A stretch of DNA of 56,428 bases, from positions 1-56,428 of the forward strand of contig JAFUNR010000014.1 of the NCBI GenBank assembly GCA_017472965.1, given 5' to 3'. Position 1 is the stretch's first letter, and each line of letters begins with the position of its first letter. This document shows positions 1 through 56,428 of the stretch, one piece after another. A program made the position numbers and the translations under genes. Origin of the DNA: Oscillospiraceae bacterium. GTDB taxonomy: Bacteria; Bacillota; Clostridia; Oscillospirales; Ruminococcaceae. The notes below the pieces were generated by a model. That model was given only the letters and a program-made list of their open reading frames with translations, ran no database searches and was not told the DNA's origin.

Positions 1-360
1 ATCATGGAGTTCCTTTATGCCATTCGATTTTGCATTTTCGCATAAAAGCAACAATCCAGTGCGACCATATCCTTTCCCACGATGCGGAGCATAAATAATC
101 ACATCAGCAATATAAATCTTTCTTTCTCCGTCAAAATGATATGCTACCTCGCCGACAAAAGTGTCCCTATCCTTGATGTATCTGTAAAATCGCTTGCCAT
201 TGTGGTTTGTTATCCATCTGTCATGCCAATCTGCCCAGTATTCTTTGGGAAATGGAATTATACCTCCGTAGGCGTGATTGTAAGACATGGTTTGCTCATC
301 GCCCATCATTTTTTCCTTAAACCACAAGTCCTCAACCTGAGGTTCATACAATTCAAGCAT
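1..360 (-). CDS. GNAT-family N-acetyltransferase, 3' end cut by window edge
   Basis: I read 120 codons on the minus strand from an ATG at 358-360, preceded by an AGGTGAGG-like ribosome binding site, with no stop before base 1. The visible protein has the GNAT acetyl-CoA-binding motif A near its end (APHRGKGYGR, an R/Q-x-x-G-x-G/A pattern) after a beta strand (YIADVIIY). This is the usual order in single-domain acetyltransferases, which move an acetyl group from acetyl-CoA to a small molecule or protein amine. The substrate cannot be told from sequence. The gene is much more AT-rich than the rest of the window and lies just downstream of a second GNAT gene on the same strand, 49 bases away, so the two are probably co-transcribed. 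Roughly the last third of the protein lies outside the window. Confidence 0.8.
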   Translation of the reverse strand, partial: MLELYEPQVEDLWFKEKMMGDEQTMSYNHAYGGIIPFPKEYWADWHDRWITNHNGKRFYRYIKDRDTFVGEVAYHFDGERKIYIADVIIYAPHRGKGYGRTGLLLLCENAKSNGIKELHD

Positions 361-409
361 TTCCTCACCTACCAATTCTTATTTTCCTAACTGTTCGACC
401 TATTGGAAT

Positions 410-889
410 TTATCTGAATTTCTCTAAACGGAATAACAGTTCTTCATCAACAACATCAATGCCATTCTTATACGTGTACCCCATTTTTCTGTAAAACGGG
501 CAGGCAGTAATGGATGCAGGAATTTCGATACGCTTTGCGCGTAAAAAGTAATTATCACTTTCTAATGTTTCAATTATCTTACGGCCTACACCTTTGCCTT
601 GATATTCTGGAAGCACAAAAATATTAAACAAGCTACTTTCGTCTTCCTTGCCCCAATATGGACCAATTGCACCACATCCAACAATCACATTCCCATCGCA
701 AACAACATAAAAATGCGTCCATGCAGCCCGCTCGATTACACCCTCTGGACTGAACATTTTAACATCATTTTCAATGTATTCTTCCGAATAGTCCTTAACA
801 TTCGTTGTTCTGAGTGTCTTAATGATTAACGCTGACACTTCGTTTGCATCACTATTCTGGAATCTTCTAACATTGAAAATTTTGCTCAT
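410..889 (-). CDS. GNAT-family N-acetyltransferase
   Basis: A 159-residue single-domain GNAT protein. Motif A is clear at about residues 93-103 (LPEYQGKGVGRK), following a typical VGCGAIGPYW strand and an LFNIFVLP strand, and the C-terminus has the FYRKMGYTY segment that closes the fold in many family members. It should transfer acetyl groups from acetyl-CoA in the cytosol; the acceptor is unknown. The ATG at 887-889 has a GGAGG at 898-902 and a good promoter at 933-961. Its base composition is conspicuously AT-rich compared with everything right of position 1300. With the neighbouring partial GNAT gene it looks like recently acquired cargo beside the tRNA at 1211-1286. Confidence 0.85.
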   Translation of the reverse strand: MSKIFNVRRFQNSDANEVSALIIKTLRTTNVKDYSEEYIENDVKMFSPEGVIERAAWTHFYVVCDGNVIVGCGAIGPYWGKEDESSLFNIFVLPEYQGKGVGRKIIETLESDNYFLRAKRIEIPASITACPFYRKMGYTYKNGIDVVDEELLFRLEKFR

Positions 890-901
890 CTCTATACCTC
901 C

Positions 902-919
902 GTCAAATTCAAGTTTGAC
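902..919. repeat. Short inverted repeat in the GNAT leader
   Basis: The arms GTCAAA and TTTGAC are perfectly inverted around a 6-base centre. They lie between the predicted transcription start and the ribosome binding site of the GNAT gene at 410-889. The position would suit an operator for a local repressor, but no regulator gene is visible next to it. Confidence 0.35.
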
Positions 920-932
920 TGTTGTTTGGTCT

Positions 933-961
933 ATTCTATCACACGGCTACAAAAGTTACAA
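933..961 (-). promoter_or_regulatory. Predicted promoter of the GNAT pair
   Basis: Minus strand: -35 TTGTAA (956-961), 17-base spacer, -10 TAGAAT (933-938), then the leader of the GNAT gene. The spacing is ideal and the hexamers match 4/6 and 5/6. Confidence 0.5.
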
Positions 962-969
962 GAACGCTC

Positions 970-988
970 CCGGCAGATGACCTGCCGG
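970..988. repeat. Perfect hairpin left of the tRNA-end repeat
   Basis: CCGGCAG (970-976) and CTGCCGG (982-988) are perfectly inverted around 5 bases, directly before the first 78-bp repeat copy. No T-run follows, so it is not a terminator by itself. Confidence 0.5.
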
Positions 989-989
989 C

Positions 990-1067
990 TTCTCAAGCGC
1001 GGATCACGCACCAACAAAAAAAGCACCCGCAAGGGGTGCTTTTTTGTTGGTGGGCCATCAGGGTTTC
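990..1067. repeat. Direct repeat copy 1: tRNA 3' end plus terminator
   Basis: These 78 bases are identical to 1153-1230. The copy holds the palindromic terminator and then 20 bases that equal the 3' end of the tRNA at 1211-1286 (CCA, discriminator, the 3' acceptor strand and part of the T arm). The match stops inside the T arm, so no tRNA can form here. A truncated tRNA 3' end next to a full tRNA is what tRNA-targeting integrases leave as an attachment site; an unequal duplication is the alternative. Confidence 0.85.
1010..1051. terminator. Bidirectional terminator inside repeat copy 1
   Basis: GCACCC / GGGTGC stem with A-run and T-run flanks, extended by ACCAAC / GTTGGT. It is symmetric and would stop transcription from either side. 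It is identical to the terminator of the tRNA at 1173-1214. Confidence 0.75.
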
Positions 1068-1074
1068 TGCAGAC

Positions 1075-1148
1075 GGCGGCCTGCGGCCGCCTTACTGCGA
1101 AAGCTGCGCAAAGGCTGTGTTTGGCACATTGCTTCCCGGCAGCTTTCG
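1075..1148. repeat. Two stem-loops between the direct repeats
   Basis: The 85-base spacer between repeat copies contains a perfect GGCGGCC / GGCCGCC hairpin (1075-1091) and a perfect 10-bp inverted repeat CGAAAGCTGC / GCAGCTTTCG (1098-1107 and 1139-1148) around 31 bases. I see no open reading frame or recognisable RNA family here. Confidence 0.55.
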
Positions 1149-1152
1149 GAGG

Positions 1153-1230
1153 TTCTCAAGCGCGGATCACGCACCAACAAAAAAAGCACCCGCAAGGGGT
1201 GCTTTTTTGTTGGTGGGCCATCAGGGTTTC
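1153..1230. repeat. Direct repeat copy 2, overlapping the intact tRNA
   Basis: Second copy of the 78-bp repeat, 163 bases to the right of the first. Its right end overlaps the 3' end of the intact tRNA, and its body is that tRNA's terminator. Confidence 0.85.
1173..1214. terminator. Terminator of the tRNA gene
   Basis: Starts within the encoded CCA of the tRNA on the minus strand. It has an A-run, a GCACCC / GGGTGC stem with a short loop and a T-run, extended by outer pairing ACCAAC / GTTGGT. Confidence 0.75.
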
Positions 1231-1286
1231 GAACCCCGGACCAGCCGGTTATGAGCCGGCAGCTCTAACCACTGAGCTAATGGCCC
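1211..1286 (-). tRNA. tRNA with CAT anticodon, probably elongator tRNA-Met
   Basis: On the minus strand, acceptor arms GGGCCAT and ATGGCCC pair perfectly. The D arm reads TAGCTCAGTGGTTAGAGC, the anticodon arm GCCGG-CTCATAA-CCGGC gives anticodon CAT, and the T arm is GGGGTTCGAACCC-like. The discriminator A and CCA (1211-1213) are encoded in the DNA. It lacks the C1:A72 mismatch expected of a bacterial initiator tRNA (G1:C72 pairs here), so it is an elongator Met tRNA, or less likely the Ile-2 tRNA whose CAT is modified to lysidine. Confidence 0.92.
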
Positions 1287-1296
1287 GTGTTCTATT

Positions 1297-1325
1297 AGAA
1301 TACCGAAAAAAGCCGTTTTTGTCAA
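1297..1325 (-). promoter_or_regulatory. tRNA promoter
   Basis: Minus strand TTGACA (1320-1325), 17-base spacer, TATTCT (1297-1302), ending 11 bases before the tRNA 5' end. Confidence 0.75.
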
Positions 1326-1408
1326 GTAAAAACCTTTCGACAAAGCTGTACATCCGCAACATCCGCCCCCGCTGTACCGCATCTGTGAGCTTGCCGGCTT
1401 CCCGCCAC

Positions 1409-1437
1409 TTGATTTCACTCAGGTTATCCGCTATAAT
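1409..1437 (+). promoter_or_regulatory. Promoter of the tandem MATE genes
   Basis: TTGATT (1409-1414), 17-base spacer, perfect TATAAT (1432-1437). It lies about 53 bases before the start codon of the first MATE gene. The rest of 1287-1489 shows no gene. Confidence 0.7.
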
Positions 1438-1489
1438 ACTACTTAAATATTATTTTTATGCCACAAGCATTTTGCGGAGGTCTTTTTTT

Positions 1490-2959
1490 ATGACTGCAAC
1501 ACATTCTCTACGCCGGGGCTTCTGGGGCAAAATCATCGGCGACAGGGCGTTTTATGCCATGGTGCTGACCATCGCCGTGCCGATGATCGTACAGAACGCC
1601 ATTACCAACTTTGTCAGCCTGCTGGATAACATCATGGTGGGTCAGGTAGGCACCGAGCAGATGTCCGGCGTGGCCATTGCCAACCAGCTGATTTTCGTTT
1701 TCAATCTGTGCGTGTTCGGCGGCAACGGCGGCGCGGGCATCTTTACCGCCCAATTCCACGGCAAGGGCGATCCCGACGGCATCCGTTACACCATGCGCTT
1801 CAAGATGATCCTCTCTTTGCTGCTTTCCACCGCAGCCATCACTTTGTTCACCCTGTGCGATGCTGCGCTGATCGGGCTTTTTCTGCATGACGGCAGTGCC
1901 AGCGGCGACCTTGAGCTGACGCTTGTTTCCGGCAGAGAATACCTGCGGGTGATGATCTTCGGCCTGCTGCCCTTTGCCATTATCCAGACCTATGTGGGCA
2001 CCCTGCGCGAGGTGGGCGAAACCAGCCTGCCCATGAAAGCGGGCATCGCCGCGGTGCTGGTCAATCTGGTATTCAACTTTCTGCTGATCTACCCCACCCG
2101 CACCCTGCATATCCTGGGCGTTTCCTTCACCATGGTCGGCGCCGGCTGGGGCGTGGTGGGCGCGGCAGCGGCCACGGTGCTCTCCCGCTTTGTGGAGCTT
2201 GCCATCGTCATCATCTGGTCGCACCGCCATACACAGCGTTTCCCCTTCTTCAAAAAGGTGTGGCGCAGCCTGCGGCTGCCCGGGCACCTTGTCCGGGATA
2301 TCATCCTGCGGGGCATGCCGCTGCTGGTGAATGAATTCATCTGGAGCTTCTCCATGACCGCCATCAACCAGTGCTACTCGGTACGCGGTCTGGCGGTAGT
2401 GGCGGCCATCAACATCGCCTCCACCATTTCCAATCTGTTCAATGTGGTGTACATGTCGCTGGGCAACGCGGTGGGCATCATGGTGGGCAAGCTGCTCGGT
2501 CAGGGCAGCATGGACGAGGCTGTGGACACCGACCGCAAGCTGATCGCCTTTGGCGTGGGAATGTCGATGATCATCGGCGGTCTGCTGGCGGTCACTTCCG
2601 GTCTGTTCCCGCTGCTGTACAACACCACGGACGAGGTACGGGAGCTGGCCGGCTACCTGATCATGTGCTCCGGTCTGCTGATGCCGATGTTCTCTTTCCT
2701 GCACTGCACCTACTTCACGCTGCGCTGCGGCGGCAAAACGGTGGTCACCTTCCTGTTTGACTGTGTGTTCATCTGCTGTGTCAACCTGCCGCTGGCGTAC
2801 TGTCTGGCGCATTTCACCGCCGTGGATATCCGCGTGCTGTATCTGGCGGTGCAGCTGGTGGATCTGGTCAAATGCATCATCGGCTTTGTGCTGGTGAAAA
2901 AAGGCATCTGGATCAACAACATCGTAGGCGGCAGCAAAGATGCCGCGCCCGCACAGTGA
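1490..2959 (+). CDS. MATE-family efflux transporter (first of a tandem pair)
   Basis: A 489-residue polytopic membrane protein of the multidrug and toxic compound extrusion family, which exports organic cations or other small molecules by Na+ or H+ antiport. The ATG at 1490 has GGAGG at 1476-1480; the longer upstream frame has no ribosome binding site and runs over the tRNA. The N-terminal half has the family pattern of VPMIVQNAITNFVSLLDNIMVGQ followed by glycine-rich turns (FGGNGGAGIF), and the protein alternates about 12 hydrophobic segments with a KKGIWINNIVGG-type C-terminal tail. The next gene, 40 bases downstream, encodes a close paralogue with the same length and the same tail, so the two form an operon produced by duplication. 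No local regulator is present. Substrate unknown. Confidence 0.92.
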   Translation: MTATHSLRRGFWGKIIGDRAFYAMVLTIAVPMIVQNAITNFVSLLDNIMVGQVGTEQMSGVAIANQLIFVFNLCVFGGNGGAGIFTAQFHGKGDPDGIRYTMRFKMILSLLLSTAAITLFTLCDAALIGLFLHDGSASGDLELTLVSGREYLRVMIFGLLPFAIIQTYVGTLREVGETSLPMKAGIAAVLVNLVFNFLLIYPTRTLHILGVSFTMVGAGWGVVGAAAATVLSRFVELAIVIIWSHRHTQRFPFFKKVWRSLRLPGHLVRDIILRGMPLLVNEFIWSFSMTAINQCYSVRGLAVVAAINIASTISNLFNVVYMSLGNAVGIMVGKLLGQGSMDEAVDTDRKLIAFGVGMSMIIGGLLAVTSGLFPLLYNTTDEVRELAGYLIMCSGLLMPMFSFLHCTYFTLRCGGKTVVTFLFDCVFICCVNLPLAYCLAHFTAVDIRVLYLAVQLVDLVKCIIGFVLVKKGIWINNIVGGSKDAAPAQ

Positions 2960-2999
2960 CGAAAGCGCTGTACACCGTTCGCTTTTTGGGAGGCCATCC

Positions 3000-4466
3000 A
3001 TGAGCACACTTTCTCTGCGCCGGGGATTTTTGGGCAAATTCATCGGCGACAAGGCGTTTTATTCCATGGTGCTGGCGCTGGTGCTGCCCATGATGCTGCA
3101 GGATGCCATCACCAATTTTGTGGGCCTGCTGGACAATATCATGGTGGGGCAGACCGGCACCGAGCAGATGTCCGGCGTGGCCATCGCCAACCAGCTGCTG
3201 CTGGTTTACAATATGAGCATCTTTGGCGGCAACGGCGGCGCGGGCATTTTCGGCGCACAGTTTTACGGCAAGGGTGATCCGGACGGCGTGCGCCATACGC
3301 TGCGCTACAAGCTGCTGCTGGGCGCGGGGCTTTCCGCTGCAGCCATGGTGCTGCTGGCGGTATGGGATGAACAGCTCATCGGGCTTTTTCTGCACGAAAG
3401 CGCCGACGGCGGCGATCTTGCGCTGACACTGCGGGCAGGCTGCAGCTACCTTGCTGTGATGCAGGCGGGTATCCTGCCCTTTGCCGTCACCCAGGCCTAC
3501 GCCACCACGCTGCGCGAATCCGGCGAGACGGGGGTGCCCATGAAGGCGGGCATCACCGCGGTATTTGTCAATCTGGTTTTCAACTTCCTGCTGATCTACC
3601 CCACCCGCACCCTGCATATTCTGGGCGCTTCCTTCACCATGATCGGCGCCGGCTGGGGCGTGGTGGGCGCGGCAGCGGCCACGGTACTCTCCCGCTTTGT
3701 GGAGATGAGCATCGTGATCCTCTGGGCACACCGACACACGCAGCGTTTTCCCTTCTTCAAAAAAGTCTGGTGCAGCCTGCGGCTGCCGAAGCGTCTGGCG
3801 GCGGATATCACCGTCAAAGGGATGCCGCTGATGGTCAACGAGCTGCTGTACACCGTTGTGCTGACCTTCATCAACCAGTGCTACTCCATGCGCGGGCTGA
3901 CGGTGGTGGCAGCCTTCAACATCGCCAACACCATCGCGGGGCTTTTCACCGTGATCTCGGCTTCGCTGGGCAGCGCACTGGGCATTGTGGTGGGACAGAT
4001 CCTCGGCGAGGGGAATATGGAAAAAGCGGTGGATACCGACCGCAAAATGATCGCCTTTGCCGTGGCGGTGGGCGCTGCGGTGGGCGGTTTGCTGGCGGTG
4101 GCTGCAGAGCCCTTCCCGCTGCTGTACAATACCACCCCTCAGGTACGGGAGATGGCCAGCGGTCTGATCGTCATCATCGGTATATTCACCCCGATGCACG
4201 CCTTTTTGCAGTGCTGCTATTTCACGCTGCGCTGCGGCGGCAAGACCGGCATCACCTTTATCTTTGACTGTGCCTTCATCTGCCTGGGCAACCTGCCGCT
4301 GGCATTCTGTCTGGCGCACTTCACCGACATGAACATCCTGTGGATGTATGTCTGCGTGCAGGCCTTTGATCTGACCAAATGCCTGTTCGGCTTCCTTATG
4401 GTAAAAAAAGGCGTGTGGATCAACAACATCGTAGGCGGCACCGCCGCGCAGGAAGCCGCACCGTAA
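3000..4466 (+). CDS. MATE-family efflux transporter (second of a tandem pair)
   Basis: A 488-residue paralogue of the preceding protein, starting at ATG 3000 behind GGGAGG (2988-2993). Identity to the first copy is high throughout and almost complete in the central block (NLVFNFLLIYPTRTLHILG, then GAGWGVVGAAAATVLSRFVE). There the DNA also shares long identical stretches, suggesting recent duplication or gene conversion. It has about 12 membrane segments and the same NNIVGG tail. MATE proteins work as monomers, so the pair probably differs in substrate range rather than forming a dimer. A bidirectional terminator follows at 4484-4542. Confidence 0.92.
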   Translation: MSTLSLRRGFLGKFIGDKAFYSMVLALVLPMMLQDAITNFVGLLDNIMVGQTGTEQMSGVAIANQLLLVYNMSIFGGNGGAGIFGAQFYGKGDPDGVRHTLRYKLLLGAGLSAAAMVLLAVWDEQLIGLFLHESADGGDLALTLRAGCSYLAVMQAGILPFAVTQAYATTLRESGETGVPMKAGITAVFVNLVFNFLLIYPTRTLHILGASFTMIGAGWGVVGAAAATVLSRFVEMSIVILWAHRHTQRFPFFKKVWCSLRLPKRLAADITVKGMPLMVNELLYTVVLTFINQCYSMRGLTVVAAFNIANTIAGLFTVISASLGSALGIVVGQILGEGNMEKAVDTDRKMIAFAVAVGAAVGGLLAVAAEPFPLLYNTTPQVREMASGLIVIIGIFTPMHAFLQCCYFTLRCGGKTGITFIFDCAFICLGNLPLAFCLAHFTDMNILWMYVCVQAFDLTKCLFGFLMVKKGVWINNIVGGTAAQEAAP

Positions 4467-4483
4467 GCGGCCCGCATCCGCAT

Positions 4484-4542
4484 AAAAAGAACCGTTTTCT
4501 CCGGCAGCGTATCTGTCCGCCCGGGAAAAACGGTTCTTTTTT
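4484..4542. terminator. Bidirectional terminator between MATE pair and pnuC
   Basis: AAAAAGAACCGTTTT and AAAACGGTTCTTTTTT are inverted around a GC-rich loop. A- and T-runs on both sides serve the two convergent genes. Confidence 0.8.
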
Positions 4543-4551
4543 GTCTGCGTC

Positions 4552-5253
4552 TCAGTTCTCGAAGCCGTGCTGGCGGCGCAGCATCCGCAGCCAGTTGAAA
4601 AAGCCGTACAGATCGTTGACCAGAAACGCCGCAAAGCACGCCACCACCGAAAGGCAGCCGGTATCCTGCAGCGCGGCCATGGTCCACAGCACCAGCAGCA
4701 CCACATCATTTGCGGCATACGCCAGCGCAAAAAAGGGGCTGCGGCGAAAGGTGAGGTACACTGCCGCAAAGCTGGTGGCAACGGAAAGAGTACTGACGGT
4801 CAGATTGGCCGTATCAAAGGCAGCGAGGATAAAATAGAAGGCGACTGTGACCGCAGCGGTCAGCCCGACCAGCAGCGGAAGCTCACGACGGGACAGCCGG
4901 TTCACCGCCACCTGCGCATGATTGCCGGCATAGGGATGGCGCAGCCAGCTGATGAGTGCAGCCAGCGCCATGGGCATGGTCATGCCCAGATAGGTGATCA
5001 TCTCGCCGTAATAGGCCACCCGCCAGGAGATCACGCCGTAGATCAGGCTGAAGATCACCATCAGCAGCTGACCGAAGGCATGGCCCCGGGCGCTGTAGAT
5101 CAGCGAGGTGACCCCGATGAGTGAGGCCGTCAATGTCAGCCAGTCGGTGCGGTCAAACAATACGAATGCCAGCAGCACCGCCCCCGCCGAGCCGCCCCAC
5201 AGCGCCAGTTCGAATTTTGAAAAGCCCGCCACAGCTTTTTGGATGAATTTCAT
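4552..5253 (-). CDS. pnuC: PnuC-like nicotinamide riboside / vitamin transporter
   Basis: A 233-residue integral membrane protein with about seven hydrophobic segments and the layout of the PnuC family: a tryptophan-containing early segment, GQLLMVIFSLIYGVISWRVAYYGEM in the middle, and NDVVLLVLW and LYGFFNWLRM near the C-terminus. PnuC proteins move nicotinamide riboside by facilitated diffusion, with trapping by phosphorylation inside; relatives carry riboflavin or thiamine, so the ligand is not certain. I chose the ATG at 5251-5253 because AAGGAG lies 6 bases upstream; the longer frame to 5298 lacks this. It is a single gene with its own promoter at 5394-5422 and a leader of about 130 bases with three stem-loops, pointing to RNA-level control. 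Confidence 0.85.
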   Translation of the reverse strand: MKFIQKAVAGFSKFELALWGGSAGAVLLAFVLFDRTDWLTLTASLIGVTSLIYSARGHAFGQLLMVIFSLIYGVISWRVAYYGEMITYLGMTMPMALAALISWLRHPYAGNHAQVAVNRLSRRELPLLVGLTAAVTVAFYFILAAFDTANLTVSTLSVATSFAAVYLTFRRSPFFALAYAANDVVLLVLWTMAALQDTGCLSVVACFAAFLVNDLYGFFNWLRMLRRQHGFEN

Positions 5254-5387
5254 GTGTACTCCTTTCTCCGCTGCCGCTGCGGCAAACAAAAACGGCACCC
5301 GCTGCGCACATCTTCAAGGACCTAACGATGTGCGAACGGACGCCTGCGGCATCCACTACCCGGTGGCAGTGCAGTATTCTTTTTTCT
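5254..5387 (-). promoter_or_regulatory. Structured leader upstream of pnuC
   Basis: The predicted transcript leader (minus strand) folds by eye into three consecutive stems: 5355-5370 (ACTGCC / GGTAGT type, one G-U), 5338-5354 (GGATGCC / GGCGTCC, triloop) and 5305-5334 (CGCACATC / GATGTGCG, perfect 8 bp). A GC-rich stretch and the ribosome binding site follow. I cannot match it to a riboswitch class from memory; no TPP-type CTGAGA is present. Vitamin-transporter leaders are often riboswitches, so this is a candidate. Confidence 0.4.
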
Positions 5388-5393
5388 GTAAAA

Positions 5394-5422
5394 AGTATAC
5401 CGCACCGCGGCGGAATTGTCAA
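5394..5422 (-). promoter_or_regulatory. pnuC promoter
   Basis: Minus strand TTGACA (5417-5422), 17-base spacer, TATACT (5394-5399). Confidence 0.75.
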
Positions 5423-5486
5423 GGCCGCCCTCCGCTGCATAGGATGAACCGGGAACCCACCGGAATATATGCAAGGAGGAATCGCC

Positions 5487-6206
5487 ATGGAATACGAGGA
5501 ACTGAGTTACCGACGGATGCTGCAGGTGATCGAGAGCAGCCGGATCTGTCATGTGGCTGTGGTACACGGCAAGACCCCTTATGTGGTGCCGCTGTGCTGC
5601 AGCTGCCGCATGGACGGGTGCATCCCCGTCTTTGAGCTGCACGCAAAGCACGAGGGTGACCTGCTGGAAGCATTGGCCGCCGGCAGCAGCGTGACACTGC
5701 TTTTTGAACGCAGTCTCCGCGGCGGCGCGACCGAAACGGTGCTGGTATACGGCCGCGCCGCGGTGGAACAGACCATGCCGCAGGAATACGCTGACCAAAG
5801 CAGCGCCCGCCGCAGTGAAGCAGACATCTGGGCGCAGACCGGACAGGTGCGGTTTGGTACATACGGCGAACAGCACGCCGAGGGCTGCCGCTGCACCGAA
5901 GGATGCCCCGGCTGCAGCTGCCGCAATGAAGCCGCCCGCCGCGGCACTGACGGCTGTCGGGAAAAAGCCGCACCCTGTCCGTGCCATTCGCACGGCACAC
6001 CGGAAGCCTGCCGCACCGGCGACGCCTGTCCGCTGTATCCCCGCACACAGGGCTGTACCGACTGCGCCGACCGGTACGACCGCTGCCGCCCCGCGCCGCA
6101 GCCCCATTGCCCGGCGCGCATCACGGTGACCGCCGATGAAATGACCGGCCGCTGCTACTCTGCCTGCGCCGCCCGCTGCCGGAACGATGCGGAGTGGGCG
6201 GATTAA
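5487..6206 (+). CDS. Pyridoxamine-phosphate-oxidase-like flavin split-barrel protein with Cys-rich insertion
   Basis: A 239-residue protein starting at ATG 5487 behind AAGGAGG (5473-5479). Residues 1-125 fit the FMN-binding split barrel of the NimA / PNPOx-like family: YRRMLQVIESSRICHVAVV, then PYVVPLCCSC, a helix, SVTLLFER, and VLVYGRAAV. The last barrel strand, ITVTADEMTGR at 212-222, matches the usual C-terminal strand of this family. Between them, residues 134-208 contain 14 cysteines and several histidines in CxC, CxxC and CxCHSH spacings, which ordinary members lack; three more cysteines follow in the tail. Such a stretch could bind zinc, copper or an Fe-S cluster, or act as a thiol buffer. 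Family members reduce nitroimidazoles or bind flavin or haem; the true reaction is unknown. It is monocistronic, with a terminator at 6235-6274. Confidence 0.8.
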   Translation: MEYEELSYRRMLQVIESSRICHVAVVHGKTPYVVPLCCSCRMDGCIPVFELHAKHEGDLLEALAAGSSVTLLFERSLRGGATETVLVYGRAAVEQTMPQEYADQSSARRSEADIWAQTGQVRFGTYGEQHAEGCRCTEGCPGCSCRNEAARRGTDGCREKAAPCPCHSHGTPEACRTGDACPLYPRTQGCTDCADRYDRCRPAPQPHCPARITVTADEMTGRCYSACAARCRNDAEWAD

Positions 6207-6234
6207 AACACTGCTCCTGTTCCGTATCCAGAAA

Positions 6235-6274
6235 GGCCGCAGCGGCACTCCTGCCGCTGCGGCCCTCTTTTTTT
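6235..6274 (+). terminator. Rho-independent terminator
   Basis: A perfect 13-bp stem (GGCCGCAGCGGCA with its complement) and 4-base loop, followed by a T-rich tract. It lies after the split-barrel gene, and a weaker T-run on the other strand may also stop nifU transcripts. Confidence 0.85.
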
Positions 6275-6343
6275 CCTGTACGGCACACGCTGCACAGGGC
6301 CGATATATAAACTGTTTTCGGCTGTTTGCGCCCTTTCCGTATT

Positions 6344-6778
6344 TTATTCGTGGTGCATATGGCAGGCATCGCAGTCGCCGGTGCACAGCAGCTCGCGGTC
6401 ATAGGGGATGCCGTTTTTATCGTAATAATCTTTAATGGCAGCCTTGACCGCCTGTTCGGCCAGCACCGAGCAGTGGATCTTGTTGGCGGGCAGGCCGTCC
6501 AGCGCCTCCACCACCGCCTTGTTGGAGAGGGTGAGCGCTTCCTCCAGCGGCTTGCCCTTGATCATTTCGGTGGCCATGCTGCTGGTGGCGATGGCGCTGC
6601 CGCAGCCAAAGGTGATGAAGCTCACATCTGCGATGCATCCCTCCCGCACCTTGATATACATCCGCATGATGTCGCCGCACCTGGCATTGCCCACCTCGCC
6701 GATGCCATCCGCATCCTCCATCTTGCCCACATTACGGGGATTCTGAAAATGATCCATCACTTTTTCAGAGTACAGCAT
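6344..6778 (-). CDS. nifU: NifU/IscU-type Fe-S cluster scaffold
   Basis: A 144-residue NifU_N-domain scaffold on which Fe-S clusters are built from sulfur supplied by the adjacent cysteine desulfurase. The three cluster cysteines are at C34 (NARCGD, with D36), C59 (TFGCGSA) and C103 (KIHCSVLAEQ), as expected. It lacks the C-terminal NifU and ferredoxin-like domains of long NifU proteins, but carries a short Cys/His tail (C132, C136, C139, H140, H142, H143) seen in Firmicute and clostridial versions and of unclear function. The gene starts 32 bases after nifS and shares its promoter. This compact nifS-nifU arrangement is the main Fe-S assembly system of many anaerobic Firmicutes. Confidence 0.93.
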   Translation of the reverse strand: MLYSEKVMDHFQNPRNVGKMEDADGIGEVGNARCGDIMRMYIKVREGCIADVSFITFGCGSAIATSSMATEMIKGKPLEEALTLSNKAVVEALDGLPANKIHCSVLAEQAVKAAIKDYYDKNGIPYDRELLCTGDCDACHMHHE

Positions 6779-6810
6779 ATTTTAATCTCCTTTATCGTAT
6801 CGCTTCAAAA

Positions 6811-8004
6811 TCAGATCAGATGGGGACGCTCGCCGTTTTCCAGCGCATCCCACACGGGGGACATGGCCCGCAGCCGCGCCACAATGGCGCCCACCGAGTC
6901 GATGATGTGCTCCACCTCGTCATCGGTGATCTCTGCCGAAGGGGACAGCCGCAGGGAACCGTGGGCGACCTCGTGCGGCAGGCCCAATGCCAGCAGCACA
7001 TGACTGGGATCCAGCGAGCCGCTGGTGCAGGCGCTGCCGCTGGAGGCGGCAATGCCGGCGGCATCCAGAAGCAGCAGAAGGCTCTCGCCCTCGATGCCCT
7101 CGAAGCAGAAATTGACGGTGCCGGGGTTGCGCTGCTGCCGGTCGCCGTTGAGCCGGCTGTGGGGAATGGCGGAGAGTCCGGCGATCAGGCGCTCCCGCAC
7201 AGCGGTCAGGCGGGCTGCTTCGGCGACCATTCCTTCGGCGGCCTGCTGCAGCGCGGCAGCCATGCCGGCAATGGCGGGAAGGTTTTCGGTGCCGGCACGC
7301 AGATTGCGCTCCTGTGCGCCGCCGGCGATCAGCGGCTGTACCGGTACGCCGCGGCGGACATACAGGAAGCCTGCGCCCCGCGGCCCGCCGAATTTATGCG
7401 CCGAGGCGCTGAGCATATCGATCTTCATGGCGTGTACATCCAGCGGCATATGCCCCACGGCCTGCACCGCATCGGTATGGAACACCACGCCCCTTTCGCG
7501 GCAAAGGCTGCCGATGGCTTCGATGGGCATGACGGTGCCGATCTCGTTATTGACCGCCATCACGCTCACCAGAGCGGTATCGGGGCGAAGGGCGGCGGCC
7601 ACATCCTCCGCAGTGACCACGCCGTTTTCGTGCACATCCAGCAGAGTGACGGCAAAGCCCTCCTTTTCCAGCGTCTGCAGCGTGTGCAGCACGGCGTGAT
7701 GCTCAAAGGCGGTGGAGATCAGGTGCTTTTTTCCTTTTTTCGCGCCGGCATATGCGGCGCTGCGGATGGCCTGATTATCCGCCTCGCTGCCGCCGGAGGT
7801 GAAGATGATCTCCTTTGCATCGGCGCCGATGACGGCGGCAACGGCGGTGCGGGCGGCCTCCAGCCCTTCTTTGGCGTACTGGCCGAGGGTGTACAGACTG
7901 GAGGGATTGCCCCACTGCTGCTCCATGGCGTGCAGCATGGCGGCTTTTGCAGCCTCGCCGGTGCGGGTGGTAGCGGCATTATCGGCATATATGTATCGCG
8001 GCAT
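6811..8004 (-). CDS. nifS: Cysteine desulfurase, NifS/IscS type
   Basis: A 397-residue class V PLP enzyme that takes sulfur from cysteine and passes it as a persulfide to NifU. The PLP lysine is K204 in SASAHKFGGPRG; the catalytic cysteine is C327 in SSGSACTSG, on the longer mobile loop typical of group I (NifS/IscS) enzymes. The N-terminal YADNAATT and the HTDAVQ, GTEN and SGSLDPSHV motifs are all present. Full family length, no defects. It is transcribed from its own promoter (8042-8070), which overlaps an IscR-like palindrome, and is followed by nifU. Confidence 0.95.
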   Translation of the reverse strand: MPRYIYADNAATTRTGEAAKAAMLHAMEQQWGNPSSLYTLGQYAKEGLEAARTAVAAVIGADAKEIIFTSGGSEADNQAIRSAAYAGAKKGKKHLISTAFEHHAVLHTLQTLEKEGFAVTLLDVHENGVVTAEDVAAALRPDTALVSVMAVNNEIGTVMPIEAIGSLCRERGVVFHTDAVQAVGHMPLDVHAMKIDMLSASAHKFGGPRGAGFLYVRRGVPVQPLIAGGAQERNLRAGTENLPAIAGMAAALQQAAEGMVAEAARLTAVRERLIAGLSAIPHSRLNGDRQQRNPGTVNFCFEGIEGESLLLLLDAAGIAASSGSACTSGSLDPSHVLLALGLPHEVAHGSLRLSPSAEITDDEVEHIIDSVGAIVARLRAMSPVWDALENGERPHLI

Positions 8005-8041
8005 TCGGGTGTCGCTCCTTTCGTTTTCAGCTTGCAGATAC

Positions 8042-8077
8042 AGTATACCATCTATTCCTCATAAAATCAATAGGAAT
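8042..8077 (-). promoter_or_regulatory. nifS promoter with IscR/Rrf2-like palindrome
   Basis: Minus strand -35 TTGATT (8065-8070), 17-base spacer, -10 TATACT (8042-8047). A perfect inverted repeat ATTCCT-N12-AGGAAT (8054-8059 and 8072-8077) brackets the -35 hexamer. Rrf2/IscR regulators bind palindromes of about this size over promoters, and iscR is the next gene upstream, so the likely role is repression of nifS-nifU when Fe-S clusters are plentiful. Confidence 0.6.
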
Positions 8078-8109
8078 TATGGAAAATTTTGTGTTTTCCT
8101 GCAAATATG

Positions 8110-8147
8110 AAAAGATCCGCGCTGTTCTGAGCAGAAAAGCACGGATC
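8110..8147 (-). terminator. Weak terminator between iscR and nifS
   Basis: Minus strand GATCCGTGC / GCGCGGATC stem (arms 8139-8147 and 8114-8122) followed by four Ts. It separates the iscR transcript from the nifS promoter. Confidence 0.5.
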
Positions 8148-8164
8148 CTTATCGAAATCAATTC

Positions 8165-8596
8165 TCAATCCAGCAACCGGGCGGAAGGCACCGTACCGTT
8201 GACTAGATCGGCAATGGTCACGCGGGCGAGATAATCCGTCACCAGCGAATCCAGCTCGCGCCAGACCGGCAGGGTCAGACATTCGGCGGCCTTTTCGCAG
8301 CCCTTGGCACCGCAGTGCAGGCAGGCCACGGGGGCAAGCCCACCCTCGGTCAGACTGACGATCTCCGCCACGGTGTATTCGGCAGGGCTGCGGGTCAGAC
8401 GGTAACCGCCCACCTTGCCGCGCTGACCCACCAGCAGGCCGGCATGCGCCAGAACGGCGACGATATTTTCCAGGTACTTCAGCGAAAGTTCCTGTCGCTC
8501 GGCGATGGATTTCAGCGAGATCAATCCCTCGCCGTCGTGCTGGGCCAGATCGACCATAACATGCAGCGCATAGCGCCCTTTACTGGAGATCATCAT
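8165..8596 (-). CDS. iscR: Rrf2-family Fe-S cluster regulator IscR
   Basis: A 143-residue winged-helix repressor. The N-terminal MMISSKGRYALHVMVDLA and the helix-turn-helix followed by LAHAGLLVGQRGKVGGYRL are standard for Rrf2 proteins. Four cysteines at 92, 95, 100 and 106 (C-x2-C-x4-C-x5-C) lie where IscR holds its [2Fe-2S] cluster, so it should sense cellular Fe-S status. Its start codon overlaps the stop codon of the DUF1836 gene in ATGA, implying translational coupling. The probable target is the palindrome at 8054-8077 in front of nifS; a single half-site ATTCCTAT is also present near its own operon promoter. Confidence 0.9.
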   Translation of the reverse strand: MMISSKGRYALHVMVDLAQHDGEGLISLKSIAERQELSLKYLENIVAVLAHAGLLVGQRGKVGGYRLTRSPAEYTVAEIVSLTEGGLAPVACLHCGAKGCEKAAECLTLPVWRELDSLVTDYLARVTIADLVNGTVPSARLLD

Positions 8597-9150
8597 ACTG
8601 TTTGTGCTCCTTTATCTTCGGCGAAAACTTCCTCCGCCGGTTTTTCCCTGTGAGATTTATCTTTCCTGTCAGCCTTTGCCGTTTTCCGGGCACCCGGTTC
8701 TCCGGCAGAATGCTCCAGCAGCTGCTCAAAGCAGAGTCTGCCGGCCAGTGTCTGTATCGCCGCATCCGCCAGCGGAGGCATCCCCTGCGGCGCAGGGGTA
8801 TCGCCGTTCAGCCGGTGCTCCAGCCCTGCGCAGAAAAGCGCATAAGCAGTCTGCGTATCGCGGCCCTCGCAAAGCACAGCCAGCAGCTGCGCCAGCTCGG
8901 CGGCAGAAAACGCCCGCTTGAGCAAAAACAGCATCACCAGTATGGCCAGATGCTCCCGTCCGTATTTCTTTTTGCAGGTGGGCGGCAGCAGCTTCTGCTT
9001 GACATAGTTATTGATAATAGTGGAGCTGACACCGCCGCGATCGGGCAAAAGCGGAGCGAAACTCTGCTCCAGCACCAGCATCACCTGATCCAGATACAGC
9101 CCCAGATCCGGCAGCTCCTGCCATGCGGGGCAGCGATATCCGATGTGCAC
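8593..9150 (-). CDS. DUF1836 family protein
   Basis: A 185-residue protein from a GTG start (9148-9150) behind a GGGGGAGGGG tract; a longer frame to 9327 would run through the promoter. The central part (YLDQVMLVLEQSF, then SSTIINNYVKQKLLPP and KYGREHLAILVMLFLLKRAFS) is the DUF1836 pattern, which resembles the DNA-binding half of MerR-like regulators. Function is unknown in the family. The last 40 residues are a charged, probably disordered tail rich in K, R and E. The gene overlaps iscR by 4 bases, so it may act in the same Fe-S or stress response; that is inference from position. Confidence 0.75.
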   Translation of the reverse strand: MHIGYRCPAWQELPDLGLYLDQVMLVLEQSFAPLLPDRGGVSSTIINNYVKQKLLPPTCKKKYGREHLAILVMLFLLKRAFSAAELAQLLAVLCEGRDTQTAYALFCAGLEHRLNGDTPAPQGMPPLADAAIQTLAGRLCFEQLLEHSAGEPGARKTAKADRKDKSHREKPAEEVFAEDKGAQTV

Positions 9151-9208
9151 GGAAAATCCCCTCCCCCGGCATTCCGATCCCAGAATATTCACTATTCCTA
9201 TGGATATA

Positions 9209-9237
9209 ATGATAAATAATGTACGCTTCTTTGTCAA
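9209..9237 (-). promoter_or_regulatory. Promoter of the DUF1836-iscR operon
   Basis: Minus strand TTGACA (9232-9237), 17-base spacer, TATCAT (9209-9214). A half-site ATTCCTAT of the IscR-like box lies just downstream at 9194-9201. The remainder of 9151-9418 shows no gene. Confidence 0.7.
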
Positions 9238-9418
9238 GGGGTGGAAAACAGATTTGTGCATAAAAACAGTATAAATTGTCAAAAAGACGAATTTAATGCC
9301 TGCAAAACAGAACCGAACGGTTGACAAGTTCCGTTGTGTGCCGCATAATGGTACTGCAATGCACCGCTTTTTTCGCCGCGTTTCCGGCGGCGAAAAATCT
9401 TTTGAAGGAGCGTTTTAC

Positions 9419-9988
9419 ATGGATTTTCCGCTGAACAGTCTGGGGCTGACCCATGCCTTTCTTGCCGCGCGGGTGCGCCCCGGGGATTTCTGTATCGATG
9501 CCACCGCCGGCAACGGCCACGACACGGCGTTTCTGTGTTCGCTGGTGGGCGACACCGGACGGGTGCTGGCCTTTGACATTCAGCCGCAGGCGGTGGAAAA
9601 CACCAACGCCCTGCTGGCGCAGCTGGGCTATGCTGCCATCGGCAAAGCGATCCAATGCAGCCACGACCGGCTGGCAGAGTATGCTGCCCCCGGTACGGTG
9701 GACGCCATCTGCTTCAATTTCGGCTGGCTGCCCGGCGGCGACCACAGTATCTTCACCACGCCGGCCACCAGCCTGCCCGCCATTGATGCGGCCCTGACGG
9801 CGCTGCGCCCCGGCGGTGCGCTGAGCTTGTGCCTGTATTACGGCGGACGCAGCGGCTACGCCGAGCGGGATGCCATTCTGGCCCATCTGGAGCAGCTGGA
9901 CAACCGCCGATACACCGTCATGGTCACCCGCTTTGCCAACCGCACCGGCGATGTACCCATCCCCGTGTTCATCGTGAAAGAGAACTGA
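9419..9988 (+). CDS. mnmM: tRNA mnm5s2U-type methyltransferase MnmM (YtqB family)
   Basis: A 189-residue class I SAM-dependent methyltransferase from ATG 9419 behind GAAGGAG. Motif I is FCIDATAGNGHDTAFLC (about residues 23-39), and the family signature appears as FNFGWLPGGDH (about 100-110), the counterpart of the N-L-G-Y-L-P-G-x-D of YtqB. In Firmicutes this family completes 5-methylaminomethyl-2-thiouridine at the wobble base of certain tRNAs, in place of MnmC. Length agrees with YtqB. It is a single gene with a terminator at 9998-10026. Assignment rests on motif recall, not on alignment. Confidence 0.8.
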   Translation: MDFPLNSLGLTHAFLAARVRPGDFCIDATAGNGHDTAFLCSLVGDTGRVLAFDIQPQAVENTNALLAQLGYAAIGKAIQCSHDRLAEYAAPGTVDAICFNFGWLPGGDHSIFTTPATSLPAIDAALTALRPGGALSLCLYYGGRSGYAERDAILAHLEQLDNRRYTVMVTRFANRTGDVPIPVFIVKEN

Positions 9989-9997
9989 AGAAAGCCT

Positions 9998-10026
9998 GCC
10001 GCCGCTGCGGCGGCTTTTCTTTTTTG
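9998..10026 (+). terminator. Rho-independent terminator after mnmM
   Basis: GCCGCC / GGCGGC stem with a short loop, then TTTTCTTTTTT. Confidence 0.8.
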
Positions 10027-10164
10027 CTTTGTGTTCACTGTGCCGCCGCAGCCAGATTCCACAAAACAATAACTTTTTATTGTTAAACGATAAATTTCTA
10101 TTGACTTTCGATTTTATCTGTGTTATTTTAGTGGTACCAAAACCAAAAAGCGAGGATCACTGTC

Positions 10165-10638
10165 ATGCTCAAACAACTGAAATGGAATGAAAGCCGCAGT
10201 CTACTGCTTTCACAGCTGATGGTGGGGGTATTCTTTGCCGCACTGGCGGCGCTGGATATCTTCGGCTGGTGGGTGGTGCGCTATATCTGTGAGCACCTGA
10301 TCGCCGTCAACCACGGGCTTGCCGGCGGGTATATCCTGCTGGGCTGTCTGTATGTATGCAGCCCTGCCGCCTATACCGTGCTGTGGGATCTGCACCGGCT
10401 GCTGAAAAACATACGCATGGGACAGGTGTTCGTTGCAGACAACATCCGCCGGCTGCGGCGCATCAGCTGGTGCTGCACTGCAGCGGCGGCGATCTGCCTT
10501 GCGGCAGGCATCATGGAATGGCCCAGCGTTTGCATCATTGCGCTGGCCGCCGGCTTTATGGCGCTGATCGTGCGCATCGTGAAGAATGTATTTGAACGCG
10601 CCATCGCCATGAAGGACGAGCTGGATCTGACCATCTGA
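10165..10638 (+). CDS. DUF2975 membrane protein
   Basis: A 157-residue protein with four predicted membrane segments (about residues 15-38, 52-75, 97-115 and 118-138) and a loop reading LHRLLKNIRMGQVFVADNIRRLRRISWCC. This NGxVFxxxNxxxLRxIxxC-like loop marks DUF2975 proteins. Function unknown; these genes are almost always followed by a small YozG-type HTH gene, as here (15 bases downstream behind a strong ribosome binding site). The AT-rich 10080-10135 region upstream should hold the promoter, but I cannot pick convincing hexamers. Confidence 0.8.
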   Translation: MLKQLKWNESRSLLLSQLMVGVFFAALAALDIFGWWVVRYICEHLIAVNHGLAGGYILLGCLYVCSPAAYTVLWDLHRLLKNIRMGQVFVADNIRRLRRISWCCTAAAAICLAAGIMEWPSVCIIALAAGFMALIVRIVKNVFERAIAMKDELDLTI

Positions 10639-10653
10639 AAGGAGGAGAGCGCA

Positions 10654-10863
10654 TTGCCCATTGTTGTGAATCTGGATGTGATGATGGCAAAACGGAAGAT
10701 GCCCGCCGGCGAACTGGCCGAGCGCATCGGCATTACTCCCGCCAATCTCTCCATCCTGAAAAATCAGAAGGCCCGTGCGGTGCGTTTTTCCACGCTGGAG
10801 GATCTGTGCCGGGTGCTGGAATGCCAGCCCGGCGACCTGCTGGAATATGTGCCGGAGGAATGA
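10654..10863 (+). CDS. YozG-type small HTH regulator (Xre/Cro family)
   Basis: A 69-residue helix-turn-helix protein. I take the TTG at 10654 as start: AAAGGAGG lies 8 bases upstream, and the resulting N-terminus (MPIVVNLDVMMAKRKM) matches this subfamily, while the ATG at 10678 would remove its first strand. The HTH spans about residues 17-40 (AGELAERIGITPANLSILKNQKA) and the C-terminus has the characteristic CQPGDLLEYVPEE. It probably controls its own operon with the DUF2975 gene. Confidence 0.85.
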   Translation: MPIVVNLDVMMAKRKMPAGELAERIGITPANLSILKNQKARAVRFSTLEDLCRVLECQPGDLLEYVPEE

Positions 10864-10955
10864 TTCCCGGAAGAACGCCCCCGCGCAAATGAATCCGCAC
10901 GACACATGAAAACCGCGGCGCCGCTGCGTGCCGCCCGAACGGAGGAAAGCTGAAT

Positions 10956-12368
10956 ATGTGTGATCACCTGCAGGATGCGGAAAACCGCACCCCTTTGTTT
11001 GCTGTACCCAAAAACGGAGAAAATCTGCCCGGCGCCGCCGCTGCGGCCGGTGCCGAAGCCGCAAAGCCCCTCCCCTCGCCTTTTTCCCATGCGGCGGACA
11101 AATGGGCGCTGCCCGCCGCGCTGTGGGCAGGGTATCTTTACTGTCTGGCTCTTTTTGCTCCGAATGATTTCCGCTGGCCCTATCACATCCGCATCGGCGG
11201 CGAAAACGGTCTGTGGCTTTACTGTATGCCGCTTATACTGTGCACAGTTTTCTGTACCGGTGTGACGGTGTGGTGCCGGCTGCGGCGCATACGCGGCGCT
11301 GCCGAAAGCCCGCTGTGGCTGGGCTGTCTGCTGACGGTTGCCGCCGCCATGGGCTTTGACCGGCTGAACGCCGCCGGCTGGGCGTTGGGGTGGCTGGCAT
11401 TCCACGGCTTTGCCGTGGTGTGGGCGCTGGCACGCACCGGTCAGCTCACCGGCGGGCGCACCGGACCGGCCTTTGTGCCGGATGTGCTGCGGGGCATCGG
11501 CCGTGGCTTTGCCGGACTGGCCGCGTGGCCGCGGGATGTATGGGCGTTTTTCGCCGGACTTCCCCGCCGCCCCCGCCGTAAAAGCGGACACACCGTACCC
11601 GCTCTTTTGTGCATCGGGGCCGCCCTTGTGCTGCTGATGCTGGCGGCAAAGCAGCTTGCCGGTGCAGACGACCTCTTTGCCGACCGGCTGCAGCAGCTGG
11701 TGGAGGCACTGATCTTCTGGAAGGATCTTTCGGTGGAGCCTGCGGTGGTATTCAGCCTGATCTTCATGTTTCCGGTGGGCGCATTCTTCTACGGCATGAC
11801 TGTGGCGGGACACCGCGCACTGGATGAACACCCCCGCCCTGCGGTATCGGTCTATGCCGAAGCCCTTGCTCCGGCGCGGCAGGTGCCTGTCGGACTGCTG
11901 TGCGGGGTACTGGCGGCATTCGCCGTGCTGTACTTTGCTTTTTTCGGTATCCAGAGCGGGTATTTTCTGGGGGCTTTCACCGGAAAGCTGCCGGAGGGCT
12001 TTACGGTGGCCAACTATGCACGGCAGGGCTTTTTCGAGCTTTGCCGGGTGGTCCTGCTGAACTTTATCCTGCTGGCGGCGGCGGAGATCTTCGCCCTGAA
12101 GCCGCTGCACGGCTGCCGCCCGCTGCAGGGGGCATCGGCAGTGATCCTGGTGCAGAGCATCCTGCTGTGGGGAACGGCGGCCTCCAAGCTGGGGCTTTAC
12201 ATCTCGGTTTTCGGCTTTACCGCCAAACGGCTGCTGGCGGCGTGGGCTCTGCTGGTGCTGGCGGTGGCGCTGTGCCGGTGGCTGCGCCGCGTATGGGCGC
12301 GGTGCAGCGTGCTGCGGCCCTGCCTGCTGGCGGGCGCAGTCAGCTTTGCACTGCTTTGCCTGTACTGA
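10956..12368 (+). CDS. Polytopic membrane protein, DUF4153/DUF4173-like
   Basis: A 470-residue protein from ATG 10956 behind GGAGG (10941-10945). After about 45 polar residues there are some 10-11 hydrophobic segments. The stretch FTVANYARQGFFELCRVVLLNFILL (about residues 347-371, with the NYARQGFFEL core) is typical of the DUF4153/DUF4173 group, which often sits beside DUF2975/YozG genes. Function is not known in the family. A basic loop RRPRRKSG (about 204-211) is probably cytoplasmic. Two small genes follow and may belong to the same transcript. Confidence 0.7.
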   Translation: MCDHLQDAENRTPLFAVPKNGENLPGAAAAAGAEAAKPLPSPFSHAADKWALPAALWAGYLYCLALFAPNDFRWPYHIRIGGENGLWLYCMPLILCTVFCTGVTVWCRLRRIRGAAESPLWLGCLLTVAAAMGFDRLNAAGWALGWLAFHGFAVVWALARTGQLTGGRTGPAFVPDVLRGIGRGFAGLAAWPRDVWAFFAGLPRRPRRKSGHTVPALLCIGAALVLLMLAAKQLAGADDLFADRLQQLVEALIFWKDLSVEPAVVFSLIFMFPVGAFFYGMTVAGHRALDEHPRPAVSVYAEALAPARQVPVGLLCGVLAAFAVLYFAFFGIQSGYFLGAFTGKLPEGFTVANYARQGFFELCRVVLLNFILLAAAEIFALKPLHGCRPLQGASAVILVQSILLWGTAASKLGLYISVFGFTAKRLLAAWALLVLAVALCRWLRRVWARCSVLRPCLLAGAVSFALLCLY

Positions 12369-12458
12369 TTTTTCCGCACTGCGGCACCATGCCGCAAAAG
12401 CCGGCGGCGCCGGATGCCCGCCGGCGCTGCCAAAAATACACAAAAAGGGAGAGCGGTT

Positions 12459-12728
12459 ATGTATTACAATATTTCAAGCATCCTGCTGGGTCTGGCAGCC
12501 CTGACAGTGCCGCTGCTTGCCCTGCGCCGCGGCGGCGGACATTTTGCCAGCTTCGGTCTTTGCATGGCAGCGCTGCTGTGCCAGTTTTTTGAGCTGGCAC
12601 GGCGTGCGGCGCTGGGGGATCTTTCCGCCATTGCGGATACGGTGCGTGCCGTATGCATCGCAGCGGCGGCGCTGTGCCTGCTTTGCATGGCAGTCAATCT
12701 TTTTTGCCGTTTTTTGCAAAAACGCTGA
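12459..12728 (+). CDS. Small hypothetical membrane protein
   Basis: An 89-residue protein starting at ATG 12459 behind AAGGGAGAG. It has two or three hydrophobic stretches (about residues 5-24, 28-45 and 63-83). I do not recognise a family. The intact frame, ribosome binding site and position right after the DUF4153/4173-like gene suggest a real gene that may work with it in the membrane. Confidence 0.6.
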   Translation: MYYNISSILLGLAALTVPLLALRRGGGHFASFGLCMAALLCQFFELARRAALGDLSAIADTVRAVCIAAAALCLLCMAVNLFCRFLQKR

Positions 12729-12789
12729 AGGAAAAACAAAAGCTTCTCCGTTTATAAAAATGAGAGAACCGGATGGGGAGGGATGCTGC

Positions 12790-13110
12790 ATGAAAACCAA
12801 AGCACGGTATACTGCCGTTCTTCTGTGCCTGCTGGCCGCTGTGCTTGGCTGTGCGCTGCTGCTGTGCGGCGCAGCCGACCGCTGTGCGCCGGAGCGTGAG
12901 CGGGGCGCAGCATTGGCCGCAGCCTGCCGCTGGCTGGAGGAGAGCTTCCCACTGCGGCAGTATTTTCCGGACGGCAGCTTCCGGACGCTTTCCGCACGGC
13001 TGTGCCGGATGGGCTTTACCGATCCGGAGGGCAACACCCTGACCCTGACCCTGCGCCGCGCCCCGCTGGGCGGCTACCGGGTGACCGGCGCCGCACACGG
13101 CGGCATATAA
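12790..13110 (+). CDS. Small exported hypothetical protein
   Basis: A 106-residue protein from ATG 12790 with GGGGAGGG 7 bases upstream. Residues 8-30 form a signal or anchor (YTAVLLCLLAAVLGCALLLC); the VLGC could serve as a lipobox. The remaining 75 residues look like a small soluble domain with one Arg-rich helix and an EGNTLTLTLRRA beta hairpin. No family recognised. Last gene before the terminator at 13150-13203. Confidence 0.6.
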   Translation: MKTKARYTAVLLCLLAAVLGCALLLCGAADRCAPERERGAALAAACRWLEESFPLRQYFPDGSFRTLSARLCRMGFTDPEGNTLTLTLRRAPLGGYRVTGAAHGGI

Positions 13111-13149
13111 ATGCAAAGCCTTTTTCCTTCTTTCAGCGATAAGACAGCA

Positions 13150-13203
13150 AAAAGCCCCCTTCCGGCACACCGCTTTGCGGGCGGTGCGGAAAGGGGACTT
13201 TTT
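13150..13203. terminator. Bidirectional terminator
   Basis: AAAAAGCCCCCTTCCG pairs with CGGAAAGGGGACTTTTT around a GC-rich loop; A- and T-runs on both sides serve the convergent genes. Confidence 0.8.
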
Positions 13204-13207
13204 CTAT

Positions 13208-15616
13208 TCAGGGATTGGTGACATAGCACCAGCCGTCCAGACTGCCGAAGCTAACGGCAAAGCGCAGCCGCCAGCTGCCGTCCTCCTGCCGCTGACCCAG
13301 CGGAAGCAGGATCGTGCCGTTGCTGTCCTTTACCGGCGACCATGCCTCGGTGCGGGCATCGCCCTCCAGCGCCAGCGTGCGCCATGTGCTGCCGCCGTCG
13401 TCGGTGGCGTGGACGGTCAGACCGCTGCCGTAGCGTTCGCACAAAAAGCCGGTATTCTCATCCACAAAACCCGCACCGCTGAGCTGACCACACAGAGCTG
13501 CGGGGGCGGTCAGCGGCTGCTCGCGCCAGCTGACACCGCCGTCCGATGTGAAAAACAGCCGGTGCGCCGCACCGCCCGCAGCGGGGGTATCCTCTGCCAC
13601 GAGCCAGCCGTGCTGTGCCGAGGTGAAGCCGATGAAAAGCTTTGCGGCAGAGGTCTCCAGCACGGCGGTCTGCCAGCTGGCGCCGCAATCGGCGGTGACG
13701 GCGATCTGCACGCCATCCGCCGCGGGCAGACACAGCGCCGAGACCGTCTCGCTGACGAATACACCAAGCCCTGCCGCCTGTTCGGCATTCTCCGGCGACA
13801 GGCAAAGCGGACTTTGTGCACTGTGTGCACCGCTGCGCCATGTGAGCACCAGCCCGCCGTCTGCATCCGCGTACCAGCCGCCGCCGTTTTCCAGCCAGTT
13901 GAAAAGCTCGCCGCCGGCGGCGCGGGAATATGCCGCCCCGCAGACCGTCTGCCCCGCAAAGCCGCCCGCACGGACAGGCGCAAGGGCATAGGGCAGCGAG
14001 GGCGCCGCCTGCACGGCCTGTTCGCTCAGTGCATTTTCCAGCGCGAGGGCGGCATCGGCATCCAGCGGCGGCAGGCGAAAATGCGCCGTGCGGCCATCCT
14101 GCACCAGAAATGCCACTGCGCCCTGCGGGTAGATGCTCAGGCAGCTGCCGTCCGGTGCGGCGGCAGTCAGACAGGAGACCGTCCAGCCCGCCTCAATATA
14201 CGGCTCGTAACGCTGCCAGCTTTCGGGGTGCAGCGCATCGAAGAACTGCTGCTGCAGTGCGCCGGTCAGCTCAAAGCGGGTATCGAAGCTGGCGGGGCCC
14301 AGCGTATCGATGCCGATAACGGTAAAATCCGTCAGCTGCGCCGGAAAAAGCGCCGCGCCGGCAGCGGGGCTGTTTGCCGCCGCAGCCAGAAACGCCGCAG
14401 CAGCGGCAGCCGTTCCCTGCGGCAGCCGCCATGCCAGCGGCTGCTGCCAGCTATTGGGAGAGAGATACAGCGCCGCATCGCCCCGCAGCACAAGGCGGCC
14501 GCGCCCCTCATTCACAAAAACCGTGCCGCCGTCATACCACTGGCCGGGGGTAAGGGCGTTTTCCGTCTGTACCCAGCGCTCCGGCTGCAGCAGCGCGCAC
14601 AGCTGCGCCTGCTGTTCGGCGCTCAGAGCCTGCTTTTCCAGAACCGAGCCCTCCCAGAAAGAAGCGGTATCCCCGCCTGCTTCGGCATAGCCGGCATAGG
14701 CAAGCCCCTGCGCAGGGGCAAAACGGATGACATTCAGCAGACCGGAAAGCTGCGGCCAGAGGGAAAGCTCCAGCGCGTAATACGCGGGGCTGCCGTCCCG
14801 CAAGGTCTCCGTCAGCTGGATGATACCGGCGCTGCCGCCGATACACACATCCAGCGCGTAGCCGCCTGCGGTGTACAGCGTACCGCCCGCCTCCCGCAAG
14901 GAGGAGCTGACAGCGGCGGCTGACAGCGGCTGCCACGGGGCGCTTTGCAGCAGCGCCCAAAGCGCTTCGCTTTGCTGCGGCGTGACGGCGGCTGCGCCCA
15001 GCGGCTCGCCGAAATCACCGCGCTCGGTCACCAGTGCGCAGAAGGGCTGCTGCAATGCATCCCCCGTTGCCGCGGCGGCAAGCTGCTCATGCAGAAGCTG
15101 CAGCGCCTGTGCCTCGGTAGGAGTGACGGCCCAGCACTGCAGCGTGCCGCTGTAATCGCCGCGCAGATACACCTGCGCACCGCCGCACCAGAAAAGCTGC
15201 GCCCCCTGCGGATTTTTTGCGCCCAGCAGCACGCTGTCCCCCACGGCGGCGGCATCGGCATCCTGCAGCCGCAGCCAGCCCTGCGGGCACAGGGCATCCG
15301 TCAGCAGGCTTCCGGCGGCGGCGGGAAGGGTGCACCCGCCGTCCTCGCCGGGACAGACGGCATACAGCAGGCTCAGGCTTTCCACCGAAAAGGGCAGCTG
15401 CCCGTTGGGAATGATCCCGCCGGCAAACTGCGCATTCAGCACCGGCGGCTGCAACACCGCATCGGGCAGCTCTTCGGAGGGCTGCGATGCGGGGGCACGC
15501 TGACTTTCGGGCAGATCGCCGCCGGCGGACATGCATCCGCACAGCACAGCCGCGCTGAAAAGAACGCACAGCGCCAGCGCCGCTGCGCGGCAGCGGAAAA
15601 CGGACGGTTTCTTCAT
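13208..15616 (-). CDS. Large lipoprotein with C-terminal Asp-box (BNR-like) repeats
   Basis: An 802-residue secreted lipoprotein. The N-terminus has basic residues, a hydrophobic core and a lipobox (VLCGC, lipidated C28), then a Pro/Ser/Glu linker. The bulk is beta-rich and low in recognisable motifs. The last about 170 residues contain sialidase-type Asp boxes (TSDGGVSWRE and TDDGGSTWRT, plus a degenerate TADCGASWQT) as in BNR/YCF48-like propellers. No catalytic sialidase residues are evident, so a binding or structural role outside the membrane is more likely than hydrolysis. It lies 172 bases downstream of the M56/solute-binding fusion on the same strand but beyond that gene's terminator. 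The ATG at 15616 has AGGAG about 9 bases upstream. Confidence 0.7.
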   Translation of the reverse strand: MKKPSVFRCRAAALALCVLFSAAVLCGCMSAGGDLPESQRAPASQPSEELPDAVLQPPVLNAQFAGGIIPNGQLPFSVESLSLLYAVCPGEDGGCTLPAAAGSLLTDALCPQGWLRLQDADAAAVGDSVLLGAKNPQGAQLFWCGGAQVYLRGDYSGTLQCWAVTPTEAQALQLLHEQLAAAATGDALQQPFCALVTERGDFGEPLGAAAVTPQQSEALWALLQSAPWQPLSAAAVSSSLREAGGTLYTAGGYALDVCIGGSAGIIQLTETLRDGSPAYYALELSLWPQLSGLLNVIRFAPAQGLAYAGYAEAGGDTASFWEGSVLEKQALSAEQQAQLCALLQPERWVQTENALTPGQWYDGGTVFVNEGRGRLVLRGDAALYLSPNSWQQPLAWRLPQGTAAAAAAFLAAAANSPAAGAALFPAQLTDFTVIGIDTLGPASFDTRFELTGALQQQFFDALHPESWQRYEPYIEAGWTVSCLTAAAPDGSCLSIYPQGAVAFLVQDGRTAHFRLPPLDADAALALENALSEQAVQAAPSLPYALAPVRAGGFAGQTVCGAAYSRAAGGELFNWLENGGGWYADADGGLVLTWRSGAHSAQSPLCLSPENAEQAAGLGVFVSETVSALCLPAADGVQIAVTADCGASWQTAVLETSAAKLFIGFTSAQHGWLVAEDTPAAGGAAHRLFFTSDGGVSWREQPLTAPAALCGQLSGAGFVDENTGFLCERYGSGLTVHATDDGGSTWRTLALEGDARTEAWSPVKDSNGTILLPLGQRQEDGSWRLRFAVSFGSLDGWCYVTNP

Positions 15617-15709
15617 GGGGGATCACTCCTTTCTGTATGTATTGTAGCGCATCCGGTGCGGCGGACGCAAGCCCCCGCGCCAAACTGTAACCTGTGTATC
15701 GGGGATGTA

Positions 15710-15740
15710 AACAAAAGGCCGGTGCACCGCGGCACCGGCC
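15710..15740 (-). terminator. Terminator of the M56 fusion gene
   Basis: Minus strand GGCCGGTGC / GCACCGGCC perfect 9-bp stem with 6-base loop, followed by TTTTGTTT. Confidence 0.7.
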
Positions 15741-15788
15741 CTTGGAAAGGATCTACTTTTCTGCTCCGGAAAGGGAAGCGGGCAGCGC

Positions 15789-18700
15789 CTACGCCTGTTC
15801 ATCCAGATAGGTCTGGATGCGGTTCTGGATGACGGCGGCGGTCTCGGCGGCGGTGCGGATACCATTATAATAGTAATCGGCTTCCTCAAAGAGGATATCC
15901 ACCACAGTGGAATCAAAACGGAAGAAGGTATCGGTGGCATCGATGAGCGCAAGCAGCGCATCGCATTCCTGCTGCGTGATGGCGCGGCTGAAGTACGCGC
16001 GCTGCGCCTCCGTCAGCGGTTGCGGAACGCCGGAGGGCACCGAAAAGCTTGTGCGGTCATCCTTCTGCATACGCCGGATCAGCTTGCGCACGGCATCCTG
16101 CCGCAGGGGCAGCTGGTGCTGCATCTGCGCATCCTCCAGCAGAGCCTCCTGATAGGCGGGCAGCAGAAGCTGGCGCACGAACCGCCATGCGGTATCGGGA
16201 TCGGCGCAGGTGCTGCGGATGCCCACCTGCCAGCCAGCCACAAAACAGCTGCCGCTGCCGCCCTCTGCATTAGGATAGCCGGTGAAGGTGATGGGGCCAT
16301 TGAAATAGTAGGTCACCTCGGGGAACGAGGAGAAGGTGAAATAATCTGCCGCATACAGCAGCGCTTCGCCCTGTGCAAAAACCTGTTTCGGATCGGCGGT
16401 AAGATCCGTTTCGGCAGGGTAGGCGGCGCAGGATTCCAGCAATTGTATAAAGGCGGGGGTATTCAGATATGCCTTGCCGGCGGAATAATCGATGAAGCTT
16501 TTGCCGGCGGCATTGAGCTGATACCACAGCAGCAGATCGCGGCTGTAGCCATAGAACGGGGTGGCACAGCCGGCGGTGGCTTCGGCAAACTGCTGCGAAT
16601 TCCAGCCGGTGAGCGTGCCGAAGCGTTCGGCGCTGCCCAGCACGGTTTTGATCCCGAAGGAGGGTGCAACGGTGAGCAGCCTGCCGCCCTGCTCGCAGGC
16701 TTTCAGTACAGAGGGGAAGAAATCCTCACGGGAAAGCTCAGGATCTGCATCGATGTAGGGATACAGATCAGCAAAAAGCCCCTTGTTATACAGATCGGCG
16801 CTGCTGGCAGAGGTGGCGGCAAGCACCACATCCGGCCCGCCGCCCTGTATCAGGTGACGGCCCAGCATGTCCAGACCGCTTTCAAAGCCGGCCTTTTCGG
16901 CGGCGGCATCGCTGTAATCCAGCAGCTCCACCCGGACATCGGCATTGGCAAGGTTGAATTCCTCGATGGCGGTGCGGAAGGAATCGCTCACATTCGTGCC
17001 GCCCACGGTGATAACGGCGCGGCTGTCATCGGAAAGGGGTACATTTTCTGCCAAAGATACGATTCTGATACGGTTCTTATTTGCCTCGTAGTGCAGCAGC
17101 CGGTCATCCTGCAGCACAATATCAAATTTCGATGTAAAGAAATCCGATGCACCTGAAGCCTGCCAGTCGTACAGACGGGTCAGCTCGTTCCTGTCCACAT
17201 CCCATCGATACAGACCGTGGGATGTGCTCAGGCACGCGGTGCTGCTTCGCTGTGATACCGGATACTGCGGCAGCCAAAGGTTTCCGCCTCCATGCGGCAG
17301 AAGTTCATCCGAAGGCACGCTGAAAGGTTCCTTCACAGCAAAGCTGCCCTTCTCCGGCTCAAGAATATAGAAGGTGGATTCACCGGTAAGAAATTCGTAT
17401 CCGTTTTCCATGGGATTCAGCGGACAGAGCTGCAGCAGAACGCGGCCGTCTGCAAGAGCCTGAATGCCGCTGACATCCGTACATTCCGGCAGCTCAATAT
17501 CCGCCGCCAGACTGCCGTCTGCGGTTGAAAATACCAGCAGGTGCTCTTTTTGGGAAAAATCCCGCGGCCAGCCCGCATAAGTCTGCTGCCAGAGGAACCC
17601 CGGGGTGTGCCCCACCGGAGTAAGGCTCATTTTGCCGGTCATTGTATAATCAACGCGGATCCCCTCACCCACCCGGCCATTTTCATCAATGGGGCTCAGC
17701 CGCAGTTCACCGGAAACATTTTCGACATCCTCGCCCTCGCCGGTACGGACATACATATACCACATAGCCCATGGACGCTCATCGCCCATATCCAGCAAAC
17801 GTTCCACAAGGAAATAAAGATATTGACCCTCCGGCAGATTTTCCACCAGCGCGGGATCCGGCTCCGGCAGCACGATATCCATCACCTGCGGATCGCTGCC
17901 GTCCAGCCCCACGCTGGCGATGGTTTTCTGGGTCTTTACAGCCTGCCGATCGATCCAACGGTAGCCATAGGTCCACAACCGGTCACCGATCAGCACACTG
18001 TAGGCTTCAGCACTCCAGTCCATGTAATCGCCGAACTGTGTCGCTACAGTCTTCATTGACTGCGGCTGCGCAGTATCGGATACCAGCGCCGCAACAGCCC
18101 TTTCTTCCTTGCCGGCACTCATAGTATCCACCGCCGCATCGCTCTCCGTCACAGGAACGCTCCCGCTTTCTGTCGGGCCGAGCACGGCGGCGCAGCCGAT
18201 CAGGCCAAGCGCCAGCACCGCGCAGAGCAGTGCGGTGAAAAAGCCCTTCTTTTTATACTTCATAATGTTCACCAGCCTTTCTTTCAGCTGCTGTCTGCGC
18301 TCGCAGACGGCGGTCAGCGGCACGGCGGCGCGGCGGCTGCCGGCAAAGGCCAGCAGCGTTTCGCCGTAGTGCTGCTTTTCGGCGGCGGTCATGGTGCGGA
18401 TCACCTGTTCATCGCAGGCAAGCTCGCAGGCGCGGGATATCTGTTTTTGAAGCAGCCACACCAGCGGGTTGAACCAGTGGACACAGGCGGTGAGCGCTGC
18501 CGCCCATTTGAGCCAGAGATCGCCCCGGCGGTAATGGGTAAGCTCATGGCGCAGCACGGCGGTCAGCCGTGCGGGATCCTGCAGGGCAGGGCTGCCCGCA
18601 GGCAGCACCACCACCGGCTGCAGCAGCCCCAGCGCCATGGCGCCGGTTACGGCGGTGCTGCCGATAATGCGCAGACGGCTGCCGTGATAAAGACACCCGA

Positions 18701-19337
18701 ACACCGCGTGAGCGCCGTCAGAGACATCCTGCGCCGCGCGCAGCACGCGGCGGCGGAACAGTGCATAATTTACCGCCAGCCGCAAAGCAAAAGCGCCCGC
18801 GCCTGCCGCCCATACCCAAAAAAGTGTCCGGTACAGCCGCTGCTGCGCCGTACCTGCACGCACCTGCTGCTGTTCCTCCAGCAGCCGCACAAGAGAATCC
18901 GGCGGCTGCGCGGCGAGGGCCTGCTGCTGCGCTTTGACCGCGGCTTTTTCTTCGGCAGCGGGCTTTTGCGGGTAATCGATCTCAAAGGCGGCCATGCCGG
19001 TTTTGCGGGGCAGGGTCTGCGGCTGCGGCTGTTCCAGCAGGCTGGCGCCGGGGATGGCATCCAGCTGCCGCTGCACGGCGGCCTCGGCTTCGGCCTGCGC
19101 GGCCGCTTCGGCGTGCTGCATCTTCCGTTCCAGCTGCGTGAAAAGGGCAGGGCTCTCCTGCCCGCCCGGCACGCCGAACGGGAGCATCAGCCGCAGCAGC
19201 ACCAGCGCCCACAGCCCGCAGCAAAACACCCTGCCCAGCCGTGCGCCCCACAGCTTATCCACGGCCCACACCGCCAGCCCCAGCGCCGTACCCGCCAGCG
19301 AGAGCCACCCAAGCAGCAACAAAAAGTCCTTCATCAT
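15789..19337 (-). CDS. M56 (BlaR1-type) sensor protease fused to an extracellular beta-rich segment and a solute-binding-protein domain
   Basis: A 1182-residue protein. Residues 1-390 are a BlaR1/MecR1-like membrane protease: hydrophobic segments at about 5-25, 38-56, 170-193 and 277-296, zinc motif HELTH at 264-268 and the downstream glutamate in ACELACDEQ (E305). A last membrane segment at about 366-385 ends in GLIGC. An unusual Ala/Gln/Glu-rich, probably coiled stretch fills residues 65-160. In place of a penicillin-binding sensor there is an extracellular region: about 430-770 is beta-rich and propeller-like, and about 775-1080 is a family 1-type ABC solute-binding domain (GPDVVLAATSASSADLYNKG, LFADLYPYID, then GYPNAEGGSGS and DPDTAWRFVRQLLLP). 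Sensing would trigger cleavage of the BlaI protein encoded just upstream, whose stop overlaps this start in ATGATGA. Ligand unknown, perhaps a sugar or peptide. Confidence 0.85.
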   Translation of the reverse strand: MMKDFLLLLGWLSLAGTALGLAVWAVDKLWGARLGRVFCCGLWALVLLRLMLPFGVPGGQESPALFTQLERKMQHAEAAAQAEAEAAVQRQLDAIPGASLLEQPQPQTLPRKTGMAAFEIDYPQKPAAEEKAAVKAQQQALAAQPPDSLVRLLEEQQQVRAGTAQQRLYRTLFWVWAAGAGAFALRLAVNYALFRRRVLRAAQDVSDGAHAVFGCLYHGSRLRIIGSTAVTGAMALGLLQPVVVLPAGSPALQDPARLTAVLRHELTHYRRGDLWLKWAAALTACVHWFNPLVWLLQKQISRACELACDEQVIRTMTAAEKQHYGETLLAFAGSRRAAVPLTAVCERRQQLKERLVNIMKYKKKGFFTALLCAVLALGLIGCAAVLGPTESGSVPVTESDAAVDTMSAGKEERAVAALVSDTAQPQSMKTVATQFGDYMDWSAEAYSVLIGDRLWTYGYRWIDRQAVKTQKTIASVGLDGSDPQVMDIVLPEPDPALVENLPEGQYLYFLVERLLDMGDERPWAMWYMYVRTGEGEDVENVSGELRLSPIDENGRVGEGIRVDYTMTGKMSLTPVGHTPGFLWQQTYAGWPRDFSQKEHLLVFSTADGSLAADIELPECTDVSGIQALADGRVLLQLCPLNPMENGYEFLTGESTFYILEPEKGSFAVKEPFSVPSDELLPHGGGNLWLPQYPVSQRSSTACLSTSHGLYRWDVDRNELTRLYDWQASGASDFFTSKFDIVLQDDRLLHYEANKNRIRIVSLAENVPLSDDSRAVITVGGTNVSDSFRTAIEEFNLANADVRVELLDYSDAAAEKAGFESGLDMLGRHLIQGGGPDVVLAATSASSADLYNKGLFADLYPYIDADPELSREDFFPSVLKACEQGGRLLTVAPSFGIKTVLGSAERFGTLTGWNSQQFAEATAGCATPFYGYSRDLLLWYQLNAAGKSFIDYSAGKAYLNTPAFIQLLESCAAYPAETDLTADPKQVFAQGEALLYAADYFTFSSFPEVTYYFNGPITFTGYPNAEGGSGSCFVAGWQVGIRSTCADPDTAWRFVRQLLLPAYQEALLEDAQMQHQLPLRQDAVRKLIRRMQKDDRTSFSVPSGVPQPLTEAQRAYFSRAITQQECDALLALIDATDTFFRFDSTVVDILFEEADYYYNGIRTAAETAAVIQNRIQTYLDEQA

Positions 19338-19705
19338 TCTTCCTCAACGCGGAACATGGCGCTCAGCTCGGCGAGGTCGGCAGCGCTCAGGGCGCCATCC
19401 TCCACCAGTGCAGCCACCAGTTCCTTTGCATTGCCCGAAAACAGCTTTTCCACAAAATGCCGCGCCGTGTGCCGGTTATAGTTTTCCTGCGCGGTGAGCG
19501 CACGGTAAACGCCGCGGCTTTCCAGCGCGACGGCGCCCTTTGCCATCAGGCGGCGCAGCAGGGTCTTGACAGTGGAATCCTCCCACCCACAGCGCTCGCT
19601 CAGCGCATGGCGGATCTCCGCCAGCGGCAGCGTTCCCCCCGCCGCCCACAGCACCTGCAGCACTGCCAGCTCGGAATCCTGAATTTTCGACTCTTCCTTT
19701 TCCAT
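19334..19705 (-). CDS. blaI: BlaI/MecI-family transcriptional repressor
   Basis: A 123-residue winged-helix repressor from the ATG at 19703-19705 behind GGAGG (19715-19719). The core ELAVLQVLWAAGG, then CGWEDSTVKTLLRRLMAKGAV and RGVYRALT are the BlaI/MecI DNA-binding signature, and the C-terminal half (VEKLFSGNAKELVAALVE) is the dimerisation helix region. These proteins dimerise on TACTNNAGTA-type operators and are inactivated by cleavage when the partner M56 sensor is triggered. Translation is coupled to the fusion sensor downstream. Two matching operators cover the promoter at 19738-19792. There is no beta-lactamase gene nearby, so the regulon is something else. Confidence 0.92.
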   Translation of the reverse strand: MEKEESKIQDSELAVLQVLWAAGGTLPLAEIRHALSERCGWEDSTVKTLLRRLMAKGAVALESRGVYRALTAQENYNRHTARHFVEKLFSGNAKELVAALVEDGALSAADLAELSAMFRVEEE

Positions 19706-19737
19706 GGCCTGTATCCTCCGTTTTCGCATCCATAAAA

Positions 19738-19792
19738 GTTTACTGTAGTAATCTTCTATTTACAGGTTACCACAGTAAACTTTCTCTGTCAA
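19738..19792 (-). promoter_or_regulatory. blaI promoter with two BlaI-type operators
   Basis: Minus strand -35 TTGACA (19787-19792), 17 bases, TGG-extended -10 TAACCT (19764-19769). Two 14-base arms, GTTTACTGTAGTAA (19738-19751) and TTACCACAGTAAAC (19767-19780), are inverted copies with one mismatch. Each contains a TACTNNAGTA-like core (19741-19750, and TACCACAGTA at 19768-19777). This is the MecI/BlaI operator pattern, placed to block the promoter, so the operon should be self-repressed. Confidence 0.8.
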
Positions 19793-19892
19793 CAGGTTTT
19801 TCGCGGCAAAGGATGGTTTCGGGCTTTCTTTTTGCGGACAAATCATGTAGAATAGAGAAAATGAGCTTTTTGACACAAGGAGGTCTTTGACC

Positions 19893-21197
19893 ATGAACGA
19901 ACTGAATGCCCGTCTGCTGGATTTTATCCGCCGCAGTCCCACCGCGCTGCATGTGAGCGCCAACGCCGCCGCCGAGCTTGCCGCCGCCGGTTACACCGAG
20001 CTGGATGAGTGCGCCGACTGGCAGCTTTGCCCCGGCGGGCGCTATTTTGTACGGCGCAATTCCAGTGCTCTGATCGCCTTTGCTCTGCCCGCCGACTGTA
20101 CGCGGACGCATTTTCAGATCTTTGCCGCCCACACCGATTCCCCCGCGCTGCGCGTCAAGACCGCATGGAAGCTGGAGGATAAGCTGTATCTGCGGCTGAA
20201 TGCCGAGACCTACGGCGGCGGATTGTGGGGCACCTGGAGCGACCGGCCGCTTTCGGTGGCGGGCCGCGTGGGCGTGCGCACCGAAAACGGCGTGCGGATG
20301 CAGCTGGTGAACATCGACCGTGATCTGCTGATGCTGCCCAGCGTGCCCATCCACTTCAACCGCGAAGCCAACAACGGCGTCAAGATCGACCCGCAGGCCG
20401 ATCTGTGCCCGGTGCTGACGATGGATACCTCGCTGACACTGGAACAGCTGCTGGCTGAGGAGATCGGCTGCGCCGCGGAGGATATCCTTTCCCATGAGCT
20501 GATGGTCTACTGCCGCAGCCAGGGCTTCTGCTGGGGCGCACGGGAGGAGTTTCTCTCCTGCCCGCGGCTGGATGATGCCGCCTGCTGCTTTGCCGGTCTT
20601 GCCGCGCTGCTGGAGAGCGGTGACAAGGGCCGCAGCATCCGTATGCTGGCCTGTATGGATAACGAGGAGTGCGGCAGCACCACCCGTCAGGGCGCGGTGG
20701 GCACCTTCCTGATCGACACGCTGGAGCGCATCGGCGAGGCGCTGGGCTGGAGCCGCAGCCGCCTGCTGGCCGCACAGGCCGGCAGCTATATGCTGAGCGC
20801 CGACAACGCCCATGCGGTGCATCCCGCCCACGGCGAGCTGTACGATGCAGCCAACCGCACCGCCATGAACGGCGGCGTGGTGCTCAAGCACGCGGTGGCA
20901 TATTCCACCAGCGGCGAAAGCGACGGCATTCTGCGGGCGCTGTGCAAAAAGCACGGTCTGCCCCTGCAGGATTTTGCCAACCGCAGCAACATCCGCGGCG
21001 GCAGCACGCTGGCCAACATCGCCACCACCCATCTGAACATCCGCATGGCGGATATCGGCCTGCCGCAGCTGGCCATGCACGCCTCCTTTGAGACCATGGG
21101 CGCAAAGGATCTTTCCGACATGGTGGAGCTTGCCCGCCATTACTTCGGCGAGACACTGACCGTGGCCGCCGAGGGCGATTACCGCTGGGAGGCATAA
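19893..21197 (+). CDS. apeB: M18-family aspartyl aminopeptidase
   Basis: A 434-residue zinc aminopeptidase that removes N-terminal acidic residues from peptides in the cytosol. Metal and catalytic motifs are in order: AAHTDSP (H80, D82), the YGGGLWGTWSDRPLSVAGR block, CMDNEECGS, SYMLSADNAHAVHP and the C-terminal MHASFETMG. Length is typical of the family. I chose ATG 19893 with AAGGAGG (19877-19883); a TTG two codons earlier is possible. It is transcribed away from blaI, and the two share a 187-base intergenic region, so the BlaI operators could also touch its promoter, although the predicted -10 (TAGAAT, 19848-19853) lies outside them. Confidence 0.92.
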   Translation: MNELNARLLDFIRRSPTALHVSANAAAELAAAGYTELDECADWQLCPGGRYFVRRNSSALIAFALPADCTRTHFQIFAAHTDSPALRVKTAWKLEDKLYLRLNAETYGGGLWGTWSDRPLSVAGRVGVRTENGVRMQLVNIDRDLLMLPSVPIHFNREANNGVKIDPQADLCPVLTMDTSLTLEQLLAEEIGCAAEDILSHELMVYCRSQGFCWGAREEFLSCPRLDDAACCFAGLAALLESGDKGRSIRMLACMDNEECGSTTRQGAVGTFLIDTLERIGEALGWSRSRLLAAQAGSYMLSADNAHAVHPAHGELYDAANRTAMNGGVVLKHAVAYSTSGESDGILRALCKKHGLPLQDFANRSNIRGGSTLANIATTHLNIRMADIGLPQLAMHASFETMGAKDLSDMVELARHYFGETLTVAAEGDYRWEA

Positions 21198-21251
21198 CTG
21201 CCGCCCGCCGGACAGAGCACCGGACAAAAACGATGGATGCGGAGGGTTTGT

Positions 21252-21872
21252 ATGCACCGCTGGTTTGAGTGGTTCGGGCTGGAGGGCAAATTTGTCCTGA
21301 CTGTGCTGCTTTCGCTGCTGGCGCTGGGCATGGCGCTCGTCTTTCGCACGCCGGCGCGCTGGCTGATGGCCGCCGCCATGCTGTGCTCCTCGCTGGGGGA
21401 TCTGATCCTTGCCAACTGGCGGGGGCTGGGCAGCCGCATGCCCATCCCCTCCTTTTACGCGGGGATGCTGTGCTTTATCGCGGCGCACATCCTTTATGCC
21501 GCAGCCTTTGCCGGACTGGTGCGCCGGCAGGGCGCATCGGTCTTTAACCCCGGCGGCCGGCTGGCACTTTTGCTGGCGGCGGCGGTGGGTACGGCGGTGG
21601 TCATCGCCGCACTGCGCCGGCCCGGGGTCGATCTCCGGCTGCTGGCCGCCTGCACAGGGTATCTGTGCATCATCGGCTGGATGCTGATGAATGTGTTTGC
21701 GCTGGCATGGAGCGCCAAAGGCGTGCACATACTGACCGCGCTGGGCGCATTCAGCTTTTTCCTTTCGGATGTCATCATCGGGCTGGACACACTGGTACAC
21801 ATCACGGCCTACAGCCGGTACATCTGGTGGCTGTATCCCATCGGACAGCTGCTGATGCTGTTGTTTGCATGA
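21252..21872 (+). CDS. YhhN-family membrane protein (lysoplasmalogenase-like)
   Basis: A 206-residue protein with about eight hydrophobic segments, starting at ATG 21252 behind GGAGG (21241-21245). Conserved YhhN features are visible: SSLGDLIL early, FIAAHILYAAAF, GAFSFFLSDVIIGLD and the C-terminal YPIGQLLM. The animal homologue TMEM86B hydrolyses lysoplasmalogens; the two conserved aspartates (SLGD, LSD) are thought to be catalytic. Many Clostridia make plasmalogens, so a lipid-turnover role is reasonable but untested. It lies 54 bases after the aminopeptidase gene and could be co-transcribed. Confidence 0.85.
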   Translation: MHRWFEWFGLEGKFVLTVLLSLLALGMALVFRTPARWLMAAAMLCSSLGDLILANWRGLGSRMPIPSFYAGMLCFIAAHILYAAAFAGLVRRQGASVFNPGGRLALLLAAAVGTAVVIAALRRPGVDLRLLAACTGYLCIIGWMLMNVFALAWSAKGVHILTALGAFSFFLSDVIIGLDTLVHITAYSRYIWWLYPIGQLLMLLFA

Positions 21873-21875
21873 AAA

Positions 21876-21922
21876 AAAGAGGACCGGCGGGGGGCTTTTG
21901 GGCCGGCGCAGGTCCTCTTTGC
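21876..21922 (+). terminator. Rho-independent terminator
   Basis: AAAGAGGACC and GGTCCTCTTT are inverted around a GC-rich loop, following the YhhN gene. Confidence 0.65.
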
Positions 21923-21951
21923 ATATGCGGAGCATTCCGCGGGAGGCACTT

Positions 21952-22929
21952 ATGAAAACCTGTCACATTCACATCACGGATATTTTTCATCCCCACGGCG
22001 ATCCGGACGATCACTACGATCTGGCGCTGGCCTTTGCGCTGCACAAAGCCGGACTGCTGCAGCTGGAGCAGGTGGTGATGGATTACCCCCCGCCCCACCG
22101 GGTGGGCGATCCCGCGCTGTGCGCCGCCGCGCAGCTCAACGAGATCACCGGCAGCCATGTGCCCGCCTGCATCGCCCCGCGGGATGAGGAGCTTGCCGGC
22201 GAGCGGCTGTGCGCCATGCTGCGCGCCGCACCGCTGCCGGTGACCTTCACCGTGGTGGGCAGTTCGGAGAGCATTGCCGCGGCCATCCGGCAGCAGCCGG
22301 CGCTTTTCAGCGAAAAATGCGCGGGCATTTATCTTGCCGCAGGCACCGGCATCGAGACCCCCGGCGGCATATTGGAATACAATGTGCGGCTGCACCCCGA
22401 GGCATTCACCACCGTGCTGAATGCCCCCTGCCCCGTTTACTGGGCGCCTTGCTACCACACCATCCTGACACAGGCCGGCGAGAGCATCTCGCCGGAGCGC
22501 AGCGGCTCGTACGGCAGCTGCTACTGCATCTACCAGCGTGAGCTGCTGGAGCATCTGCCCGCCCGTATGCAGAACTATTTTCTGTATATGCTGACCCGAA
22601 GCACCGACCCGAAATATCTGCGCTATCTGGACGGCGCGGTGGATGCCGCTGCGCTGGCGGAAAAGGGCGCGGAAAAGCGGCGGCTGTGGTCCACCCCGCT
22701 GCTGCTGCATGCTGCGGGCGTGCCCTGCGAAAGCTGGGAACTTGTGCCTGCCGCGATCAGCTGCGGCGAGGGCGGCCATACCGCATGGCGGCCGGCGGAA
22801 AAGAGCAGCCGCTATATCTTCTGCAAAAAGGGCGAAGCTCTGCCCGTGACCGATACCTTTGACACCACCGGCGCTTATAAAGAGGAGATGCTGGCAAAGC
22901 TGCGCTGCCTGCTGGGCGCGCTGGAATAA
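21952..22929 (+). CDS. Divergent nucleoside-hydrolase-like protein
   Basis: A 325-residue cytosolic protein from ATG 21952 behind GGGAGG. The N-terminus reads HITDIFHPHGDPDDHYDLALAFAL, an altered form of the DTDxGxDDxxA calcium-binding loop of inosine/uridine nucleoside hydrolases (D17, D19, D20 retained). Later segments (TVVGSSESIAAAI, YNVRLHPEAFTTVL) follow the same Rossmann-like order. Usual members hydrolyse the N-glycosidic bond of ribonucleosides; insertion of HPHG and HY in the loop makes the substrate doubtful. It is a single gene with terminators on both sides. Confidence 0.65.
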   Translation: MKTCHIHITDIFHPHGDPDDHYDLALAFALHKAGLLQLEQVVMDYPPPHRVGDPALCAAAQLNEITGSHVPACIAPRDEELAGERLCAMLRAAPLPVTFTVVGSSESIAAAIRQQPALFSEKCAGIYLAAGTGIETPGGILEYNVRLHPEAFTTVLNAPCPVYWAPCYHTILTQAGESISPERSGSYGSCYCIYQRELLEHLPARMQNYFLYMLTRSTDPKYLRYLDGAVDAAALAEKGAEKRRLWSTPLLLHAAGVPCESWELVPAAISCGEGGHTAWRPAEKSSRYIFCKKGEALPVTDTFDTTGAYKEEMLAKLRCLLGALE

Positions 22930-22932
22930 CCG

Positions 22933-22986
22933 AAAAACGGACCGACCCCTGCAGGCGCTGCGCCGCCGGGACGGTCCGTTTTTTGT
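22933..22986. terminator. Terminator
   Basis: AAAAACGGACCG and CGGTCCGTTTTTT form a long stem around a GC-rich loop, between convergent genes. Confidence 0.8.
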
Positions 22987-23050
22987 AAAGTATTTGAAAT
23001 CCGGTGCGAGCAGAGGTTTATGCTATCCTTTCAAACGCAAAAGCATCCGC

Positions 23051-24064
23051 TCACCCCACCGGGGCAAAGTAGACCCAGCCATCCTCCAGCAGCAGGGCAA
23101 TGCCGCTGCCGTAGCGGGCGCAGGGCGCACCCGTGCAGGGGAAATTGGCCTGCAGCTCCTGCTGCGGCAGCGTGCCGGAGGGAACTGTCGAGCCGATGCT
23201 GCCGAGGAGATCGCCCTCTGCAGGCTCCGCCGCCAGCACACTGCCCATACTGTAATACAGCCGGCCCTGCACCATGACCACCGGCAGCTGTGTCATATCC
23301 GGCACGGCACTTTCCTGTTCCGCTTCTGCCATGCTGCCGTCGATTACAGCGGAATCCGCTTCGTCCCGCTGCCGGTCGGTATCGGGCGTCTGTGCGGTAC
23401 CCCCGCCCGCCGTATTCTTTTCCTGTACAGCAGATTCATCCGTGAGCTCGACTTCGACAAAGAGTTCTTCCTCCGTCTCCTCTGCTGTTTCCTCCACTAT
23501 TTCTGCGGCGGGCTGATGCGCGGCAGGCTCTTCGGCAGCGCCCGACGCAGTATCATAGCTGTGGGCATCCTCAAGCGCACCGTAAAGCTCGGCAGGAGCA
23601 TCCCCCGGCTCCGCTTCCGTCACAACGGAGGCATTACTCTGATAGGCCGTTTCCGGCGCGGCAAGCTTCATGGAGAAAAAACCGCCTGAAAGCAGCCTTG
23701 CCCCGCCGAACACCACCAGCAGTGCGGCGGCCGTGCCCAGTGCCCAGCGCTGCCAGCGGATCAGGCGGCTGCGCTGCGGACGGCTTTTTGCCGGCACGGC
23801 GGCTTCGGATGTCTTTTCAGCGGCTGCCGCTGCAGTTTCTGCCGCCGCTTCCGCTGTTACCTGATTCGCTGCGGATGCAGCCGTCTGTGCAGAGTTCTCC
23901 GCAAGGCCCGCCTTTTGCAGCGCCCGTTCATACAAGGCCCGCTGCTGTGCCCGGGTCAGGGGCGGTGCATCGGTGGGCAGCGCCGCCAGCCGCGCCTGCA
24001 GGGCCTGTGCCTGCCGCACCGTTTCGTTTTCATTTATCTGTACTTTGTTTTCACGCTTGCTCAT
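23051..24064 (-). CDS. Single-pass membrane protein, probable anti-sigma factor of the adjacent ECF sigma
   Basis: A 337-residue protein whose start overlaps the sigma gene by 4 bases. About 100 N-terminal residues are cytosolic (PPLTRAQQRALYERALQKAGL, then an Ala-rich stretch), one membrane segment lies at about 106-126 (WALGTAAALLVVFGGARLL), and about 210 residues are outside. The outer part has a long acidic, low-complexity linker (EEIVEETAEETEEEL-like) and ends in a small domain (LPVVMVQGRLYYSMGSVL, then ALLLEDGWVYFAP). This topology, and coupling to an ECF sigma factor, is that of membrane anti-sigma factors, though no zinc HxxxCxxC motif is present. The C-terminal domain may sense an extracellular signal. 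Confidence 0.65.
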   Translation of the reverse strand: MSKRENKVQINENETVRQAQALQARLAALPTDAPPLTRAQQRALYERALQKAGLAENSAQTAASAANQVTAEAAAETAAAAAEKTSEAAVPAKSRPQRSRLIRWQRWALGTAAALLVVFGGARLLSGGFFSMKLAAPETAYQSNASVVTEAEPGDAPAELYGALEDAHSYDTASGAAEEPAAHQPAAEIVEETAEETEEELFVEVELTDESAVQEKNTAGGGTAQTPDTDRQRDEADSAVIDGSMAEAEQESAVPDMTQLPVVMVQGRLYYSMGSVLAAEPAEGDLLGSIGSTVPSGTLPQQELQANFPCTGAPCARYGSGIALLLEDGWVYFAPVG

Positions 24065-24624
24065 TCCGGCATCACCCCCTCCTGCATCAATTGCTCACGC
24101 AGCTTTTTTCTGCCGCGCTGAATGCGGCTTTCCACCGCTTTGATATGCATACCCAGCCGCGCCGCAATGACCGGCACCGACTCGCACAGCAAAAACCGCC
24201 GTGTAAAGATCTCGTCATCCGGCGGCGGCATTGCACGAATGATACGCTCCACCCGGGCCATGGCATCGGTGCGCTCGGCCTCGTCCGCTGTGGAATACGG
24301 CGCGGCGGTCAGCTCCAGCTGTTCCTCCTGCACATCTGCCGTGTGCTGCCGGCGGCGCTTCAGGCTGCGGTAGCGATCGATGGCGGCGCTGCGTGCCGCC
24401 CAGATCACAAAGCCGCGGATGGTGCCGTTCTGCAGTGTGATCTTTGCGCTGTCGTGCCAGATGCGCACCAGCACATCGGCGGCGCACTCCTCGGCATCCT
24501 GCTCATCATTCGGCAAAATCCGCCGCACAACGGCAGTGATCAGTGCACCGTATTTCTGTGTCAGCGCCCACAGACCCTCCTCCGGCTGCGTGCGCAGCGC
24601 AGCCAGCAATTCCCTGTCATCCAT
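24061..24624 (-). CDS. ECF-type RNA polymerase sigma factor
   Basis: A 187-residue sigma-70 family protein. Region 2 is at about residues 25-90 (YGALITAVVRRILPNDEQDAEECAADVLVRIW, then IRGFVIWAARSAAIDRYR) and region 4 at about 125-180 (MPPPDDEIFTRRFLLCESVPVIAARLGMHIKAVESRIQRGRKKLREQL). The second helix of the region 4 HTH and the SRIQRGRKKL end are clear. It should direct RNA polymerase to a small regulon, likely controlled by the membrane protein encoded next. AAAGGAGG is rather far (13 bases) from the ATG. Upstream lies a perfect 7-bp inverted repeat at 24688-24705. Confidence 0.92.
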   Translation of the reverse strand: MDDRELLAALRTQPEEGLWALTQKYGALITAVVRRILPNDEQDAEECAADVLVRIWHDSAKITLQNGTIRGFVIWAARSAAIDRYRSLKRRRQHTADVQEEQLELTAAPYSTADEAERTDAMARVERIIRAMPPPDDEIFTRRFLLCESVPVIAARLGMHIKAVESRIQRGRKKLREQLMQEGVMPE

Positions 24625-24687
24625 GGCGGTCCGTCAGCCTCCTTTACGCCGGTCGGTTCGGGTTCTCCGCACGGCGCAGGGCGGCGC

Positions 24688-24705
24688 GGGAGAATCACTT
24701 CTCCC
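24688..24705. repeat. Inverted repeat upstream of the ECF sigma gene
   Basis: GGGAGAA-N4-TTCTCCC, perfect, about 65 bases before the sigma start codon and next to an AT-rich TATATA stretch that may be its -10. Could be an operator or leader hairpin. Confidence 0.4.
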
Positions 24706-24726
24706 TATATACTAATGCAAACGGCG

Positions 24727-24786
24727 AAAAAACGCAAATCCCTTCGTTATTTATGAAGGGAAAACACTTCTGCGCGGCGTTTTTTT
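24727..24786. terminator. Symmetric hairpin with A/T-runs between divergent operons
   Basis: AAAAAACGC pairs with GCGTTTTTT, enclosing a second stem TCCCTTC / GAAGGGA (24739-24745 and 24755-24761). It looks like a bidirectional terminator, yet it lies between two divergently transcribed operons, where none is needed. Otherwise the 370-base gap 24625-24996 holds only promoter-like AT-rich sequence. Confidence 0.45.
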
Positions 24787-24912
24787 AAAAGAGAGATCCC
24801 CGCTGCCAATGACCCGAACTCCTTTCTTTTCGCAAAATGTCCGCATACGGCGGGCGGTTTTCATACTTCTATCGCAAAATCATAAAGAAACCGTCAATTC
24901 GCTTTCACAAAA

Positions 24913-24942
24913 TTATCACAAAAATTTCGTAAACTGTAAAAT
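24913..24942 (+). promoter_or_regulatory. Predicted promoter of the OmpR-type two-component operon
   Basis: TTATCA (24913-24918), 18-base spacer, TAAAAT (24937-24942), in the most AT-rich stretch before the response regulator. Confidence 0.4.
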
Positions 24943-24996
24943 GAAACACTGTTGATTTGCCGGCCGTGCGCCGGTTCACGAAAGGTGGTATAACAG

Positions 24997-25683
24997 ATGA
25001 TCAACATTCTGATCGTAGACGATGAGCCCCTGATCCGCGGGCTGATCCGCGAGCATCTGGAGCATGAGGGCTTTGCCTGCAGTGAAGCGGGCGACGGCAG
25101 CGCTGCGCTGGCGTTTCTTTCCGCCAACCGGGTGGATATGGTGATTCTGGATATTATGATGCCGTTTGTGGACGGCATGACCTGCCTGCGGGAGATGCGC
25201 AAGCGCCGCATCGATACCCCCGTGATCATGCTGACCGCCCGCGGTGAGGAGTACGATCGCATTGCCGGACTGGAAAGCGGCGCGGACGATTACATCGTCA
25301 AGCCGTTCAGTCCGCGGGAGCTGGTGGCACGCGTAAAAGTGGTGCTGAACCGCACCCTGCCCCGGGAGGAGGAAAGCCCCGAGCTTTTCACCTTTGGCGG
25401 TCTGGTGGTGGATACCGCCAGCCACAGCGTGCGCATCGACGGCAAGGAGCTGGCGCTGACCCCCAAGGAATTCGATCTGCTGGTATTTCTGGCAAGCAAC
25501 CGGGGGATTGCGCTCAGCCGCGAAAAGATCCTGCAGAAGGTATGGAACTACGATTATTACGGTGAGGACCGCACGGTGGATACCCACGTCAAAATGCTGC
25601 GCAGCCATCTGGGCAGCTACCGCAATCTGATCACCACGGTGTGGGGCGTGGGTTACAAGTTCGATCCCGAGCAGATCGGCTGA
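24997..25683 (+). CDS. OmpR/PhoB-family response regulator
   Basis: A 228-residue regulator. The receiver domain (1-120) has acidic residues DDE at 8-10, phosphoacceptor D52 (VILDIMMP), T79 (MLTAR) and K101 (YIVKPFSPREL). A winged-helix DNA-binding domain follows (about 130-226: ALTPKEFDLLVFLASNRGIALSREKILQKVW, then RTVDTHVKMLRSHLG and TVWGVGYKF). Overall layout is PhoB/WalR-like. The kinase gene starts 4 bases after its stop, so the two are a cognate pair. The AAAGGTGG ribosome binding site is good. Confidence 0.95.
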   Translation: MINILIVDDEPLIRGLIREHLEHEGFACSEAGDGSAALAFLSANRVDMVILDIMMPFVDGMTCLREMRKRRIDTPVIMLTARGEEYDRIAGLESGADDYIVKPFSPRELVARVKVVLNRTLPREEESPELFTFGGLVVDTASHSVRIDGKELALTPKEFDLLVFLASNRGIALSREKILQKVWNYDYYGEDRTVDTHVKMLRSHLGSYRNLITTVWGVGYKFDPEQIG

Positions 25684-25687
25684 GCGT

Positions 25688-27226
25688 ATGAAGAGCATCA
25701 AACAAAAACTGATGGCCTATGTCAGCCTGATCTGCCTTGTGCTGGTCGGGCTGGTCTTTCTGTTCGCTCAGTTCCTGCTGGAGCCCGCGTATCTGGGCGC
25801 CACGCGGCGGGATCTGGCGGGCAAGGTGAACAAATTTGCCGCTATTATTGAAGAAAACGGTCTGATGGATGCCACCGGCCGCAATTTTCACGAGGCCGTG
25901 CTGCGGGAGGGCAACCCCCTGATCGAGGACGGCGAGTGTCTGGATATCTCCTACGGCAGAACGCTTGCCTATGTGGGCGGACTTGACCGTATTGCCCGCT
26001 GCGCACTGCACTATGAGCATATCGAATCCAACTGGACCAAGTGGATCGAAAAGCGCAGCGAAAACAACCTGCTGGTTCTGCGGCTGCGGGAGCAGACCCG
26101 TGACGAAGGAAAGCTTGCCGCCGAGGTGGAGGGTCTGAACGCTACCTCCCAGCTGGTGGTGGGCCGCTATCTGGAGGATGAGGATACCGTGCTGCTGATG
26201 AGCACCAGTCTGGAGCGCATCGGTCACGCGGTCAATGTGCTCAAGCGCCAGCTGATGTGGGTAGGCTGTCTGCTGCTGGTGGTATCGCTGCTGACGGCGC
26301 TTGTTTTTGCCCACTGGTTCACCCGCCCCATCGAGGCGCTTTCCGCAGCGGCGCGGCGCATCGCCGGCGGCGACTATGATGTACAGGTGCCGGTGACGCT
26401 GAAGGACGAGATCGGCCAGCTGACAGAGGATTTCAATACCATGGCGCGGGAGGTCGCCCGTTCCGATGCGGTACAAAAAGATCTGATCGCCAATGTCAGC
26501 CACGATCTGCGCACCCCGCTGACACTGATCAAGGGCTATGCCGAGACCATCCGCGATTTAAACGGCGACGACAGGGCAAAGCGTGATGCCCAGCTGGATA
26601 TCATCATCAGCGAGGCCGACCGCCTCGGCGGACTGGTGGGCAGCGTGATGGAGCTTTCCCGTCTGGATGCCGGCACCGAAAAATTCCAGCCGGTACGGTT
26701 TGACATCAGCGATTTCTGCGAGGAGCTGAGCTACCGCTACGAGGACATCTGTGAGAAAAACGGCTACCGGCTGCAGCTGGAAACCCCCGGAGAGCGTATT
26801 ATTGCCGCCGATCCGGATCTGATCAGCCGCGTGCTGCACAATCTGATCTCCAACGCCATTGCTCATGTGGGCGAGGACGGCATGATCCTGCTGCGGGTGC
26901 TGGATGGCCCCGACGGCATGGTGACGGTGGAGGTGGAGGACCACGGCGAGGGCATCGCAAAGGACGAGCTGCCCCATGTATTCAAGCGCTACTACCGTGC
27001 CCGTCAGGCCAACGGCAAGCCCGGCGCGGGGCTGGGACTATCCATCGTGCGGGCGATTTTGATCACCCATCGCTTCCCCTTCGGCGTACGCAGCACGGTG
27101 GGGGCAGGCTCCACCTTCTGGTTCTCTGCTCCGGCAGAGGGCGCTGCGCCTTCCGTCCCGCCCAGGGCAACCCCTGCCCGCAGCATCTTTACCGGCGGCA
27201 GACCGCCGTTTTCCCAGCCGAAATAA
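25688..27226 (+). CDS. Membrane sensor histidine kinase
   Basis: A 512-residue kinase: membrane segment 1 (about 8-30), extracellular sensor domain (31-188, no known fold recognised), membrane segment 2 (about 190-210), HAMP (211-262), HisKA with phospho-histidine H272 (NVSHDLRTPLTLIKGYAE), and HATPase with N box (HNLISNAIAH, N389), G1 (VEDHGEGIA) and G2 (GAGLGLSIV). After the ATPase domain there is a 30-residue Pro/Arg-rich tail (from about 482) not usual in the family. It phosphorylates the preceding response regulator. The signal may relate to the cell surface, given the SH3-domain protein encoded next. Confidence 0.95.
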   Translation: MKSIKQKLMAYVSLICLVLVGLVFLFAQFLLEPAYLGATRRDLAGKVNKFAAIIEENGLMDATGRNFHEAVLREGNPLIEDGECLDISYGRTLAYVGGLDRIARCALHYEHIESNWTKWIEKRSENNLLVLRLREQTRDEGKLAAEVEGLNATSQLVVGRYLEDEDTVLLMSTSLERIGHAVNVLKRQLMWVGCLLLVVSLLTALVFAHWFTRPIEALSAAARRIAGGDYDVQVPVTLKDEIGQLTEDFNTMAREVARSDAVQKDLIANVSHDLRTPLTLIKGYAETIRDLNGDDRAKRDAQLDIIISEADRLGGLVGSVMELSRLDAGTEKFQPVRFDISDFCEELSYRYEDICEKNGYRLQLETPGERIIAADPDLISRVLHNLISNAIAHVGEDGMILLRVLDGPDGMVTVEVEDHGEGIAKDELPHVFKRYYRARQANGKPGAGLGLSIVRAILITHRFPFGVRSTVGAGSTFWFSAPAEGAAPSVPPRATPARSIFTGGRPPFSQPK

Positions 27227-27298
27227 GCCGCGCTTGACGCAATGCGCCGGAAACACTATAATGAAACCGGATCATCCCGATGGAAAGGAGGCCGTGCC

Positions 27299-28579
27299 AT
27301 GTACTGTCAGCACTGCGGCAGCAAGCTGCCGGAGGATGCCGCGCTGTGTCCCCGCTGCGGCACACAGCAGAAAAAACGGCAGGAGACACTGATCTCTCCT
27401 GCATTCAGCACACAGGAATTCAATGCGGTGAACACCCCTGTTTCCCCGCCGCCCCCCAAAAAACGACCGCTGTGGATCCCCCTGCTGCTGCCGGTGATGC
27501 TGGTTTTCTGCATCGGCCTTGCGCTGACCGCACAGTATCGACTGCCCATGGACGGCAGTCTGCCGCTTTATGCGGGTGAGAGCGCCGCGCACAGCGAAAA
27601 TACATCGGCAGAGAGTACAGAGCCCGCCGGTGACTCTGCCCCGTCCGACAGTCTGCCGGAGAATGCCGGTAATGCCGGGAGCGAGGGCGCTGCCGAAAGC
27701 GAAACGCAGGCGCCGCCCAGCGCATGGGGCGATATGCCCGATGTGCCCGCGGCAGAAAGCACTCCGGAAGGTACCGGCACTGCCGCCGCACTGGCGCAGG
27801 GGCTTTCGCCGGATGGCGTGACCTCCGCGCCCCATACCGATGCCGTGCTGGCGGCAGCCGCACCGCTGGAAAAAGCCACGGTGTACGCGGTATCGGTGGA
27901 TACCCCCACCCTGCGGCTGCGGGCGCAGCCGACCATCTCTGCCGAGGTACTGGATCAGCTTTACAGCAGCGGCTCCCGCTTTTACGGGCTGCATCAGCAG
28001 GATGGCTGGGTGTACGGTGTGTATCTGGGCCAGACCGGCTGGTGTGCGCTGGAATACCTGACCCCTGCCAGCGAAGTCCCTCTGCCGGATTTTCTCTCCG
28101 CCAGCGAGCAGTGCCGCTATCTGCAGGCGCTTTCGCTGTATAATGGCTGCACCGTGGGCGGCAGCCCCGGCCGCAATCATGCCGACACCCGCGAGATCAA
28201 CGGCCTGCGCTACTGCAGCAGCCGCAGCTTTCAGGGCAGCTACGACCGGCTGTGCGCAGTGCTTGGGGATGTGTTTGTGACGGATGTCGCCCTGCGGCTT
28301 TTTCTGAGCGGCAGCTTTTATCCGGTGGACGATCAGCTGTACGAGCTGGATGCAGATGGCGGCAGCATTCTTGCCATTCTGCACCAGTACACGCAGTTCC
28401 GGCTGGATGGCCGCGGCGAGGAGCGTATCGTCTTTACCCAGCTTGCCACCTATAAGGATGACTATGATCAGCACCTGTACACCATGGAATGGCCTGTAGT
28501 GCTGGTCAAAGGCGTGGACGGTGTGTGGCGCTGCGAAGTGATCACCAGCGCCGTATACGGCGATCTGCTGGCCGAATGA
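27299..28579 (+). CDS. Zinc-ribbon, single-pass membrane protein with extracellular SH3-like domain
   Basis: A 426-residue protein from ATG 27299 behind AAAGGAGG. Residues 3-20 are a zinc ribbon (YCQHCGSKL, then CPRCGTQ; two CxxC pairs) in the cytosol; a Pro-rich stretch (PPPPKKRP) leads to a membrane segment at about 58-77. Outside come a Ser/Glu/Ala-rich linker (about 85-190), an SH3_3-like domain (about 195-262: DTPTLRLRAQPTISAEVLDQLYSSG, GWVYGVYLGQTGWCALEYL) of the kind that binds cell-wall peptide, and about 160 residues of unknown fold. It lies 72 bases after the kinase and may be part of that operon or its target. A terminator follows at 28620-28653. Confidence 0.75.
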   Translation: MYCQHCGSKLPEDAALCPRCGTQQKKRQETLISPAFSTQEFNAVNTPVSPPPPKKRPLWIPLLLPVMLVFCIGLALTAQYRLPMDGSLPLYAGESAAHSENTSAESTEPAGDSAPSDSLPENAGNAGSEGAAESETQAPPSAWGDMPDVPAAESTPEGTGTAAALAQGLSPDGVTSAPHTDAVLAAAAPLEKATVYAVSVDTPTLRLRAQPTISAEVLDQLYSSGSRFYGLHQQDGWVYGVYLGQTGWCALEYLTPASEVPLPDFLSASEQCRYLQALSLYNGCTVGGSPGRNHADTREINGLRYCSSRSFQGSYDRLCAVLGDVFVTDVALRLFLSGSFYPVDDQLYELDADGGSILAILHQYTQFRLDGRGEERIVFTQLATYKDDYDQHLYTMEWPVVLVKGVDGVWRCEVITSAVYGDLLAE

Positions 28580-28619
28580 AGAACGAACCATACCGGATAA
28601 CACTTTCCTGTGATGCAAA

Positions 28620-28653
28620 AAGGCCGCTGCGGCAATGCAGCGGCCTTCTTTTC
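28620..28653. terminator. Rho-independent terminator
   Basis: AAGGCCGCTGC / GCAGCGGCCTT perfect stem with 6-base loop and TCTTTTC tail; convergent genes on both sides. Confidence 0.8.
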
Positions 28654-28706
28654 TACCCGGTGGGCGGTTTGGTATAACAAATACAGAGTGTTTGCCGTCA
28701 CGGCGC

Positions 28707-30698
28707 TTATTCCGCGGCTGGGCCGCACACAGTACAGCCCAGAATGCCAATGCGGCCACAAAGCGGCTCCACCCGGATGGCGTGGGGGCCGTTGGCAAGA
28801 CCGGTCACCCGGTATTCTGCCCCGCCCTCGCCCGCAAGGTCGGCGCAGCCGAGGAAGCAGCCGTCCGCCCAGATGCCGGCCTTTCCGAAGCCGGAGGCTT
28901 TCTGGAAGCGCACGGTAAAATCCGTGCCGTGCACATTCCACTTGGCGGCGATGCGCCCTTCGCCCAGATAGCCGCCTTCCATACGGTGCCAGCGGTCGGG
29001 GGCGGCTTCATCACCGGAGTGCAGAACCGCATCCTCCGGCATCAGCTGACCTGCGCCGAGAATGGCATCTACCGCATTCCACTGCCATGTATAGGGCCGG
29101 GCTTCACCCTCCACCTCAAAGCGGGTGCATTCCAGACGGCCGCGGGGCTGGGCCACCAGCGCCAACGGCGCGGTCTTATACGGCAGCGGCAGCTTTTCGC
29201 ACACGGGACTGCCGTTGGCCCACACGCTCAAAGCGCCCTTTTCATCCCGCAGAATGCGCAGTGCGGTGATATCCTGCCCGGCAACACCGTGCACATGGGT
29301 GACGATCCGGGTATTGGGCTGCACGGTACGCGCCGCACTGATGCGCAGACCGGCGGCAGTCTGCTGCGGAAGCTCTTCGGCGGGGACGGGGCCTTCGTTC
29401 GGCAGCACGCTTACTACAGAGCAGCTGCTGCCGCACACCCGCACCGCCATATAGCCGCTGACAGCGGTATCGTTCGGCACGCTGTCGGCACAGCTGTTGT
29501 CCGGACCGAGCACGCCCTCATAATTGAAGGCAAAATCAACGGTGCCTTTGCTGCTGAATTCCACATTCGCTTCAAATGCGCCGTAGGCGGCCTTCAGCGG
29601 AGAGACGGATGCACCGGCGTGGCCGGTGAAGGTGAAGCCATCCGACCAGGGGGTATCCCACGGGCGCACCGCCAGATTCAATGTGCCGTAATCCCGCTCA
29701 TCCTTGCTGGCATTCATCACCACATAGCGGCCGTCCTCCACAAAGCCGTGGATGGTCTGACCCCAGATACCGGCGAATTCATCCGGATGGTCATGGGCGT
29801 GCCAGACATTGCCGTCCTGCGTCAGCTGCCACGCGGCAGGGTCGTGGGCACGCTCCAGCTCAGCTTCGAATATCACCTGATAGTTGCGGTTCATTGCCAC
29901 AGAGGTGGCATGGGCCGCCACCTTATCGCCGCGCACCTCCACCGGGAAGAATTCCAGCGGACAGGGGTAGTAGCCCGGGGTATCGCAGCTGAGGATGATG
30001 TGCGGCAGGCTCCACGGGCCATCCGCGGTAGGGGCGGTCATAGCGGCCAGCGCCCATGCATAGTGCTGGTGACTGTCGGTCAGGGCGAAGGCGATGTAAT
30101 CGTTTTTGCGGGGCACCACGCAGCTGGCATACTGGCGGCCCCATTTGCCCAGCGTGCCGAAGGTGGCCCGATTGGAAAGAAACCGCTGCGGCACACGGGT
30201 GAAGGGGCCGGCGGGGGAATCCGCCCATGCGATAGCAGCGCCGCTGTCGGCTGTATGACCATTGGGATCGTGGGCCTTTTCCCATGTCATATCATTGGTG
30301 GAGGTATCATAGGTGAGCAGATACTTGCCCATTCTTTCATCCCAGACGAGGAATACATCCGGGCAGCCGTCGGAGGGGAAATCGTTGCCCTCGAAGGTGA
30401 AGCCGGTTTCCATGCCCCAGCCCAGATCCTCCCAGCTTTCGCCCTTATCCCCGGAACGGTAGATGCGGAAGCGGCTGGGCAGATCCCCCAGATAGCCGTA
30501 GCCGTACAGGCCGGCATAATAATACCATGTGCCGTCAAAATCGCAGAACAGCGAGCCGTTCACCGCCCATTCGTAGGGGGGCTCACTGCGGTGGACGGTA
30601 TCGCCCAGACGCTCGAAGGTATCGAACGAGGGATCGCCCAGCACAGGGTGGCGCAGCCACGCATTCATATGGTCGGTTTTTGCGTAATCCTTTTTCAT
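28707..30698 (-). CDS. GH43/GH32-like beta-propeller glycosidase candidate
   Basis: A 663-residue protein without signal peptide. The first 345 residues look like the five-bladed propeller of the GH43/GH32/GH68 superfamily: NGSLFCDFDGTWYYYAGLYG, then FPSDGCPDVFLVWDERMGKYLLTYD, a DSPAGPF-type blade edge, and GRYVVMNASKDERDYGTLNLA. Residues about 350-520 form a beta-sandwich as in GH32 enzymes (SPLKAAYGAFEANVEFSSKGTVDFAFNY; LRILRDEKGALSVWANG), and the C-terminal 140 residues are another beta-rich module ending GILGCTVCGPAAE. The class is supported by pattern only; I cannot pick the three catalytic acids with confidence. It follows the flavodoxin-like gene by 36 bases on the same transcript. Substrate unknown, probably a glycoside processed inside the cell. 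Confidence 0.6.
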   Translation of the reverse strand: MKKDYAKTDHMNAWLRHPVLGDPSFDTFERLGDTVHRSEPPYEWAVNGSLFCDFDGTWYYYAGLYGYGYLGDLPSRFRIYRSGDKGESWEDLGWGMETGFTFEGNDFPSDGCPDVFLVWDERMGKYLLTYDTSTNDMTWEKAHDPNGHTADSGAAIAWADSPAGPFTRVPQRFLSNRATFGTLGKWGRQYASCVVPRKNDYIAFALTDSHQHYAWALAAMTAPTADGPWSLPHIILSCDTPGYYPCPLEFFPVEVRGDKVAAHATSVAMNRNYQVIFEAELERAHDPAAWQLTQDGNVWHAHDHPDEFAGIWGQTIHGFVEDGRYVVMNASKDERDYGTLNLAVRPWDTPWSDGFTFTGHAGASVSPLKAAYGAFEANVEFSSKGTVDFAFNYEGVLGPDNSCADSVPNDTAVSGYMAVRVCGSSCSVVSVLPNEGPVPAEELPQQTAAGLRISAARTVQPNTRIVTHVHGVAGQDITALRILRDEKGALSVWANGSPVCEKLPLPYKTAPLALVAQPRGRLECTRFEVEGEARPYTWQWNAVDAILGAGQLMPEDAVLHSGDEAAPDRWHRMEGGYLGEGRIAAKWNVHGTDFTVRFQKASGFGKAGIWADGCFLGCADLAGEGGAEYRVTGLANGPHAIRVEPLCGRIGILGCTVCGPAAE

Positions 30699-30734
30699 CC
30701 CGTTTTTTCCTCTCTCCGCGTTCTCTGCGGCGCT

Positions 30735-32117
30735 TTATACAGCGGGGGTATCCGTATCCTGCAGAGCCTTCTGCTGCGCTTCTCTTGCCGCATCCAGCAC
30801 CTTTTTATAGGGCATCAGCATACCCTCATTCATGGCGCTGCCCATCTTTGCCTTGAGCTTCGGCGAGGCCAGCATCGCGCCCACCGCGTACATAGCCAGC
30901 ATCCGCGGCCATTTTTTCTGCGGAAAATCGTACTGGCCGTGCGCTTTGTAGAATTTGTGGTCGGCGCGCATCATGCCCTGCATCTGCCAGATCAGATCGC
31001 GGAACACCTTCATGCCGCCCACGCCCCAGAAATTTGCGGGGGGCACATAGCCGGTATCCAGCGCGTATTCCAGCGTTTTTGCCAGTGCATCCACGCTTGC
31101 ATCGGCATCCGTTTCGTCACAGGCGATGCCGGCCAGAAAATTGCCGCCCACCTGTGCACGGGCGGTGATGACGGTGCGCAGGTTTTCCTCCGCGCTCAGC
31201 GCCCCGTGGACAAGGTAGCCCACCGGCATACCCATGGTGACGGTGCGGTGGCCGTTGCAGAACTGACGGTCATCGAACAGCTTGAAGCGGGCGCCCATGG
31301 AGTGATCCTTCACCGAAAAGGCGTACACCATGGCCTGTGCGGTCTGCAGCTGCTCCCGCAGGAAGGTGTCGAAGCCATCCTTATGGATGCAGCGACCGTC
31401 CGCGGCGCAGTTGAAGCAGCCAAGGCAGCCGGCTGCAAAGGGGTATTCCCGGATATTCACCACGCGGGCGGCGCGGCCCAGCACGGCGCGAAAACGGCCG
31501 ATCATGGCGGCAAGGGCGGTGTTTTCCGGCTCACAGTCGGTGATGATGACCACATCGCCGGTTTTTTCGCCCGAAGTCTCGGGCACAGAGGCCGTCGAAA
31601 GCACCGCCGCAGCCGGCGCAGGGGCACAGGGCTCGGCCAGTCCGTTTTCGGCACGCCACAGGACATGTTCAAAGAACTCCCGCGCCTGCTTCTGTCCGGC
31701 GGGCAGGGTCAGATCATCCATATCCGCCGAAAGCCCGCCCAGATATGCAAGACCCAGATCCATGCAGTTATCCCGCACATAGGCGTGGGCGGTGATATCA
31801 TAGAAATGCTTGCTGGTGGAAATCTGCGCCGCGAATTTACCGCGGATATCCACCCCGTGCTGCTTGACAAGCTCGATAAAGCGGTGCAGCTGGTACGGCG
31901 CAAGGAAGGTATACACCGGATAACTGAACAGGATCAGCTCCGCGGCCTGCAGCTTTTGCGCCGCATCGGAGAAATCGTTTTCCAGCGCACGGATGCGCTG
32001 ACCGGCGTGCAGCTCACAGAAGGTGTGCTGCGGGTAAAGGATCTGCAGATAGCGCACTGTCTGCAGCGTGATGCTGTACTGTCCCTTGGGACTGCCGTTG
32101 ACGACCAGTATATTCAT
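30735..32117 (-). CDS. Two-domain flavodoxin-like NAD(P)H oxidoreductase / Fe-S flavoprotein
   Basis: A 460-residue protein starting at ATG 32115-32117 with GAGGAG 7 bases upstream. Residues 1-165 are an NADPH-dependent FMN reductase-type flavodoxin fold (ILVVNGSPKGQYSITLQTVRYL). Residues about 195-350 are a second such fold, carrying the cysteine motif GCLGCFNCAADGRCIHKDGF (C-x2-C-x2-C-x5-C) found in iron-sulfur flavoproteins. The remaining C-terminal part is a helical extension. Most relatives are single-domain, so this is a tandem fusion. It could reduce a cofactor or a quinone-like aglycone in the cytosol. It is the first gene of an operon with the propeller glycosidase, driven by the promoter at 32182-32210. 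Confidence 0.75.
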   Translation of the reverse strand: MNILVVNGSPKGQYSITLQTVRYLQILYPQHTFCELHAGQRIRALENDFSDAAQKLQAAELILFSYPVYTFLAPYQLHRFIELVKQHGVDIRGKFAAQISTSKHFYDITAHAYVRDNCMDLGLAYLGGLSADMDDLTLPAGQKQAREFFEHVLWRAENGLAEPCAPAPAAAVLSTASVPETSGEKTGDVVIITDCEPENTALAAMIGRFRAVLGRAARVVNIREYPFAAGCLGCFNCAADGRCIHKDGFDTFLREQLQTAQAMVYAFSVKDHSMGARFKLFDDRQFCNGHRTVTMGMPVGYLVHGALSAEENLRTVITARAQVGGNFLAGIACDETDADASVDALAKTLEYALDTGYVPPANFWGVGGMKVFRDLIWQMQGMMRADHKFYKAHGQYDFPQKKWPRMLAMYAVGAMLASPKLKAKMGSAMNEGMLMPYKKVLDAAREAQQKALQDTDTPAV

Positions 32118-32181
32118 GCCGTGCTCCTCTCTTTCTCGCGCGGGCGGCGGAACAGACGAACTGTTCCTTTTTTCTTCCTTA

Positions 32182-32217
32182 ATAATACCCGCCCCGCTCC
32201 AAAAGGTCAAGGGGCGG
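32182..32217 (-). promoter_or_regulatory. Promoter and palindromic box of the flavodoxin/GH operon
   Basis: Minus strand -35 TTGACC (32205-32210), 17 bases, -10 TATTAT (32182-32187). An inverted repeat CCGCCCC / GGGGCGG (32189-32195 and 32211-32217) brackets the spacer and -35. A near-identical box is found at 39125-39158. Confidence 0.65.
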
Positions 32218-32309
32218 CAGCAAGGTTGCCCGGGACAATGCACCGCATTTTTCAGGCCGATATATGCATATCCGGCATTTTGTATCGTTTTTGCACAAGG
32301 ACAAAACTA

Positions 32310-32338
32310 TTGACGGCGCTGGCAAAGCGTGCTATTCT
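32310..32338 (+). promoter_or_regulatory. Promoter of the EamA transporter gene
   Basis: TTGACG (32310-32315), 17-base spacer, TATTCT (32333-32338), about 59 bases before the start codon. Confidence 0.65.
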
Positions 32339-32396
32339 TTTTTGTATGCAGTTTGTACCGCCGCAGTGCGGCGCTGCATGGAAAAGAGGAATCGGG

Positions 32397-33278
32397 ATGA
32401 ACAAAGAAAACCGCGCACGACTGATGCTGGCGGGCTCCATGGCGGTATTCGGCACACTGGGGCCCTTTGTGCGCAGCATTCCGGTGGCAAGCGGTGAGCT
32501 GGCGCTGTACCGCGCCATTCTGGCGGCTGTGCTGATCGGGTGCTATCTGCTGATCACGGGACAGAAGCTGTCGCTGCGCACCCTTGGGAAGGAGCTGCCG
32601 CTGCTGCTTTTTTCCGGTGTGGCCATGGGCTTCAACTGGATCTTACTGTTTGAGGCATACAAATACACCACCGTATCGGTGGCAACGCTCAGCTATTACT
32701 TTGCGCCTGTCATCGTCACGGCGGTGTGCCCGGTGCTTTTTCACGAAAAGCTCACCGGAAAGCAGGTGCTGTGCTTCGCGATGTCCACGCTGGGTCTGGT
32801 GCTGATCACCGGCATCGGCGATGTCAGCACCGGCAGCGCTCATTTCACCGGCATTCTGTTCGGTCTTGGCGCGGCGGTGCTGTATGCAGCGGTCATCCTG
32901 CTGAACAAATTCATCAAAAATGTGGCGGGCATCCACCGCACCTTTCTGCAGTTTCTGGCGGCAGTCGTCGTGTTGATCCCCTATGTGGCGGCCACCGGCG
33001 GCGTAACGCTGGGCGGCATGGGCGCAGCGGGCTGGTGCTGTCTGCTGGTGGTGGGTCTGGTACACACCGGCATCACCTACTGCCTGTATTTTTCCTCGCT
33101 GAAGGAGCTGCCCGGTCAGAAGGCCGCCATTCTGAGCTACATCGATCCGCTGGTAGCAGTGCTGATCAGCGTGCTGGTACTGGGCGAGCACATGACCCTG
33201 TGGCAGGCGCTGGGCGGCGCACTGATCCTTGGCTTTACCCTGTGGAACGAGCTTGCGCCGGCCAAAAAGCAGCTTTGA
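32397..33278 (+). CDS. EamA/DMT-superfamily transporter
   Basis: A 293-residue protein with ten predicted membrane segments in two EamA repeats (about residues 8-140 and 152-288), the layout of drug/metabolite transporters such as RhaT- or YdcZ-like amino-acid and metabolite exporters. Family features: GSMAVFGTLGPFVRSIPVASGELALYRAILA at the start of repeat 1, LSYYFAPVIVTAVCPVLFHEKLT at its end, and ILSYIDPLVAVLISVLVLGEHMTLWQALGGALILG closing repeat 2. ATG 32397 has AGAGGA upstream. It is a single gene with its own promoter and a terminator (33319-33358). It lies between two glycosidase operons, but a role in glycan use is only positional. Confidence 0.9.
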   Translation: MNKENRARLMLAGSMAVFGTLGPFVRSIPVASGELALYRAILAAVLIGCYLLITGQKLSLRTLGKELPLLLFSGVAMGFNWILLFEAYKYTTVSVATLSYYFAPVIVTAVCPVLFHEKLTGKQVLCFAMSTLGLVLITGIGDVSTGSAHFTGILFGLGAAVLYAAVILLNKFIKNVAGIHRTFLQFLAAVVVLIPYVAATGGVTLGGMGAAGWCCLLVVGLVHTGITYCLYFSSLKELPGQKAAILSYIDPLVAVLISVLVLGEHMTLWQALGGALILGFTLWNELAPAKKQL

Positions 33279-33318
33279 GCGAAAAAGCCGTGGCCCCGCG
33301 GCCGCCGCGTATTTTGCA

Positions 33319-33358
33319 TAAAAAGCCCCGCCGTACCCTGTGGTGCGGCGGGGCTTTT
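33319..33358. terminator. Bidirectional terminator
   Basis: AAAAGCCCCGCCG / CGGCGGGGCTTTT stem between convergent genes. Confidence 0.85.
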
Positions 33359-33370
33359 ATCTGCACAGCG

Positions 33371-34486
33371 TCAGCGCCATGCGTATTTATCGGAATAATC
33401 CAGATAGTATTTGATGCTTTCGCCCGGCACATTCCACGGGATATGGTTGCCGATGCACATAAAGTAGCCGCCACATTCCTTGCCGGTCTCGGCCATGCTC
33501 TCCACCATTTTGCGGATATCCTCCTTGGTGCCGTAGGTCAGGATGCGGTTGTCACCCTCACCCGCCAGTACCAGATCCGGATGCTTTTTCGCCAGCGCCT
33601 TGAAATCGCAGTAGGGCTCGGTCACCACGCCGCGTGCGCCGCAGCGGAACACATCCTCCAGACAGGCATCCGGCTTGCCGTCCGCCATGAAGATCGGATC
33701 GATGCCCCGGGCACGCAGCATCCCCCAGTATTCCTCGTAGCGGGGATAGATGTACTTATTCATCCACTGCGGTGAGCAGATGGGGCCCTTGGTGGCGGCA
33801 ATATCATCGTGACTGACAAAGAAATTGATGGGCAGACGGGAATACGCCCGGAAGGCCCGGCGGTTCAGCTCGGCAAATTCCGCCATGATGGGCTCGAATT
33901 CCTCATCCAGACAGGTGGAAAGGAACATCTCCCAGCCGAAGGTCAGCATGGGCCACATGATCATGGTGTTATAATGGTCGGCGGCAGCAACGGAAAATTC
34001 CGGCGCTTTATCGCCCCATTCCTCAGGAAATGCAAAACGCTCATTACGGAAGAATTTGTACAGGGCTTCCTCGCTGGAATAATCGAAATTGTTTACCACA
34101 AAGCCCCACTCCCGCATATCCGCATGGGCAAGCGGACTGAAGGCGTAGACATCATCCTCGGTTTTGAAGAACTTTTCGCCGTGCTCAAAGGTGGCCGTCT
34201 CGCCCGCGCCCCAGCGCACCGAGTGGTTTTCCTCATTGCTGGATACCGTATCGCCATCCATGACCGGACGGGGGATCGGCTCGTTTGTTTCGGGGATGGG
34301 CAGATTCAGCATGGGGTACAGCTGCGCCATACGCTGACGGCAGTCGCGGGGTCTTTCGTAATAATCAATGCCGGTCAGGTAGGTCTCCGCATCGGGATTG
34401 GCCCAGTGCTCCCAGTGCAGGATCCTGCTGCCGCCCTTGCCTTTCATAGACATATAACGCTCTTTTTCGCGCTCCGATACCTGCAT
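33371..34486 (-). CDS. Uroporphyrinogen-decarboxylase-like protein (URO-D superfamily)
   Basis: A 371-residue TIM-barrel protein related to the URO-D family, which includes haem-pathway decarboxylases and corrinoid-linked methyltransferases (MtaA/MtbA type). URO-D-like segments include NTMIMWPMLTFGWEMFL, FFVSHDDIAATKGPICSPQWMNKYIYPRYEEYWGML and GNRILTYGTKEDIRKMVESM-type C-terminal barrel strands. At the place where methyltransferases keep an HxCG zinc site it has FMADGKPDACLEDVF. No haem-synthesis genes are near. It lies last in an operon after GH95 (91 bases) and a second URO-D protein, so it probably acts on a sugar-derived or methylated compound; that is inference. AAAGGAA precedes the ATG at 34484-34486. 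Confidence 0.75.
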   Translation of the reverse strand: MQVSEREKERYMSMKGKGGSRILHWEHWANPDAETYLTGIDYYERPRDCRQRMAQLYPMLNLPIPETNEPIPRPVMDGDTVSSNEENHSVRWGAGETATFEHGEKFFKTEDDVYAFSPLAHADMREWGFVVNNFDYSSEEALYKFFRNERFAFPEEWGDKAPEFSVAAADHYNTMIMWPMLTFGWEMFLSTCLDEEFEPIMAEFAELNRRAFRAYSRLPINFFVSHDDIAATKGPICSPQWMNKYIYPRYEEYWGMLRARGIDPIFMADGKPDACLEDVFRCGARGVVTEPYCDFKALAKKHPDLVLAGEGDNRILTYGTKEDIRKMVESMAETGKECGGYFMCIGNHIPWNVPGESIKYYLDYSDKYAWR

Positions 34487-34577
34487 AGCTATGGTTTCCT
34501 TTCTGTCAGCCTGCGCTGCACACGGCGGCGCAGGCCCTTTTTTGCGTTATGAAAGCATGATCCTCACGCCATGTGCT

Positions 34578-36881
34578 TCAGCGTTCGGTGACATCCACCT
34601 TGCCGGTATCCTGATCCCAGACGATATCCAGCTTTTTGCCGCCGCGGGCACGCAGACCGTACACCGCGCCTTTGCGCCATGCAGAGGGCAGCGCGGGCAG
34701 GATCTTCAGGCTGCCGTCCGGCGCGGTCTGCAGCAGCATCTCGGCGATGCCGGCGCAGGCGCCGTAGTTGCCGTCGATCTGGAAGGGCGGATGGGCATCG
34801 AACAGGTTCAGGTAGGTGCCGCCCTCGTTGGTGTAGTTGGGAACGGCATCCGCCTGTACGGCGGCGCTGCTCGGGGCAGGATTGCGGCCATCCACGGTGC
34901 GCAGCTGGATATCCAGCAGCTTCAGCGCATGGTCGCCGTCGCCCAGACGCGCCCACTGGTTGATGCGCCAGCCCATAGCCCAGCCGGTGCTCTCGTCGCC
35001 GCGGCGCTCAAGGGATGTGCGGCAGGCTTCGGCCAGCGCGGGGGTATCCTCCACGGTGATGAGCCGCGCGGGGTGCAGGGCGTACAAATGGGAGATATGG
35101 CGGTGGTGGATCTCCCACTCCTCGGGGTTCTCCGCCCATTCCAGCAGCTCGCCATCCCGCCCGATGCCCAGCGGCTTCAGCCGCGGCAGCAGCTCTTTGA
35201 GATGTGCGGCAAAGGGATCGTTCAGCCCCAGCACCCGGTCTGCCTGCACCACGATCCCGAACACATCCTGAATGACGGCCTGCGTCATGGCGGCAGTGGC
35301 AGAGACGGGACAGGGTCTGCCCTCGTCGTTTTTATAGCAGTTTTCCGGCGAGGTGGAGGGCGCCATCATCAGAGTGCCGTCGGTATCCTCCGACAGGGTG
35401 GCGCTGTAGAATTCCGCCGCCTTTTTCAGGATGGGCCATGCGGTCTCACGCAGCCAGCCGGTATCCTGCGTATACTCGTAATGCTCCCAAACATGGCGCA
35501 TGAACCAGCCGGAGGCCATCGGCCAGAAGGCAAACGTGGCGCAGCCCTCCCGGTGAGCGCCCACCGGCGTGGTCAGCCGCCACAGGTCGGTATTGTGGTG
35601 CACGGTAAAGCCCGGCGCACCGTAATAATCCCGCGCGGTGCGTTCACCGCTGACGGCCAGCTCGCCGATCATGCGCAGCAGCGGCTCGTTGCATTCGGGC
35701 AGATCCACCATCAGGGTGGGCCAGTAGTTCATCTCGGTATTGATATTGACGGTGTAGTTGCTGTTCCACGGCGGGATCAGATGGTCGTTCCAGATGCCCT
35801 GCAGGTTGGTTGGCTGGGTGCCCTTGCGGGAGGCGGCGATGGTGAGATACCGGCCGAAATTGAAATACAGCGCATACAGTGCCGGATCCTGCCCGCAGTT
35901 TTCGTGGGCATACAGGCGCTCATCGGTGGCGGCCAGCTTTTCCGCGCCGCCGCCCAGCTCCAGCCGGACACGGTCATACAAGGCGGCGTGGTCGGCGGTA
36001 TGGGCGTTTTTCAGCTCCCCGTAGGTCTTTGCCGCCGCAGCCTCCAGATCGGCGCAGCAGGGCTCTGCATAGGGCTTGCCCTCCAGCACGGGGTGCTTAT
36101 CCCAGCCGTTGAAGCTGGTGCGCACCGCAAAATACAGGGTGACGGCATCGGCCTTTTCCACCCGCAGACCGCCGCGGCGCTGTATATTGCCGCCCTCGGC
36201 GGCAGCATACACCCCGGCGCGGTAGCCAACGCCCTTTTCCTCATCCGTTTCGCCGTAGCGCAGTGCGCCGCGCTCCTCGTTCCACGAATCGAACTCCCGA
36301 TGGTTCACCGGACAGTTTCCTTCGATGGCGATGGAATCCCTGCCGTACTGCACCTGTGCATCCAGCGAGGGCAGCAGCTGCAGCGCACAGCTGACGGCTG
36401 CGGGCGCATCGGCGGCGATGCGCAGCACCAGCACCTGATCCGGTGCACTGACAAAGCATTCGCGGGTATAATGCACGCCGCCGCAGTCGTACTCCACGGT
36501 GTGCACACCGGTGGACATATCCAGCCCGCGGCTGTAGTTTTCCACCGCATCGGCGTGCTCCATATCCAGCCGCAGCTCACCCAGCGGCAGATAGGCCTGG
36601 CTCCACAGATTGGTAAATTTCTGCTCCAGCAGCTCCTGCGCCTCCACATAGCGGCGCTGCAGTGCCAGATCCCGTGCCTGCCGGTAAATTTCCGCCGCCC
36701 CTGGATCGCCGTAATAGGTGGGATAGCCGCTCCACAGGGTATCCTCGTTCAGGCTGATGCGCTCACTGCGCGCTGCGCCGAACACCATGGCGCCGATGCG
36801 GCCATTGCCCAGCGGCAGTGCCTCGTTCCAGTTGTATGCGCTCTGCTTGTACCATACCAGATTTGTGCCGTCGTTTCTCAT
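34578..36881 (-). CDS. GH95 glycoside hydrolase (alpha-L-fucosidase or alpha-L-galactosidase)
   Basis: A 767-residue enzyme of full GH95 length and no signal peptide. Visible landmarks: [18 protein letters not shown] (18-35) and LNEDTLWSG in the N-terminal beta domain; then, in the (alpha/alpha)6 barrel, NLQGIWND (359-366), the paired asparagines in NINTEMNYW (379-387), GELLEWAE (577-584, probable acid), [12 protein letters not shown] (593-604) and [19 protein letters not shown] near the C-terminus. GH95 enzymes release alpha-1,2-L-fucose or alpha-L-galactose from host or plant glycans by inversion; which one cannot be read here. Cytosolic location implies it acts on imported oligosaccharides. 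It lies between two URO-D-like genes (41 and 91 base gaps) in one operon. Confidence 0.92.
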
Positions 36882-36922
36882 GGAGATGTACCGTCCTTTC
36901 CGGCTGCAGTCTGTGTTTATTT

Positions 36923-38158
36923 TCAGAACCGTTCGATCTCGTTTTTGACGATCTCATGCCAGCGGTCCAGCCGCTGCGGCTCATTGCATACGGTGGTGAT
37001 ATCCTTGAGCGCGAAGATCACCGGCGTGCCATTGCGTTTGCAGGCCTCCAGCGTTTCGCGGGTCTGCCGGATGATGGCCTCCTCGCCCAGCTGCTCAAAG
37101 GCCACATAGGCGGGGTTGGGCTTGCGTGCCATGACATAATCCGCGCCCATGGCCTCGGCCGCCACATTCACATCCGCCCACGGGCTGACCGAGATGGCCC
37201 GCACATTATTGATCTTTTTGATGATATCGATCTTGTGGTGCAGCGGCTCACAGCAGCCGTAGTTGACAAGACCGAAGCGCTCGAAAATGGGCTTCATATA
37301 TGCGATCTCGAATTCATCGTGCATGGCGGGCGAGACCTCGGAGAAGATCTGCGCCGCACCGGAGACCCAGCAATCCTGCGCACGCACATGGTCGGGATCA
37401 AAGCCGGGCTTTGGCAGCTCATCGCAGTACGTCTCCAGACAGTGGCAGTAAGCGCCGTTGCTTTCAAAGAGCCCCTGCTCCTCCATCTGATCGATGGCGG
37501 CCATCTCCATGGCGCAAAGCCTTGTCATCAGGTCATGCAGAAATTCCGGACGGTCGGCAAGATCGTAGAGCACGTTTTCCGCGCCGTGCCAGAAGGTGAT
37601 GCGGTCCCACAGGGCCGCCCAGCGCAGATCGCCCACCAGTCTCACCGGCAGGATATCGCCGAAATACTCCTCCGCCACGGCCTTGTTTTTCTCGCTGACG
37701 GCCTTATCATAGGTGATGACAGGGGTCTTCAGCTTTTCCAGCGCGGCTTCGTCCGGCAGATTATCCTCATACAGATGGGTCTGCGCCGCATCGTGGCCGG
37801 TTTCGTCCCGGTTGACGGTATCAATGCCGAACCAGCTGTCATGACAGACCTTTTTCAGCGGGAAATAGGGCTTGACCACCATATCGCAGGGGAAATGCTT
37901 CCAGCGGTACAGCACCTGCCGCAGCTGATTTTCCAGCCCGCGGGCAAAGGGATCGGTACACTGCAGCACAAGCTCCGGCTGGCTTTCCAGCTCGTTCCAG
38001 CAGATCTGATCGATGACGATCAGCGGGCGCACCGGATGCAGCCCGTACAGCGCGCGCCATGCGGCCTCGTGCTCCTTCTGGACATCCAGCGCTGCCAGCT
38101 GCGCCCACTGCTTTGCCAGCTCGCGCAGGATCCTGCGGTCGTTTTCAAAAATACTCAT
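36923..38158 (-). CDS. Uroporphyrinogen-decarboxylase-like protein, longer paralogue
   Basis: A 411-residue URO-D superfamily protein starting at ATG 38156-38158 with AAAGGAG upstream; a longer frame continues into the promoter region. Barrel segments include [65 protein letters not shown] and [30 protein letters not shown]. Cysteine-rich places are [11 protein letters not shown] (236-245) and [11 protein letters not shown] (C302, C303), the latter where corrinoid methyltransferases bind zinc. It is only distantly similar to the 371-residue protein of the same operon. First gene of the operon; a weak -10 TACAAT is at 38222-38227, and a second promoter may lie far upstream at 39125-39153. Confidence 0.75.
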
Positions 38159-38280
38159 AGCGTATCGGCTCCTTTTTCTGCATTTCTTCCGCCGCCGGAA
38201 ACGGCGCACGGCTACCCTTTCATTGTACCGCAGCGCAGGGCTGCACAACAGTGCCTTTCCTGACCTTCATGCCGCAAAAA

Positions 38281-38310
38281 TTGACATTCCCCGCTGCTGT
38301 GTGCTACACT
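38281..38310 (+). promoter_or_regulatory. Promoter of the AraC gene
   Basis: Perfect TTGACA (38281-38286), 18-base spacer, TACACT (38305-38310), 20 bases before the start codon. Confidence 0.6.
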
Positions 38311-38330
38311 GGAGCAAAGGGGGCGAGGGT

Positions 38331-39071
38331 ATGATCCTGATCGACAGCGGCTTTGGCCGGTACAGACCGCAGTGGGGCGTGAACGAGCTCCAGCCCTGCG
38401 GTTTCTGCCGGGTGTACTACCTGCTGGGAGGGGACATCACCTACCGGGAGGGGGATACCACCCAAAAGCTGGACACCGGCCATCTGTATATTTTTCCTGC
38501 AAGCCGCAGCTACAGCATTTCGCACACGGCCGCAGATCGCATCAAATGCCTGTGGCTGCACATCGATTTTCTGCCGACGGTGGTGGATTCGCTGCTGCAG
38601 ATCCCTGTTTTGCCGCAAAGCAGCCTGTATTTTGTGCTCAACGCCATGATCGCGCAGATGCAGGATGCCGGAAAAACTGACCTGTACCTGCATTATCTGG
38701 CAGAGGCGCTGGTGCAGTATCTGCAGGCAAAGCACCTGCACAGCTACCCGCGCAGACTGGAGGGCATCATCGCCTATCTGCAGGCACACTGCCGGGAGGA
38801 GCTGACCGTTTCGCAGGTGAGCAGCCGGTTCGGCTACAGCACGGAATACTTTATCCGGATGTTTCACCAGAGCGTTCATCTGACACCGCACCAGTATCTG
38901 ACCGGCTGCCGGCTTCACGCCGCGGCGCAGCTTTTGCTGCAGGGGCATTCCGTCAAGGAGACTGCACTGCTCTGCGGCTTCCGGGATGCGAAAACCTTCG
39001 GCCGCTGCTTCCGGCAAAGATACCTCTGCGCACCTTCGCAGTACAAAAGCAGATATCTTTCCATGCCGTGA
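38331..39071 (+). CDS. AraC-family transcriptional regulator
   Basis: A 246-residue regulator from ATG 38331. Residues about 1-130 are a cupin-like ligand-binding domain (GFCRVYYLLGGDITYREGD, TGHLYIFPASRSYSISHT); 145-246 hold two HTH motifs (LTVSQVSSRFGYSTEYFIRMFHQ and SVKETALLCGFRDAKTFGRCFRQR) with the C-terminal PSQYKSRYL. Such proteins usually activate sugar-use genes. It is divergent from the URO-D/GH95 operon (172 bases between start codons) and most likely controls it. Its coding strand is also opposed by the leftward promoter at 39125-39153. Confidence 0.92.
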   Translation: MILIDSGFGRYRPQWGVNELQPCGFCRVYYLLGGDITYREGDTTQKLDTGHLYIFPASRSYSISHTAADRIKCLWLHIDFLPTVVDSLLQIPVLPQSSLYFVLNAMIAQMQDAGKTDLYLHYLAEALVQYLQAKHLHSYPRRLEGIIAYLQAHCREELTVSQVSSRFGYSTEYFIRMFHQSVHLTPHQYLTGCRLHAAAQLLLQGHSVKETALLCGFRDAKTFGRCFRQRYLCAPSQYKSRYLSMP

Positions 39072-39124
39072 GCCGGCGGGGCTGATCGGCGCGGCTGCCG
39101 CTGCACCGGCCTTCTTCTACTATA

Positions 39125-39158
39125 AGAATAACCGCCCCGACCGAAAAGGTCAAGGCGG
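39125..39158 (-). promoter_or_regulatory. Leftward promoter with palindromic box, antisense to the AraC gene
   Basis: Minus strand -35 TTGACC (39148-39153), 17 bases, -10 TATTCT (39125-39130), with inverted repeat CCGCC / GGCGG (39132-39136 and 39154-39158). The sequence nearly repeats the box at 32182-32217 (shared CCGCCCCG and AAAAGGTCAAGG blocks). Transcription would run antisense through the whole AraC gene and on into the URO-D/GH95 operon. Confidence 0.55.
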
Positions 39159-39182
39159 CAGGAAAAATTTTATGCAGCTGCA

Positions 39183-41216
39183 TCACAGCGTGTAAAACGG
39201 CGAATTCTCCGGCAGGGTGAAGTCGCCGTTTTTTGCATCGGCAAAGCCGGGATCGGCGGCAAGGCTGCCCTCGTCCCGACCGAAAACGGCCTGCCACTCC
39301 GGCAGTTTCAGCTCTGCGGGGCAGCGGCACATGACAGGGCTGCCGCCCGCGGCATCCCACACCAGATTGCGGCTGCTGCGCTGGCCGCCCACCAGCGGCA
39401 GATACACCTGCTCGCCGTCGGTGAGCAGAATGTTGTGCTCCAGCAGCAGGGCGGGCAGGGCATCATCCCGGTGGTGGTTATTGACAAGACAGTTTCCGCA
39501 GAAGGCGAAGATATTATCCCGCACCACATTATAGCTGCCATAGTGCTGGGTATAGGCGGCGGTTTTGCAGCGGTAGACCAGATTGCGCTCGAACAGCACA
39601 CCGCCCGCACCCTGATCGGCATAGATGCCGTTGCCGCCGTAGTGGTTGGAGGTGACATCATGGATGCGGTTGGCCCGTACCACAGTGCCCGGCTGCTGCC
39701 CCAGCAGATAGATGCCGCCCATATCGGAGAGCCGCCCCATGCCGATGTGGTGGATGTGGTTGCCGCTGATCAGATTACCGTAGGTACTGTTGGGCCCGTA
39801 GCCCCACACCCATCCGGCGGAGATGCCGGTGTAATCCAGAAAGGCGATCTCGTTTTCCGTAATTTCGTTGGAGTGTGCGTGACAGACAAGCACACCGCAG
39901 GCGGCGGCATGACGGCGGCCGCAGTGCAGAATACGGCAGCCGCGCACCGTGATATGATGCGTAGCTTCACGGGGAGAGGTCTCCAGCTGTTCGGCCGCTG
40001 CGCCGAACACCTTGACACCGCCCGCGCCCAGCTGCTCCATCAGGCAGTTTTCCACCCGGATATCGCTGCAGCCGCGCAGGATCTCCACCGCGTGCAAACC
40101 GAGACCGCGCATGGTACAGTCCTCCACCGCGCAGTTTTCGGCATATTCAAAGGTGACGGCGCCGGGTGCGGCGTGCACCGACTGCACATCCGCGCCGCAC
40201 AGCTCGCCGTTTTCATCCGCGCTCATGTAATCGCCGCGGGTGCACAGCAGCTCAAGCCCGCGCAGCCGCACGCCCCGCACGGGGGCATCCGGCCTGCCGG
40301 CAATGCAGAACAGTTTATCCGCAACGGGGGCAAAAATCTCGGTGTTTTCCGCAGTCTCGCCCTCCTGCGGAATGTAGTAAAGCACACCCTCCTTATGGTC
40401 CAGATACCATTCGCCCGGCTCGTTCATGCACAAGGGGATGTTTTCCAGATAATATTCCAGATTGCCGGTGTAGTCCTGCTCATACTCTGCAGTGATGCGG
40501 TAGCGGGTGCGGCAGGCAAGCTCCACGCGGCCGGTTGCGGCATCGTAACTTTTTACCGGACAGTGCTCATCGATCCACCAGTGGTAAAAGCTGACGGTGG
40601 CGTTTTCAATGCCGGAGATCCCCTGCAGATCCTCCTTGCGGGCGACAAACCAGTGAGAGCCGCCGGAGGTATCGTGGATGGGAGCATTTTCGGTGGCAAT
40701 GGCGGGATGCTCGGTGGTGACGGCCCGCAGCGTGCCGTTTTTGGGATAGCGGGCAGGCACGGCGCGGCGTCCGTTGACCACAAGATCGGTGAAACTCCAC
40801 TGTCCTGCCTCCACCTGCGGCAGCTTTGCACACAGGCAGCGCACCCCGTTGAAGCTGCTTTCGTACAGACCTTCGATGCGGCGGCCGCCGATCAGGCGGG
40901 CTTTTTTCTCCGGATGGCTTTCAAAGGTGACACCGCCGGAGGGACAACGCACCGTCTCCATGCCCTCGATACGGGCATACTGGGGGCTGCCGACACAAAC
41001 CGGCTTTTCCAGATAATGATCGCCCATGATGCACACCGTCACGGGCTGGATGCTGCCGGAGGCTCGCATACGCCCCAGCAGCTCCATGGCGCGGTCAAAG
41101 GTTTTCACCGGGCCGATGCCGTACTGCGGCTGTGCTTTATCACAAAAGCCGGTCCAGTCATCGCAGCCCTCGCTCTGGGACAGATAGATCGTGGACGAGG
41201 TATGAAAATTCAGCAT
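39183..41216 (-). CDS. Parallel beta-helix protein, GH141-like glycosidase candidate
   Basis: A 677-residue protein with no signal peptide. An N-terminal region (IYLSQSEGCDDWTGFCDKAQPQYGIGPVKTFDRAM) resembles the start of pectate-lyase-like beta-helices; an inserted beta domain follows with GEWYLDHKEGVLYYIPQEG; then comes a right-handed beta-helix with repeated strands (VTFEYAENCAVEDCTMRGLGLHAVEILRGCSDIRVENCLMEQLGAGGVKVFG, ISGNHIHHIG, VVRANRIHDV, VLFERNLVYR; about residues 330-600). This combination is what I know from GH141, whose founding enzyme is an alpha-L-fucosidase acting on rhamnogalacturonan-II. It starts 9 bases after the similar gene at 41226-43283, with AAGGAGGA upstream. The exact activity is not proven by sequence. 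Confidence 0.65.
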   Translation of the reverse strand: MLNFHTSSTIYLSQSEGCDDWTGFCDKAQPQYGIGPVKTFDRAMELLGRMRASGSIQPVTVCIMGDHYLEKPVCVGSPQYARIEGMETVRCPSGGVTFESHPEKKARLIGGRRIEGLYESSFNGVRCLCAKLPQVEAGQWSFTDLVVNGRRAVPARYPKNGTLRAVTTEHPAIATENAPIHDTSGGSHWFVARKEDLQGISGIENATVSFYHWWIDEHCPVKSYDAATGRVELACRTRYRITAEYEQDYTGNLEYYLENIPLCMNEPGEWYLDHKEGVLYYIPQEGETAENTEIFAPVADKLFCIAGRPDAPVRGVRLRGLELLCTRGDYMSADENGELCGADVQSVHAAPGAVTFEYAENCAVEDCTMRGLGLHAVEILRGCSDIRVENCLMEQLGAGGVKVFGAAAEQLETSPREATHHITVRGCRILHCGRRHAAACGVLVCHAHSNEITENEIAFLDYTGISAGWVWGYGPNSTYGNLISGNHIHHIGMGRLSDMGGIYLLGQQPGTVVRANRIHDVTSNHYGGNGIYADQGAGGVLFERNLVYRCKTAAYTQHYGSYNVVRDNIFAFCGNCLVNNHHRDDALPALLLEHNILLTDGEQVYLPLVGGQRSSRNLVWDAAGGSPVMCRCPAELKLPEWQAVFGRDEGSLAADPGFADAKNGDFTLPENSPFYTL

Positions 41217-41225
41217 GGCTCCTCC

Positions 41226-43283
41226 TTACTGCTTCGGGCGGCGCAGGCCCATTTCGGTCACGGGCAACTCTTCAAAGCCGGGCAGCAGCGCAGAGGGAGC
41301 CCAGCCGTGCAGTGTTGCGAGCATCATATTGTTTTCCATGCGGTTATGGAAGCGGGGATCCAGCGGGCTCAGACCGTCGAAATAGATATCGAAGGGCTTG
41401 TGATCCACGATGACATTGCCGGAGATATTGCAGTAGTGCGGGTAACACTGTTCGGTGCCCGGATCCCAGGTGAGGTACTCCTTCAGGTGGGGATAGGCGG
41501 CATCCCACACCGCTTCATCGCGGGCAAAGGCGGTATACTTCTGCCAGTGCTCGCTGTCTGGATGGGGCTGATCATCGCACCACAGGTCGCCGTCCCAGTA
41601 GCCGTAGCGGCAGAAATAGATCACCCGGTTGGAATTGTCGGTACCGTGCAAAATCAGGTTGTTGGTAAAGGTCATATCGTGGCCGCCGTGCAGGAAATAC
41701 ACGCCCTGACACCGCTCGAACAGATTCTTTGTGACGGTGCAGCCGCCCAGATTGTCATCGCAGTAGACGGCGTAGGTGCCGCTGTGGCTTTCGGCCGCGC
41801 TGCGGATATCGTGAAAATGATTGCAGGCGATGACGGTGCCGCAGGTGGTGTAATCCCGTCCGGCGTAGATGGCGGCGGCATCGTCCGCCATCAGGCACAC
41901 CTCATAGATTTCATTGTATTCGATGCGGTGATCATTGCCGGAAAACAGAATGGCGGCATGGGCGGCGTGATGGATGCAGTTGTGAGAGACCGTGACCCCC
42001 ACGCCGGACAGATTGACCGCCGGCTGGTAAGTGAGGCAGATCTGGGCGAAGTGATGGATGTGGTTGTTGTCGATCACATTGCCGGAGGGGATCAGGCTGC
42101 CCCTGTCGCCGCCGCTGACCATAACACCGCCGCGCCCCAGATGGTGCAGATGGCAGCCGGTGACGGTATTATGATCTCCGTCGATCCGCAGCGCATAACC
42201 TGCCGCATTCTTCACCGTGCATTCCTTCACGGTGATGTGATCGCCGGCAATGCGCACCCCGTCGCCGCGGGTGCAGAGCAGGGTGAGGTTTTCCAGCGTG
42301 ATATGCTCCGCGCCCTCAAAACACAGCAGTTCCTCCGTCAGCAGTGAGAGGGTGATATCCGCATCCTGCAGCGGCGCGGGAGGATACAGGTACAGCAGGC
42401 CGTTTTCCCGGTCCAGATACCACTCGCCGGGAGCATCCAGCTCCTCGAACACATTGTAAAAATAGAACTGGGCGTGTTCACGGATACCGAAGCGGCTCAC
42501 ATATTTTGTTTTCAGCAGGCAGTCGGCGGCATTCACCGGCTCGATAGGGGTGGCGGCATCCGCCCAGTTGTACTGGGGATAGCCGAAGATCCAGTGCTCA
42601 CCGGACTGCCATGCGGCGGCGCGGGCGGCGGTTTCGGTATCCAGCCGCCAGATATCGCCCTCCGGATTGCGTCTTGCGCTCAACGGGCCGACCTCCGGCT
42701 TGGGCACCACCGCACCGTCGCGGAAGGTGGAGTCGCTGGGTCCCTCTTTCACAAGGCACACCGTCTCCAGCCAGCCGGTATCCGGATAACGGGCGATGGA
42801 GAGCCGTTCATCATTGAAGAAAAGCTCGCACCACATGGGCCCTTCGATGGCGTCATCGTAAAATTCCGCACTGTTGTAAGTGCCCACGGCGGGCAGTCTG
42901 CCCCAGTCGGCGGCGCTCAGGCCGTATTGTTTCAAATCGGCACACAGTACCTTTTCACAGGCATCCCCGTGCAGACGGCTTTTTTTCTGCGCAGAGAGCG
43001 GGCGGAAATCTTCGGCCTTCAGCCGCAGACCGCCAGTCAGGCGCACCTCGCCCTCGCCCCGATACACCACGGGGTATTCCGCCGTGCCGGAATCCTGTGC
43101 GGTAAAGCGGATGCCGGCAAGCGTGTATTCCCCGGCGGCGATGTGCACCGTCACCGCATCTGCCCCGCCGGCAGCATGAAATGCGCGCACCGCATCGCGG
43201 GCAGCGGTCAATGTGGCAAAAGGCGCTTCTTTTGTTCCGGAAGCGGCATCACAGCCGGCGGCAGAAATGTAAAAATCTTTCAT
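41226..43283 (-). CDS. Parallel beta-helix protein, GH141-like glycosidase candidate (paralogue)
   Basis: A 685-residue paralogue of the next gene, cytosolic (no signal). The N-terminus FYISAAGCDAASGTKEAPFATLTAARDAVR is a standard opening of beta-helix glycosidases/lyases; the inserted beta domain has GEWYLDRENGLLYLYPPAP; the beta-helix spans about 320-600 (NLTLLCTRGDGVRI, TVKECTVKNAAGYALRI, NTVTGCHLHHLGRGGVMVSGG, NVIDNNHIHHFAQ, HRIEYNEIYEVC, CTVTKNLFERC). Its ATG overlaps the stop of the MATE gene in ATGA. Probable role is removal of a side-chain sugar from an imported plant or host oligosaccharide. Low similarity to the GH141 founder is possible; treat the family as a strong guess. Confidence 0.68.
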   Translation of the reverse strand: MKDFYISAAGCDAASGTKEAPFATLTAARDAVRAFHAAGGADAVTVHIAAGEYTLAGIRFTAQDSGTAEYPVVYRGEGEVRLTGGLRLKAEDFRPLSAQKKSRLHGDACEKVLCADLKQYGLSAADWGRLPAVGTYNSAEFYDDAIEGPMWCELFFNDERLSIARYPDTGWLETVCLVKEGPSDSTFRDGAVVPKPEVGPLSARRNPEGDIWRLDTETAARAAAWQSGEHWIFGYPQYNWADAATPIEPVNAADCLLKTKYVSRFGIREHAQFYFYNVFEELDAPGEWYLDRENGLLYLYPPAPLQDADITLSLLTEELLCFEGAEHITLENLTLLCTRGDGVRIAGDHITVKECTVKNAAGYALRIDGDHNTVTGCHLHHLGRGGVMVSGGDRGSLIPSGNVIDNNHIHHFAQICLTYQPAVNLSGVGVTVSHNCIHHAAHAAILFSGNDHRIEYNEIYEVCLMADDAAAIYAGRDYTTCGTVIACNHFHDIRSAAESHSGTYAVYCDDNLGGCTVTKNLFERCQGVYFLHGGHDMTFTNNLILHGTDNSNRVIYFCRYGYWDGDLWCDDQPHPDSEHWQKYTAFARDEAVWDAAYPHLKEYLTWDPGTEQCYPHYCNISGNVIVDHKPFDIYFDGLSPLDPRFHNRMENNMMLATLHGWAPSALLPGFEELPVTEMGLRRPKQ

Positions 43284-44620
43284 TGTATCTCCATCCTTTC
43301 TTCAAAAAGCCGTTTTCTCATACAGACGCAGATGACAAGCAGGTAGACCGCGGCAAAGAACCATCCCAGCGGATACGAAAGACTGCAGCCCACCACGCCG
43401 AAGCGGGGGATCAGCCAGAAGGCGCACAACAGGTTGCCCAGCAGCTCGAATGCGCCGGCAAACAGCGTCAGACCGCCCAGACCCACGCCCTCGAGAAAGA
43501 TGCGCACCACAAAGATCACCGCCACAAAGATCAGCCCGAAGCCGTAGATGCGCCAGTAATCGGCGCCGTAGGCGATCACGGCGGCAGAATCGAACAGACG
43601 GGCGTAATACCATTTTCCCAGCAGCGCAAAGGCCAGAAAGCAGAGCACACCGTAGCCGGTGCAGCCGAGCGTTGCCAGCTTTAAAAAGGCAAGGCTTCGT
43701 CTGCCCCGTCCCGCCGCATGGTTGGCCGGCACAAACACCGCACAGGCGGCGGAAAAAGCCGACATCACGCCGGTGAGCGGCAGCGAAACACTGAGCACGG
43801 TGATATAATCCAGCGGCAGCAGCCGATTGGTCTGAATAGAAACAGCAAGGTAGCCCACATTGCACAGCAGTGACTGCAGTGCCAAAACCAGCCCGTACCG
43901 CAGAATGCCGCCGATCAGCCGAAGATCCGGCCGCCAGCGGGCGGCATTCGGCCCGAAGCGCAGGCCCCTGCGGCGCAGCAGCAGAATGCTGACTGCCAGC
44001 ACCGCCGCCGCGGCAAGCGCCGCCACGCCCGCCACACCTGCCACACCCAGCCCCAGCAGACCCACCAGCAGTCCTGCCGCCAGCGTGGAGCCGCAGCTGC
44101 TGAGCAGGTTGGCCCAGAAAATGCCCGCCGAACTGCAGACACCGTTGACAACACTGAGGAAATACGAGGAAAGCGACACCAACAGATAGCTGCCGATGTA
44201 GATACGGTAATACTGCCGCACCGCATCCAGCATCTGCACCGGGATCTGCAGCAGCGAAAGGAAGGGCTCTGTCAGCACCAGAAGCAAGCCGCAGGCCGCC
44301 GCTGTAATGAGCGCCACCGCGTAAACAGCGTTTACGGCGCGGTTTTCCGCGGTGCGGCGATCCTGCTGCTGCACGGCGGGCGCGGTGCGGATCCATGCAG
44401 CCGAGACCACGCCGCCCACGATATTCTGCAGCGCACCCATCAGGGTCGCCACCAGCGCGGTAACGGTAAAAGCAGCCTCGCCGATGCAGCGGCTGTAAAT
44501 TTCGTTAGTGAGCGCCGCCGTCAGCAGCGAGATGCCGTTCACCGCCAGCAGCGGCAGCATCACACACAGCAGCACCCGGCGGGGGCTGTCGTGCAGCACA
44601 TCAAATTGCAGGCTTTTCAT
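43280..44620 (-). CDS. MATE-family transporter in a glycosidase operon
   Basis: A 446-residue transporter with about 12 membrane segments, starting at ATG 44618-44620 with AAGGAG upstream. MATE-like halves are visible (LPLLAVNGISLLTAALTNEIYSRCIG; GVMSAFSAACAVFVPANHAAGRG; FVVRIFLEGVGLGGLTLFAGAFELLGNLLCAFWLIPRFGVVGC), and it is only distantly related to the tandem pair at 1490-4466. It overlaps the beta-helix gene by 4 bases, so the three genes are one operon. A MATE protein in a glycan operon may export an aglycone or sugar product rather than drugs. A divergent AraC gene probably controls it; the -10 TATAAT (44658-44663) has no good -35, as expected for an activator-dependent promoter. Confidence 0.85.
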   Translation of the reverse strand: MKSLQFDVLHDSPRRVLLCVMLPLLAVNGISLLTAALTNEIYSRCIGEAAFTVTALVATLMGALQNIVGGVVSAAWIRTAPAVQQQDRRTAENRAVNAVYAVALITAAACGLLLVLTEPFLSLLQIPVQMLDAVRQYYRIYIGSYLLVSLSSYFLSVVNGVCSSAGIFWANLLSSCGSTLAAGLLVGLLGLGVAGVAGVAALAAAAVLAVSILLLRRRGLRFGPNAARWRPDLRLIGGILRYGLVLALQSLLCNVGYLAVSIQTNRLLPLDYITVLSVSLPLTGVMSAFSAACAVFVPANHAAGRGRRSLAFLKLATLGCTGYGVLCFLAFALLGKWYYARLFDSAAVIAYGADYWRIYGFGLIFVAVIFVVRIFLEGVGLGGLTLFAGAFELLGNLLCAFWLIPRFGVVGCSLSYPLGWFFAAVYLLVICVCMRKRLFEERMEIQ

Positions 44621-44674
44621 AAAAACTCCTTGCTGAAAACAGAATGCATTTTTCCTCATTATAACAAGTTCCCC

Positions 44675-44703
44675 TTGCCCGCGCTAGTCATATCGTGTAT
44701 AAT
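44675..44703 (+). promoter_or_regulatory. Promoter of the second AraC gene
   Basis: TTGCCC (44675-44680), 17-base spacer, perfect TATAAT (44698-44703). Confidence 0.6.
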
Positions 44704-44737
44704 TACAGACAGAATTTAGCCGAAAGGAGATGCTGCC

Positions 44738-45553
44738 GTGCAGCCCCTTGATACGGATACCGCCCTGCGCTGTGAGCAGACGGATCACGCATTGCATCAA
44801 AATGTACAGTGCTGCGCCCATGTGCATGCCCGTATGGAGATCATTGCAGTGGATGAAGGCACCCTGCATGTGACGGTTTCCGGACGGGAATACGCGGTGG
44901 AACAAGGGTCCGGCATCTTTGTCGCACCGTTTGAAGCCCACAGCTTTTGCTCCCGCACGCCGAACCACTGCCGCATACTGGAATTTTCCACCGGCTCCGT
45001 ACCCGCCTTTTTTGAGCGGCTGCGCAGCGGCACGCCGGAGAGCCGGATTTTCCCCGTGCCGCCGGAGTGCTTTGCACTGATGGACAAATTTTTGCCGTAT
45101 GACCGCCGTCCGGATATCCTGCATGCGCAGGCCGTCCTGCTGCCGCTGTGCTGCATCCTGTGCGACCACATCCGCTTTGCGCCGGCAGCGCCCCGCTACG
45201 AGGACAGCTTTCTCGCCGCGCTGGATCACATCGACCGCTGCTGCACCCAGCCGGAGCTGACGCTGGAAAGCACCGCGGCGGCGGTGGGGCTGCATCCGGT
45301 CACGCTGAGCAAAAAATTCGCCCGCAGTGCACAGGTGGGCTTTCACACCTATCTGCGCCACAGGCGCACCGTACATGCCGTACAGCTGCTGGAGGATCCC
45401 GCCTGCACCGTCACCGAAGCGGCGTTTCTTTCCGGCTTCGGCAGCCTGCGCAGCTTCAACCGCGCCTTTGCGCAGGTCACCGGCCTGACGCCGTCGCAGT
45501 TCCGCCGGCTGTCCGAGACGGAGAAAAACCGCCGGCTGACCCTGTTTATCTGA
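44738..45553 (+). CDS. AraC-family transcriptional regulator
   Basis: A 271-residue regulator. I use the GTG at 44738 (AAAGGAG at 44723-44729, 8 bases spacing); the nearby ATG at 44730 is out of frame. Residues about 20-100 are a cupin domain (HVHARMEIIAVDEGTLHVTVSGREYAVEQGSGIFVAPFEAHSF), and 165-260 two HTH motifs (LTLESTAAAVGLHPVTLSKKFAR; CTVTEAAFLSGFGSLRSFNRAFAQVTGLTPSQFRRL). It is divergent from the MATE/beta-helix operon by 117 bases between start codons and is its probable activator. Inducer unknown. Confidence 0.92.
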   Translation: MQPLDTDTALRCEQTDHALHQNVQCCAHVHARMEIIAVDEGTLHVTVSGREYAVEQGSGIFVAPFEAHSFCSRTPNHCRILEFSTGSVPAFFERLRSGTPESRIFPVPPECFALMDKFLPYDRRPDILHAQAVLLPLCCILCDHIRFAPAAPRYEDSFLAALDHIDRCCTQPELTLESTAAAVGLHPVTLSKKFARSAQVGFHTYLRHRRTVHAVQLLEDPACTVTEAAFLSGFGSLRSFNRAFAQVTGLTPSQFRRLSETEKNRRLTLFI

Positions 45554-45576
45554 TCGCCTTTTTCCGCTGCAAAAGA

Positions 45577-45617
45577 GATCCGGCCCGCGGCAGCAGCCGC
45601 AGACCGGATCCTTTTTG
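45577..45617. terminator. Terminator after the AraC gene
   Basis: GATCCGG / CCGGATC stem around a GC-rich loop, followed by TTTTT; convergent with hflC. Confidence 0.6.
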
Positions 45618-45654
45618 TTTTATGGCGGCCCATAGCCGCACGGATAATTTATTT

Positions 45655-46584
45655 TCAGTTCTCGTAGAAGATGCGGGCCAGCGGAGAGTTCTCATCCAGC
45701 ACCAGCGTTTTGTTGCTGCCGGTCAGGCTTTCCCGCGCGGCATCCAGCGCGATCATAAAGGTGTAGAACTCTGCCTTTTCGGGGGTATCGTAAGCGGCAG
45801 CAAGGATGTTCATGTACTCGGCATCGCCCTCGGCACGGATGATGACAGCCTCGGCCTCGGCCTCGGAAAGCAGGATCTCGGCCTCCTTTTCCGCCTGGTT
45901 ACGGGTCTTTTTCGCCTCGTATTCACCGTCGGCAGTGTACTGGGCGGCGATCTTTTCACGCTCGGAGATCATACGCTGGTAGACAGCAGCCTTGTTTTCG
46001 GCGGGCATATCCAGCGTTTTGGTCTCGACTGCGGTGATATCGATACCGTACTGGCTGAAGGTATCGTCGCAGTTGGCAAGGATCGCCTCGGCCAGACGGC
46101 CGTCGCGCCCGCTGATGACAGCCTCCTGCGTCATGCTGGAGATGGTGGTTTTCAGCGAGTTATACACCACGGTGTTGATGCGGAATTCCGCATTGGCAAC
46201 GCTGGCGGAAAGGCTCTCGATGAATTTCTGCGGATCGGTGACATGCCATGTGACAAAGCAGTCGGCAATCATGCTCTTTTTATCCGAGGTGATAACATCC
46301 GAAACCGCCAGATCGTACAGCATCAGAGTGTTGGGGATCTTCTGGGTGGTCTGGACGAAGGGCAGCTTGAGGCTGGCGCCCGGCTCATCCACGATGCGCA
46401 CCACAGCACCGAACTGCTTGATGACGGTAAACTCATTGGGGCGGGTGACCACAAGAGAATTGCTGAACAGGATCACGGCGGCCAGCAGGATCAGCAGGAA
46501 CCACAGCCAGCCGGATTTTTTCTTTTTCTGAACGGGGCCGGTCTCCTCCACCGGACGGGCGGTGGCAGTATATACAGTTTCCAT
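45655..46584 (-). CDS. hflC: HflC-like SPFH/prohibitin membrane protein
   Basis: A 309-residue SPFH (band 7) protein. A short cytosolic N-terminus with a lysine patch, a membrane segment at about 25-45 (WLWFLLILLAAVILFSNSLVV), the SPFH domain (about 47-215: TRPNEFTVIKQFGAVVRIVDEPG, LPFVQTTQKIPNTLMLYD) and a coiled-coil rich in Ala/Glu (EREKIAAQYTADGEYEAKKTRNQAEKEAEILLSEAEAEA). HflC with HflK forms a cage around the FtsH protease and modulates it. It follows hflK by 27 bases in one operon. No ftsH in this window. Confidence 0.88.
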   Translation of the reverse strand: METVYTATARPVEETGPVQKKKKSGWLWFLLILLAAVILFSNSLVVTRPNEFTVIKQFGAVVRIVDEPGASLKLPFVQTTQKIPNTLMLYDLAVSDVITSDKKSMIADCFVTWHVTDPQKFIESLSASVANAEFRINTVVYNSLKTTISSMTQEAVISGRDGRLAEAILANCDDTFSQYGIDITAVETKTLDMPAENKAAVYQRMISEREKIAAQYTADGEYEAKKTRNQAEKEAEILLSEAEAEAVIIRAEGDAEYMNILAAAYDTPEKAEFYTFMIALDAARESLTGSNKTLVLDENSPLARIFYEN

Positions 46585-46611
46585 AAATCGTTACTCCTTT
46601 CTGCAGCTGGC

Positions 46612-47547
46612 TCAGCCGGCATTTTTGGTGACGGCGGCGGTGCCGGCATCGGGATCGATGGGCATATAGGTGTGGATATCATCACCCTCGCCCTTGATGA
46701 TCACCTTCAGGTGAGGCAGCACATCGGCCATGGCCTCGTAGAAAAGGCGCTGGCGGGTGATCTCGGGATACTTGCTGTACTCCTCAAACAGCTCGGTGAA
46801 GCGCTGTGCCTGCGCATTGGCCTCGTTGATGCGGGACTGCTTGTAGGCCTCCGCCTGCCGCACCGCTTCGTCGGCATCGGCCTTGGCGGCGGGGATCACC
46901 TCATTATAATACTGCTCGGCGTTATTGGTGGCGGTCTCGGCGCCCTGCTTGGCGGTCTCCACCGCCTTGAAGGCATCCTGCACCTCGATCGTGGGGGGCT
47001 CGGCATCCTGAATGGTGATATTCACCAGCGCGATACCCAGATCCTCCTCCTCCAGACGGGCGGTGATCTTCTCCTTGATGGCGGCCTGGATCTCGCTCTT
47101 GCCGGTGGTGATGACGGAATCCACATCATACAGGCCGATGGTATCGCGGATGTAGCTCTGGGAGAGCATCTTCAGGATGGCCTCGGGATCGCCGGAGGCA
47201 TACATATATTTGACGGGGTCGGTGACCTTCCACTCCAGATAGAAATCCACGCCCACGAAATTGTAATCCACCGTGATCATGGTGGCTTCGCTTTCGATGG
47301 TCTGGCCGGTTTTGGAATCGTAGCCGATCTCGATGCCGTGGATGTTTTTGGAGATGATGGTCTTATCCTGCACAAAGGGGATCAGGAAATGCAGACCGGA
47401 GTTTTCCACCACGCTGGGCTTGCCGAAGGTGGTGACCACCGCGAACTGATCCTCGGTGGTGAAATAGATGCTGGAAAACACCAGCACCGCCGCGGCGACA
47501 ACAAGCACCGCGCATATCACGATCGTTTTGACACTTTTTGCTTTCAT
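46612..47547 (-). CDS. hflK: HflK-like SPFH/prohibitin membrane protein
   Basis: A 311-residue SPFH protein, first gene of the hflKC operon. Membrane segment at about 8-27 (TIVICAVLVVAAAVLVFSSIYF), SPFH domain at 30-210 (DQFAVVTTFGKPSVVENSGLHFLIPFVQ, EWKVTDPVKYMYA, LGIALVNITIQDAEPPTIEVQDAFKAVETA), then a helical coiled coil (AKADADEAVRQAEAYKQSRINEANAQAQRF). The VNITIQDAEPP segment is characteristic of HflK. It lacks the Gly-rich N-terminal tail of proteobacterial HflK. Works with HflC in membrane protein quality control. Confidence 0.88.
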   Translation of the reverse strand: MKAKSVKTIVICAVLVVAAAVLVFSSIYFTTEDQFAVVTTFGKPSVVENSGLHFLIPFVQDKTIISKNIHGIEIGYDSKTGQTIESEATMITVDYNFVGVDFYLEWKVTDPVKYMYASGDPEAILKMLSQSYIRDTIGLYDVDSVITTGKSEIQAAIKEKITARLEEEDLGIALVNITIQDAEPPTIEVQDAFKAVETAKQGAETATNNAEQYYNEVIPAAKADADEAVRQAEAYKQSRINEANAQAQRFTELFEEYSKYPEITRQRLFYEAMADVLPHLKVIIKGEGDDIHTYMPIDPDAGTAAVTKNAG

Positions 47548-47629
47548 CGGAAAACAGCACCTCTCTTATCCGGGTCTTTTCTCCCACTGCCCGCCGCGGA
47601 CCCGCCGCGCGGTGAGCCTGTACTTAATA

Positions 47630-47658
47630 TATAAACCTTCCATCCGGTGGAAAGTCAA
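47630..47658 (-). promoter_or_regulatory. Possible hflKC promoter
   Basis: Minus strand TTGACT (47653-47658), 17 bases, weak TTTATA (47630-47635); TATATT at 47627-47632 is an alternative with 20-base spacing. Confidence 0.4.
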
Positions 47659-47685
47659 GAGTTTTTTCCCTGGATTTCAAAAAAA

Positions 47686-47714
47686 TTAACAAATCGCTGC
47701 TTTTGTGGTATACT
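47686..47714 (+). promoter_or_regulatory. Promoter of the LytTR regulator operon
   Basis: TTAACA (47686-47691), 17-base spacer, TATACT (47709-47714), 35 bases before the start codon. Confidence 0.7.
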
Positions 47715-47749
47715 GAAAGCCAAACCCACTGCAAAAGGAGGTCTGTGCC

Positions 47750-48451
<702 letters not shown>

Positions 48452-48540
48452 TCCCGGCGCAGCGGCGCACAGACGGCCTGTGCCGGATAAAGTTGCTGAA
48501 AGCCGGATACTTTTTTCACATATTCACCGGAGGTGCCGCC

Positions 48541-49200
48541 ATGGGACTTTTTTCCCGTTCTATCGACAAGCGTCTTGCCGCTTACCAGAGCGAGCTGATC
48601 CGCACGCATTATGCTGAGGTGGAAAATATGTACCGCCAGATCCGCGGCTGGCGGCACGATTACCGCAATCACATTCAGGCGATGAAGGCCCACGCCGCCG
48701 CGGGGGATCTGGCAGCCATCCGCCGCTATCTGGATGAGCTGGATACCGATCTTTCCACCGTGGATACCGTCATCAAGACCGGCAATCCCATGACGGATGC
48801 CATTCTGAACAGCAAGATCTCGCTGGCAAGGGCGCGGGGCATTCCGGTGACGGCGGATGCCCATGTGCCGGTGGCGCTTTCCATTCCGGAGGTGGAGCTG
48901 TGCATCATTCTGGGCAATCTGTTTGACAATGCCATCGAGGCCAGCCTTGCCCTGCCGGAGGGTGAACGGGGCATCCGGGTGTATATGGATATCAAGGGAA
49001 GCCAGCTGTACATCTGCTTCACCAATTTCACCGCCGGCAAAAAGCTGAAAAAGCTGGGCGGGCGCTTTGCCTCCACCAAGGGGGAGGGCCGCGGCTTCGG
49101 GCTGGTGCGCATGGATACCGTCGTGACGCGGCACGGCGGCTGGCTGGACCGAAACAGCGAGGACGGCGCCTTTACCACCGAGATCCTTCTGCCGGTGTAG
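48541..49200 (+). CDS. GHKL-type histidine kinase lacking a membrane sensor domain
   Basis: A 219-residue protein starting at ATG 48541 behind GGAGG. It begins directly with the helical dimerisation region (YQSELIRTHYAEVENMYRQIRGWRHDYRNHIQAM; H39 of RHDYRNH is the likely phosphorylation site) and continues into a GHKL ATPase domain (ILGNLFDNAIEASL N box, then GFGLVRMDTVVTRHGGWL). AgrC-like kinases normally have six membrane segments before this; none exist here, and I find no separate sensor gene in 48452-48540. It may read a cytosolic signal or contact a membrane partner such as the adjacent ABC exporter. Confidence 0.85.
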   Translation: MGLFSRSIDKRLAAYQSELIRTHYAEVENMYRQIRGWRHDYRNHIQAMKAHAAAGDLAAIRRYLDELDTDLSTVDTVIKTGNPMTDAILNSKISLARARGIPVTADAHVPVALSIPEVELCIILGNLFDNAIEASLALPEGERGIRVYMDIKGSQLYICFTNFTAGKKLKKLGGRFASTKGEGRGFGLVRMDTVVTRHGGWLDRNSEDGAFTTEILLPV

Positions 49201-49336
49201 GGCGGCGCGCAGTAAAAAGCGCGCCGGAGGCACCGCCCTGAAAGGATCCTTCGCTGCGCCCGGGGTGACGAGCGGCTTGCTGTCGCTTCGGGCCTGCCGC
49301 TGTGCAATTCATCACCGTAAAAGCACATTTCATCCC

Positions 49337-49363
49337 AAAAAGCTCCGGCAGCGGAGCTTTTTG
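49337..49363 (+). terminator. Terminator upstream of the ABC exporter
   Basis: AAAAGCTCCG-N4-CGGAGCTTTTT perfect stem. It ends 2 bases before a TG-extended -10 TATAAT (49366-49371), so the exporter probably has its own promoter immediately behind this terminator. Confidence 0.75.
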
Positions 49364-49397
49364 TGTATAATGGCGCTGTACCAGGGAGGGACGGTTT

Positions 49398-51251
49398 ATG
49401 GAAAACGAAACATTGAAAAAACGAATCCGGCCGAAATACAGCGCATGGAGCAACTGCCTGTGGATGCTGGGCCGCGCATGGCGCACGGAAAAAAGCGTGC
49501 TGGTGCTGGCCGCGCTGCTGGTGGTGATGGGCACGGCGCAATCGCTGCTGCAGCTGCTGGCCGCGCCCATGGTGGTGCGCGCGGTGGAAAACCGCCTGCC
49601 CCTGCCGCAGCTGCTGGGAGTCATCTTCGCCTTTGCGGGCGGGCTGGTGGTATGCGCGGGGATGATCGGCTGGCTGCAAACGAATCAGTACAACGGACGC
49701 ATGACGGTACGCACACAAATTCGGGTGCTATGCAAAACCAAGTTGTGGAAAACCTCTTATGCCAATTTACAGCAGCCGTCGTTTCTTTCCGCTGCGCACC
49801 GCGCACAGGATGCGACCAACGACTACTGGAACGGCGTGCATGCGGTCTGGGACTATTACACAGAGCTGCTCACCGCTGCGTTCTGCTTTCTCGTATGGAG
49901 CACCCTGCTCATTGGGGTAGATCCTCTGCTGCTGGCAGTCACTGCCATAACCTCTTTGCTCGGTTTTCTGGGCGAAAATCTGGGATGGCATCGGGCACGC
50001 CGTTTCACGGCGGATCAGGGCGGCGCTGTTCACCGGTTGAAGTATATCGACCGATGTGCCCGGGACACTGTACTTGCCAAGGATCTCCGTTTGTATCATA
50101 TGCAGCCCATGCTGGAAAACGCCGTCGCCGATGCCTCAAAAACACTGTATCATTATATGCACAAGTTTGCATTGCATCGTTTTCTTGGCTTTTCTGTTTC
50201 ACCGTGCATGGATCTGATACGCAACAGTGTCGCTTACGCATATCTCCTATCCATCGTTCTGAAAAACGAAATGACCGCCGCGCAGTTTTTACTGGCCTTT
50301 TCCGCTGTTACTGCTTTGGGAAGCCGTCTGGCCGATATCTGTACCTTTATCAGCAACATCAAAACCGCCAGTCAGGACATCAGCCATGTTCGGGAATTTC
50401 TGGATATCGAGGAACCGTTTCTGTTTAAAAACGGCACGGCTGTTCCCGCTGCACCTGACGGCAAATATATCATCCGGCTTCGGGATGTAAGCTACCGCTA
50501 TCCGGGTGCGGAAAACGACACGCTCTCCCACATTGATCTCACTCTTTCCCCCGGTGAAAAGCTGGCAGTGGTGGGCCTGAACGGCGCAGGAAAAACCACG
50601 CTGATCAAATTGCTTTGCGGTTTTCTGGATCCCACCGAAGGCGAGGTGCTGCTCAACGGGCAGGATATCCGCCAATACGACCGGCGGCAGTATTACGCGC
50701 TGTTTTCCGCGGTATGGCAGCAGCACGGGGTCCTTGCCATGAGCATCGCGGAAAATGTGGCCTGTACAGCAGCGGACAGCCCCGCATTCGACCGGACACG
50801 GGTGGAGGAATGTCTGGATAAAGCCGGGCTTTCCGCCAAAATCCGCTCTCTGCCCAACGGCTTCGCATCCCTGTTGGGAAAGGCCGTCCATCTGGATGCC
50901 GTACAACTTTCCGGCGGCGAGGAGCAGCGCCTGCTGCTGGCGCGCGCACTGTACAAGGATGCCCCCTTCATCGTTCTGGACGAACCGACTGCCGCATTGG
51001 ACCCCATTGCCGAAAGCGAAATATATCAGCGCTACGACCAGCTCACCGCCGGTAAAAGTGCCGTATACATCAGCCACCGGCTGGCCTCCACCCGCTTTTG
51101 CGACCGCATCATTCTAATCGCGGACGGCGGCTTTGCCGAATGCGGCTCCCATGAAGAGCTGATCGCTGCAAACGGACGCTATGCGGAGCTGTACGAGATT
51201 CAGAGCCGCTACTATAAAAGCGAAGAGGAGGCTGCCGAACATGAGCAGTGA
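49398..51251 (+). CDS. ABC exporter subunit A (fused membrane and ATPase domains)
   Basis: A 617-residue type IV ABC exporter half. Six membrane segments lie in about residues 30-340; the ATPase domain has Walker A GLNGAGKTT (about residue 395), the Q-loop region, signature LSGGEEQRLLLARAL (E instead of the usual Q after GG-E), Walker B FIVLDEPTAALDP and switch histidine ISHRL. ATG 49398 has GGGAGG upstream. It overlaps the next gene by 11 bases, and the two proteins share the same layout, so they should form a heterodimer. No peptidase C39 domain or substrate peptide gene is seen. The part from about 49670 onward is noticeably less GC-rich than its first 270 bases. Confidence 0.92.
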   Translation: MENETLKKRIRPKYSAWSNCLWMLGRAWRTEKSVLVLAALLVVMGTAQSLLQLLAAPMVVRAVENRLPLPQLLGVIFAFAGGLVVCAGMIGWLQTNQYNGRMTVRTQIRVLCKTKLWKTSYANLQQPSFLSAAHRAQDATNDYWNGVHAVWDYYTELLTAAFCFLVWSTLLIGVDPLLLAVTAITSLLGFLGENLGWHRARRFTADQGGAVHRLKYIDRCARDTVLAKDLRLYHMQPMLENAVADASKTLYHYMHKFALHRFLGFSVSPCMDLIRNSVAYAYLLSIVLKNEMTAAQFLLAFSAVTALGSRLADICTFISNIKTASQDISHVREFLDIEEPFLFKNGTAVPAAPDGKYIIRLRDVSYRYPGAENDTLSHIDLTLSPGEKLAVVGLNGAGKTTLIKLLCGFLDPTEGEVLLNGQDIRQYDRRQYYALFSAVWQQHGVLAMSIAENVACTAADSPAFDRTRVEECLDKAGLSAKIRSLPNGFASLLGKAVHLDAVQLSGGEEQRLLLARALYKDAPFIVLDEPTAALDPIAESEIYQRYDQLTAGKSAVYISHRLASTRFCDRIILIADGGFAECGSHEELIAANGRYAELYEIQSRYYKSEEEAAEHEQ

Positions 51252-53106
51252 TACAAAGCGCCTTTCACTGTTAAGAGGATTCCGTATGTTGGCCAAAGGG
51301 CTGCGCCTCTGGGGTTCCATGCTGCCTAAATATCTGCTGGCCACCGGTACGGATGGCTTCATCGGCGCAATTTCCCCCTATGTGGCAGTATGGTTTTCCG
51401 CCCGTCTGCTGGATGAGATCGGCGGCGCACGGTGCGAACAGGTCATCCTTCGCCTTGCCGCCGGTGCGGCGGTCTGCGCCTCTTTGCTTGCATTGATCCG
51501 GCTTTGGGCCAATTGCCACGGCAAATCCTATCGTGAGATGCTGCGCCACAAGGAGGAATGGCTTTTCGGCCAAAAGCAGCTGCACATGGATTTTGCAACG
51601 ATCGAAGATCCGGACACTATCAATTCATACAGCCACATCATGGAAATGCGCAGTATAGGCGATCTGGGTCTGCGCAACTGCATCATCCAGATGCAAAATC
51701 TATGGAAATGGGGTTTGACAGCTTTGTGTTCCGGCATAATGTGCATCGGACTTTTCACCCACCGCATTCCTGCCGGCAGCATCCTTCCATGGCTGGATCA
51801 CCCTTTGGCATATCTGGGACTGGTGCTCTGTCTGGTCTTTGCCATACTGCTTGCACCCGTATTTACCCGCCGCGAAGCTGCCGTATGGGATGAATTGGAC
51901 GGCAGGTTTGTGCTGATCAACCGCCGATGGGATTTTTACAGCAGTATCGGAGAATCCCCCGAGTGGCATATGGACCTTCGCAGTTACCCACTGACCGATC
52001 TGTGCAAAAAGGAACTGGCCGCGATCAGTGAGCTTCACTCTTTCCGCGGGCCTCTCACGCCGTTTTATTTTAAAAAGCTCGGCGTTTACAATGCACTTTC
52101 CGGTGCGGTCGGCGCCGGGGTCACTCTGGCAGCCTATCTGTTCATCTGCCTGCGGGCGTGGGCAGGGGCCTTCGGCGTGGGCAGCATTGCCCAATATGTC
52201 AGTGCCGTCACCGGATTATGTGCAGGCATCTCCGGTGTGCTCCGCATTCTGGAAAGCATCCGCAGCAACGCACCGTATCTGGAAAAAGTCTTCCAATGGC
52301 TGGACACCCCCGACGAGATGTACAAGGGGTCGCTCAGTGTGGAAAAGCGCGCCGACCGCAATTACAAGGTGGAATTCCGCCATGTCAGTTTCCGTTATCC
52401 CGGCAGCGAGGTCTGGGCGCTGCGGGATGTGAGCTTCCGCTTTTGCATCGGCCAGCGGCTGGCGGTGGTGGGCCCCAACGGCAGCGGCAAAACCACCATG
52501 ATCAAGCTGCTGTGCCGGCTGTATGATCCCACCGAGGGCGAGATTCTGCTCAACGGCATCGACATCCGCAAATACGATCCAAAGCAGTACATGGATATCT
52601 TTTCGGTGGTGTTTCAGGATTTCCGGCTGCTGGCGCTGCCGCTTGGGCAGAATGTGGCGGGCAGCACGGAATACGATGCCGCCCGCGCCGCCGACTGTCT
52701 GCAAAAGGCCGGACTGGGCGGCTGGCTTGAAAAGCTGCCGCAGGGGCTGGACACCTGCCTTTACCGGGAATTCGATGAGCAGGGGGTAGATATCTCCGGC
52801 GGCGAGGCGCAGAAGATCGCCATCGCCCGGGCACTTTACAAAAATGCGCCCTTTATCATACTGGACGAGCCCACCGCCGCGCTGGATCCCATCGCCGAGG
52901 CGCAGGTCTATGCCGGCTTTGACACCCTGATCGGCGACCGTACCGCCGTGTACATCAGCCACCGGCTTTCCAGCTGCAAATTCTGCGATGCCATCGCCGT
53001 ATTCGATTCCGGGCGCATTGTACAGTTCGGCACCCACAGCGAGCTGGTGGATGCTCCGGGGCGTTACGCCGAGCTCTGGGCGGCACAGGCGCAGTATTAC
53101 ATCTGA
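51241..53106 (+). CDS. ABC exporter subunit B (fused membrane and ATPase domains)
   Basis: A 621-residue partner of the preceding subunit, starting at ATG 51241 inside the end of that gene with GAGGAGG upstream. Membrane segments are in about 25-350; ATPase motifs are GPNGSGKTT, ISGGEAQKIAIARAL, FIILDEPTAALDP and ISHRL, all intact, so both ATP sites of the pair look functional. The two-component genes immediately upstream are likely regulators, as in bacteriocin or antimicrobial-peptide export systems, but the cargo is unknown. The ATPase half (from about 52400) has the high GC of the region, while the membrane half is less GC-rich. Confidence 0.92.
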   Translation: MSSDTKRLSLLRGFRMLAKGLRLWGSMLPKYLLATGTDGFIGAISPYVAVWFSARLLDEIGGARCEQVILRLAAGAAVCASLLALIRLWANCHGKSYREMLRHKEEWLFGQKQLHMDFATIEDPDTINSYSHIMEMRSIGDLGLRNCIIQMQNLWKWGLTALCSGIMCIGLFTHRIPAGSILPWLDHPLAYLGLVLCLVFAILLAPVFTRREAAVWDELDGRFVLINRRWDFYSSIGESPEWHMDLRSYPLTDLCKKELAAISELHSFRGPLTPFYFKKLGVYNALSGAVGAGVTLAAYLFICLRAWAGAFGVGSIAQYVSAVTGLCAGISGVLRILESIRSNAPYLEKVFQWLDTPDEMYKGSLSVEKRADRNYKVEFRHVSFRYPGSEVWALRDVSFRFCIGQRLAVVGPNGSGKTTMIKLLCRLYDPTEGEILLNGIDIRKYDPKQYMDIFSVVFQDFRLLALPLGQNVAGSTEYDAARAADCLQKAGLGGWLEKLPQGLDTCLYREFDEQGVDISGGEAQKIAIARALYKNAPFIILDEPTAALDPIAEAQVYAGFDTLIGDRTAVYISHRLSSCKFCDAIAVFDSGRIVQFGTHSELVDAPGRYAELWAAQAQYYI

Positions 53107-53121
53107 ATTTATACGGCACAG

Positions 53122-53165
53122 GCTGCCGCGGGGGGAATATCCTGCCGCGGCGGCTTCTTTTTCTT
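53122..53165 (+). terminator. Terminator after the ABC exporter
   Basis: GCTGCCGCGG / CCGCGGCGGC stem (one mismatch), then TTCTTTTTCTTTC. Confidence 0.7.
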
Positions 53166-53197
53166 TCGGCAGCGGTCTTTTTAAAACGGCGGTTTGA

Positions 53198-53226
53198 TTG
53201 ACAAAGCGGCTCACCGGCATTATGAT
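53198..53226 (+). promoter_or_regulatory. Promoter of the ceramidase-like/GH3 operon
   Basis: TTGACA (53198-53203), 17-base spacer, TATGAT (53221-53226). Confidence 0.75.
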
Positions 53227-53313
53227 ATAGATAAAACAGATATATCCGATACCGATCGAACCGACCGGCTGTTATTCTCCGTCTGTTTTTCGGCATCGGG
53301 AAGGAGCGTACAC

Positions 53314-54543
53314 ATGAAAGCAGGGTTTGCCCATCGGGATATCACCCCCGCCGCATCCATGAAGATGGCCGGCTTCGACCGGCGAAAGGCCCCTGCCGCC
53401 GGCAGGCTGGATGCGCTGCAGGTCTCGGCGCTGGTGCTTTGCGATGAGCAGGACGGTGTGCTGGTGCTGCTGGGCTTTGATCTGCTGGGGCTGAATACCG
53501 CCCTGTGCGATGCGGTACGCACCGCTGCCGCCGAAGCCTGCGGGCTTGCGCCGGAATGCATCTGGGTGAGTGCCACCCACACCCACAGCGGACCGACGCT
53601 GCCTTATCCCGCGCAGGATGCCGGGGTCGCCGCCTATATTGAAGAACTGCTGAGCCGCGCCGCCGAAGCCGCCGCCGAAGCGCTGGCTGCCGCCGTGCCC
53701 GCCGCGGCAGAATTCGCCGATGCACCGGTACGGGGGTTGACCTCGCTGCGCAACCGCGGGCGTGCCGGCTCGGATTTTGCCATGCCCATGCCGGTGTTCC
53801 GGCTGCACTGCGGCGGGCAGCCGCTGTATTTTCTGCGCATCTGCTGTCACCCCACCGTGCTCAATGAACAAAACCTTCTGTATTCTGCCGATCTGGTGGG
53901 GCGTATCCGCACCGCGCTGGGGGCGGATGCCCTGATTTTGAACGGCGCCTGCGGGGATCTTTCCACCCGGTTCACCCGCCGGGCATCCGATGCCGCCGAG
54001 CTGGAACGGCTGGGTGCGCTGCCGGCACAGGCGGCGCTGCGGGCCGCTTATACCTCCGCCCCCGCCTTTGGCAGCCGGCTGCGCTGCGCACACCGGCGGT
54101 TTTCTCTGGAGCGGTGGCTCGGGCCGCAGGGCGAGGAGCGCACCGCACTGATGGCGGCGGTGCGCCGCAAGGCCGATGCCTGCACCGACACGCAGGCGCT
54201 GCGGGAATACGATTCCATCCTTGCGGTGCTGGAGCGCCCCGTCGCCGCGCCGCAGACCCGGCAGCTTTGCATCAGTGCGGCACATCTGGGCAGCTGTATC
54301 CTGCTGGGGATTCCCTTTGAGATGGACCACGCCGACAGCCTTTCGCTGGAAAGCCGGCTGACCGCCCTTGCGGGCTGCCCGGTGTACCTTATCTGCTACA
54401 CCGGCGGCGCGGAAAGCTACCTGCCCAGCGGCGCACCGCTGACGGAAAACAGCACCTATGAGGATTTTGCGGCGTTGTTTTCGCCCGAGTCGCGTGCACA
54501 GGTACAGAAATACGCCGAGGAGTGCGTGCGGGAGCTGCTGTGA
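53314..54543 (+). CDS. Neutral/alkaline ceramidase-like hydrolase
   Basis: A 409-residue protein from ATG 53314 behind AAGGAG. The N-terminal KAGFAHRDITP, the SATHTHSGP motif (H89, H91), CCHPTV (H179) and GACGDLSTRF follow the zinc-site order of the neutral ceramidase N-terminal domain. It is shorter than true ceramidases, lacks their C-terminal immunoglobulin-like domain and has no signal peptide, so a cytosolic amide- or ester-hydrolase on another substrate is more likely than ceramide cleavage. Similar short proteins are often found next to glycosidases; here a GH3 enzyme follows 86 bases downstream, and the pair probably degrades one compound together. Confidence 0.8.
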   Translation: MKAGFAHRDITPAASMKMAGFDRRKAPAAGRLDALQVSALVLCDEQDGVLVLLGFDLLGLNTALCDAVRTAAAEACGLAPECIWVSATHTHSGPTLPYPAQDAGVAAYIEELLSRAAEAAAEALAAAVPAAAEFADAPVRGLTSLRNRGRAGSDFAMPMPVFRLHCGGQPLYFLRICCHPTVLNEQNLLYSADLVGRIRTALGADALILNGACGDLSTRFTRRASDAAELERLGALPAQAALRAAYTSAPAFGSRLRCAHRRFSLERWLGPQGEERTALMAAVRRKADACTDTQALREYDSILAVLERPVAAPQTRQLCISAAHLGSCILLGIPFEMDHADSLSLESRLTALAGCPVYLICYTGGAESYLPSGAPLTENSTYEDFAALFSPESRAQVQKYAEECVRELL

Positions 54544-54629
54544 ACAGCAGCGCTGCCCGAAGAAACACATCCGCAACAATGCCGCCCTGCTGCGGCGGCT
54601 GCCGGAAGGACCGGATAAAGGAGAACACC

Positions 54630-56189
54630 ATGGATGCGACACTGAAACACAAGATCGGCCAGATGCTCATCGCGGGCTTCCCCTCGCCGGAGGTGGATGC
54701 ACAGGCGCGGGCGCTGGTCAAAGATTTCTGCGTGGGCAATTTTGCACTGTTCGGGCGAAACATCGTGGATACCGCACAGGTCTGCCGCATGATCGACGGG
54801 CTGCACGCCCTTGCCTATGAGGCCAACGGCGTGGCGGCGTTGATCGGCACCGATCAGGAGGGCGGCGTGGTCAGCCGCATCACCACCGGCGCAGCGCTTT
54901 TTCCCGGCACCATGGCTGCGGCGGCAAGCCCCGGCGCGGATACCTTCCGCATGGGCGAAAACTGCGGGCGCATCCTCAGCACGCTGGGCATCCGGTGCAG
55001 CTTTTCGCCGGTACTGGATGTGAACATGGATCCCATGAATCCCATCATCGGCAGCCGCGCCTACTGCGACGATCCCGAAACGGTGGCGCGGCTGGGTACC
55101 GCCATGCTGCGGGGCATGCAGGCGGCGGGCACGGCGGCAGCGGTGAAGCATTTTCCCGGTCACGGCAATGTGGCGGGGGATTCCCACCTGATGCTGCCGC
55201 GCAACTCCACCCCGCACAGCGTGCTGGAGACCACCGAGTGGATGACCTTCCGCAGAGCTTTTGAAGCGGGCGCCGATGCGCTGATGACCTGCCATGTGGT
55301 CTTTGAGGATGTGGACAGCGCGTACCCCGCCACCCTCTCCCCTGCCATCATGACCGGACTGCTGCGCGAACAGCTGGGCTTTACCGGCATCGCCATCACC
55401 GACTGCATGGAGATGGATGCCGTGCGCAAATGCTACGGCATCGGCCGCGGCGCGGTACTGGCGGTACAGGCCGGCTGTGACATCCTGTGCTTCTCCCACA
55501 CCTATGAAGCTGTGGCAGAAGCGGCACAGGCGCTGTACGATGCGGTGGACCGCGGTGAGATCAGCGCAGCGCGCATTGAGGAATCCTACCGGCGGATCAT
55601 GGCGGTCAAGAAAAAATACGGTCTGCTGACCCCGCCCGTCATCGATGCAGCCGCAGCGCAGCGCCGGATGCAGGATGCCGCCGCCATCGCTTACAATCAG
55701 CAGGTATCCCGCCGCAGCATGACCATTCTGCGGGATACAGGCGGGCTGCAAAAGCTGAAGAATGCAAAGAGCCCCCGCTTTTTTGCACCGGCCTCCATTG
55801 CCGTGACCGGCGCGGAGGACAAGGACCGTGCCCCCACCCGCTTTGCCGCGCTTGCCGCCGCAAGGCTGGGCGGCGATGGGGTGGAGATCCCCATGAACGA
55901 ACTGGACGAGGCTACGCTTGCCGCCATCAGCGACCCGGGCTGGGATGTGGGCGTACTGGCGCTTTACAATGCGCGGCTGCGCGACGGCCAGCAGGCAGTG
56001 CTGCGCACACTGGAAGCAGACGGCCGCCCGCTGGTGGTGGCGCTGCTGGGCGCGCCCTACGATCTGCCGCTGGTGCAGCGTGCCGACAGCGTGATCTGCG
56101 GCTACGAATACACATGGCTTTCGGCCAATGCGCTGCTGGATGCGCTGGCAAGCGGGGAATTCCCCGGGAAAAGCCCGGTGAAGCTGTAA
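54630..56189 (+). CDS. GH3 beta-N-acetylhexosaminidase-like (NagZ type)
   Basis: A 519-residue cytosolic enzyme from ATG 54630 behind AAAGGAG. The (beta/alpha)8 domain shows LIGTDQEGGVVSRI, KHFPGHG (173-179) and the GDSH histidine/aspartate pair (D184, H186) that acts as acid/base in NagZ-like GH3 enzymes, plus the nucleophile D258 in AITDCMEMDAV. The C-terminal 150 residues form the second, smaller GH3 domain seen in Firmicute NagZ (BsNagZ-like). It should remove beta-linked N-acetylglucosamine, for example from muropeptides or N-glycan fragments. Cotranscribed with the ceramidase-like gene. Confidence 0.9.
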   Translation: MDATLKHKIGQMLIAGFPSPEVDAQARALVKDFCVGNFALFGRNIVDTAQVCRMIDGLHALAYEANGVAALIGTDQEGGVVSRITTGAALFPGTMAAAASPGADTFRMGENCGRILSTLGIRCSFSPVLDVNMDPMNPIIGSRAYCDDPETVARLGTAMLRGMQAAGTAAAVKHFPGHGNVAGDSHLMLPRNSTPHSVLETTEWMTFRRAFEAGADALMTCHVVFEDVDSAYPATLSPAIMTGLLREQLGFTGIAITDCMEMDAVRKCYGIGRGAVLAVQAGCDILCFSHTYEAVAEAAQALYDAVDRGEISAARIEESYRRIMAVKKKYGLLTPPVIDAAAAQRRMQDAAAIAYNQQVSRRSMTILRDTGGLQKLKNAKSPRFFAPASIAVTGAEDKDRAPTRFAALAAARLGGDGVEIPMNELDEATLAAISDPGWDVGVLALYNARLRDGQQAVLRTLEADGRPLVVALLGAPYDLPLVQRADSVICGYEYTWLSANALLDALASGEFPGKSPVKL

Positions 56190-56218
56190 ACAATAAAAGT
56201 AAATGCCGGAAAGGCCAT

Positions 56219-56248
56219 AGCGGATGGCGAAAAAGTCATCCGCTTTTT
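56219..56248 (+). terminator. Terminator after the GH3 gene
   Basis: AGCGGATG / CATCCGCT stem with TTTTT tail. Confidence 0.75.
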
Positions 56249-56268
56249 GTATGTCCGCGAACAGAAAA

Positions 56269-56300
56269 CGCCCCCGGACGGGAAAATCCGTCCGGGGGCG
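56269..56300 (-). terminator. Terminator of the gene entering from the right edge
   Basis: CGCCCCCGGACGG / CCGTCCGGGGGCG perfect 13-bp stem; a T-run (TTTTC) follows on the minus strand. Confidence 0.75.
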
Positions 56301-56333
56301 CTGCGTTTTGAAAAAGGTTAAACCGGAATTGCT

Positions 56334-56428
56334 TTACTCCTCATTGCCGCCAAAGCGAATACGTGCCATCTCGCTGTAGACCACAATTGCCTTGCACAGA
56401 TCCACAACGGTACCGGTGGATCCCTTCA
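56334..56428 (-). CDS. C-terminal end of an unrecognised protein
   Basis: Thirty-one codons on the minus strand read in from the right window edge and end at the TAA 56334-56336, followed by the terminator at 56269-56300. The visible end contains TVVDLCKAIVVYSEMARIRF and closes with GGNEE. Clean codon use and the terminator support a real gene; I do not recognise the family from this fragment. Confidence 0.6.
   Translation of the reverse strand, partial: KGSTGTVVDLCKAIVVYSEMARIRFGGNEE

Follow-up and report, generated by a model that had tools for sequence, protein, structure and literature searches.

A BlaR1-type protease with a predicted solute-binding sensor, encoded beside a blaI-type repressor gene in an Oscillospiraceae genome

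We describe a gene for an 1182-residue membrane protein in which an intact M56 protease domain is followed by a beta-propeller and a predicted solute-binding domain (SBP), located in a 56,428-nucleotide stretch of an Oscillospiraceae bacterium genome (GCA_017472965.1, contig JAFUNR010000014.1; the whole stretch is hereafter the window). The gene overlaps that of a BlaI-type repressor, which is preceded by paired operator-like dyads, and the architecture recurs elsewhere. We consider it probable, although by no means certain, that the protein is a transmembrane anti-repressor of the BlaR1 type in which a propeller and a type-1 solute-binding module, akin to a large lipoprotein family, take the place of the penicillin sensor. 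The receptor most likely works like BlaR1, yet it is not a BlaR1, because the defining penicillin sensor is absent. The features are given below; BlaI, lipobox and promoter sites were read against their consensus sequences.

15717..15740 (-), GC-rich hairpin 3' of the receptor gene, a perfect inverted repeat and probable terminator, absent from the automatic terminator list
15789..19337 (-), receptor gene, 1182 aa, M56 protease, beta-propeller and solute-binding domain
15792..17033 (-), CUT1-type solute-binding domain (predicted), residues about 769-1182
17040..18071 (-), beta-propeller, residues about 423-766
18192..18203 (-), lipobox LIGC, residues 379-382, closing the last membrane helix
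18408..18431 (-), ACELACDE, residues 303-310, with the third zinc ligand E305, plus D309
18534..18548 (-), HELTH zinc motif, residues 264-268; H264, E265 and H268 invariant in 30/30 aligned M56 domains
18843..19169 (-), long loop between membrane helices 2 and 3, residues 57-165, boundaries approximate, from the sequence and an alignment to BlaR1 8exp
19334..19705 (-), blaI-type repressor gene; translation from the inner ATG gives 123 aa, and the frame could instead open at the ATG at 19729
19740..19751 (-), operator-like dyad 1, TTACTACAGTAA
19767..19778 (-), operator-like dyad 2, TTACTGTGGTAA

Directly after the receptor operon, past the hairpin, lies a gene (13208-15616, -) whose large product begins with a lipobox-like motif and contains a Ycf48/BNR-like stretch. 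Elsewhere in the window, two neighbouring transporter-like genes (1559-4466, +), whose products begin alike, are presumably MATE-type paralogues.

The sequence-only reading had proposed an intact M56 protease module, and the follow-up bears this out. The M56 profile (Pfam PF05569) scores 150 bits on the receptor against a cut-off of 31, the HExxH...E signature being H264, E265, H268 and E305, and the zinc ligands and other BlaR1 active-site residues are all present. A profile of 30 M56 rows aligned with Staphylococcus aureus BlaR1 (8exp) over 316 positions (E 1.4e-28); a plain phmmer search of PDB with the receptor at E 0.1 did not reach BlaR1. In this alignment H264, E265, H268, E305, D309, Y324 and R354, invariant across the 30 aligned M56 domains, correspond to BlaR1 H201, E202, H205, E242, D246, Y261 and R294 (numbered as in the BlaR1 paper), and R354 is the sole active-site residue whose spacing is unlike that of BlaR1, being off by 3 residues. 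The loop at residues 57-165 sits where BlaR1 has its extracellular loop EL1. The receptor lacks the Phe found at the autocleavage site of BlaR1, the NCBIfam blaR1_generic equivalog model reached 90.7 bits against its cut-off of 400 and covered residues 164-365 only, and no Pfam match to a penicillin-binding (class-D-like) sensor domain was found in the receptor at E up to 1. As had also been anticipated, the last membrane helix is followed by a beta-rich region, the propeller.

The C-terminal part is predicted to fold as a two-lobe SBP. The earlier reading had placed such a domain after residue 770 and called for structure prediction of residues 390-1182; the SBP appears in the predicted fold, and SBP_bac_1 (Pfam) matches the receptor at 32.6 bits against a cut-off of 26. 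The same profile stays under this cut-off in the two other fusions described below (22.1 and 19.7).

A second full-length fused receptor is encoded on another contig of the source genome (C37), at 39% identity. The genome contains 7 M56 matches. Two of them, C50:4286-5236 and C56:1572-2522, apparently represent a single 894-aa M56 gene, and C56, a contig of 6.5 kb, is possibly redundant. It also holds 7 propeller-SBP proteins: the 2 fused ones, 3 on C9 and 2 on C37. On C9 (L018:9153-19626), blaI comes first, next a gene for an M56 protein that includes three stretches of M23 wall peptidase, and then three tandem genes for propeller-SBP lipoproteins, and we regard this locus as an unfused relative of the receptor operon. 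On C37 (L017:884-13290), the two propeller-SBP lipoproteins are encoded beside two permease genes, genes for HlyD- and MacB-like proteins and GH32/fucosidase-like glycosidase genes, all on one strand, an adaptor and a MacB-like protein accompanying a likely sugar importer. In a quick tree a branch (100) sets the seven source-genome sensors apart; the fused pair are sisters (91), with the three from C9 as nearest kin (99). That the C9 operon simply collapsed into a single gene is not favoured, because the C9 M56 is not the nearest relative of the receptor's M56 part.

The sequence-only reading had suggested searching other genomes for the same domain order, and this search yielded both a third fusion and unfused M56/SBP neighbours. 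The third fusion, from another family of the order (G051, L160:717-4420), consists of blaI followed by a gene for a 1042-aa M56-SBP protein, which matches the sensor profile at E 4.5e-22 through its SBP half (hhalign 99.1%); its middle part is probably a propeller, and it has a different operator-like dyad and no lipobox. Lipoproteins of other genomes also carry the sensor type: with no more than 2 candidates scored per genome, 53 of the 396 genomes of the family gave a match at E 1e-20. Two of these lipoproteins, from different genera, are encoded directly after blaI-M56, at L111 (G391) and L149 (G392), against 0.02 such neighbours expected by a rough estimate (73 M56 rows; about 160 SBP rows estimated among the matches listed). 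In G013, blaI is followed by genes for an M56-M23 protein and a shorter SBP.

Further M56-SBP fusions were absent from 74 M56 frames, and a three-fusion profile run against 394 genomes of the order and 391 of the class, overlapping sets with about 2 candidates scored per genome in which some fusions could be missed, returned only the source genome (G000) and G051, both in the query, among the matches listed. Rescanning 40 loci (L160-L199), 20 of them picked mostly for long M56 frames, gave no other fusion. In three loci of genus g120 with SBP-matching frames above 1000 aa (L066, L067, L079), the two longest frames of each lacked HExxH, these longest frames ending at the locus edges. We regard the M56-SBP receptor as rare but real. 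M56 frames reach 1828 aa: those at L196 and L197 (G838 and G813; 1828 and 1723 aa) have very large C-terminal parts with no match to the sensor profile, and 3 of the 7 scanned M56 frames above 1000 aa showed no domain besides M56 at E 0.01.

The repressor and receptor genes overlap by 4 bases, and Penicillinase_R scores 86.9 bits on the blaI product. Upstream of blaI stand two TTACNNNNGTAA dyads, against 0.10 expected in the window, inside a longer perfect inverted repeat, AAAGTTTACTGT...ACAGTAAACTTT. We noticed by eye a TTGACA at 19787-19792, absent from the automatic promoter scan, as a candidate blaI promoter element; given its position, the dyads would cover that promoter, dyad 2 overlapping its spacer and -10. 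The second receptor operon, on C37, has the same TTACNNNNGTAA dyad pair. Searching with the close-pair dyad pattern gave a match in the window only, and an exact search for single TTACNNNNGTAA sites in the 2.9-Mb, 85% complete assembly found 14 places, 4 of which form two close pairs ahead of the two receptor operons; these 14 exact matches included no third close pair. Four of the other ten lie in called genes, five between called genes (L085, L086, L089, L097, L098) and one in a stretch poor in called genes (L092). Because the reversed control pattern occurred at 43 places in the same assembly, these ten are no more than chance would give, and we do not propose a wider regulon, although degenerate or lone sites may still serve a separate target gene. 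Different dyads precede the other blaI genes of the source genome (C46, C31, C9), and the third system (L160) has GGTTTACCAAGGGTAAACC upstream of blaI. The dyads in the window end 115 bases ahead of the start of a divergent M18 aminopeptidase gene (19893-21197, +), which is not favoured as a target: the second receptor operon lacks such a neighbour.

The proposal of a complete circuit with BlaI and matching operators thus stood in part: the overlapping blaI gene and the upstream dyads are in place, and no regulated gene was found outside the receptor operon among the 14 exact sites. Since only the two receptor operons hold nearby TTACNNNNGTAA pairs, the visible output of the circuit is autoregulation. 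In the mechanism we propose, BlaI would bind the two TTACNNNNGTAA dyads and keep the operon of blaI and the receptor repressed until the extracytoplasmic SBP is closed or displaced by a solute, presumably an oligosaccharide, or by a docking partner. The signal would then pass through the propeller and the last helix to the M56 domain, which would cut BlaI and derepress the operon; any output besides autoregulation is conjectural.

That the frame joins two adjacent genes through an assembly or gene-calling error, which the earlier reading had named as its possible undoing, is so improbable that we set it aside. Unfused neighbours of both kinds do exist, but the frame is open and free of stops, and assembly fusion is rejected because independent full-length fused copies exist on C37 and, in another family, in G051. 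By analogy, the ligand is most likely an oligosaccharide, because most solved relatives among the matches listed bind sugars and sensor kin on C37 adjoin permease and glycosidase genes; the 'nutrient-like' ligand of the sequence-only reading is a guess. The nearest solved relative, CbpC of Clostridium thermocellum (7x0o), shares the SBP fold and the same C-terminal tail, and differs in being a transporter-associated SBP, with a solved chain of 438 residues and neither propeller nor protease. In its structure paper, CbpC bound no tested sugar and a loop blocks the pocket, whereas an earlier study cited there reported binding of cellodextrin and glucose (PMC9601137). The blocked pocket, together with the M23 wall-peptidase domains of the M56 partners on C9 and in G013, which hint at wall sensing, would suit a domain that has lost its cleft or serves as a protein-interaction module, docking for instance to an ABC permease or a wall component, so that a partner or envelope state is sensed. 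We hold this doubtful, the reported sugar binding by CbpC and the permease and glycosidase neighbours on C37 speaking against it.

The internal lipobox raises another alternative. LIGC (C382) is preceded by KYKKK and shares an alignment column with the lipobox Cys of the family lipoproteins (M56 segments are misplaced in this alignment, which was used for the lipobox column alone), and the C37 copy has LCGC at the corresponding position. Among 72 M56 proteins, 17 have a lipobox-like motif where the last helix ends, versus 6 of 215 other helices of these proteins (Fisher p 3.6e-7), with a wide motif of which at least two matches (L099, L127) are mid-helix and probably false; 12 of the 72 satisfy the strict consensus (last helices only counted), and in 15 of the 72 the motif begins at least 10 residues into the helix. 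The 72-protein set excluded repeat loci, M56 frames without HExxH, short tails, duplicate protease motifs and last helices of mean hydropathy below 1.2. The lipobox might sever the sensor from the protease. Lgt and signal peptidase II would lipidate C382 and cut there, leaving the sensor as a separate lipid-anchored SBP, and the state of the protease would reflect cutting, turnover of the sensor or maturation of the lipoprotein, not closure on a ligand. A precedent exists in S. aureus BlaR1, where SpsB signal peptidase cuts the linker past the last helix at Gly331 and the sensor is shed (PMC9834060). Against this, the motif is missing from the third fusion (L160) and from 55 of the 72 M56 proteins, and is concentrated in the nearer set (16/41; class set 1/31, mid-helix). 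Among the papers listed for internal lipobox cleavage none reported it, the literature searched contained no paper with both BlaR1 and a lipobox, and no internal lipobox is known to be cut. We consider such cleavage in the receptor unlikely, if the likeliest of the alternatives. The broader idea, that M56 receptors of this lineage have a working internal lipoprotein site at which captured lipoprotein sensors are lipidated and cut, the protease reading out the cut, bound or mature state of the sensor, is more speculative still; if true, these receptors would use proteolysis to sense lipoprotein maturation or solute occupancy, a mode different from penicillin acylation.

Returning to the ligand-sensing anti-repressor, its closest known counterparts are the BlaR1/MecR1-BlaI/MecI systems of staphylococci and bacilli, which share the M56 active-site residues, an alignable membrane part, an overlapping blaI-type gene and paired dyads ahead of blaI. 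They differ in the sensor, a propeller and solute-binding domain standing where no penicillin-binding sensor was found, and the receptor has a lipobox where BlaR1 has a signal-peptidase site. The M56-M23 fusions of C9 and G013 likewise join M56 to another envelope domain after blaI, with SBP genes next, but there M56 is joined to a wall-peptidase domain, the SBP being a separate protein. PMC9662197 also mentions M23 proteins that carry an M56 domain. A solute-binding protein devoted to signalling is described for CuaD-CuaS-CuaR of Ruminiclostridium cellulolyticum, where the SBP is separate and acts through a two-component system with no protease fusion (PMC10384115). Among the papers listed by literature searches, none describes a characterised system of the M56-SBP design, in agreement with the sequence-only reading.

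To our knowledge, BlaR1/MecR1 is known almost only as an antibiotic sensor. Our results suggest that this antibiotic-sensing design has been re-used for another signal, with two receptor copies in one genome. Recurrent M56-SBP coupling, fused and unfused, makes testable the idea that the M56 chassis serves as a general plug-in receptor, its sensors being recruited from lipoprotein genes nearby, as well as the idea of a lipoprotein-type counterpart to the BlaR1 signal-peptidase site. Because its ligand-binding fold is recognisable, while several long M56 frames have no recognised C-terminal domain, the receptor is a good entry point among them.
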